DNA of 34,192 bases from a virus. Position numbers and translations under genes: made by a program. The DNA is taken from positions 1 to 34,192 of the IMG/VR virus record IMGVR_UViG_3300046167_000108; one strand, written 5' to 3'. The notes below the pieces were generated by a model. It worked only from the letters and a program-made list of their open reading frames with translations, made no database searches and was not told the origin of the DNA. This document shows positions 1-34,192 of the stretch, piece after piece. Position 1 is the first letter of the stretch. Every line of letters begins with the position of its first letter.

Positions 1-9
1 ACCCCTCAT
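1..9 (-). CDS. Start of the gene that crosses the window ends (if circular)
   Basis: Read on the minus strand, bases 9-1 are ATG AGG GGT. If base 1 is joined to base 34192, this continues in frame into the open reading frame at 34192-34019. The ATG overlaps the TGA stop of the 53-residue gene just upstream (ATGA), the usual junction in this operon, and a GAGG ribosome-binding motif lies four bases before it. The joined product would be 60 residues. The join is inferred, because the two pieces are not contiguous in the linear record. Confidence 0.6.
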
Positions 10-167
10 AAAACCTCACTCGTATGCTTGACAATTCTGTATCGTTTACCATTGTCACGCTTTGTTTGCACGTAGTACTTCGCTTCGCCTACGTCGTCCG
101 TTGTAAAGACCTGCGACCAAACATCGTCGTATAACTCAACCACATATGTTGTATTAACACCAATCAT
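6..167 (-). CDS. Small early protein, 53 aa, unknown function
   Basis: An ATG-to-TGA frame of 54 codons on the minus strand begins MIGVNTTYVVELYDD. An AGGAG Shine-Dalgarno sits six bases before the ATG, which makes this a well-supported small gene. The composition is that of a soluble mixed alpha/beta protein, with no membrane segment or recognised motif. It is preceded by the 92-residue gene in the leftward early operon. Its stop codon would overlap the start of the gene that crosses the window ends. The position, far from the virion genes and among tiny early genes, suggests a host-interaction or accessory role, but nothing in the sequence identifies a function. Confidence 0.7.
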   Translation of the reverse strand: MIGVNTTYVVELYDDVWSQVFTTDDVGEAKYYVQTKRDNGKRYRIVKHTSEVL

Positions 168-176
168 GTCTCACTC

Positions 177-455
177 CTAAATCATGTTCACATATTCATC
201 ATTGATAATTGTCTGCACATGGATGTACCCTTCAGGCCAGTACGTGTAAGACTCTTTAAGTGCCTTCGCTGTTCTATGTACCGCCGCCTCGAAGTGTTCA
301 AACATTCCTAGCTCTTCTTTGTAATACCAGAAGGGTATGCGTAACACTGGCTCCGCCGGTCCGTTGTATTCGTAGTACACGATTATCTCTGCGTCGTTAC
401 CAACGGGTCCATCGTTGCCAAACATCTTTGTGTGATCGTTCTCTGGTTGTTTCAT
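177..455 (-). CDS. Small early protein, 92 aa, unknown function
   Basis: The frame starts MKQPENDHTKMF and has an AGGAG motif six bases before the ATG. The product is acidic and rich in Tyr and Trp (YYEYNG, FWYYKEELG), with no membrane span and no family I recognise. Its TAG stop forms the beginning of the Shine-Dalgarno of the next small gene (TAGGAG), showing tight translational packing. It lies directly downstream of the sigma-region-4-like gene. I assign it as a real early gene on RBS quality and operon fit, not on homology. Confidence 0.72.
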   Translation of the reverse strand: MKQPENDHTKMFGNDGPVGNDAEIIVYYEYNGPAEPVLRIPFWYYKEELGMFEHFEAAVHRTAKALKESYTYWPEGYIHVQTIINDEYVNMI

Positions 456-458
456 GTC

Positions 459-632
459 TCACTCCTTTGCGTCTATGAAACGCTGTAGCTTTCCCATCTC
501 TTTAAGTTTCTTCAACGCGTCCCGCTCAATCTTCTGCACGGTTATGCGGTGCAGTCCTAACGCCTTCGCTACTTCCTCTTGCGTCATGTGATAATCTGCT
601 GGGCTGCCGTGGTACTTCCGTTTGTCTGTCAT
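459..632 (-). CDS. Sigma-70 region 4-like HTH protein, 57 aa
   Basis: The minus-strand frame encodes 57 residues. Residues 16-43 (MTQEEVAKALGLHR, then ITVQKIERDALKKL) follow the pattern of the sigma-70 region 4 helix-turn-helix, whose family consensus is roughly LTLEEVG..LGVTRERVRQIE..AL.KL. This is the domain that binds the -35 element. No region 2, 3 or 1 is present, so the protein is a stand-alone DNA-binding domain. The ATG follows the previous TAG stop immediately, with a GAGG motif just upstream. The role is inferred: it could compete with or modify host sigma factor or bind phage operators. A generic HTH regulator is the alternative. The HTH assignment is firm; the functional one is not. 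Confidence 0.7.
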   Translation of the reverse strand: MTDKRKYHGSPADYHMTQEEVAKALGLHRITVQKIERDALKKLKEMGKLQRFIDAKE

Positions 633-857
633 CTATGCCTCAAGTGTTGCCTGTCCTGTCACTTCGATATGTAACCACCCTATCCATGCAATGTAACTGG
701 CTCCGCTGTACTCGTCTGCTGGTACGTATGCCGTGGACAATCTAAAGGTACCAGTGAAGTACAAGTCGATCAAGTGTCTGTCCGTCTCGATAACGAGTCC
801 GTTATTCCCAAAGTCTGTCACGTATTTGTAGTACCGTTTAGCCGTTGTAATCTTCAT
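633..857 (-). CDS. Small early protein, 74 aa, unknown function
   Basis: This minus-strand frame begins MKITTAKRYYKYVTDFG and ends directly before the ATG of the HTH gene (TAG then ATG). A strong AAGGGAGG ribosome-binding site lies about eight bases before the start. The start overlaps the stop of the upstream membrane-protein gene by ATGA. The sequence looks like a small beta-rich soluble protein with several aromatic residues and no Cys pairs or transmembrane segment. I do not recognise a family. Translational coupling to both neighbours supports it as a genuine gene of the early operon. Confidence 0.72.
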   Translation of the reverse strand: MKITTAKRYYKYVTDFGNNGLVIETDRHLIDLYFTGTFRLSTAYVPADEYSGASYIAWIGWLHIEVTGQATLEA

Positions 858-1030
858 CGCATCAACCTCCCTTGTCTGTTTAATTCTTTCATGCGCTTTT
901 TGTAACGTGCGTTGCGCTTGCGTCGTCGTCGGTTGCGTGGGTCTGTCCAGCTCTCATAAGCCCAGCAAAGACCAGCCCAGACTGGCACAAAGCTAAACAA
1001 AATTGCAATGTCAAGTAGTGTTGGGTTCAT
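854..1030 (-). CDS. Small membrane protein with basic tail, 58 aa
   Basis: The minus-strand frame starts MNPTLLDIAILFSFVPVWAG. Residues 4-24 form one hydrophobic span, and residues 31-58 are strongly basic (NRRRRKRNARYKKRMK). A nearly perfect GGAGGAGGTGA Shine-Dalgarno stands about six bases upstream. Its start overlaps the stop of the upstream gene (ATGA), and its own stop overlaps the next start in the same way. A single-span inner-membrane protein with a cytoplasmic basic tail is the likely topology by the positive-inside rule. The function is unknown; an early membrane-anchored host-modifying protein is one possibility. Confidence 0.72.
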   Translation of the reverse strand: MNPTLLDIAILFSFVPVWAGLCWAYESWTDPRNRRRRKRNARYKKRMKELNRQGRLMR

Positions 1031-1323
1031 GCTGTCACCTCCTCCGCGTGTCGGTAATAAGCCTTCACAATGTCTTGGTATTGATAATCTTCACCGACCA
1101 AATCAAACACCCATTCACCGCCGTTGTGGTTTGTGCCTATCTCTTTTTCCCACTTGGTGATAACTTTCTCTGCCGCCCTCCAAGGGTTGCCGTAGTTGCA
1201 CCCATGATCAAACGGTGAAATTGCCGTTGTAGTTCCTCCTCGACTGTTAGCCATTATGGCCTTTAACCGCGCGCCTTTGGTGCTTGTTGCTGATAAGTAT
1301 TTCACTGTAATAAGTATAGCCAT
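1027..1323 (-). CDS. Small early protein, 98 aa, unknown function
   Basis: The frame begins MAILITVKYLSATSTKGARLKA and ends in EEVTA. The opening VKYLSATSTKGARLKA segment followed by a short strand (TTAISPF) and an NPWRAA...K motif resembles small phage proteins of unknown function in which a strand pairs with a helix. I cannot name the family with confidence. A GGAG motif lies about nine bases before the ATG. The stop overlaps the start of the membrane-protein gene by four bases. It has no signal peptide or membrane segment and probably acts in the cytoplasm early in infection. Confidence 0.7.
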   Translation of the reverse strand: MAILITVKYLSATSTKGARLKAIMANSRGGTTTAISPFDHGCNYGNPWRAAEKVITKWEKEIGTNHNGGEWVFDLVGEDYQYQDIVKAYYRHAEEVTA

Positions 1324-1352
1324 CGTCGTTTCTCCGTTGTTTGTGGAGCCGC

Positions 1353-1643
1353 TTACGCGGCTTTGTTTTTAGCTTTACGTTCTGCGCTTTGTTGCTCTGA
1401 TAGCCTACGCTGTGCCTTTCTTAGATCAATACCGATTGATTCAAGATCATCGCGCATCTCTGACATTCGCTCGTAAGCTTTATTGGCTTCGCTCATGTGC
1501 CACTCCGCATACTCAATATCTCGATCATCTAAAGCTACATCGCGCCTCTGAATATGATAATTCCAATCCCATGTCGCATCTTCCAGTATTACAATTTTGT
1601 CTGCTATCTGCCCCGCGAATACCTTACAAAGTGTGTTGCTCAT
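1353..1643 (-). CDS. Helical early protein, 96 aa; first gene of leftward operon
   Basis: The ATG at 1643 is chosen because GGAG sits six bases upstream. The frame can be extended 27 codons to a GTG at 1724, but no ribosome-binding site is found there. The product starts MSNTLCKVFAGQIADKIV. It is largely charged and helical, with coiled-coil character in its C-terminal half (EANKAYERMSEMRDDLESIG) and a Lys/Ala-rich tail. No known domain is seen. It is the first gene after the divergent regulatory region and should therefore be among the earliest transcribed. The function is unknown. Confidence 0.65.
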   Translation of the reverse strand: MSNTLCKVFAGQIADKIVILEDATWDWNYHIQRRDVALDDRDIEYAEWHMSEANKAYERMSEMRDDLESIGIDLRKAQRRLSEQQSAERKAKNKAA

Positions 1644-1747
1644 GTCTGTCTCCGTTTGTTTGTTAGACGCCAGAGATACTGCCAAGTATGTGCCAACAAT
1701 AAAAACACCAACAAAAACAAACACTTAATTATTAACGTGCCTGATCT

Positions 1748-1831
1748 GTTACCTACAAGCAGTGTTACTTTGTTACCGGATGTAACCGATTACGTTACCT
1801 AAAGTGTTACCAGTAACGTGGCGAGTGTTAC
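1748..1831. repeat. GTTAC repeat cluster (six direct, two inverted copies)
   Basis: GTTAC occurs on the plus strand at 1748, 1764, 1772, 1794, 1806 and 1827, and its complement GTAAC at 1782 and 1813. Most copies extend to TGTTACC or TGTTACCTA. Degenerate copies follow just downstream (TGTACCTAT near 1849 and GCTACCTA near 1861). Eight pentamer copies in 84 bases is far above chance. Spacings are irregular (8, 12, 16, 21 and 22 bases between direct copies). Binding-site arrays for a repressor, activator or origin-binding protein look like this. Low-complexity drift is the alternative. Confidence 0.75.
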
Positions 1832-1912
1832 CTATTGTGTGTCTATTGTGTACCTATGGTGCTACCTATAAGGACCCACATAGACTCTCACACCTCACCT
1901 TTGCAGATCTAC

Positions 1913-1924
1913 ATATGCGCATAT
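1913..1924. repeat. 12-base perfect palindrome ATATGCGCATAT
   Basis: The sequence ATATGCGCATAT equals its own reverse complement. It is followed at once by an ATAAAG/CTTTAT inverted repeat (1923-1938) and lies between two AGATCT sites. A dyad of this length inside the divergent control region could be an operator for a dimeric regulator. No direct evidence of binding is visible. Confidence 0.6.
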
Positions 1925-1938
1925 AAAGATACCTTTAT
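1923..1938. repeat. Small inverted repeat ATAAAG-ATAC-CTTTAT
   Basis: Six perfectly complementary bases flank a four-base spacer. The stem is A/T-rich, so a stable RNA hairpin is doubtful. A DNA dyad next to the 1913 palindrome is the more natural reading. No T-run follows, so it is not a terminator. Confidence 0.45.
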
Positions 1939-1956
1939 GTTTGTCTGTACAGATCT

Positions 1957-1971
1957 GGGGCGGGGGAGGGG
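1957..1971. other. G-run (three runs of 4, 5 and 4 G)
   Basis: The plus strand reads GGGGCGGGGGAGGGG inside an A/T-rich region. Only three long runs are present, so a canonical three-tetrad, four-run quadruplex is not satisfied. A two-tetrad or bulged form remains possible. It sits between the GTTAC cluster and the late promoter. Confidence 0.5.
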
Positions 1972-2151
1972 CTGTGTCTGTGTTAATTATATATGTACCC
2001 ACCTAGACACAAAAAAGAGTCAAATTAGACCCTAAAATAACCCCTAGTTATCTAACAAGAAACAATATATAAATCAATAACATGAGCGGTTCAGAATCTG
2101 GACCGTGCTGGTACAGTTTAAAGGACAATGTAGTCTTGTTAAAAATAATGC

Positions 2152-2180
2152 TTGACAAATCCCTAAAAGTATGGTACAAT
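2152..2180 (+). promoter_or_regulatory. Strong sigma-70 promoter for the late operon
   Basis: TTGACA (2152-2157), a 17-base spacer and TACAAT (2175-2180) match the bacterial sigma-70 consensus at 11 of 12 positions with ideal spacing. It faces the first structural gene at 2308, leaving a leader of roughly 120 bases that contains the two CTTTAAAG palindromes. Use by host RNA polymerase is inferred from the match and from the lack of a phage polymerase gene. Confidence 0.8.
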
Positions 2181-2232
2181 AAATAGTATATTATGTCTTT
2201 AAAGATTCTTTACCGCGCTGAGTAAGATAAAT

Positions 2233-2262
2233 TTTATATGATAATTATTAAATGTATGTCAT
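2233..2262 (-). promoter_or_regulatory. Candidate leftward early promoter
   Basis: On the minus strand ATGACA (2262-2257), an 18-base spacer and TATAAA (2238-2233) give a fair sigma-70 match. It faces the leftward operon, about 590 bases from its first gene. The surrounding sequence is very A/T-rich, so chance matches are likely. A second, weaker option is TTGTGT-15-TATAAT at 2012-1986. I cannot choose between them. Confidence 0.3.
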
Positions 2263-2307
2263 ATAAGCACGGTAACGAGACTTTAAAGAGTCTTATAAGA
2301 GGTATGT

Positions 2308-2718
2308 ATGTCAGATGTTGATAATCCTCCTCGCCGAAAGCGTGGAAGACCGCGTAAAAGTGACGTTACAACAGTAAAAAAAGGTAATCGCAACGCTGTT
2401 GGTCGCCCGAAGGGTGACGCTGCCGTCATTAACGAATACAAAGCACGTATGTTAGCGTCTCCAAAGTCCCGAAAGGTATTAGACACTATCTTTGACGCAG
2501 CTCTTGACCATGATCATAAGAATCAAGCAGCAGCATGGAAGCTTGTTATGGACAGAATACTGCCCGTTGCAGCGTTTGAAAAGGATATTGTTAAGGATGG
2601 TGGTCGTAACGCCATTCAGATTAACATTAGTGGTGTTGGTACAGTAGATGTAAGTGAACCTACAACAGTTGCTACGTCTAGCGACATTATAGAAGGCGAA
2701 GTAGTCGATGAATCTTAA
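2308..2718 (+). CDS. Terminase small subunit-like DNA-binding protein
   Basis: This 136-residue protein opens with a basic AT-hook-like stretch (PPRRKRGRPRKSD, about residues 7-19) followed by a second GRP motif (VGRPKG). It continues with a helical core (SPKSRKVLDTIFDAALD, then HKNQAAAWKLVMDRILP) of the kind found in small terminase/DNA-recognition proteins of marine podoviruses. In packaging, such a protein would recognise phage DNA and load the large terminase. AAGAGG five bases before the ATG supports the start. It is the first late gene, two genes before TerL. The assignment rests on position plus motif and is probable, not proven. Confidence 0.65.
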   Translation: MSDVDNPPRRKRGRPRKSDVTTVKKGNRNAVGRPKGDAAVINEYKARMLASPKSRKVLDTIFDAALDHDHKNQAAAWKLVMDRILPVAAFEKDIVKDGGRNAIQINISGVGTVDVSEPTTVATSSDIIEGEVVDES

Positions 2719-3058
2719 ACATTTTGATCCTTCAGAGTTTAACTGTCAAGTCACTGGCACCAATAACATGGAGCGAGACTTTTTAGAGAAGATGGATGAG
2801 TTGCGTGAGGCGTGTGGTTTTCCTTTCCAGATTACCAGTGGGTACCGACACCCTACTGAGCATCCAATAGAGGCTGAGAAAGACGTACCCGGCACTCACG
2901 CGCAGGGCATCGCGGCGGACATAAAAATAACAAACGCCGTGTTTCGCCTTAAGATTGTAACGCATGCTATTCGTTTAGGATTTACAGGAATAGGGATTGC
3001 TTCTGACTTTATTCATGTTGATACTCGTGGTACAACGCCTGTTATGTGGACGTATTGA
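2708..3058 (+). CDS. M15 family peptidase, probable endolysin
   Basis: This 116-residue protein has the zinc-peptidase M15 signature: GTHAQGIAADI (first His and Asp ligands, about residues 63-73) and FIHVDTR (last His ligand, about residues 102-108), plus the upstream substrate-binding SGYRHP motif. Family members cleave D-Ala peptide links in peptidoglycan, so it should act as the endolysin. No signal sequence is present, so release would depend on the holin encoded at 15217. The start overlaps the TerS-like gene by 11 bases. Its place between the terminase genes, not beside the holin, is unusual. A virion-associated wall peptidase is a less likely alternative. Confidence 0.85.
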   Translation: MNLKHFDPSEFNCQVTGTNNMERDFLEKMDELREACGFPFQITSGYRHPTEHPIEAEKDVPGTHAQGIAADIKITNAVFRLKIVTHAIRLGFTGIGIASDFIHVDTRGTTPVMWTY

Positions 3059-3059
3059 T

Positions 3060-3401
3060 ATGAAGTTTTCTCACGGTGATGCACTAACAGCAGGCGCTAG
3101 TAATACAATCCTAGAAGTACCTAGTGGCTATGATGCTATTGTTACTTACTTGTTTATCTCTAACACAACAGGCAGCAGTAAAAGCCTCAGTGCTAAGTGG
3201 GTACACAACGGTGTAGACATAGACTTTCTAGCAGGCAAGAACGTAGGCTCAGGTGAGTTTCTAGAGTTTGGTGGTCAGTACGGTGAGTTTCTAGTAGCAA
3301 AAGAAGGTGACACACTAACGCTTACACCTGAAGCTACTTCTACGTTTGTCAGTATTATTTCTTTTGAGTTAGTACCAGCAACACCAAGGCTAAACTTTTA
3401 A
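3060..3401 (+). CDS. Hypothetical structural-type protein, 113 aa
   Basis: The ATG at 3060, two bases after the previous stop, is preferred over an in-frame upstream codon at 2997 that would lie deep inside the endolysin gene. The product begins MKFSHGDALTAGASNTILEV and looks beta-rich (many Val, Thr, Ser and Gly, and alternating hydrophobic residues). This resembles small virion decoration or tail-attachment proteins in related marine phages. Its TAA overlaps the TerL ATG (TAATG), implying coupled translation. No catalytic motif or membrane segment is visible. A minor virion protein is my best guess. Confidence 0.6.
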   Translation: MKFSHGDALTAGASNTILEVPSGYDAIVTYLFISNTTGSSKSLSAKWVHNGVDIDFLAGKNVGSGEFLEFGGQYGEFLVAKEGDTLTLTPEATSTFVSIISFELVPATPRLNF

Positions 3402-4651
3402 TGGATTTAAACATTGAGTTACTGCCTTGGCAGCAAGATGTTTGGGCAGACGACACAAGATTTAAAATAGTAGCTGCTGGACGACGTACGGGTAAGTCTA
3501 GGTTAGCTGCGTGGATGTTAATTGTTAACGCACTACAGGCGGACAGAGGCCATGTATTTTACGTCGCACCTACTCAGGGACAAGCCAGAGACATTATGTG
3601 GCAAACCCTGCTTGAGCTGGGCCACCCTGTCATTAGTGGTAGTCACATTAATAATCTGCAAATTAAGCTTGTCAACGGTGCTACCATTAGCCTCAAAGGT
3701 GCAGACAGACCAGAGACAATGCGAGGTGTCAGCCTTAAGTTTCTAGTCATGGACGAATACGCTGACATGAAGCCAGAGGTGTTCGAGCAAATCTTGAGAC
3801 CTGCTTTGGCGGATCAAAAGGGATGTGCGATGTTTATAGGAACACCTATGGGTCGCAACCACTTTTACGAATTATACAAGTATGCGGAGCTAGATGATGA
3901 CCCTACGTACAAGGCTTGGCATTTTACATCTTACGATAATCCTTTACTTGACCCGTCAGAAATTGATATTGCGAAGAGAAGTATGTCGAGCTATGCGTTC
4001 CGTCAAGAATTTATGGCGTCGTTTGAAGCTCGTGGGTCAGAAATGTTTAAAGAAGACTGGGTCTCTTTTAGCAATGACGAGCCTGAAATAGGAGATTATT
4101 ACATTGCTGTTGACTTGGCAGGCTTTGAAGAAGTTAACAAAAAGAAAACAAAAAGTTCTAAGCTTGACGACACAGCCATCGCCGTGGTTAAGGTCAGTGA
4201 GCATGGTTGGTATGTTGACAATATCATATACGGTAGATGGTCACTTGACGAAACAGCAGCTAAGATATTTCAGGCCGTTAGAGATTACCGTCCCGTGTCG
4301 GTTGGAATCGAAAGAGGTATTGCTAAACAGGCTGTAATGTCTCCTCTGGCAGACCTTATGAAACGTTATGGTACATTTTTTAGAGTAGAAGAGTTAACAC
4401 ACGGTAACAAGAAAAAGACTGACAGGGTAATGTGGGCATTACAAGGACGCTTTGAAAACGGTTACATTACATTAAACAAGGGCGAATGGAATAGTAGGTT
4501 TTTAGATCAGTTGTTTCAGTTCCCAGATCCTTTAACGCACGACGACTTGATAGACGCTTTAGCGTATATTGATCAATTGGCTAATGTAGCGTATGACTAC
4601 GACTACGAAATAGAAGACCATGAAATTTTAGACGTGGTAGCAGGATACTAA
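3401..4651 (+). CDS. terL: Terminase large subunit
   Basis: The DNA-packaging motor protein is 416 residues long, short compared with T7 gp19 but normal for many podoviruses. The N-terminal ATPase has Walker A AGRRTGKS at residues 26-33 and Walker B FLVMDE at 114-119, with a coupling SGS-like segment between. The C-terminal RNase H-like nuclease shows the expected acidic positions: AVDLAG, VGIERG and HDDLIDALAY. It should assemble on the portal, hydrolyse ATP to translocate DNA, and cut concatemers. It sits between a small putative virion gene and the portal, overlapping the former by one base. The assignment is secure. Confidence 0.95.
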   Translation: MDLNIELLPWQQDVWADDTRFKIVAAGRRTGKSRLAAWMLIVNALQADRGHVFYVAPTQGQARDIMWQTLLELGHPVISGSHINNLQIKLVNGATISLKGADRPETMRGVSLKFLVMDEYADMKPEVFEQILRPALADQKGCAMFIGTPMGRNHFYELYKYAELDDDPTYKAWHFTSYDNPLLDPSEIDIAKRSMSSYAFRQEFMASFEARGSEMFKEDWVSFSNDEPEIGDYYIAVDLAGFEEVNKKKTKSSKLDDTAIAVVKVSEHGWYVDNIIYGRWSLDETAAKIFQAVRDYRPVSVGIERGIAKQAVMSPLADLMKRYGTFFRVEELTHGNKKKTDRVMWALQGRFENGYITLNKGEWNSRFLDQLFQFPDPLTHDDLIDALAYIDQLANVAYDYDYEIEDHEILDVVAGY

Positions 4652-4652
4652 T

Positions 4653-6683
4653 ATGACAGATTTTTATGAAAATGAACCCTTAATGGTCGAAGAAACAATT
4701 GAAGATTGGGTTATAACTAAGTGCGAAGATTGGAGGGATTACTACGAAAGTAATTATGAAGCAAGATTTGAAGAATATTATAGACTATGGCGTGGCATCT
4801 GGGATCCTTCTGACAGCGAGCGTCGGTCTGAGCGTTCCCGTATTATTTCTCCTGCACTTCAACAAGCTGTTGAGTCAAATGTAGCAGAGCTAGAAGAAGC
4901 TACGTTTGGACGTGGTAAGTGGTTTGATATTAGCGATAACATGGGCGATACGCAAAAAGAAGACGTATTGTTTCTACGTAACAAACTGACTGAAGACTTT
5001 GAAAACTGCATGGTACGTAAGTCTGTTGCTGAATGTCTTATTAACGCAGCAGTATTTGGTACAGGTGTTGGTGAAATAATCATTGAAGAAATGAAAGAAA
5101 TGGCACCAGCTACTCAAGACATTATGGGTGGAGACTTACAAGCTGTTGGTGTTAATATTACTGATCGTGTCGTAGTTAAACTTAAGCCTGTACTACCTCA
5201 GAACTTTTTGATTGATCCTGTAGCTACATCTGTAGATGACGCTATGGGTGTTGCTATTGACGAGTTTGTAAGTTTACATCAAGTAGAACTTTTGCAAGAA
5301 CAAGGAGTATACCGTGACGTATATGTTGGTCCTGCCGCTCCTGATACTGACTTGGAACCTGACCAAGACATAACAATCTACAACGATGACAAAGTACGTT
5401 TAACTAAGTACTACGGTCTAGTGCCACGAGAGCTTCTAGATTCCGCTCTAAGCGACGATGACGAAGAAGAGGCATCAGAGGAAGACTCAGGCTCACGTTA
5501 CGTAGAGGCCGTTGTAGTGGTTGCTAATGGCGGTATACTTCTTAAAGCTGAAGCTAACCCTTACATGATGGGAGACCGTCCTGTTGTAGCGTTTCCTTGG
5601 GACGTTGTTCCCGGACGTTTCTGGGGTCGTGGAGTTTGCGAGAAAGGTTATAACAGTCAAAAAGCACTTGACACAGAGTTACGCGCACGTATTGATGCAC
5701 TAAGTCTTACAATCCACCCAATGATGGCTATTGACGCCACACGTCTACCCCGTGGTGCTAAACCAGAAGTACGTCCCGGTAAGATGATCCTAACCAACGG
5801 AGACCCCCGTGAAGTACTTCAACCGTTCAACTTTGGCCAAGTTAATCAAATCACTTTTGCTCAGGCCGGAGCATTGCAGCAAATGGTACAGCAAGCAACA
5901 GGAGCAGTGGACTCAGCAGGAATTGCAGGTCAAGTTAATGGCGAGAGTACTGCCGCTGGCATTAGTATGTCTCTTGGCGCTATTATTAAACGCCATAAGC
6001 GTACACTGATTAACTTCCAACAGTCTTTTCTTATTCCTTTTGTTAAGAAAGCTGCGTACCGTTACATGCAGTTTGACCCTGAGAACTATCCTGTAGCTGA
6101 CTATAAGTTTAACGCAAGCAGTACTTTAGGTATTATCGCTAGAGAGTACGAAGTTACTCAGCTTGTACAGCTGTTGCAGACAATGGGTAAAGACTCTCCG
6201 TTGTACAATACATTGATTCAGTCTGTTATTGACAACATGAACCTGTCTAATCGTGAAGAACTACTTGCAGCTCTGTCTCAAGCTTCACAGCCTAATCCGC
6301 AAGCACAACAAATGCAGCAACAAATACAACAGTTACAAATGCAGTTCCAACAGTCACAGACGCAAGCATTATCTGCTCAAGCTCAAGAGTCACAAGCAAG
6401 AGCTGCTAAGTTGGCTGCTGAAGCTCAAGCTGTACCTATGGAACTTGAGATTGATCGTATTAACGCCGTTACTCGAAACCTCCGTGAAGGGGACGCTGAA
6501 GATAAAGAGTTTGAACGACGCATGAAAGTAGCTGACACTCTTCTTAAAGAAAAGCAATTAGAAGGTAAAACTAATGTTGACAGACCACGAACTACGCCTG
6601 CTCCTGCAGAAAGTCAACCAAGAGTTTCAAGGAACGTTCCAGCGTCTAGCGGAACTGGAAGCCAAGGTGGAGGAATTATCTAA
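4653..6683 (+). CDS. Portal (head-tail connector) protein
   Basis: This 676-residue protein starts one base after the TerL stop. The N-terminal half has typical portal features: the early EEYYRLWRGIWDP segment, SRIISPALQQAVES, and the mid-region PWDVVPGRFWGRGVCEKG. A long helical section follows. Residues from about 545 to 610 are Gln/Ala-rich (QAQQMQQQIQQLQMQ), matching the helical barrel or crown region in podovirus portals. The tail is low-complexity (TTPAPAESQPRVS). As a dodecamer it would form the DNA entry channel and bind TerL. The last 110 bases are overlapped in another frame by a small coiled-coil frame at 6574. Confidence 0.92.
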   Translation: MTDFYENEPLMVEETIEDWVITKCEDWRDYYESNYEARFEEYYRLWRGIWDPSDSERRSERSRIISPALQQAVESNVAELEEATFGRGKWFDISDNMGDTQKEDVLFLRNKLTEDFENCMVRKSVAECLINAAVFGTGVGEIIIEEMKEMAPATQDIMGGDLQAVGVNITDRVVVKLKPVLPQNFLIDPVATSVDDAMGVAIDEFVSLHQVELLQEQGVYRDVYVGPAAPDTDLEPDQDITIYNDDKVRLTKYYGLVPRELLDSALSDDDEEEASEEDSGSRYVEAVVVVANGGILLKAEANPYMMGDRPVVAFPWDVVPGRFWGRGVCEKGYNSQKALDTELRARIDALSLTIHPMMAIDATRLPRGAKPEVRPGKMILTNGDPREVLQPFNFGQVNQITFAQAGALQQMVQQATGAVDSAGIAGQVNGESTAAGISMSLGAIIKRHKRTLINFQQSFLIPFVKKAAYRYMQFDPENYPVADYKFNASSTLGIIAREYEVTQLVQLLQTMGKDSPLYNTLIQSVIDNMNLSNREELLAALSQASQPNPQAQQMQQQIQQLQMQFQQSQTQALSAQAQESQARAAKLAAEAQAVPMELEIDRINAVTRNLREGDAEDKEFERRMKVADTLLKEKQLEGKTNVDRPRTTPAPAESQPRVSRNVPASSGTGSQGGGII

Positions 6684-6756
6684 TGCCAGCAAAGAAAGAC
6701 CCAAGACTAGCACGGGCAGGAGTAAGCGGGTACAACAAACCAAAGCGGACGCCTAA
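6574..6756 (+). CDS. Overlapping small coiled-coil ORF, 60 aa
   Basis: The frame starts with ATG at 6574 inside the portal gene and runs through the start of the next gene in a third phase. The product is protein-like: a leucine heptad segment (LLLQKVNQEFQGTFQRLAE, then LEAKVEELSNAS) predicts a coiled coil, followed by a basic tail. AGAAGG lies about eight bases upstream. The portal C-terminus it overlaps is low-complexity, which is easier to co-evolve with a second frame. It could be a true overlapping gene or a chance open frame. I lean slightly to real because of the RBS and the heptads. Confidence 0.45.
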   Translation: MLTDHELRLLLQKVNQEFQGTFQRLAELEAKVEELSNASKERPKTSTGRSKRVQQTKADA

Positions 6757-6973
6757 CCATCCTAAAAAGTCACACGTTGTTGTTGCCAAAGAAGGCGACA
6801 AAATAAAAACTATTCGTTTCGGAGAGCAAGGCGCTAAGACGGCAGGTAAGCCTAAAGCAGGTGAGTCTGATAAAATGAAAAAGAAAAGAGCGTCGTTTAA
6901 AGCACGACACGCTAAGAACATATCAAAAGGTAAAATGTCAGCAGCTTATTGGGCTGATAAGGCTAAATGGTAA
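6683..6973 (+). CDS. Small basic protein, 96 aa (conserved marine-phage type)
   Basis: This protein begins MPAKKDPRLARAGVSGYNKP and contains KSHVVVAKEGDKIKTIRFG and a C-terminal ARHAKNISKGKMSAAYWA. This is a pattern I recognise from many cyanophage and other marine podovirus genomes as a conserved protein of unknown function (possibly the DUF6321 type; the name is from memory). It is very rich in Lys and Arg, so nucleic-acid binding is plausible. The ATG overlaps the portal stop by one base. It heads a run of four consecutive tiny lysine-rich genes. Its virion or DNA-condensing role is conjecture. Confidence 0.75.
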   Translation: MPAKKDPRLARAGVSGYNKPKRTPNHPKKSHVVVAKEGDKIKTIRFGEQGAKTAGKPKAGESDKMKKKRASFKARHAKNISKGKMSAAYWADKAKW

Positions 6974-7236
6974 TGGCTAAAGATGTAAAACATTATAGGC
7001 GTGACGGTACTGAGTATACAGGTGGTACGCACAAAATGCCTGACGGTTCATTACACTCAGGTAAAACACATGGAAAAACATCTGTAAAACTTTTCCATTT
7101 TGAAGATCTGTCTAAGACAGCAAAGGAGAAAGCTATGCCCGGTTATGGAATGAAAGCAACAAAGCCTAAAAAGAAACCTGCAATGCCTAAGCGTGGTCAA
7201 CGTGTAATGACCAACAAGAAAAACAAAAAGAAGTAA
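6973..7236 (+). CDS. Small basic protein, 87 aa, GGTHKMPDG motif
   Basis: The ATG at 6973 overlaps the preceding TAA (TAATG); a closer upstream ATG at 6967 is in the same frame but less well placed. The N-terminal half (HYRRDGTEYTGGTHKMPDGS and LHSGKTHGKTSVKLFHFEDL) carries the paired Gly/His motifs of a conserved uncharacterised marine-phage family. The C-terminal half is Lys/Pro-rich (KPKKKPAMPKRGQR). No enzyme motif is present. The basic tail suggests DNA, RNA or capsid-interior contacts. The function is unknown. Confidence 0.72.
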   Translation: MAKDVKHYRRDGTEYTGGTHKMPDGSLHSGKTHGKTSVKLFHFEDLSKTAKEKAMPGYGMKATKPKKKPAMPKRGQRVMTNKKNKKK

Positions 7237-7241
7237 CGACC

Positions 7242-7397
7242 ATGGCTAAGTCGAAGAGTAGTCCTAAACCTAAAAATAAAGCTCTTTACTCACGAGTCAA
7301 GGCAGAGGCTAAAAAGAAGTACAAGGTTTGGCCTAGTGCATATGCTTCAGGTTGGTTAACTAAAGAGTATAAAAAGCGTGGTGGAACCTATGAGTAA
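7242..7397 (+). CDS. Tiny basic protein, 51 aa
   Basis: The frame starts MAKSKSSPKPKNKALYSRVK at 7242, five bases after the previous stop. It contains KVWPSAYASGWLTKEYKKRG, a motif found widely in small uncharacterised proteins of large DNA viruses and phages, in which a short helix with W and Y precedes a basic end. About a third of its residues are Lys or Arg. The stop lies inside the next gene (8-base overlap). Conservation of the WPSAYA-type motif supports a real gene; the function is unknown. Confidence 0.7.
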   Translation: MAKSKSSPKPKNKALYSRVKAEAKKKYKVWPSAYASGWLTKEYKKRGGTYE

Positions 7398-7644
7398 AAC
7401 CAAAGGCGGTCTTACTAAATGGTTTAAAGAAGATTGGGTAGACGTTAAGACTGGTAAACCTTGCGGTCGTAAGTCTGCAAAGAAAAGTAAACGTCCCTAT
7501 CCTTCTTGTAGACCTAAAGCTGTTGCTGCAAAGATGACCGCAGCAGAAAAAAAATCTTCTGCTAAACGCAAAACAGGACCAGCTAAAATTAAACACGCAG
7601 TAACAGCGTCAGGACGTAGAAGAAAGTCTACAAAAAAAGCTTGA
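7390..7644 (+). CDS. Small basic protein, 84 aa, GGLTKWFKEDW motif
   Basis: The ATG at 7390 is preferred over an in-frame GTG at 7378. The product begins MSKTKGGLTKWFKEDWVDVK, then has GKPCGRKSAKKSKRPYPSCR and a Lys/Arg-rich end. The GGLTKWF...W and CGR...YPxCRP pattern recurs in phage and giant-virus proteins of unknown function, often beside the WPSAYA-type protein encoded immediately upstream, as here. The two conserved Cys might bind metal, but two residues alone are weak evidence. It is the last gene before a consensus promoter that starts a new late transcript. Confidence 0.7.
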   Translation: MSKTKGGLTKWFKEDWVDVKTGKPCGRKSAKKSKRPYPSCRPKAVAAKMTAAEKKSSAKRKTGPAKIKHAVTASGRRRKSTKKA

Positions 7645-7669
7645 CATATAACAAAATGTATGATATAAT
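7641..7669 (+). promoter_or_regulatory. Perfect consensus sigma-70 promoter
   Basis: TTGACA (7641-7646), exactly 17 bases, then TATAAT (7664-7669) match the sigma-70 consensus at all 12 positions. The -35 hexamer begins within the last codons of the 84-residue basic protein. It fires toward the genes at 7700, scaffold and major capsid, so it probably boosts capsid production using host RNA polymerase. The transcript would be stopped, at least in part, by the terminator at 9990. Confidence 0.88.
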
Positions 7670-7699
7670 ATTAATATATAGTAAACTTTAGAGGAATCT

Positions 7700-7954
7700 A
7701 TGAATACCGAGCTTGAAACTTACTTTGATAACTACGCTGATTTATTCAACAGTGAAGGTTTCAAACAACTCGTAAGCGAACTTTCTAATAATGCAACACA
7801 GTTAGCAGATATTCAAACAGTTAAAGATCAGGAAGATTTGTACTTCCGTAAAGGTCAAGTAGCTGCTTTTGCTAGTGTTATTAATTTACAAGCTACTATT
7901 GAAGCTGCTCGTGATCAAGCAGAAGCAGAACTAGAAGAGCCTGTAAATGTTTAA
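7700..7954 (+). CDS. Hypothetical protein, 84 aa
   Basis: This acidic, helical protein begins MNTELETYFDNYADLFNSEG and ends AELEEPVNV. GAGGAA lies before the ATG. No cysteine, membrane span or catalytic motif is seen. A short acidic helical protein upstream of scaffold and capsid, and first behind the consensus promoter, suggests a role linked to head assembly or the tail/portal interface. In related marine podoviruses a similarly sized protein occurs at this place. The function is not known. Confidence 0.65.
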   Translation: MNTELETYFDNYADLFNSEGFKQLVSELSNNATQLADIQTVKDQEDLYFRKGQVAAFASVINLQATIEAARDQAEAELEEPVNV

Positions 7955-8156
7955 AGTATTTGACTTTCGTTGTACAAACGGACATGTCTTTGAAGAATTT
8001 GTAGAAGGTACTGTTACAACCAGTAGGTGCGGTTGTGGTGCCAATGCTACAAAAATGGTATCTGCCCCATCCTTTCACCTCAATGGCTCCGATGGTTCAT
8101 TCCCCGGCGCTCATATGAAGTGGGTGAAAGAGCATGAAAAAGCAGGTAGAAAATAA
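7947..8156 (+). CDS. Zinc-ribbon (FmdB-like) small protein, 69 aa
   Basis: The N-terminus FKVFDFRCTNGHVFEEFV followed by CGCGANATKMVSAPSF follows the FmdB-type putative regulatory zinc ribbon: one Cys/His pair at C9/H13 and one Cys-x-Cys pair at C28 and C30. The usual CxxC is here C-x3-H. This family is common beside capsid genes of marine phages. Its role is unknown, and a structural zinc is likely. It overlaps the preceding gene by eight bases. Confidence 0.7.
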   Translation: MFKVFDFRCTNGHVFEEFVEGTVTTSRCGCGANATKMVSAPSFHLNGSDGSFPGAHMKWVKEHEKAGRK

Positions 8157-8168
8157 ACATCTCCACAA

Positions 8169-8180
8169 TGATTATAATCA
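8169..8180. repeat. 12-base perfect palindrome TGATTATAATCA
   Basis: TGATTATAATCA is self-complementary and lies in the 36-base gap before the scaffold gene. It contains TATAAT but no suitable -35 sequence 16-18 bases upstream, so a promoter is not supported. An operator or RNA-processing site is possible. Confidence 0.5.
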
Positions 8181-8192
8181 CGGAGTTTAATT

Positions 8193-8993
8193 ATGTCACG
8201 AGCTACAATGCTTGATCCACAACCTGAAGAGGAAAATGTGGACATGCTTGAAAACGAAGTTGATGAGATTCAACAAGAGCCAGAAGCCCAAGTTGAGCAA
8301 CCTCAAGAAGAACCAAACCTACCAGAGAAGTATCAAAATAAATCTCTAGAAGAAGTTGTACAGATGCACCAAGAAGCTGAAAAGCTTTTAGGTCGTCAGT
8401 CTTCTGAGGTAGGTGAACTTCGTAAGGTTGTTGATGATTACATTAGTACTCAAGCACAACCGCCAGCACCTCAACAAACTGTTGAGCCTGAAGACGATAT
8501 AGATTATTTTACAGATCCTCAAGGTGCAGTCAACCGTGCTATTGAGAATCATCCTAAAATTAGAGAAGCGCAAGAATACTCTACGCAATATAAGAAACAA
8601 GCTTCTCTTGCTATGCTTCAAAGTAAGCATCCAGATATGCAAGAGATTCTTGGCGATCCTAAATTTGCTGAGTGGATTAAAGCTTCAAAGATTAGGACTC
8701 AGTTGTTTGTAGCAGCTGACCAACAGTATGATGCTGACTCTGCTGATGAACTATTTACACTCTGGAAAGAACGTAAAGTAGTTGCACAGCAAACTGCCAA
8801 TGTTGAAAAACAGGCACGTAAGCAAACACTTAAGGCAGCTAATACAGGCAATGCACGAGGCAGTGCTGAAGGATCACGTAAAAAGGTATATCGCAGGGCC
8901 GACATTATTAAACTAATGAAGAATGACCCTGACCGTTATCAAGCGTTAGCCAATGAGATTATGGCAGCTTATGCGGAGGGTCGAGTCAAATAA
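8193..8993 (+). CDS. Capsid assembly scaffolding protein
   Basis: This 266-residue acidic protein precedes the major capsid gene. The N-terminus is Glu/Gln/Pro-rich and disordered-looking. A helical middle follows (LEEVVQMHQEAEKLLGRQ), and the C-terminus turns basic (GSAEGSRKKVYRRADIIKLM). This layout is usual for T7-like scaffolds: a disordered acidic start, helices for self-association and a basic capsid-binding C-terminal helix. It would template procapsid assembly and leave during maturation. CGGAG stands before the ATG. The assignment relies on position plus composition and is strong. Confidence 0.85.
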   Translation: MSRATMLDPQPEEENVDMLENEVDEIQQEPEAQVEQPQEEPNLPEKYQNKSLEEVVQMHQEAEKLLGRQSSEVGELRKVVDDYISTQAQPPAPQQTVEPEDDIDYFTDPQGAVNRAIENHPKIREAQEYSTQYKKQASLAMLQSKHPDMQEILGDPKFAEWIKASKIRTQLFVAADQQYDADSADELFTLWKERKVVAQQTANVEKQARKQTLKAANTGNARGSAEGSRKKVYRRADIIKLMKNDPDRYQALANEIMAAYAEGRVK

Positions 8994-9007
8994 TCTAGGA
9001 GATTGAC

Positions 9008-9982
9008 ATGGCTACTGCAACTTATCCCGGTGCAGCGGGCAATACTGCAAAGACTGAAGCGGCTACTTTTATTCCAGAAATTTGGAGTGATGAGATTATT
9101 GCTGCTTACCAGAAGAATCTGAAGATGGCTCCACTTGTCAAGCGTATCGCTATGAACGGCAAGAAAGGCGACAAGCTTCACATTCCAAAGCCAACTCGTG
9201 GCGATGCAAATGCTAAGGCTGCTGACACTGCAGTTACTATCATTGCGAACACTGAGAGCGAACTGACTGTTGATATTGACCGTCACTTCGAGTACTCACG
9301 TTTGATCGAGGACATTGTAGAAGTACAGGCGCTTTCTAGCCTCCGTCAGTTCTATACTGAAGATGCTGGTTATGCTCTTGCTACTAAGATCGACACTGAC
9401 CTGCACTCTTGCGGTACTGGTTTTGGTGACGGTGGTTCTGTTGTGTTCGGTGCTGCTGCTACTGACTACCAGCACAGCGGTTGCTTCTTCAACGATGGTG
9501 GTACTACTACTCAGTACACTGACGATACTATCGTTGCTGGTGACGTGTTTACCGATGCGTTCTTCCGTGACATGATTCAGAAGCTTGACGACAACAACGT
9601 ACCAATGGAAAGCCGTGTACTTGTTATCCCACCTTCTGTTCGTAACACTATCATGGGTGTTGACCGATACGTGTCTTCTGACTTTGTAACTGGTCAAGCA
9701 GTAAGCTCTGGTCTTATTGGTAACTTGTACGGTGTAGACATTTATGTCTCAAACAACTGTGCAACTATCGAAGCCGCAGCAGACAACACTGCATCTTCTG
9801 TTGATACTCGTGCTGCACTCTTGTTCCACCGTGACGCTATTGTCATGGCAGAGCAGCAGGCTGTACGTTCACAGACACAGTACAAGCAGGAATACCTCTC
9901 AACTCTGTACACAGCTGATTGCCTGTACGGTGTTGAAGTATACCGTCCTGAAGCTGGTTTCGTTCTCGCAGTCGCTGAGTAA
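9008..9982 (+). CDS. Major capsid protein
   Basis: This 324-residue protein has a strong AGGAG ribosome-binding site. It starts MATATYPGAAGNTAKTEAAT and contains FIPEIWSDEIIAAYQKNLKM, MNGKKGDKLHIPKP and, later, SRVLVIPPSVRNTIMGVDRY, typical of the T7-like/marine podovirus branch of HK97-fold capsid proteins. Length is close to T7 gp10A (345). It assembles the icosahedral shell on the scaffold encoded just upstream. It is followed directly by an intrinsic terminator, as after gene 10 of T7. Codon choice appears biased toward C-ending codons compared with neighbours, consistent with high expression (by eye only). Confidence 0.92.
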   Translation: MATATYPGAAGNTAKTEAATFIPEIWSDEIIAAYQKNLKMAPLVKRIAMNGKKGDKLHIPKPTRGDANAKAADTAVTIIANTESELTVDIDRHFEYSRLIEDIVEVQALSSLRQFYTEDAGYALATKIDTDLHSCGTGFGDGGSVVFGAAATDYQHSGCFFNDGGTTTQYTDDTIVAGDVFTDAFFRDMIQKLDDNNVPMESRVLVIPPSVRNTIMGVDRYVSSDFVTGQAVSSGLIGNLYGVDIYVSNNCATIEAAADNTASSVDTRAALLFHRDAIVMAEQQAVRSQTQYKQEYLSTLYTADCLYGVEVYRPEAGFVLAVAE

Positions 9983-9989
9983 CGATCTT

Positions 9990-10025
9990 AGGGGGTCAGC
10001 AATGGCCCCTTTTCCTTTTCTTTTG
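9990..10025 (+). terminator. Rho-independent terminator after the capsid gene
   Basis: GGGGTC (9992-9997), the loop AGCAAT and GGCCCC (10004-10009) form a six-pair stem with one G-U pair, extendable by a G-U and an A-U pair. A pyrimidine tract, TTTTCCTTTTCTTTT, follows. It lies between the capsid stop (9982) and the fibre start (10038). It probably acts partially, lowering expression of the fibre genes relative to capsid. Confidence 0.8.
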
Positions 10026-10037
10026 TAGGAGCAGTAG

Positions 10038-11768
10038 ATGCCTTTATTTCGTGGCACAGGTGGTTCTGGTGAGTCTAGTACTGATGCGTATGCCTCAGAG
10101 ATTGCTCAGGAAGCCCGTACTGCCTCTTCAAAAGCAAATGAAGCTGCAACGTCTGCTGCGTCTGCTTTAGCAGCACAGGCTGCTGCAGAGGCTGCTCAGG
10201 CAGCAGCAGAGACTGCACAGGTTAACGCTGAGACTGCAGAGACAAACGCAGAGACAGCGGAGACTAATGCTGAGACAGCAGAGGCTGCTTCGGTTGCTGC
10301 TCAAACATCTGCAGAGTCTGCTAAAACTTCATCAGAGACAGCTCAGTCAGCAGCAGAAGTAGCTAAGACAGCGGCTGAAACTGCAGAGACTAACGCTGAA
10401 ACTGCAGAGACTAACGCTGCTGCTTCTGCTACGGCGGCTGCGTCTAGTGCAACCAGTGCTGCTGGATCAGCTACAACAGCCACAGCTCAGGCTACAACGG
10501 CTACGGCTCAAGCTAGTGCAGCATCAACGTCAGCTAGTAACGCTGCTACCAGTGAAAGTAATGCGTCTACTAGCGCAACTAACGCAGCAACTTCTGAAAC
10601 AAACGCATCTACATCAGAGACTAACGCAGCAACGTCTGCTACCAATGCAGCTACCAGTGCTACTAATGCAGCCAACTCTGCTACGTCTGCATCAGGATCT
10701 GCTACGACTGCTACGACTCAAGCAACTGCTGCGTCTACTAGTGCAACTAATGCAGCTACTTCTGAGAGCAACGCTTCAACCAGTGAAACTAACGCTGCCT
10801 CTAGCGCCTCCTCAGCGTCCACCTCAGCCACAAACGCAGCTACTAGTGCTACTGCAGCGCAAACTGCTCAAACGGCTGCAGAGGCTGCTCAGACGGCTGC
10901 TGAGGCTGCTCAAGAATCTATTGATGGTTTCTTCTTAGGCGCTCAAGCATCTAACCCTACAGTTGACTTGAATGGTAACGCTGTCACTGCAGGGGATTGG
11001 TACTTTAACACTACTGACAGTACGACAAGGATCTACGACGGTAGTGCTTGGAACACTGTTAACCCAGACCTTATTGGTGACACTACACCACAACTAGGCG
11101 GTGACTTAGACCTAAACAGCAACGACATTACGGGTACAGGTAACGTCAACATTACGGGCAATGTAGTACTTACAGGTACTGTCGATGGTCGTGACGTAGC
11201 AACAGATGGCACTAAACTAGATGGTATTGAGGCTAGTGCTACAGCAGACCAAACAGCCGCAGAGATACGCACACTGGTTGACTCCGCTACTGACTCTAAC
11301 GTCTTTACTGACGCAGACCACACTAAGCTAGATGGGATTGAAGCTTCAGCAGACGTAACAGACACAGCCAATGTAACAGCGGCTGGTGCCTTGATGGACT
11401 CAGAGGTAACTAACCTTGCACAGGTTAAGGCTTTTGACTCTGCTGACTACGCTACTGCGGCACAGGGCACTAAGGCTGATACGGCACACGGCTGGGGCAA
11501 CCATGCTAGTGCTGGCTATCTAACTAGCTTTACTGAAACTAATGACCTGTCTACAGCAGTAACATGGGCTAACGTACCGGACGCTAACATTACGCAGTCT
11601 TCGGTGACACAACACCAAGCGGCACTGTCGGTTACTGAGTCACAAATTAGTGACCTTCAAAGCTACATAACTGGCAACGAAACCATTACTCTGACTGGAG
11701 CTATCACAGGCTCTGGTACAACATCCATTGCAACTACACTGTCAACGATTGACGGGGGAACTTATTAA
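10038..11768 (+). CDS. Tail fibre protein with long Ala/Ser/Thr/Asn repeat shaft
   Basis: This 576-residue protein begins MPLFRGTGGSGESSTDAYAS. Residues 20 to about 295 consist of repeating ATSATNAATSE-type units (also AETAETNAETAE and TAAEAAQ), which predict a long trimeric helical shaft as in lambda-like side fibres. From residue 300 a globular module appears (AGDWYFNTTDSTTRIYDGS). Two related copies follow, TKLDGIEASATAD and TKLDGIEASADVT, a motif common in marine-phage fibres. It ends in IDGGTY. GTAGGAG lies before the ATG. It probably links the tail to the next, S74-bearing fibre protein and contributes to host recognition. Confidence 0.85.
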   Translation: MPLFRGTGGSGESSTDAYASEIAQEARTASSKANEAATSAASALAAQAAAEAAQAAAETAQVNAETAETNAETAETNAETAEAASVAAQTSAESAKTSSETAQSAAEVAKTAAETAETNAETAETNAAASATAAASSATSAAGSATTATAQATTATAQASAASTSASNAATSESNASTSATNAATSETNASTSETNAATSATNAATSATNAANSATSASGSATTATTQATAASTSATNAATSESNASTSETNAASSASSASTSATNAATSATAAQTAQTAAEAAQTAAEAAQESIDGFFLGAQASNPTVDLNGNAVTAGDWYFNTTDSTTRIYDGSAWNTVNPDLIGDTTPQLGGDLDLNSNDITGTGNVNITGNVVLTGTVDGRDVATDGTKLDGIEASATADQTAAEIRTLVDSATDSNVFTDADHTKLDGIEASADVTDTANVTAAGALMDSEVTNLAQVKAFDSADYATAAQGTKADTAHGWGNHASAGYLTSFTETNDLSTAVTWANVPDANITQSSVTQHQAALSVTESQISDLQSYITGNETITLTGAITGSGTTSIATTLSTIDGGTY

Positions 11769-13689
11769 TGACCACGATTAAACTTAAGAATGGTTCTGGC
11801 GCACCAACGGCTGGGGATCTTGCTCAAGGTGAACCCGCATTAGATCTGACTAACAAGCGTCTGTATACAGAAGACTCAGGCGGTACTGTTATCGAAGTAG
11901 GTACTAATCCCGGTGTGGACGTAACCTTTGCTGATAACCGTAAAGCCATCTTTGGTGCTGGCTCTGACCTACAGATTTATCACGATGGGTCTAATAGCAC
12001 TCTATCATCAATGAAAGTGGTGGCGGTGATTTACAAATTCAAGCAAATAAGACTGTAATACAGTCTGCTTCTGGTGCAGATGATTTTTTAACAGTTACTC
12101 CCTCTGCGGGTGTTGAGTTATCTCATAATGCAAGTGGAACGGTTGGGGTTAAGCTAGCCACCACCTCTACAGGCATCGACGTAACGGGTACTGTGACGGC
12201 TGATGGTTTGACTGTTAACTCTGGGGCAGAAAACTTAGTTGCTACTTTCCAGTCTACAGATACAGAAGCGCAAATTGCATTAGTGGACACCACTGGAACG
12301 TCAACAATTCGAGCAAGAAATGACTTTAGGTTTCACGTTAATAATGCGGCAACCCCTGCTTTAAAAATTGATTCTAATAACGACATTAGTTTCTACGAAG
12401 ACACTGGCACGACTGCGAAGTTGTTCTGGGATGCTTCTGCGGAGTCGTTGGGTATTGGCACCAGCAGTCCAGACTCTGCTTTAGTAGTTCAAGGCGGACA
12501 AGGAACTTACGCACAAATAAAAGACGGAACAGTTACCACATTATTGCAAGCAAGAGGCCAAGATAGTATCGGCGTTGTTGGAACTTTATCTAACCATGGC
12601 TTTGGTTTTTTTACTAACTCAACAGAACGCATGCGCATCGACTCTAGCGGTAATCTTCTGGTTGGTAAGACATACACTGCCGCATCCATAGCAGGACAAG
12701 AGTTACGGGCTGGAGGATATACAGCATTTACAAGAAGCGGAGGTAATCCATTAGAACTAAATAGGCTAACGTCTGATGGAACCATTGTTAACTTCAGCAA
12801 AGACGGCACCTCAGTCGGTAGTATTGCTACCACATCAAGCAGACTTTCAATCGGCTCTAATGATGTTGGTTTGTTCTTTGACAGCACAAACGAAAGATTT
12901 ACTCCGATTGACCAAACTAACCAAACTGACAGAGATGCCGCTATTGACTTGGGGTACGCCTCAAGCCGCTTCAAAGACCTTCACCTGTCAGGCACTCCTT
13001 ACATTGGCGGCACATCAGCTGGTCAGTCGGTAATTCAAATGTTAGCTAATCCAACTAATGGCGCTAACACAATCCACTTTGGTGATTCGGCAAGTGGTTC
13101 CGACACTTATGCTGGTTACATTAATTACGCTCATGATTCAAACAGTATGCAGTTTGCTACTAACCAGTTAGAACGCATGCGCCTTGATAGCTCTGGCAAC
13201 TTGTTGGTTGGGACTACTACACAACAGGCCAAACTTACAGTAGAGGTAAACCAATCATCTAGTTTTGTTGGGCATTTTAAAAACAGTAACGGAAGTGCTT
13301 ACGGACTTGCTGTAGATACAGGCTCTGGCCAACAGATGTATTTTTATTTGAGCGGTGCTTATAAAGGAGGCATTACATCTAACGCTTCTGGAACATCTTA
13401 CAACACCTCTTCAGACCAACGCCTTAAAGAAAACATCGTAGACGCACCTTCTGCTTCTGACGACATTGACGCCATCCAAGTACGTTCGTTTGACTGGAAG
13501 GCTGACGGTTCACACCAGAAGTACGGCATGGTTGCTCAGGAGCTACAAAGCGTTGCACCTGAAGCGGTGTCTGAAGGCGCAACCGAAGAAGACATGATGG
13601 GCGTAGACTACTCAAAGCTAGTACCTATGCTTGTAAAAGAAATTCAATCACTACGTGCCAGAGTTGCACAACTTGAAGGAGCTAACTAA
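11768..13689 (+). CDS. Tail fibre/spike with S74 chaperone domain, frame-broken
   Basis: The first frame (11768-12058) starts MTTIKLKNGSGAPTAGDLAQ and reads through LQIYHDGSNS. Coding then continues in another frame from about 12001 (INESGGGDLQIQANK) with no start codon before 12193 and no good ribosome-binding site there. One missing base between about 11998 and 12058 restores a single protein of about 640 residues. The C-terminus is a peptidase S74 intramolecular chaperone: SDQRLKENI gives the catalytic Ser (codon 13411-13413) and, five residues later, Lys, and it ends in a coiled coil. Family knowledge predicts trimerisation and self-cleavage before that Ser, releasing about 92 residues. 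The role is receptor binding. Confidence 0.82.
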
Positions 13690-14328
13690 TGGCTTTTAGC
13701 CCACAAGAACGTGCAGACGCAATCAGTAGAGGTGCAAAAAAGTACTTTACTGGTCGTGCCTGCAAGTCAGGGCATGTTGCAGAAAGGCGAACTAGCAACG
13801 GGTGCTGTGTTGTCTGCGAGGCAGATAAACATCGACGCTGGGCTAAAAATAACCCAGAGAAATTAAAAGAGGCATTAATCAAAAGCTACGCAAAGCATGC
13901 TGAAAAGCGCCGACAAAAGGCGGCTGAGTATCGTGCAAGCAATCCAGAGGCAACCAAGTTAGCCAGTACAAAAAGCAAAAAGAAAAACCGTGCCTACTAT
14001 ACTTATCTCGGAGTCACAGCGACAGCAAAGGATTAAACAAGCAACACCAGCTTGGTTAGGTGATAGTGATACAGACTGGATGGTCAGCATATACAAGCAG
14101 TCTCAAGACATTAAAAGGCAATACGATGTTGCTACTGCTGTTGACCACATTGTGCCAATCAAAGGCGAAAACGTTTGTGGCTTAAACGTACCGTGGAATT
14201 TGAGAGTAACAACGCAGAAGTACAACTCTGCAAAGTGGAACAGCTTGGAAGAAAACTTACCTATTTACCAATCGCAAGGCAGTATTATGATTCACGAATC
14301 TGCACTTCCTTGGACATTAAGGAGCTAA
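13689..14328 (+). CDS. HNH endonuclease, frame-broken
   Basis: Two overlapping frames, 13689-14036 and 13990-14328 (GTG), together give one HNH protein. The first encodes the Zn-binding N-terminus (C-x2-GH, then CCVVC) and a basic helical arm ending in ASNPE repeats. The second encodes the TPAWL linker and the nuclease core DHIVPIKGENVCG, then VPWNLRVTTQKYNSAKWN, with catalytic His in DHIV and an Asn-rich end. Known family members carry all these parts on one chain. Removing one base, for example one G of CTCGGAGTC near 14019, joins them. It is likely a homing-type nuclease lodged between fibre genes, possibly inactive if the break is real. Confidence 0.75.
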
Positions 14329-14331
14329 CTA

Positions 14332-14658
14332 ATGGCCGCTACATTTAATTGGTCTATCGCCAACACTGAAAGATACTTAGATACAGGCGGCATTTTTGTC
14401 GTCCATTGGAGAGTAACCGCAGAAGAAACTGTCGGCTCTGGTGACAGCGCTGTGACTTACACTGCATCCTCTTACGGCACTGTAGGCTTTACACCTGACG
14501 CTGACGCTGACGGCTTTGTTGCTTACGATGACCTTACTGAGTCTGCTGTACTGGCATGGGTACACGAGTCAGTAGACCAAGACGCTACTGAGGCGGCACT
14601 GACAGCCAACATCGAAGCACAGAAGAACCCTGTGTCTGCTGATGGTATGCCTTGGTAA
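14332..14658 (+). CDS. Conserved marine-phage protein, 108 aa
   Basis: This protein begins MAATFNWSIANTERYLDTGG and contains VVHWRVTAEE, with acidic repeats DADADGF, and ends NPVSADGMPW. Its start follows GGAGCTAACTA. I recognise this type (MAATFNW...VAHWRV...) from many cyanophage and pelagic phage genomes, usually beside fibre genes. It is annotated there as an uncharacterised domain family or a tail-fibre-related protein. The fold looks beta-rich. A fibre-tip or fibre-assembly role is inferred from context. The stop overlaps the next start (TAATG). Confidence 0.7.
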   Translation: MAATFNWSIANTERYLDTGGIFVVHWRVTAEETVGSGDSAVTYTASSYGTVGFTPDADADGFVAYDDLTESAVLAWVHESVDQDATEAALTANIEAQKNPVSADGMPW

Positions 14659-15020
14659 TGCCTGAGATTGATGACAACACCAGAGTAGCTATACCGCTAA
14701 GGAATTTAGTTGCTCTTGGTGCTGGCATCGTTATGGCTACTACTGCTTACGTAACGCTAGACACTCGTATCATCTCTATTGAACACGGTCAAGAAATACA
14801 GAACATGAACATACTGGAAAACTCTTCGTTTGTTCGTGAATGGCCTCTAGGTTTACGTGGTGCGTTACCAGATGATCTTATACAGAACGCTAAGATTATG
14901 GCTCTGGAAGAACGCAACATAGAGATACACGAGTTACGTAGGCAGTTAAATAAAGTAGAAGTAGAGATAGGTAAGTTAAATGCACAGGTGACTGTAGATC
15001 ACCAAAGCGGTAAGGAATAG
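14658..15020 (+). CDS. Single-span membrane protein with periplasmic-type helix
   Basis: The start at ATG 14658 overlaps the preceding TAA. The product has 120 residues. An N-terminal span (VALGAGIVMATTAYVTLD, about residues 15-32) is followed by a hydrophilic region and a C-terminal coiled-coil (IEIHELRRQLNKVEVEIGKL). The topology resembles an inner-membrane spanin or an N-anchored tail accessory protein. It is the first of three small membrane genes ending in a holin, so a role in lysis is likely. No o-spanin lipobox partner is seen beside it, so the spanin idea is tentative. Confidence 0.6.
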   Translation: MPEIDDNTRVAIPLRNLVALGAGIVMATTAYVTLDTRIISIEHGQEIQNMNILENSSFVREWPLGLRGALPDDLIQNAKIMALEERNIEIHELRRQLNKVEVEIGKLNAQVTVDHQSGKE

Positions 15021-15022
15021 TC

Positions 15023-15220
15023 ATGTCAGATCTAGAGCAAGCATTAAGTCGGTTAGAAGCTCATGAGCGTGAGTGTAGTATTCGTTATGAAATGATTCAG
15101 ATGCAACTGGATGCACACAATCAACGCTTTGACAAACTAGAGAAGATGATGACAGGTGGCTTTGCGTCTATTGCTATCATTGTGACTATGGCTATTGCTA
15201 TCTTGGAGTTTGCTAGATGA
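15023..15220 (+). CDS. Small C-terminally anchored membrane protein, 65 aa
   Basis: The N-terminal two-thirds form a charged coiled coil (LEQALSRLEAHERECSIR, HNQRFDKLEKMM). Residues 46-63 are one hydrophobic helix (FASIAIIVTMAIAILEF). The gene starts two bases after the previous one ends and overlaps the holin by four bases (ATGA). Phages often carry this kind of protein (coiled coil plus a tail anchor) next to holins, where it may be a holin regulator or a class III-type holin. No further assignment is possible from sequence. Confidence 0.65.
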   Translation: MSDLEQALSRLEAHERECSIRYEMIQMQLDAHNQRFDKLEKMMTGGFASIAIIVTMAIAILEFAR

Positions 15221-15615
15221 TTGAGTCGCTCATAGGGCCTGTTACAGGGCTTCTGGACAAGTTTGTACAAGACAAGGACCAGAAGGCTAGGTTAGCCCAT
15301 GAAGTTGCCACAATGGCTCAGAGACACGCTCAGGAGCTTGCTAAGTCACAACTAGAGGTTAACAAGGTAGAAGCAGCACACAAGTCCTTGTTTGTCTCTG
15401 GTTGGAGACCTGCTGTTGGCTGGTGTTGCGTACTAGGTATGATGGGTAACTTTATGGTCATACCATTTACCAACTTTGTTTTAGCTTTATTAGCTATTGA
15501 AGTTACTATACCACTCATTGACCTAGAGACTATGATGCCTGTACTAATGGGTATGCTTGGTCTTGGTGCTATGCGTTCTTATGAAAAAACCAAGGGCGTA
15601 TCAAGGGAAAAGTAA
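15217..15615 (+). CDS. Holin, three-span type
   Basis: This 132-residue protein starts MIESLIGPVTGLLDKFVQDK. A charged amphipathic helix comes first (residues 15-55). It is followed by FVSGWRPAVGWCCVLGMM and NFVLALLAIEV, then MMPVLMGMLGLGAMRSYEK, giving two or three membrane spans. The SGWRPxxGW motif is characteristic of the holin family with three transmembrane segments that is also found in gene transfer agents. It would make membrane lesions that let the M15 endolysin reach peptidoglycan. It is translationally coupled to the previous gene. Confidence 0.85.
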   Translation: MIESLIGPVTGLLDKFVQDKDQKARLAHEVATMAQRHAQELAKSQLEVNKVEAAHKSLFVSGWRPAVGWCCVLGMMGNFMVIPFTNFVLALLAIEVTIPLIDLETMMPVLMGMLGLGAMRSYEKTKGVSREK

Positions 15616-18600
15616 ATGGCATATTATGTAGGTACAAAAGAGTTTCCTAGTGTTTATGACGCAATTGACTTTGTAAGAGTTAATGGTGGAACAATTACAA
15701 ATACGCCTTCTGCCCCTTCAGATTCTACCTCTGCCGGGATGCTTACAGACTCTACTGCAGATACAACAGGTTACGTTAAAGGCGATCCTGTAAAACAAGC
15801 GCCTATTGTTAGGCCAGAGGCAGAGCCTGCTCCAGCTCCTGCGCCAGCAGAAATGACCTTTACGTTTATTGAAGGCTCTGAGCGTGGTGATGCTAGGCCC
15901 GGTGAATTATATGGTCAGTCAGTAGAGCCACAACAAGTTACTGAAAGTTACCTGCGAGATTACTTTAACGATCCCAAGCGCACTAACAGGCTACCAGAAG
16001 TATTTGGCTCATTTGATAACTACCTTGCTTATATGACTGAGCGTGAGGAGTTAATTCAGTCAGGTGAGTTAACGCTTGGTGATTGGGGTAGCGCCGGAAA
16101 CATAAGTACTCCTTCAGAAACAATAACTCTAGAAGACGGTACTGTAGTAGAAATTCCTGCAATAGACATTGGAATGACTATTGGAGGAGGTGGTGAGCTT
16201 GGTATAAGTGGCGCAGGAGGCACTGGTGGCGCTTATTTAGCCGCTGAAGCTGAAACTAATCTACAAAGATCAGGTTATGAAGATTGGCTTAACTCTGAAG
16301 TTAACCAAGCGTTACTTGAAAAGTACGGTGTACAAACTACAGTTTACAGCGAGACTGGCGATCAGTTTCAGTGGAATGGTTCTTCTTATGTAAAAACTGT
16401 AGACATAGAGCATCCCGGTGCTGGTGATTTTGTAAAAGCAGGTCTTTTAGCAGCCGTATCGTTTTATGTTGGTGGTGCATTAACGCAAGCTTTAGGTCCT
16501 GTGTTTGGCGGTAACACTGCTCTTGCAGCAGGGGCTTCTGCAGGTATTACAAACTCAGCTACGCAGCTTTTAGCTACTGGAGAAGTAGACCTAAGTCAAG
16601 CTCTTCAGTCTGCGCTAAGTGCAGGTTTGTCTACTTCTGCTATTAACTACTTACAAGAGTCTGGTGCTTTAGAGACTCTTACAGAGTCTTTAAACGATCT
16701 TACTCAAGATACAGTACAGTTAGCTGACGGTACAGAACTACCAATTAATACTTACGGTAACAATACTTTTGTTACGCTTAGTGATGGAACAGAAGTTTTT
16801 TACAGTGATTTTATTACTCAAGCAGCAGAAGCAGGAAACGCTGTAGTTGCAGAAATAGATAGAACTACTTCTGATTTTATAAACATTGTTGCTGATGCTT
16901 TTGAGTCTTCAGGCGCTGCTCAAGGTGTTGTTAATGTTCTTGAATCAATGGAGTCTTCTTCATCTCCTTACCCAACAGCAACAGAAGGACAGGCTACTTT
17001 TAATTTACCGGGTTTTGGATCTGTTGGTGAAGAAGAACAACAACAGCAAACTGAACAAACAGAAGAACCTACAGAAGAACCTACAGAAGATATTTTTGCT
17101 GACACAACAGCAGAGGAAACAGGTCTTGAGGCTGAATCTACTATTACTGAAGAGATGTTTTCTGAATACTTTCCTCAGCCTGTTGAAGGGCCGCAAGGCG
17201 ATCCCGGTCGTGACGGCGTTGATGGTATAGACGGCAGAGACGGAATAGACGGGATAGACGGTGTTGATGGCAGAGATGGTACAGACGGTATAGACGGCAT
17301 TAATGGCATTGATGGGGTAGATGGTGTTGACGGTCGAGATGGTCGTGATGGCGTAGACGGTAGAGATGGCGTTGACGGTGTAGACGGTAGAGATGGTAGA
17401 GACGTTGATCCTGCAGTTCTTGAAGGAATGCTTAGTTCAAATATTGAACCTATATTAGCATCTCTTGAAGATCAAAATACAGAAATAGAAGGAATACAAA
17501 CTTCTTTAGGTGTCCTTACAGAACAACAAAGTGAAGCAGTACGTGAGTTTGTCCGTCAAGGTGGTCAGATAGAAAATCTTGATGAAAACCAACAACAAAT
17601 TATTAACGACCTTGGTGGCGTTACTGAAGTTGTTAATGGTCTTGCTGAAAACGTAAGCGGTTTACAAGAAGATATACAACAAGCTGCAACAGAAAGACAA
17701 GAAATAGCACAACAACAAGAGCAACAGTATCAAGAACTTACTGCGGGTCAACAACAAGCTGCACAAGATCGTATACGTATTGAACAAAATCTTATTAATA
17801 GTCTTGAAGAATATCGACAAGGATCAGCAACAGCTTTATCTGAAACTCAAATTCGTATGCTATCAGAGCTTTCAGGTGTTGAAGAAAGATTATTAGCAGA
17901 AGCCGCAGGAGACGCCGAAGAATTTACAAGACTCTTAGAAAGTCAAGGCAGACGTTTTGACGATATTACTGGTACTTTAAGGACGGATATTGCAGCCTCA
18001 GAACAACGCACAGGCGAAAGAATTACTGGTCTTGAAGAACAAATTAATGCTAATTCTGCACAACAACTTGCACAGCTTTTAAATATACAGTCAGAGTTTT
18101 TAGAAGGTATATCAAACGTTGAGGCTGCTGCTATTGCTAGTAGTCGTGGACTAAGCGATCAAATAACCGAAGAGCTTACAGGCGTTCGTGGTGAAACTGC
18201 TGCTCAAATAGAAGGCATGAACGAGCGTTTAACGGAACGTATTGATGCTTATGAGCAACAAACAGGTGAACAACTTGACATAGCTACTGAAGAACGAGCA
18301 GAACTAGGCGGTAGGTTAGGTACGTTAACAACAGATGTGGCTCGTGTTGCTGAGGATGTTATACGTGCTGGTGGTCGCATTGAAGAGCTGGACGAAGCAA
18401 GTAGACAGCGTTATGACCAGCTTGGTCTTAGTATTGATGAGTTGAGTTTACGTGTTGGTGTTAACTTAAACGCTCTTCAAGAGGGTATGTTAACTCAAGA
18501 AGCAGCAATGCGAGAGCTTATTGAGGAAACTTCACAGCAAACAGAAGAGACCTTAACAGAACGTCTTGAAGAAGCAGAGCAAGGATTTGCTACAAGCTTA

Positions 18601-19023
18601 TCAGATACTGAAGCTAGTTTGTTGTCACAAATTACAGGCGTGGAAGCAGGTGTATTACAACAACTTGCTGAAGTTGAGGGCGGTTTACAGTCGCAGTTTG
18701 GTGAGCAGTTTGACGTAGTACAACAACAAGTTTCTGGTTTAGGTGAACAAGTAGCAGGTCTTGGTGAAGGTCTTGCTGGTCTTGGTCAAGGTGTTGCAGG
18801 ATTAGGAGCTGGTTTAGGTGTGGGTTTGTTAGGGCTAGGACAGCAACAACAACAGCTTGCTGCTGAACTTGCTAGGCCAGATCCTATACCGTTTGATCCG
18901 TTCCTTAAAGGTCTTAGCCCGTTTCAAATGCTAACACCTATAGCACTTGCTCCACAAAAACAAACAGACGCTTTAGGCGAACTTAATAAATTTTTAGGTA
19001 GACAAACAGGAATGCTCGTATGA
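15616..19023 (+). CDS. Giant collagen-like, coiled-coil virion protein, 1135 aa
   Basis: The N-terminal part (1-520) includes a hydrophobic Gly/Ala stretch (GGALTQALGPVFGGNTALAA, about residues 290-310). Residues 525 to 597 are Gly-X-Y triplets (GRDGVDGIDG type) capable of a collagen triple helix. About 600-1090 is long Gln/Glu-rich coiled coil with repeated units such as GLEEQI, LTERL and LDEASRQ. A GLG-rich segment (GLGEGLAGLGQGVAGLG) precedes a short C-terminal domain. It follows the holin and precedes tail-tube protein A, so it is presumably a trimeric fibre, tail needle or ejected internal protein. I do not recognise an overall family. It is the largest gene here. Confidence 0.8.
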   Translation: MAYYVGTKEFPSVYDAIDFVRVNGGTITNTPSAPSDSTSAGMLTDSTADTTGYVKGDPVKQAPIVRPEAEPAPAPAPAEMTFTFIEGSERGDARPGELYGQSVEPQQVTESYLRDYFNDPKRTNRLPEVFGSFDNYLAYMTEREELIQSGELTLGDWGSAGNISTPSETITLEDGTVVEIPAIDIGMTIGGGGELGISGAGGTGGAYLAAEAETNLQRSGYEDWLNSEVNQALLEKYGVQTTVYSETGDQFQWNGSSYVKTVDIEHPGAGDFVKAGLLAAVSFYVGGALTQALGPVFGGNTALAAGASAGITNSATQLLATGEVDLSQALQSALSAGLSTSAINYLQESGALETLTESLNDLTQDTVQLADGTELPINTYGNNTFVTLSDGTEVFYSDFITQAAEAGNAVVAEIDRTTSDFINIVADAFESSGAAQGVVNVLESMESSSSPYPTATEGQATFNLPGFGSVGEEEQQQQTEQTEEPTEEPTEDIFADTTAEETGLEAESTITEEMFSEYFPQPVEGPQGDPGRDGVDGIDGRDGIDGIDGVDGRDGTDGIDGINGIDGVDGVDGRDGRDGVDGRDGVDGVDGRDGRDVDPAVLEGMLSSNIEPILASLEDQNTEIEGIQTSLGVLTEQQSEAVREFVRQGGQIENLDENQQQIINDLGGVTEVVNGLAENVSGLQEDIQQAATERQEIAQQQEQQYQELTAGQQQAAQDRIRIEQNLINSLEEYRQGSATALSETQIRMLSELSGVEERLLAEAAGDAEEFTRLLESQGRRFDDITGTLRTDIAASEQRTGERITGLEEQINANSAQQLAQLLNIQSEFLEGISNVEAAAIASSRGLSDQITEELTGVRGETAAQIEGMNERLTERIDAYEQQTGEQLDIATEERAELGGRLGTLTTDVARVAEDVIRAGGRIEELDEASRQRYDQLGLSIDELSLRVGVNLNALQEGMLTQEAAMRELIEETSQQTEETLTERLEEAEQGFATSLSDTEASLLSQITGVEAGVLQQLAEVEGGLQSQFGEQFDVVQQQVSGLGEQVAGLGEGLAGLGQGVAGLGAGLGVGLLGLGQQQQQLAAELARPDPIPFDPFLKGLSPFQMLTPIALAPQKQTDALGELNKFLGRQTGMLV
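17188..17405 (+). repeat. Collagen-like Gly-X-Y coding repeat
   Basis: About 24 consecutive GGN-NNN-GAY triplets encode Gly-X-Asp units with X mostly Arg, Val or Ile. Nine-base units such as GGTGTAGAC and GGCAGAGAC are near-identical, so unequal recombination could change its length. Confidence 0.85.
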
Positions 19024-19667
19024 CATACCTTAACTTAGTTAACAACGTACTGCGTCGTCTTCGTGAAGAAGAAGTGTCGTCTGTACAAGGCAGTACCTAT
19101 GCAAAGATGGTAGGTGACTTTGTTAATGATGCAAAGCGCATTGTAGAAGATTCTTGGGATTGGTCAGCACTTCGGACTACGTTAACAATTACAACCACTC
19201 AAGATATTTTTAACTATGTACTTACAGGTAGCCAAAACAGAATCAAAGCACTTAATGTACTTAACGATACTGCTAATTTATTTATGGAGTATAAGACAGC
19301 TACGTTTTTTGATGAGGCTTATTTAATCTCACAACCACGTACAGGCGCTCCAACGTACTACACGTATAACGGCGTTGACAATAACGGCGATACGCAAATT
19401 GATATTTACCCAACGCCTGATAAAGCTTACACAATTAGGTTTAACTGTGTCAAACGTGATGTAGATTTATCTGCTGACAGTGATGAAACGTTAGTACCTA
19501 CTATGCCTATCATTCACTTAGCTATTGCTTTGTTGGCTCGTGAGCGTGGTGAGACAGGTGGCACGTCTGCTCCTGAGTACTTCAACATTGCTAACCAGTA
19601 TTTGTCTGATGCTATTGCACTAGACGCTCAGAAGCATCCAGAAGAAGTAGTCTTCTACACGCCGTGA
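19020..19667 (+). CDS. Tail tubular protein A-like (T7 gp11-type adaptor)
   Basis: The 215-residue protein begins MTYLNLVNNVLRRLREEEVS and contains VNDAKRIVEDSWDWSALRTT and IDIYPTPDKAYTIRFNC, typical of T7 gp11 / P22 gp4-like head-tail adaptors in marine podoviruses. It would form the ring below the portal. The ATG overlaps the stop of the giant protein gene (ATGA). The tail-tube protein B-like gene follows at 19675, which is the conserved gene pair. The identification is good although sequence conservation in this family is modest. Confidence 0.82.
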   Translation: MTYLNLVNNVLRRLREEEVSSVQGSTYAKMVGDFVNDAKRIVEDSWDWSALRTTLTITTTQDIFNYVLTGSQNRIKALNVLNDTANLFMEYKTATFFDEAYLISQPRTGAPTYYTYNGVDNNGDTQIDIYPTPDKAYTIRFNCVKRDVDLSADSDETLVPTMPIIHLAIALLARERGETGGTSAPEYFNIANQYLSDAIALDAQKHPEEVVFYTP

Positions 19668-19674
19668 GGTAGCT

Positions 19675-21202
19675 ATGGCTCAACAATTACAAAGTATTAA
19701 TCTTGTTGCACCAGCCTTCAAAGGAATCAATACAGAAGATTCTCCTTTGGCACAAGACCCTTCGTTTGCTGACATTGCTGACAACGCAGTGATTGACAAG
19801 CGTGGTCGTATTGCGTCACGTAAGGGTTACAGTGTTATCACAACAGACAAGACTGAACTAGGCTCTGCAAAGATCAGAGCAATTAAAGAGTTTGAAGACA
19901 ACGCTGGCAACACCAAAGTATTTTCTGTAGGTAACAACAAAATACTTAGCGGTACTACAACACTTGTTGATGAAACACCTGTATCAGTTACGATTACTCA
20001 AGACAACTGGAAGATGGTAAACTTCAACGACAAGATTTACTTCTTTCAGCGCAGTAATGAGCCGTTAGTCTATGACGCTGTAGGAGGCTCTGTAGTGACC
20101 CTGAGCAGTGTTTCTGGCGCAGCAGGTGTTACTAGTGCTATGTACGGTAACGAGGTGTTAGCGGCTTATGGACGCCTCTGGACAGCAGACGTAAACAACG
20201 ACAAGTCTACTGTTTATTGGTCTGACTTGTTAATTGGACATGACTGGTCTGGTGGTACTAGCGGCTCTATTAATTTGTCTAAGGTGTGGCCTGATGGGTA
20301 TGACGAGATTGTTGCGCTGGCTGCACATAACGGACTGTTGATTATCTTTGGTAAGCATAGCATTGTTGTGTACCAAGGCGCTGAAGCTCCAGCAACAATG
20401 TCACTTGCAGACACCGTAGCAGGCGTTGGTTGTGTTGCTCGTGACACAGTGCAGTACACTGGTACAGACGTGTTGTTCTTATCACACACTGGACTCAAAA
20501 GCTTTGGTAGGACTATACAAGAAAAGTCAATGCCTATTACAAGTTTGTCAAGCACTATTTCTAAAGACATTATTGGTCTGCTGCAGAACGAGACTGAGTT
20601 TTATCGCTCTGTGTACAGCCCAGAAGAAGGTTTTTACTTGTTAACTTTTACTGCTCAAGACACGACCTTTTGCTTCGACGTTCGAGGAACACTAGAAAAC
20701 GGTGCATACCGTGTAACACGTTGGCCCGGTACAGGCTTTACTGCTTATGGTAGGAAAGATGACGGCACATTGTTGATTGGTAACGGTGAAGGTATAGGTG
20801 AGTACAGCGGCTACAGAGACAACGGTAGTAAATATCGTTTTAAGTACTACAGTCCCGGTCTTAACCTTTGGTGACCCATCAAGACTCAAGATACTTAAGA
20901 AGCTACGTCCTACTATTGTTGGTGCTAACAGTGCTATTATGTTTCTTAAGTGGGCTTATGACTTTGGTACGTTCTTTCAGACGGCAGAGTTTACTGTAGG
21001 TAATCAAGTTACAGGCTACTTTAATGAGAGTGAGTACAACAGTACAGCAGAATTTACAGGTGGTGATCTTACGTCACGCCGTGGCATAAACACTACCGGA
21101 GGCGGTGGAGTTATAACAATTGGGTTGGAAGCAGACATAGACGGTTCAGGTTTGTCTCTCCAAGAGATTAACGTATTAGCACTAATGGGTAAAGTACTAT
21201 GA
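19675..21202 (+). CDS. Tail tubular protein B-like, frame-broken
   Basis: The first frame (19675-20874) starts MAQQLQSINLVAPAFKGINT and is beta-propeller-like (repeated WSD, YGRLW, VVYQGAEAP), as in T7 gp12 / P22 gp10-type nozzle proteins of marine podoviruses. It stops at TGA 20874 just after YYSPGL. Coding continues in the +1 frame with LTFGDPSRLKILKKLRPTIV to 21202. Dropping one A of CTTAACC (20863-20864) yields one protein of about 508 residues reading PGLTFGDPSRLK. The downstream part has no start codon with an RBS close to the junction. It should form the nozzle below the adaptor ring. Confidence 0.8.
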
Positions 21203-21432
21203 GTAACTATACAAAGACCACTGACTTTGCCGCTAAAGACAGTCTACCTTCCGGAGACAGCGGTAAAATCATTAAGGGCGCTGAGTTTGAAACAGAGTTT
21301 GACGCCATATCTACAGCTATCGCTACGAAGGCGGACATTGCTTCCCCTACGTTTACAGGCACAGTGACAATTCCTGCATTGACTTTTACAGGTACGTTGT
21401 CTACAGGAACAATTGACGGAGGTACGTACTAA
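21199..21432 (+). CDS. Short fibre-type protein, 77 aa
   Basis: This protein begins MSNYTKTTDFAAKDSLPSGD, includes GKIIKGAEFETEFDAISTAI, and has the PTFTGTVTIP motif seen in many marine-phage fibre proteins. It ends TGTIDGGTY, the same C-terminus as the long fibre at 10038. The start overlaps the previous stop (ATGA). The final codons supply the GGAGGT Shine-Dalgarno for the next gene. It may be a small fibre adaptor or the N-terminal attachment unit of a fibre whose distal part is encoded elsewhere. Confidence 0.7.
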   Translation: MSNYTKTTDFAAKDSLPSGDSGKIIKGAEFETEFDAISTAIATKADIASPTFTGTVTIPALTFTGTLSTGTIDGGTY

Positions 21433-22514
21433 TGGCTCTTATGGATCCATCAATTACTAACTACGGCACATTTAATCCTATGCAGGATGTTGCAACAATT
21501 GGTTCAACATTGCAAGGGTTAGGTGTAGATACTTCAACAGCCACTGCCGGTGGAGGTTTCTTTAGCGATCTTTTTGGTGGAATTAAAGATATAGGTTCAG
21601 CCATCTCTCCTGCTCTGCCGGGCATTGCTGGTACGTTACTGACAGGCGAAGCCTACAACCGTCTTAGTGATGTAGGTCGTGAGGCTCAACGTGAGGCTTT
21701 AGCGTTAGCTGAGCGTGGTCAAGCAGAGTCACAGTTTAGACCGTTTACTGTTACTACTGCTACAGGGGGTCAACTAGGTACTCGTGTTACACCAACAGGC
21801 GCTGTTGAAACAACAATGGGTTTAGCTCCTGAAGAACAAGCATTGCAACAACAGCTACTAGGCGGTGCAGGTCAGTTCTTTGGTCAGGCAGTACAACCTA
21901 CTGTAGATCGTGAGCAAGCTATCTTTGAGCGTATGCGAGCAGCGCAGCGTCCTGAAGAGGAGCGTCAACGTCTTGCGTTAGAAGAACGTCTAGCTGCACA
22001 GGGCCGGTTAGGTACGTCCTCAGCAGCATACGGTGGTGCTACTCCTGAGCAACTAGCAATGGCGACTGCTCAAGAAGAAGCACGTACACGATCTATGCTA
22101 GGCGCTATGCAGCAGGCTCAGGCAGAGCAAATGCAACAAGCCGGACTAGGACAACAGTTCCTTGGTGCTGGTTATATACCGCAGGCACAGTTGTTGGCAG
22201 CAACACAGCCAGCACAGCGCATGGCAGAGCTACAGCAACAGGCTCAGTTGTACGGTACAGGACTCTTTGGTGAAACTGCAATGTCTGGTCTGGAGTCTAA
22301 ATTGTTGGCAGAGCAAGCACGAGCTAACCTTCTAGGCGGTATAGGGTCTAACGTACTTGCTGGTTTGTTAACACCGCAGGTTACTAAGTCTGGCACTGTT
22401 CTTAGTCCCGGCGGCTTTGGTGATGTTGGTGATGTTCTTACAGGTATTGGAAGTGGTGTCGAATCAATCGGCGGCGCTCTTGGTGGCTTGTTTAGCGGTC
22501 TATTCGGGGGTTAA
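21432..22514 (+). CDS. Internal virion/ejection-type protein, 360 aa
   Basis: This protein begins MALMDPSITNYGTFNPMQDV. A Gly/Ala-rich hydrophobic N-terminal region (FFSDLFGGIKDIGSAISPAL) is followed by a long Gln/Ala/Glu-rich helical centre (EEERQRLALEERLAAQGRLG, MQQAQAEQMQQAG). A Gly-rich C-terminus, GGALGGLFSGLFGG, closes it. Ala/Gln-rich helical proteins with amphipathic ends just after the tail genes are typical of podovirus ejection proteins (T7 gp14-gp16 region) that form a channel across the cell envelope. The identity with any one T7 protein is not established. Confidence 0.65.
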   Translation: MALMDPSITNYGTFNPMQDVATIGSTLQGLGVDTSTATAGGGFFSDLFGGIKDIGSAISPALPGIAGTLLTGEAYNRLSDVGREAQREALALAERGQAESQFRPFTVTTATGGQLGTRVTPTGAVETTMGLAPEEQALQQQLLGGAGQFFGQAVQPTVDREQAIFERMRAAQRPEEERQRLALEERLAAQGRLGTSSAAYGGATPEQLAMATAQEEARTRSMLGAMQQAQAEQMQQAGLGQQFLGAGYIPQAQLLAATQPAQRMAELQQQAQLYGTGLFGETAMSGLESKLLAEQARANLLGGIGSNVLAGLLTPQVTKSGTVLSPGGFGDVGDVLTGIGSGVESIGGALGGLFSGLFGG

Positions 22515-22516
22515 TC

Positions 22517-23773
22517 ATGGCTAAGTTTTCACAAGCATTTTTACAGAGCATGCTACAACCTTCTTATCAAGAGGGTTTGTTTACTGCTGCGCGTGGTATT
22601 GGTCAAGCTCCTCAGATGAGGGCTTTGCAGCAACAGCAGCAACAAGAAAAACAACAACTGTCTCAAATTGACACTAGCTCGCCCGAAGGGTTGCTTCAGT
22701 TAGCTCAGTTTTACCGACAGCAGGGTGACATTCCTAATGCTGTAAAGTACGAAGAAGCGGCACGTAAACTACAAGCGCAGGCCGCAGCACAAACCCAACT
22801 AAGCGCTTTTCAAGAGCAAGTAGCAGTAGCAGCAGAAGCAGCAGGCCTTACGGACCAAGCAGCGACTGCACGGTCTACTACGGACATGGACGAACTACGT
22901 GCTATCAGCAAGGACGTACGAGAGTTTCAGATTGAGCAACTACCTTTAGACAATCCTCAAGTTATCAAAGCAAGATTAAGAATGGCTGGGTTTACTGCTC
23001 CTCAGATTACTGCTATGGGTACTCTTTCGGCTGAAGAAGCAGACGACCTGTTGAAGGGACGGACTGGTAAGCTAGAGGCTTGGCAGGACTCAGAGGGTAA
23101 AATTCAGGCCGTCAACGTCAACGACTTTGGTTTAGTCTACAATGACCAGACTAACACATATGTCAAGGCCAGTGAGCTAGGGTTGGTTCGTAAGGCTCCA
23201 CAGGTTCAAGAAGTTGTTGACAAAGGTCAAGAAGTAGGTGCAAGAGCAATGGCAGAAGCCAATGTCAAGAGTTTTGTTGAGTTTAACACCAAGGCTCAAG
23301 ATGCTCGTGACATGATTGAGTTGATCGACAGACAGACTGCACGTTTAGAAGGCGGTATGCCTACGGGCCTTTTGGCTGAGACAGAGTTAAACCTTAGACG
23401 CTTTGGTGAGCTTATTGGTTTGCCTTATGACCCTAATGTTACAAATGCTCAGGAGTTTGTGTCTGAAGCAGGTAAGATTGTTGCTGACCAGATTAAAGAC
23501 TTTGGTTCAGGCACGGGCTTGTCAGATGCGGATAGAGAGTACGCTAAGTTAATTGCTGCTGCTGACATTACCACACAGCAGGAAGCCCTGTTTAACTTGT
23601 TGAAGATCCGCAGACGTTCTATGGTTGAGACTGTGAATAACTTTAACAAGGTTAGAACTGCTACTGCAAAACGTGTAGGCGAACAAAATATGACTAGCTT
23701 CCCAAGCATAACCATGCCAGAGGAGCCAGAAGCACCAGAAGCAGAACTTCCCGAAGGTTTTGAATTGGACTAA
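22517..23773 (+). CDS. Internal virion/ejection-type protein, 418 aa
   Basis: This protein begins MAKFSQAFLQSMLQPSYQEG with a poly-Gln segment (LQQQQQQEKQQLSQ, about residues 37-50). A TPR-like pair of helices follows (LLQLAQFYRQQGDIPNAVKY). The rest is soluble and helical with no catalytic motif. ATGG follows an intervening GGGGGTTAATC. It lies between two other ejection-type genes and is probably part of the same complex. Related marine podoviruses often have a Gln-rich protein of this size here. The exact role is unknown. Confidence 0.62.
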   Translation: MAKFSQAFLQSMLQPSYQEGLFTAARGIGQAPQMRALQQQQQQEKQQLSQIDTSSPEGLLQLAQFYRQQGDIPNAVKYEEAARKLQAQAAAQTQLSAFQEQVAVAAEAAGLTDQAATARSTTDMDELRAISKDVREFQIEQLPLDNPQVIKARLRMAGFTAPQITAMGTLSAEEADDLLKGRTGKLEAWQDSEGKIQAVNVNDFGLVYNDQTNTYVKASELGLVRKAPQVQEVVDKGQEVGARAMAEANVKSFVEFNTKAQDARDMIELIDRQTARLEGGMPTGLLAETELNLRRFGELIGLPYDPNVTNAQEFVSEAGKIVADQIKDFGSGTGLSDADREYAKLIAAADITTQQEALFNLLKIRRRSMVETVNNFNKVRTATAKRVGEQNMTSFPSITMPEEPEAPEAELPEGFELD

Positions 23774-23776
23774 GAC

Positions 23777-25384
23777 ATGAAGACAGCGACTAATCCACAG
23801 ACAGGACAGAAAATATACTGGGACGGTGAACAATGGTTGCCGCTCAAGACTGCCACTAACAAAGAGACAGGAGAAGTTATTGGTATTGTTGAGGGAGAAA
23901 CATTTACTGTAACCCCTCCACGCCCTCGTGAACCTGAGAGTATGCGAGAAATGATTGCAGAAACACCAGAGCGATTTGCGGAGACCCGTGAGCGTTACAG
24001 AAGTACTCTTGCTGGGGATGTTGAAAGACTGCCCGGTAAGTTCAGGGTAGGCACTACGCTTGCCGCTGGTGTTGGGGCTGCTGGAGAGACGTTAGGAGAA
24101 GTAGCAGGAGAAGCCTACCGTAGGTACACTCCTGAGGCTGTCCAACGTGGCGTCTCAGAGGCGTACGAAGATTCTATGCTTCAGCGTGGAATGGAGAAGG
24201 TCGGTGAGTTAGCACAGGCATACCCAGAGGAGGCTACTACTGCTGAAGCTCTTCTTAACATTGCTGGTGTTGGGCCGAAGATAGCACTCCCGTCTATCCC
24301 AAGACCCAGTGCTTCAGTACGTACGGCCTCAGAAAGAGCAACACGGGCTGTCCTAGAGGAAGAACGTAAGGCAGTAGCAGATAGTTTGCTACCTGAAGAC
24401 TACGTCAAAGCTCCGGGAACTGTAGAGCCCACTGGAATGATGAACCGTAACGTGTACGTGCCTTCACCTTCTGAAGATAACGTGATTGACTACTTGGCAA
24501 AACTACCTGAGTACAAGGGTGACCGAAACCCTGCTGTAAACGCTAAGGTTGTAGACGGTCAACTAGCAAAGCATGAGGCAGATCTACAGTCGTACATCAA
24601 GCGGTCTAAGAACCCTAAGACCGACGTAGCCGACCTATCTAGCACTCTGGAAGAACTTAAGACAGGCTTCCATGATCTTGATGACTACGTTGAGTTGATG
24701 CCTGACGCACAGAAAAAGGTAGACTTGCTGATCGACACGTCTATTAAGAGACTTAGCGACAAAGCGTCCAAAGGTGGCAAGATCACTGCCAGAGATATTC
24801 TTGAGGTACGCCGACAGTTGGACAAGCAGATCTTCCGCAAAAAACCTTCAGCAGGTCTTGAGAATCCTGACTTGGCAAGCGCAAAAGAAGTAGCAGGTAA
24901 GTACGTAAGAGACGAACTGAACCAAGCATTCCTTAAGTTAATGCCTGATGACGAAGCCTATCGTTTAATTAACGGTATGTCTATGTTATTTAGGGCTAAG
25001 AACCTATTAGATGTTAAAGCAGGTAAGGCCATAAACCAGACCATGTTGGGAAGAACGGTGAAAGGCATCGAAGACTTTTCTGGTCTTCGTTTTCCTACTA
25101 CACCATTGGCTCTAGGTGCTACTGCTGCTGCTGGTTCTGCTGCCTTAGGGGGCATGCCTGCAGTTGCGGCGGCTATTGGAGCAGGCACCGGATTAGTCGG
25201 TATAGCTCGTTTAGGTCGTAAAAGAAGGCGAGAGGCTATTATAAGAGACTTAATTAAAGCCACTGACCGTATGATACAAGGTACTAACGTAACTGCAGAT
25301 ACCATGGCAACCCTACGTGCTGATAAGGTTATGCTAGCACAAATGTTGGCTGAAACTAATAAAGAAGGGGCCGAAGCCCCATAA
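23777..25384 (+). CDS. Internal virion/ejection-type protein, 535 aa
   Basis: The N-terminus has two KTATN motifs (residues 2-6 and 24-28: KTATNPQTGQKIYWDGEQ and KTATNKETGEV), a small duplicated module. Charged helices follow (AETPERFAETRERYRSTLA) with alternating basic and acidic segments. Near the C-terminus a Gly/Ala-rich hydrophobic stretch (LALGATAAAGSAALGGM, about residues 443-475) could insert into membrane. Size, order and hydrophobic tail suit an ejected internal protein that contacts the membrane. No lytic transglycosylase motif is recognised. The stop is one base from the opposing RNR gene, at the convergence of the two operons. Confidence 0.62.
   Translation: MKTATNPQTGQKIYWDGEQWLPLKTATNKETGEVIGIVEGETFTVTPPRPREPESMREMIAETPERFAETRERYRSTLAGDVERLPGKFRVGTTLAAGVGAAGETLGEVAGEAYRRYTPEAVQRGVSEAYEDSMLQRGMEKVGELAQAYPEEATTAEALLNIAGVGPKIALPSIPRPSASVRTASERATRAVLEEERKAVADSLLPEDYVKAPGTVEPTGMMNRNVYVPSPSEDNVIDYLAKLPEYKGDRNPAVNAKVVDGQLAKHEADLQSYIKRSKNPKTDVADLSSTLEELKTGFHDLDDYVELMPDAQKKVDLLIDTSIKRLSDKASKGGKITARDILEVRRQLDKQIFRKKPSAGLENPDLASAKEVAGKYVRDELNQAFLKLMPDDEAYRLINGMSMLFRAKNLLDVKAGKAINQTMLGRTVKGIEDFSGLRFPTTPLALGATAAAGSAALGGMPAVAAAIGAGTGLVGIARLGRKRRREAIIRDLIKATDRMIQGTNVTADTMATLRADKVMLAQMLAETNKEGAEAP
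25358..25380 (-). terminator. UUCG-tetraloop terminator of the leftward operon
   Basis: Read on the minus strand, GGGGC-TTCG-GCCCC (25380-25367) makes a five-pair stem with a stable UUCG loop. It is followed by TTCTTTATT. It begins six bases beyond the RNR stop and lies inside the end of the opposing ejection-protein gene. On the plus strand the same stem is followed by ATAAACTAAAT with no U-tract, so it looks one-directional. Confidence 0.72.
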
Positions 25385-25385
25385 A

Positions 25386-27258
25386 CTAAATCTCGCAGTT
25401 GTTACCCGTACAGGCTAACGTCTGTGACCCTTCAGTCATGTCAGAGTTTTCAGAGATGTTCCACTCAATAGTCTCTGGAAACTCTTCCTTCAACTTCTCA
25501 TAAGTCTCTAAGTCAATAGGCTCATAAGGTGCTTGTTGATAGGTATGCTCTGAGTAAGGCAAGAACGATATACCACTGATCTTGTCGAACTTGTTATACA
25601 ACCACTGACCTACCTCAAGAAACTCATCGTCACGATAGTAACAAGTCATTGACGGTTTGTGTTCACACCAGTAGTCCTGATAAATCTCCCATAGTTCTAA
25701 CTGTTCCATAGCACCCATCTCAGAGGCCACCTACAGCCCCATCAGGAGACTTTATAGGGAAGCTGAATACCTTGGTACTGGGTGACATTACATCGTCCTC
25801 TACAGGGATTCCTGCAGCTTCTAGGACTTGGCAGAGGGGGTCTCTTGAGTCTGCTCTAACTCGTCTAATGTATTGATCTGAGTATCTAGGGTGGATGCCA
25901 GAAGCAGAATCAACCAACTGACTAACAGTACCGGAAGGTTTAACAGCAGTGATGGCAGTGCTAATATTAATACCAAGCTTAGTAGCCCATTCCTTATTAG
26001 TGTTAATCGCTTCTTCCTTGAGGGTATTAAGCCACGTCTTAAGTTTCTCACGATCTTCTCTCCCTGACAACATGGGGTGATCCATGATGCCTGTCAAGCT
26101 AACGCCTAGTAACGCTTCCTCTTCAGTGTTCTTCTGCCATACCTTACGAAGGTAACGAAAGTCTGTCAAGGTAGCCTGTAAAGTTCCAAGGATAGCCGCA
26201 GTACGTACTTTTCGTTGCAAGTCTGAGAGCGTATCGGTTGCCCTGACAACAACTTCCGATAGATTGCAGAACTGGTTTGGTCGTAGGATAATCTCGCTAC
26301 ATGGATTAGTTCCAAAATCATAGGTAGCATCTCGTCGCTCGTTCTTTGCAGCTTGCTTTTGACTTGCGACTCTAGAGAACATACCTCGCTCTCCTGATCG
26401 GGACTCGTATAAACTTTTCCACTCATTTAGGAATGCCTCAAAGTCTGGCTTTTCAGTATAACATGCGCTGTTGTTGGCTAGTCCCCGTTGAGGATTATCC
26501 TGCCACCACTGGCCTGACTTGCATCGTCGGAGTCTATCGTCAGTGAGGTTAGACAGACTGATGAGAGCGGACCTGCGTACACCGCCGACGACGACGATCT
26601 GTGCAATCTTACAGCACAAATCATGACATTCGATGGAGCTAAGTTTACGTCCAGCAGCCTCCCGAAAGACGCTGACTGTGAAGTTGAACAGATCGACAAG
26701 AGGCTCTGGACCAGATGCTCTACCTCCGAAGGTCTTAAGGGTTGCCCCTGCAGGTCGTACTCCAGACACGTCCCATTTTGGAAGTTGGCCTGAATAGAGC
26801 AAGCTAACAAGTTCCCTGTAAGCTTTAGCCCATCCAATTTTGCTGTCGGCGACGTGTATAACTGAATCGGTATCATGAAATTCCTCCGCTACTTCTGGTA
26901 GTTTAGATACGTATTGTCGTTCAACAGAGTAGCCTACGCCTGTACCGCACATAAGTACGTACATCATCTCATCGAACGCTTTAGGGTGGTCAATAGGTAA
27001 GTAGCTACAGTTAAAGCCAGCTACGTTGTCACGGTCAAGAGCGTCACCAGCGGTCATCAACGCTCTCATGCTAGGCATAACACCCATGTCATGAATGTCT
27101 GCAAAGATACCGTTAGCTTGTTCTAGTGTTAGCTTACCCTTCTCAATCCAGAAGTTTAAGTAACGGTCAATTGTTTCTTCCCAAGTCTCACGGCGCTGCT
27201 CCTCTGGTAGGTAACGTGCGTAGCGTGACTTGTGAATGTATTGTTGATATGCGTCCAT
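25386..27258 (-). CDS. nrdJ: Adenosylcobalamin-dependent (class II) ribonucleotide reductase, frame-split
   Basis: The large part (27258-25720, 512 residues) has the class II monomeric RTPR core. Cys84 (GFNCSYLPID) matches one redox Cys, and NPCSEI gives Asn318, Cys320 (thiyl radical) and Glu322. Cys331 (FCNL) is 11 residues later, the same spacing as C408-C419 in Lactobacillus leichmannii enzyme. The frame closes at TGA after SPDGAVGGL. The remaining 114 residues (25730-25386, EQLELWEIYQDYWCEH onward) carry the C-terminal shuttle pair C-x4-C in CTGNNC. Deleting one G in GGTGGC joins both, giving about 623 residues. It makes dNTPs from ribonucleotides using vitamin B12 coenzyme. Confidence 0.88.
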
Positions 27259-27500
27259 TAAGATTGCACCTCTCTGTCTAACAGTAATTGAATGTAGTGC
27301 ATGGCTTTACGTAGATCCTCGACACCGTTCTTGTCACGCCATCGGGTTATGTACTTTACTACGTTAGCCTCACACCAATCAAGGTTATTGTCAATAATAA
27401 AATCGATAGGTTGAATGTTATAACGTGCGTAATGGTGTCCGCCCACTTGTCTTTTGCGGGCATCGTCCCACTGTTTAGGTGTTGCATTGTCAATACTCAT
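27258..27500 (-). CDS. DUF3310-type small protein (SaV-like)
   Basis: The 80-residue product has HHYARYNIQPIDFIIDNN and CEANVVKYITRWRDKNGVED, then LRKAMHYIQLLLD. That is the standard DUF3310 pattern, found in phages of many hosts and sometimes annotated as a nucleotide-kinase-like or nucleotide-metabolism protein without proof. The start overlaps the metallophosphoesterase stop (ATGA) and its stop overlaps the RNR start (TAATG). Placement beside RNR agrees with a nucleotide-related role, but this is association only. Confidence 0.85.
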   Translation of the reverse strand: MSIDNATPKQWDDARKRQVGGHHYARYNIQPIDFIIDNNLDWCEANVVKYITRWRDKNGVEDLRKAMHYIQLLLDREVQS

Positions 27501-28261
27501 CCATACTTCCTTTTAAGATAACTCATGCTAATAGGTAGCTCATCAAAGGAACCGTTGTCTACCTCGTTTAGCATCCATATTCCAGACCAGCTACCGTTCG
27601 TTTGAGGGTTTAAGTAGCCTTCACTGTGGTTGTAATATATACCAGCAAACAATCCAGTGATGTTACTACCGTCTGCCTTACGTGCGTAGGCTATGTCTCT
27701 GTCTTGGACGTGTCCCATGATGCACGACATGAACTTCTTTTGCAACATGAGTTTTGCACAGGTGACTGGTCTGCCCATGACTCCGCTCGTGAAGTAGTGA
27801 CAGTACGCGATGCCATCGATGATGATTGGTTGTAGAAAAGGGACAACCTCCCATCCTGCCTCTTCCAATAAGAAATGATCATAGCTCATAAGTCCTTCTA
27901 GTTTCGGATCAGATTCAATAGCACGTTCGATCCGCTGTTCGTGGTTACCTAACAAGAATACCATCCGTGGTGTCCATGTCTTCTTCTTGTTACTACGCAA
28001 GCGTTCCTTCTCTGCTTCGATAGGCGCTAGGAAATGCTCCATAGCGTTCTGTCCTGCTCGTATGTCTCGTGTGTACCGCCGTCCTTCAAAGGACTTTTTA
28101 CCTACGTCATAGCTACTGAGACTTTCCATGTCCCAGTGATCCCCCAGATGAATGATAACGTCAGGCTTTGTTGCGGCTGCATACTTACCAGCCCAGTACA
28201 AATGATCAACACTGTTACCGGGCTTGACTTGCGTATCAGGTATTACTAGGTGTCTCGTCAT
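27497..28261 (-). CDS. Calcineurin-like metallophosphoesterase
   Basis: The 254-residue protein shows metallophosphoesterase motifs in order: IPDTQ near the start, HLGDHWD, LLGNHEQR, CHYFTSG and MGHVQD, which supply the usual Asp, Asn and His metal ligands. Such enzymes hydrolyse phosphomonoesters or diesters using two metal ions. In phages, substrates are rarely known, with nucleic-acid ends or nucleotides as candidates. It is embedded in the replication operon and overlaps both neighbours by four bases. No signal peptide is seen, so it is cytoplasmic. The family is secure; the substrate is unknown. Confidence 0.88.
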   Translation of the reverse strand: MTRHLVIPDTQVKPGNSVDHLYWAGKYAAATKPDVIIHLGDHWDMESLSSYDVGKKSFEGRRYTRDIRAGQNAMEHFLAPIEAEKERLRSNKKKTWTPRMVFLLGNHEQRIERAIESDPKLEGLMSYDHFLLEEAGWEVVPFLQPIIIDGIAYCHYFTSGVMGRPVTCAKLMLQKKFMSCIMGHVQDRDIAYARKADGSNITGLFAGIYYNHSEGYLNPQTNGSWSGIWMLNEVDNGSFDELPISMSYLKRKYG

Positions 28262-28665
28262 TGCTTTTTACTCCATCCGACAGGACAGGTTTCTGGTGTG
28301 TACCATGCGAAACCTTGCTTCTCTGCCCATTCTTGCATGGTGTATCGTGTCCCGTCAGCTCTACGTCTTGCTCCGGGCATTGCAGTTCTTGGGTTCTGGA
28401 AGACAAAGACCAGCTCCTCCTTCTCCCCAAGGCTGCTGTTAATGTCAACATATTTCCTCGCCTCTGCGCGGTCACGGAACCTCCCTTTAGCTTCAATATA
28501 TATAGTAGAATGTGTACTGTAATATACAAAGTCAGGCTCGTACGTCTTGACTTGGGTATATGTTAACTTACCAACATGGTACTCGCATCGTCTGAACTTC
28601 TGGTGAAGGTCATACTCGAACCAGCTATCGTACCCTTTAGGTATGTTACGCTTCGTTCTCTTCAC
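28258..28665 (-). CDS. Endonuclease I-like Holliday junction resolvase (T7 gp3 type)
   Basis: I choose GTG at 28665 (MKRTKRNIPKGYDSWFEYDL), preceded by GGGAAAG, over the longer open frame whose first residues lie deep inside the exonuclease gene. This gives 135 residues (T7 gp3 has 149). The PD-(D/E)XK core is visible: YEPDFVY then IYIEAKGRF, with an earlier Glu in WFEYDL. Such enzymes cleave branched DNA and host DNA, aiding concatemer resolution and nucleotide recycling. It overlaps the exonuclease by 20 bases and the phosphoesterase by four. Confidence 0.85.
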   Translation of the reverse strand: MKRTKRNIPKGYDSWFEYDLHQKFRRCEYHVGKLTYTQVKTYEPDFVYYSTHSTIYIEAKGRFRDRAEARKYVDINSSLGEKEELVFVFQNPRTAMPGARRRADGTRYTMQEWAEKQGFAWYTPETCPVGWSKKQ

Positions 28666-29338
28666 TTGGTCTTTCCCATATTTGATTAGGTTCACGACGT
28701 AGCCAGAGCAGCCTAGCGTTCTCGATGACACGCTCTTCTGTCTCCAACAACTCAACGCACTTGTTGAACATCTCTATCTCTGACAAACCTTCAAGGATCT
28801 TCTGAGACTTTTTCTCACCGATGCCGTGTACACCCATGATGTTATCAGCTCTATCGCCCATGATGATCTGACGATAAAAGAATAACAGTCCTTCCTCTTC
28901 AGTAACAGAAGACAGTTCACGCTTGTTGAAGTTGTAATGTCTGCACGGTACTTGTTTAAAGTCCTTATCAAGACTGACGATGATGCTGTCAGGGATGGTG
29001 GTAGCGTCGATAGCAATCAAGTCATCAGCTTCCTCATCTTCTGATACAACAGCTTTCCAGTCTTCGATCAGGTACTTACGTATAGCTTCAAGGTGTGCAG
29101 GTTTTTCTACGTCCTTACGGTTACCTTTGTAAGGCGCAGTCACAGCCACGTCGTTACGAAAGTTACCCTTGCCTGTCAGGTAGACACGGTAGTCTGGTTC
29201 GCCGTCTATCATGGTGTATAGATCGCTTACCAGATCAGACAAGAAACTGCCCGTAGTATAACAGGCAGTCTTGACTGACTCATCGTCGCACTTGAATGCA
29301 CAACGATAAGCCACAATGTCACCGTCAATCAGGATCAC
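28646..29338 (-). CDS. 5'-3' exonuclease / flap endonuclease (T7 gp6 type)
   Basis: The 230-residue protein has the FEN/PIN-type acidic motifs: ILIDGDIVAYRCAF at the N-terminus, DEEADDLIA in the middle, SLDKDFKQVP, then the helix-hairpin-helix GDRADNIMGVHGIGEKKS. It would remove primers and flaps and degrade host DNA from 5' ends in concert with endonuclease I encoded next. Shorter than T7 gp6 (300) but all catalytic acids appear present. The ATG overlaps the SSB stop (ATGA). Confidence 0.9.
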   Translation of the reverse strand: MILIDGDIVAYRCAFKCDDESVKTACYTTGSFLSDLVSDLYTMIDGEPDYRVYLTGKGNFRNDVAVTAPYKGNRKDVEKPAHLEAIRKYLIEDWKAVVSEDEEADDLIAIDATTIPDSIIVSLDKDFKQVPCRHYNFNKRELSSVTEEEGLLFFYRQIIMGDRADNIMGVHGIGEKKSQKILEGLSEIEMFNKCVELLETEERVIENARLLWLRREPNQIWERPSEENEA

Positions 29339-29739
29339 AACGCTTCCGCTTCAGAGACTGAGTTGTCAGCGTATTCGATCAGGTTAGTAACCTTCATCTT
29401 GATCATGGATGGTGAACGTCCTGTACCAACAGACCAGTCATAGTATCCTACAACAGCAATGGCTTCAGATCCGTTAGCGATAAGAACATCTTCAGGAATC
29501 TCAACACCGTTCTCATCTGTTAGACGCATAGGGTTGTTGCTCTTCATGGTGATAAAGAAGCCACGGTCATCACCCTTGTTGCTAGGTGCAATACCCATCT
29601 CTTCGATGGCCTCAACAGCTTTATCACTGAGGTTACCAAGCTGAACTTGATACTTGTTACTGTACTTGTTGAGCTTGTTACGCTCGCACCAGTAGACGGT
29701 ACCGCGTACAGTGATGGGTGGTAGTTTGTTTGCAGACAT
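29335..29739 (-). CDS. Single-stranded DNA-binding protein (T7 gp2.5-like)
   Basis: The 134-residue protein has an OB-fold-like sequence (ITVRGTVYWCERNKLNKYSN, YQVQLGNLSDKAVEAIEEMG) and later VVGYYDWSVGTGRSPSMIKM, as in gp2.5-type SSBs of marine podoviruses. The C-terminus is acidic (ADNSVSEAEAL) and so fits the tail that contacts polymerase and helicase. It has a strong AAGGAG ribosome site, which overlaps the polymerase stop codon when the polymerase reading frame is restored. It would coat single strands during leading/lagging-strand synthesis. Confidence 0.8.
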   Translation of the reverse strand: MSANKLPPITVRGTVYWCERNKLNKYSNKYQVQLGNLSDKAVEAIEEMGIAPSNKGDDRGFFITMKSNNPMRLTDENGVEIPEDVLIANGSEAIAVVGYYDWSVGTGRSPSMIKMKVTNLIEYADNSVSEAEAL

Positions 29740-29749
29740 AAGTTTCTCC

Positions 29750-31391
29750 TTAATGTGTCTCTGCCCAATTGTTACCTACTCTATACTCGCCGTCTAAGGG
29801 ACACCGTAGGCTTAGTGTCTCACCGGCGATTCTGATTGCACGTACACCCTATACGTCCGACTGTGTCAGCGTAGTGGGCAGGTGTTTCTATCTGCCATTC
29901 ATCGTGTACGTTTGCTACAAATCTATGTGGTATATACAGCAACTTAGCATTCAACAGTGTCAAAGCTTCTTTCATAACGATAGCTCCAGCACCTTGAAGT
30001 AGCGTGTTTAATGCGGCGTGTTCTGATCTGACTCTGAGCTTTCGTCCGTCGAGTCCAGTAAGGACGCCTGATGCAGCCTGTCCGTGAGTATCTCTTCTAA
30101 CTCTTTCAAGAGACGGCGTGTTAGAAAGAAATGTTTCTTTAAGTCTGCGTCCAGTAACGCTATTTCCTCCAACGATAGCTCCGATCTTAGCATCTCCGGC
30201 TCCATACAGAAACGCATAAATGAATGTTTTCGCAAGAGGGCGGCTCTCAAGTCCAGCTGCTCGTTGATTAGCCGTATGAATATCGCCATTGAGTATTTCA
30301 TTAGTATAGTCTTCGTCATCCATGTAGTGAGCCAACATACGTAGCTCTAGTCCGCTGGCATCTATACCAACCAACTTGTTACCTTCATCCACTGTCCAAC
30401 ATGAGCGGCACTCAGTACCGAACGGTGCAGATACTGCCGGTACTTGTGCCATGTTAGGTGATAGGTGTGTCATGCGTCCTGTCACTGCTCCGTTGGTAAT
30501 GACTCTGCCATGTACTCTACCATCGTCCTTGACAGCTTTCAACCATGAATCTATCTGAGCTACTCTCTTCTGCAACATCATGTAACGTGCAACAGCTTTA
30601 GCTTCAGGAAGATCTATACTGTCCAACACCTTCTCGTCAACGATGATGTTACCCTTCTCAGTCTTCTTAGTAAACGTAACACCAAGACCTTGCAGTCGCT
30701 CTGCTATCTGCTTGCGTGATCCGGGATTGAACACAGTCACCTTGTCCTTCAGTCGCTTACCTGTCTTCTCAGAGATACGCTCTTCAACGATGGGCGGGAA
30801 GATAGCTTGTAACTCTGCTTCGATGTTGTTCATCTCAAACATAAGATCCATCATCAACTTCTCAGCGAATGGTGTGTCAAGCTTGAAACCGTTGCGTTCC
30901 TGCTCAGTTATGATCCAGCCTATGCGATGCTCAAGATCAATACATTTCTCAGAAAAGCCCTCTTTAAATAGCTGCATATCCAACCACTTGTGTACACGCT
31001 CAGTTAGTTCAACGTCAGCGATACAGTACTCGATCATCTCGTCTGTTAGTCCACCGTCGTAGTCTGTAAAGTCGAGCTTGCCTGTTCCTCCAAGGATTGT
31101 TCCCCAGTTACGCAGTGAATGTCCACCTTCTTGGCTTGGATTGTAGAGTCTGGAGAGGTATAAAGTATCCACAACAAGATGCCTAGGAATGCGTACGTCC
31201 CAAACACTATCGAGAACACGACAATCAAATCCAATGAGATTATGTCCGATAACTTGTTCCGCATCATGCAACACCTTCTTCAAAGACTCTGGTGTCGTAT
31301 GTACTTGGGTGCTGTTCTTCACCTTCGTAACGGCACACCAGATCGTTGAGTGATCCAAGCTTGTTTCTATGTCCAAGTAGCATGTATTCAT
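29750..31391 (-). CDS. Family A DNA polymerase with 3'-5' exonuclease, frame-broken near C-terminus
   Basis: The main frame (31391-29820, 523 residues) has the exonuclease acids (YLDIETS with Asp7/Glu9; IGHNLIGFDCRVLD; YCIADVELT) and polymerase motifs A (GIDASGLELRMLA), B (RPLAKTFIYAFLYGAG) and C (NVHDEWQIE, Asp497). It then ends early at RIGCTCNQNRR. The normal C-terminus continues in the next frame: VRAIRIAGETLSLRCPLDGE and NNWAETH, with TAA at 29750. Changing GGG (29849-29847) to GG gives IGVRAIRIAGE and a 546-residue enzyme, T7-like though shorter than the 704 of T7. It replicates the phage genome with the primase-helicase and SSB. Confidence 0.92.
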
Positions 31392-31494
31392 TGTATCGCT
31401 CGTTCAATTCGTTACGTTCAGGCTCATGGTTAAACTTCTGGTAAGTCTCCATCAACTGTTCCTGTTCCAATATCCAAGTCCCAATCTTGCTCAT
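31264..31494 (-). CDS. Small ORF overlapping the polymerase start, 76 aa
   Basis: The frame begins MSKIGTWILEQEQLMETYQK and overlaps the zinc-protein gene by 65 bases and the polymerase start by 128. Its first 34 residues occupy the only non-coding stretch before the polymerase and look protein-like (acidic and helical). Small proteins beginning MS(K/R)IG occur before polymerases in related phages, as I recall. The long overlap makes the second half doubtful. It is either a real short gene or a chance frame. Confidence 0.4.
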   Translation of the reverse strand: MSKIGTWILEQEQLMETYQKFNHEPERNELNERYNEYMLLGHRNKLGSLNDLVCRYEGEEQHPSTYDTRVFEEGVA

Positions 31495-31672
31495 GGTGTA
31501 TCATCTCCTCTATGTCTGCGAGTGTTCGTAGATCAGCACGGTCAATCACATCTCCGTCATCTAAACTAACAGCGAAGCATCTGTTGCACAAGTCTACAAA
31601 CTCTTGGCTAACAGCGAATCGTCTTGTAGCTTCGTAGTCTGTCAGCTCTACGTCACACGCTATACATCTCAT
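31430..31672 (-). CDS. Small zinc-finger-like protein, 80 aa
   Basis: The N-terminus MRCIACDVELTDYEATRRFA gives C3 and C6 (CxxC), and LCNRCF gives C29 and C32, a four-Cys zinc-binding arrangement common in small phage proteins of this region. The remainder is acidic (DDGDVIDRADLRTLADIEEM). The ATG overlaps the preceding stop by four bases. The role is unknown; nucleic-acid or protein binding is plausible. It is conserved in position near the polymerase in many marine podoviruses. Confidence 0.75.
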   Translation of the reverse strand: MRCIACDVELTDYEATRRFAVSQEFVDLCNRCFAVSLDDGDVIDRADLRTLADIEEMIHHEQDWDLDIGTGTVDGDLPEV

Positions 31673-32172
31673 TCAATAAGTTCCTCTACCGGCGTCAGCT
31701 TGTACTGATCTAAAAAGTAGGCTGGTTTGTTTCTACCAAAAGGATCGCCCCAGTTTTCCTCTTGCACTATCTCATCGTAAGTAGCATAACCTACTACACT
31801 ATATTCAGGAAAGCTACCCACCACTAACAAATACAAATCACACTGGCTGTTGTTCTTGTGAGGCATGATAATAAGTCTGCCTGTTCTGTACTTGGTTGTC
31901 TTCACATCGACAGTCTTACCTTTACATATCAAGTCATGTGCCGGTAGTTCGCTTGCTTGAAAGTCTGTCTCAATATCGTAGTACACGTTGAGTATCTTTG
32001 CTGCTGCCATCTCAGAGCCAACGCCATCAACATCAACATCTTTATATGACTTAGTGAATAAAGTGTCAGACAGTTTGTTGTTAAAGCCTTTCTCTCTAGC
32101 ATTCTCGTAACGCATACGAGCGATAGACTCACAAACTTTCTGCTCATTCTTACCTAGCTTATAAGACAGCAC
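31669..32172 (-). CDS. Putative PD-(D/E)XK nuclease-fold protein, 167 aa
   Basis: GTG at 32172 is preferred because AGGAG lies seven bases upstream; an in-frame GTG at 32187 has no such site. The sequence has a Glu in GSEMAAAKIL and the pair AHDLICKGKTVDVKTTKYRT, consistent with the E...D-X(n)-(D/E)XK core (here DLI...DVK) of this nuclease fold. Phages use such proteins as recombination or restriction-type nucleases. It overlaps the primase-helicase stop by 14 bases. The catalytic assignment is by pattern only and moderately confident. Confidence 0.65.
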   Translation of the reverse strand: MLSYKLGKNEQKVCESIARMRYENAREKGFNNKLSDTLFTKSYKDVDVDGVGSEMAAAKILNVYYDIETDFQASELPAHDLICKGKTVDVKTTKYRTGRLIIMPHKNNSQCDLYLLVVGSFPEYSVVGYATYDEIVQEENWGDPFGRNKPAYFLDQYKLTPVEELIE

Positions 32173-33778
32173 TGTCCTTCTCCTCACGCTGTGTTAATCG
32201 TCCAGTTGCCTCGTTGTAGAATACCTCACACGCCTTGCCTGTCTTACCCGTGTACCTGTTCTTCAACACACGCAGCACGGTCGTGTTTCTGACAACGGCG
32301 TCGTCACTCTGGCTGTTACGCTCCGCACCAATGACCGCATCAGAGAGCTGTGCAATCGACGCAGAGCCACGTAACATACCAAGGCTAGTGACAGCACCGT
32401 CCTCCAACTGCTTCCCTTCAGGGCGTCGTAGGTGGCTCACAAGGAACATACAAATCCCCATCTCCTGTACGAACGTACGTAGCTTAGTCATGATCATGTC
32501 CAAGGCACGTCGTTCATCACCGTTGCTCTGGTCAGACACCAAGATAGAGACGTGATCGAGTACGATATAACGTACGCCTAGTACCTTGACGAAGTATCTC
32601 ATACGGCCCAGTACGTTTTCTATCTCGTTACTACCGAAGTGTTCCCACAGATAGACACGGTTCTCATAGTCCATCGTATCGTACACAAGGTCAATGTCTT
32701 GGTCGTCGTACTCACAGTCAGGTAGGTGGATAGGCTTGTTCAGTTCAAGACCGACAAGCCCACGCATGGTACGCTCAGGCGTCTCCTCAAGGAACATCAA
32801 CCCAAGGTTGTCCTCAGACTGCGCCATAATGGAACTGACAATCTCACGTAGCAGTGTAGACTTACCTAGCCCAGAGCCTGCACAGATCGTCACCAGCTCC
32901 GCCGTGCGTATACCGTAAAGGTGTTTGTTCAGTCCCTCGAATGGGTACTGTACCTCTGCCTTGGTGAGTGGCTTCTTAATCAAATCACGTAGCTCACCAG
33001 CACCAACAATACCTTCAGGTGTGTAAGGCTGGGCAGACCAGAACACTTTGGTGTACATCTCCGCCTGATTGTTAACAAGATAATCACACGCATCCTTGTA
33101 GCCGTTGACGTGCTTAACAATCCTCGCCTTGTTACCGAACAGATCAGCACACTCCTTCGCTGCCTTCTGTCCCGGCTCGTCAGCATCGAAACAAATAACA
33201 ATGTTCTCGAAGCTGTTCAGCCAATCATAAAAAAGGCGACAGTCCTTTGCCGCCGACGTTGCACCGTTACGGACACTGACAACGGGATACTTACTACCTG
33301 TCATTTGGTGAGCCGCTAACGCATCATACTCACCTTCAACGATAGTCACATACTTACCACCTTCAGGGAACAAGTGTTGGCCATACATTCCTGCGTTCTT
33401 CCAATCTCCAACGATACTGAACCGCTTGTCAGGGTTACGAACCTTAGCAGCTATCGGCTTTGTTGGATCGTCAGGGTTGTAGTAACCGAATGTTGTAACT
33501 TCACCTTGCTTGAGTGCTGCGTACTTCTTCGCCGTCGTTCCTGTAATGAGACGGTCAGTAATCGTACGGTACTCCGCTGTGATTAACCGATGTTCTGTCT
33601 GACTGAACGATGGCTTTGGCGCATCGCTGATAGATCCTAGCTCTCTCACGTTATCCTTCGTTGCGGCTTTGGTGTACTTGCTACAGTTAAAACAATAACT
33701 AGAGCCGTCCTCGTTGTACGATAACGCATCACTGCTACCGCAATCTGAACACGGTTGGTGCGTCTCAGTGAATGCCAT
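32159..33778 (-). CDS. Primase-helicase (T7 gp4-like)
   Basis: The ATG at 33778 is chosen over an upstream in-frame codon at 33814 because AGGA stands just before it and because the zinc ribbon then begins at residue 10. Cys10, 13, 29 and 32 bind zinc for template recognition. TOPRIM motifs follow (VTIVEGEYDALAA, VICFDADEPGQKA). The C-terminal RecA-type helicase has Walker A AGSGLGKST and Walker B YIVLDHVS. The 539-residue protein (T7: 566) unwinds DNA and makes primers at the fork. It is the first large gene of the leftward operon after the short genes. The assignment is secure. Confidence 0.95.
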   Translation of the reverse strand: MAFTETHQPCSDCGSSDALSYNEDGSSYCFNCSKYTKAATKDNVRELGSISDAPKPSFSQTEHRLITAEYRTITDRLITGTTAKKYAALKQGEVTTFGYYNPDDPTKPIAAKVRNPDKRFSIVGDWKNAGMYGQHLFPEGGKYVTIVEGEYDALAAHQMTGSKYPVVSVRNGATSAAKDCRLFYDWLNSFENIVICFDADEPGQKAAKECADLFGNKARIVKHVNGYKDACDYLVNNQAEMYTKVFWSAQPYTPEGIVGAGELRDLIKKPLTKAEVQYPFEGLNKHLYGIRTAELVTICAGSGLGKSTLLREIVSSIMAQSEDNLGLMFLEETPERTMRGLVGLELNKPIHLPDCEYDDQDIDLVYDTMDYENRVYLWEHFGSNEIENVLGRMRYFVKVLGVRYIVLDHVSILVSDQSNGDERRALDMIMTKLRTFVQEMGICMFLVSHLRRPEGKQLEDGAVTSLGMLRGSASIAQLSDAVIGAERNSQSDDAVVRNTTVLRVLKNRYTGKTGKACEVFYNEATGRLTQREEKDSAVL

Positions 33779-33947
33779 AACGTCCTGCCCCCATGTCAGT
33801 GTAAAGCTCGTCAACTTCTTCGTCGTCCATTGCTTCTAACAAGTCAGTAAAGAAACCACCTGCGATGTTCATAGCTTCAATGAGCGTCAACGTCTCAAGC
33901 TGTCGTTCAACAAGCTCACTTACTTTCTGTTCTTTAGAGATACTCAT
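33765..33947 (-). CDS. Small acidic protein, 60 aa
   Basis: The sequence begins MSISKEQKVSELVERQLETL with helices, includes AMNIAGGFFTDLLEAMDDEE and overlaps the primase-helicase by 14 bases. It has a weak TAAGG site about nine bases before the ATG. It is acidic and helical, with no motif I can name. Similar short proteins precede primase genes in related marine phages. A modulatory role for primase-helicase or host factors is only conjecture. Confidence 0.65.
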   Translation of the reverse strand: MSISKEQKVSELVERQLETLTLIEAMNIAGGFFTDLLEAMDDEEVDELYTDMGAGRYGIH

Positions 33948-34004
33948 AGGTTAAATACCTTATAAGATAATATTTTTAAATTAAACTTTTCTGCTTCTGT
34001 ATAG

Positions 34005-34035
34005 ATTATAAACACAGCTCACAGTTCTTCGTCAA
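34005..34035 (-). promoter_or_regulatory. Candidate secondary leftward promoter before primase block
   Basis: On the minus strand TTGACG (34035-34030), a 19-base spacer and TATAAT (34010-34005) precede the 60-residue gene and primase-helicase. The -10 is perfect but the spacer is long, and the -35 lies in the last codons of the preceding gene. The gap 33948-34018 is A/T-rich, so the match may be chance. Confidence 0.35.
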
Positions 34036-34192
34036 CAATGTGTTCAATAATTTTATCGTAGACGTGTTGATCAATCATCTCAACCAGCTCAACTCCGTGC
34101 CACTTGACAGAGTCGAGGACGATCAAACCATCCTCGCTGGTAAACTCTACGGTAATGTCAACCAGTATTTCTACGTCAAATAGATTACATTC
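34019..34192 (-). CDS. Gene cut by the right edge, 57 aa visible (60 if joined to base 1)
   Basis: From base 34192 the minus strand is open for 57 codons (ECNLFDVEILVDITVEFTSE onward) to TGA at 34019. There is no start codon at its beginning, so it enters from outside the window. Joining to bases 9-1 adds Met-Arg-Gly and creates a complete 60-residue protein. It is acidic, with alternating hydrophobic residues at the start and helices at the end (IIEHIVDEEL). No family is recognised. It belongs to the same leftward early operon. Confidence 0.72.
   Translation of the reverse strand, partial: ECNLFDVEILVDITVEFTSEDGLIVLDSVKWHGVELVEMIDQHVYDKIIEHIVDEEL

Follow-up and report, generated by a model that had tools for sequence, protein, structure and literature searches.

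What is the function of the dense cluster of GTTAC repeats in the divergent control region of this phage genome, and which protein binds it? The sequence analysed (the window) is a stretch of 34,192 nucleotides from an uncultivated marine phage (IMG/VR record IMGVR_UViG_3300046167_000108). Terminase, portal and capsid genes lie on the plus strand from 2308, and a sigma-70-like promoter, TTGACA-17-TACAAT (2152..2180, plus strand), precedes this rightward structural unit. The minus strand encodes small genes, a primase-helicase, DNA polymerase A, an exonuclease and a B12-type ribonucleotide reductase. The promoter-proximal part of this leftward unit, with the small genes and a 57-aa helix-turn-helix (HTH) protein, occupies 1..1724, and replication genes resume on the same strand at 25386-34192. 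In the relative G001/L360, a self-overlapping contig with a unit of about 35.5 kb, the minus-strand block is unbroken for ~10.7 kb, beginning at the promoter slot and taking in the helicase, polymerase, exonuclease and reductase genes. The array stands at the head of the leftward replication unit. The first gene of this operon (1353..1646, minus strand) encodes a 97-aa protein of no known family; five homologues were found and the array is present with all five. Phage isolates yielded no DNA match to the window and no protein at 60% identity or more, and close matches in a bacterial genome search came solely from mixed-phylum MAG bins.

The repeat array and its putative binding partner

The first-pass annotation reported six GTTAC and two GTAAC copies in 84 bases, and this count is exact: within 1748..1831, GTTAC starts at 1748, 1764, 1772, 1794, 1806 and 1827 and GTAAC at 1782 and 1813 on the plus strand. 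It had seen no rival cluster, and indeed this is the densest stretch of the pentamer across the whole window. The array also exceeds a shuffled background, as 200 dinucleotide shuffles gave a maximum of 4 pentamers per 84 bases against the 8 observed; the one other 5-mer to reach 8 copies per 90 bases is GCAGC, which does so in coding DNA. The proposed degenerate continuation to about 1870 stood only in part. Repeats are present there, but they are TACCTA/GTGTACC-like with a period of ~11 bp and are not GTTAC sites, and they are not kept in every array-bearing relative (L271). The functional extent runs the opposite way from 1870, from the array to ~1670 on the minus strand. Read on that strand, the sites lie at R135, F121, R114, R102, F90, R80, R72 and R56 (F, forward; R, reverse; bp from the sigma-54 site described below).

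That the divergent control region holds a regulatory array, and that a regulator probably binds it, is supported, while two of the roles originally suggested for it fared poorly. One was an iteron-like replication origin, a reading that a repeat array in a divergent intergenic region would suit and that might draw on the tandem DnaA-box-like units in the neighbouring slot of some relatives. However, the starts are spaced at 16, 8, 10, 12, 12, 7 and 14 bp and two of the eight pentamers are inverted, an irregular and mixed arrangement rather than direct repeats in regular helical phase. The relative L014, at 94% identity, also lacks the array, which is accounted for by the promoter layout set out below, and we regard an origin as most improbable. 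The other suggestion was that the array is the operator of the 57-aa protein (459-632, minus strand). This protein matches Pfam Sigma70_r4 (E 9e-8) and HTH_3 and shares the operon, but two relatives without the array retain its gene region, at 94% (L014) and 81% (L006) nucleotide identity, and such a partnership is scarcely plausible. Its resemblance to sigma-70 factors is confined to region 4, and it could possibly be a transcription modulator. The best candidate for the binder of the array would be a host protein rather than a phage one.

A predicted sigma-54 promoter and IHF site in an exchangeable slot

The leftward side of the array holds the elements of an enhancer-dependent promoter. 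The sigma-54 -24/-12 element TTGGCACATACTTGGCA (GG-N10-GC; 1680..1696, minus strand) is the best match to this promoter class in the 34-kb window when both strands are scanned, and it predicts a transcription start near 1669 on the minus strand. Between this element and the array lies an IHF-consensus site, AAACAAACACTTA (1715..1727, plus strand), which matches 8 of the 9 specified positions and has an offset of -31. By this anatomy, the array is most likely the upstream activating sequence (UAS) of a leftward sigma-54 promoter. A search for a sigma-54 activator domain found none in the window, a record that may be incomplete; hence, the activator would be the host's.

Conservation in relatives had been proposed as a check on the array. 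An exact-motif check in 80 terminase relatives was initially negative because that set had been ordered by identity of the large terminase; when the small terminase gene served as the criterion, an array appeared in 17 relatives, several of which are near-duplicates, such that the independent lineages are fewer than 17. The equivalent sigma-54 site ranks first in 16 of these 17 loci and second in the remaining one. A sigma-54 site of at least 10/13 was found in the slot of all 18 array loci (the 17 relatives and the window) versus none of 44 relatives without the array. The IHF consensus has an identical offset in all 18 loci, which form two subtypes of differing sequence; the match is 8/9 in subtype 1 and 9/9 in subtype 2, whose four free bases vary. 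Across seven aligned subtype-1 promoters, the register and orientation of the array are constant, with few single-site losses or gains. Pentamer columns in this alignment are variable at 2 of 35 positions versus 41 of 84 other columns (permutation p about 5e-5), and the IHF positions and the GG/GC of the -24/-12 element are likewise among the most conserved columns.

The relative L014 is 94% identical to the window on both flanks yet has another promoter slot and other first genes, indicating that the slot is exchangeable. Comparison with relatives places one border of the slot at the conserved block TAGACTCTCACACC (1881..1894). In three array-less relatives (L260, L263 and L285), this slot contains LexA/SOS-like boxes at about -500 to -540 relative to the small terminase gene, and such boxes also occur in the slot of L212, L247, L262, L269, L270 and others. 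These boxes score 14-18 of 20 consensus positions, against 13 or fewer elsewhere in those loci. In this respect the slot resembles an interchangeable cassette keyed to host stress regulators.

Other features of this region also vary among relatives. The leader of the subtype 2 promoters (L220, L278, L282 and L283) holds an GGTAACATGTTACC palindrome. A second hypervariable slot, seen in L006 (about 3460-3560), L034, L063, L220 and L275, lies between TAGACTCTCACACC and a G-rich block (window 1957-1971) and contains tandem 11- or 22-bp units that are lineage-specific: CTGTGGATAAC (DnaA-box-like), AATGAGAATCATT (Fur-box-like) and TTGCATTCTGC. The G-rich block and an CAGACACAAAAAAGAGTC block (window 1957-2046), upstream of the small terminase gene, are kept in distant relatives and may form a packaging or terminator element. 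Three contigs, L034 (record G001), L281 and L246, begin at one and the same CCAACCYAGACTC junction, give or take 1-2 bases. This junction may be a physical genome end or a cassette boundary, and strain mixing at a cassette boundary would explain the shared starts equally well.

Resemblance to CbrB targets and crcZ promoters

CbrB of Pseudomonas is a regulator responsive to carbon limitation that binds non-palindromic TGTTAC/GTAACA subsites and depends on sigma-54, with assistance from IHF (PMC6296734). Its target rule is TGTTAC-N12-14-GTAACA-N15-19-GTAACA (PMC8871633). The array contains a triple of this type, CGTTAC-N14-GTAACG-N16-GTAACA (F1-R1-R2; 1771..1818, minus strand), which matches 16 of 18 positions, with a single mismatch each in F1 (C for T) and R1 (G for A). 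A triple at 16/18 or better was found only once in the 34 kb, both strands considered. The rule is matched at 18/18 in L275, L276, L282 and L287 and at 17-18/18 in most relatives having the triple; F1 lies about 121-122 bp from the sigma-54 site in the window and 122 bp from it in those four.

Host promoters were located with a CbrB query from a true CrcZ locus, and the order was taken as GTDB Pseudomonadales from its CrcZ-bearing member. Of 321 genomes, a single one gave a hit to CrcZ RNA itself above the cut-off. The CbrB DNA-binding domain was present in 219 of 244 genomes of the order so taken and in 23 of 299 phylum-wide, 22 of which were already in the order or class samples. In 29 Pseudomonadales genomes, a sigma-54 promoter with GTTAC sites lies downstream of cbrB, with site positions peaking at F122, R102 and R80. 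The corresponding subsites of the window are F121, R102 and R80, and the forward/reverse/reverse order is common to both. An IHF match of at least 8/9 occurs at -31, the offset seen in the window, in 16 of the 29 host promoters. When arrays were slid over the host profile, the window and four subtype-1 relatives scored best in their true register (rank 1 of 202), and for L275 and L282 the true register came second. The occurrence of the CbrB domain and of crcZ-type GTTAC/IHF/sigma-54 promoters across the order (bacterial loci L312-L359) differs from the literature, where CbrAB is described as exclusive to pseudomonads (PMC6296734, PMC8871633).

Based on motif content, positions, conservation, geometry and the match to host promoters, all of which were observed directly, we consider it highly probable that the array is the UAS of a sigma-54 (RpoN) promoter for the leftward replication and nucleotide operon and is bound by host CbrB or by a protein that shares its DNA-binding domain. 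From the same features we infer CbrB binding, sigma-54 transcription and activation, a Pseudomonadales host and induction by carbon limitation. It is also possible, if unlikely, that the same sigma-54/IHF/UAS promoter answers to a different host enhancer-binding protein that uses GTTAC half-sites, or to CbrB acting jointly with NtrC. Subtype 2 relatives (L220, L278, L282 and L283) carry NtrC-like sites, TGCACTAATTTGGTGCA and GCACCAAAATGGTGC, upstream of the leftward genes, and the subtype 2a relatives L220, L248, L266 and L283 depart from the F122/R102/R80 geometry of crcZ (ranks 31-66 of 202). In the window, however, the half-site, orientation and distances fit CbrB targets specifically, and no NtrC-like site was noticed in its sequence. 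A further reading is suggested by the number of sites, since known CbrB promoters carry 3-4 sites versus eight here, more than every host promoter examined. Such an array could act as a decoy that titrates host CbrB and disturbs catabolite control, with promoter activity secondary. Yet the sigma-54 core, the IHF site and the fixed distances, none of which a decoy would require, belong to the best-conserved columns of the alignment, and we think this role highly unlikely.

The architecture of array, sigma-54 site and IHF site that led us to favour a CbrB-type enhancer promoter occurs in other, partly unrelated phages. A blind scan of the viral collection for three TGTTACC copies was dominated by chance arrays, and a sigma-54 site was used as the filter. 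What remained were further phages in which an array accompanies a strong sigma-54 match (12/13 for most), in some cases together with IHF at -31 or -32 (L111, L119, L120, L154 and L188); the terminase of L120 belongs to another family. Scanning for the CbrB triple gave 116 loci, of which 8 had a sigma-54 site scoring 10/13 or more nearby and 108 had none of that quality; for a permuted control pattern the figure was 0 of 69. In seven of these eight, IHF matches at 8/9 or better at -30 to -32. Four of them belong to relatives included in the counts above, while L406 and L412 come from distant phages.

Proposed mechanism and known systems

Sigma-54 promoters are silent unless an enhancer-binding protein is activated. 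Replication genes placed behind one would therefore make lytic growth depend on the nutrient state of the host. In the mechanism that we propose, the GTTAC half-sites would be occupied by CbrB or a protein sharing its DNA-binding domain, IHF would bend the DNA between array and promoter, and the AAA+ activator would open sigma-54 polymerase at 1680-1696, such that a host carbon-limitation response, borrowed by the phage, would set the replication genes. More broadly, we think it somewhat likely that an abundant marine phage group and several unrelated phages have put their replication operon behind a copy of a crcZ-type enhancer promoter. Host carbon or nitrogen status would then set the tempo of infection through CbrB (NtrC in some relatives), with the slot as a cassette swappable among CbrB, NtrC and LexA. 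If correct, this proposal would link carbon limitation to infection in uncultivated marine phages in a directly testable way, would predict a Pseudomonadales host with CbrB and would account for the differing array motifs that near-identical phages carry in this intergenic slot.

Three known systems offer comparisons. In LexA/SOS-controlled phage promoters, a host stress regulator is likewise read by a phage promoter, and in close relatives of this phage the slot is occupied by LexA-like boxes; however, those promoters act by release of a repressor, whereas the promoter described here would be an activator-driven sigma-54 promoter. A search of the open-access literature found no report of a phage early promoter driven by sigma-54 or CbrB. 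Some cyanophage genes, one of them for a DNA polymerase, are under the control of host PhoB; predicted Pho boxes in phages are unreliable absent binding tests (PMC10976474). As far as can be judged from the citation of Zeng and Chisholm (2012) in that paper, host PhoBR control of cyanophage genes likewise ties phage transcription to a nutrient two-component system of the host. On that account, PhoB boxes serve auxiliary and some replication genes, whereas here a putative sigma-54 enhancer heads the replication operon, and the regulator, nutrient and hosts differ. The crcZ and crcY promoters of Pseudomonas (PMC6296734, PMC8871633) share with the window the forward/reverse/reverse TGTTAC/GTAACA subsites, their distances to the -24/-12 element, the intervening IHF site and the GG-N10-GC element itself. 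They differ in that the crcZ and crcY promoters carry three or four sites and drive a small RNA, whereas the phage promoter carries eight and would drive protein-coding replication genes.
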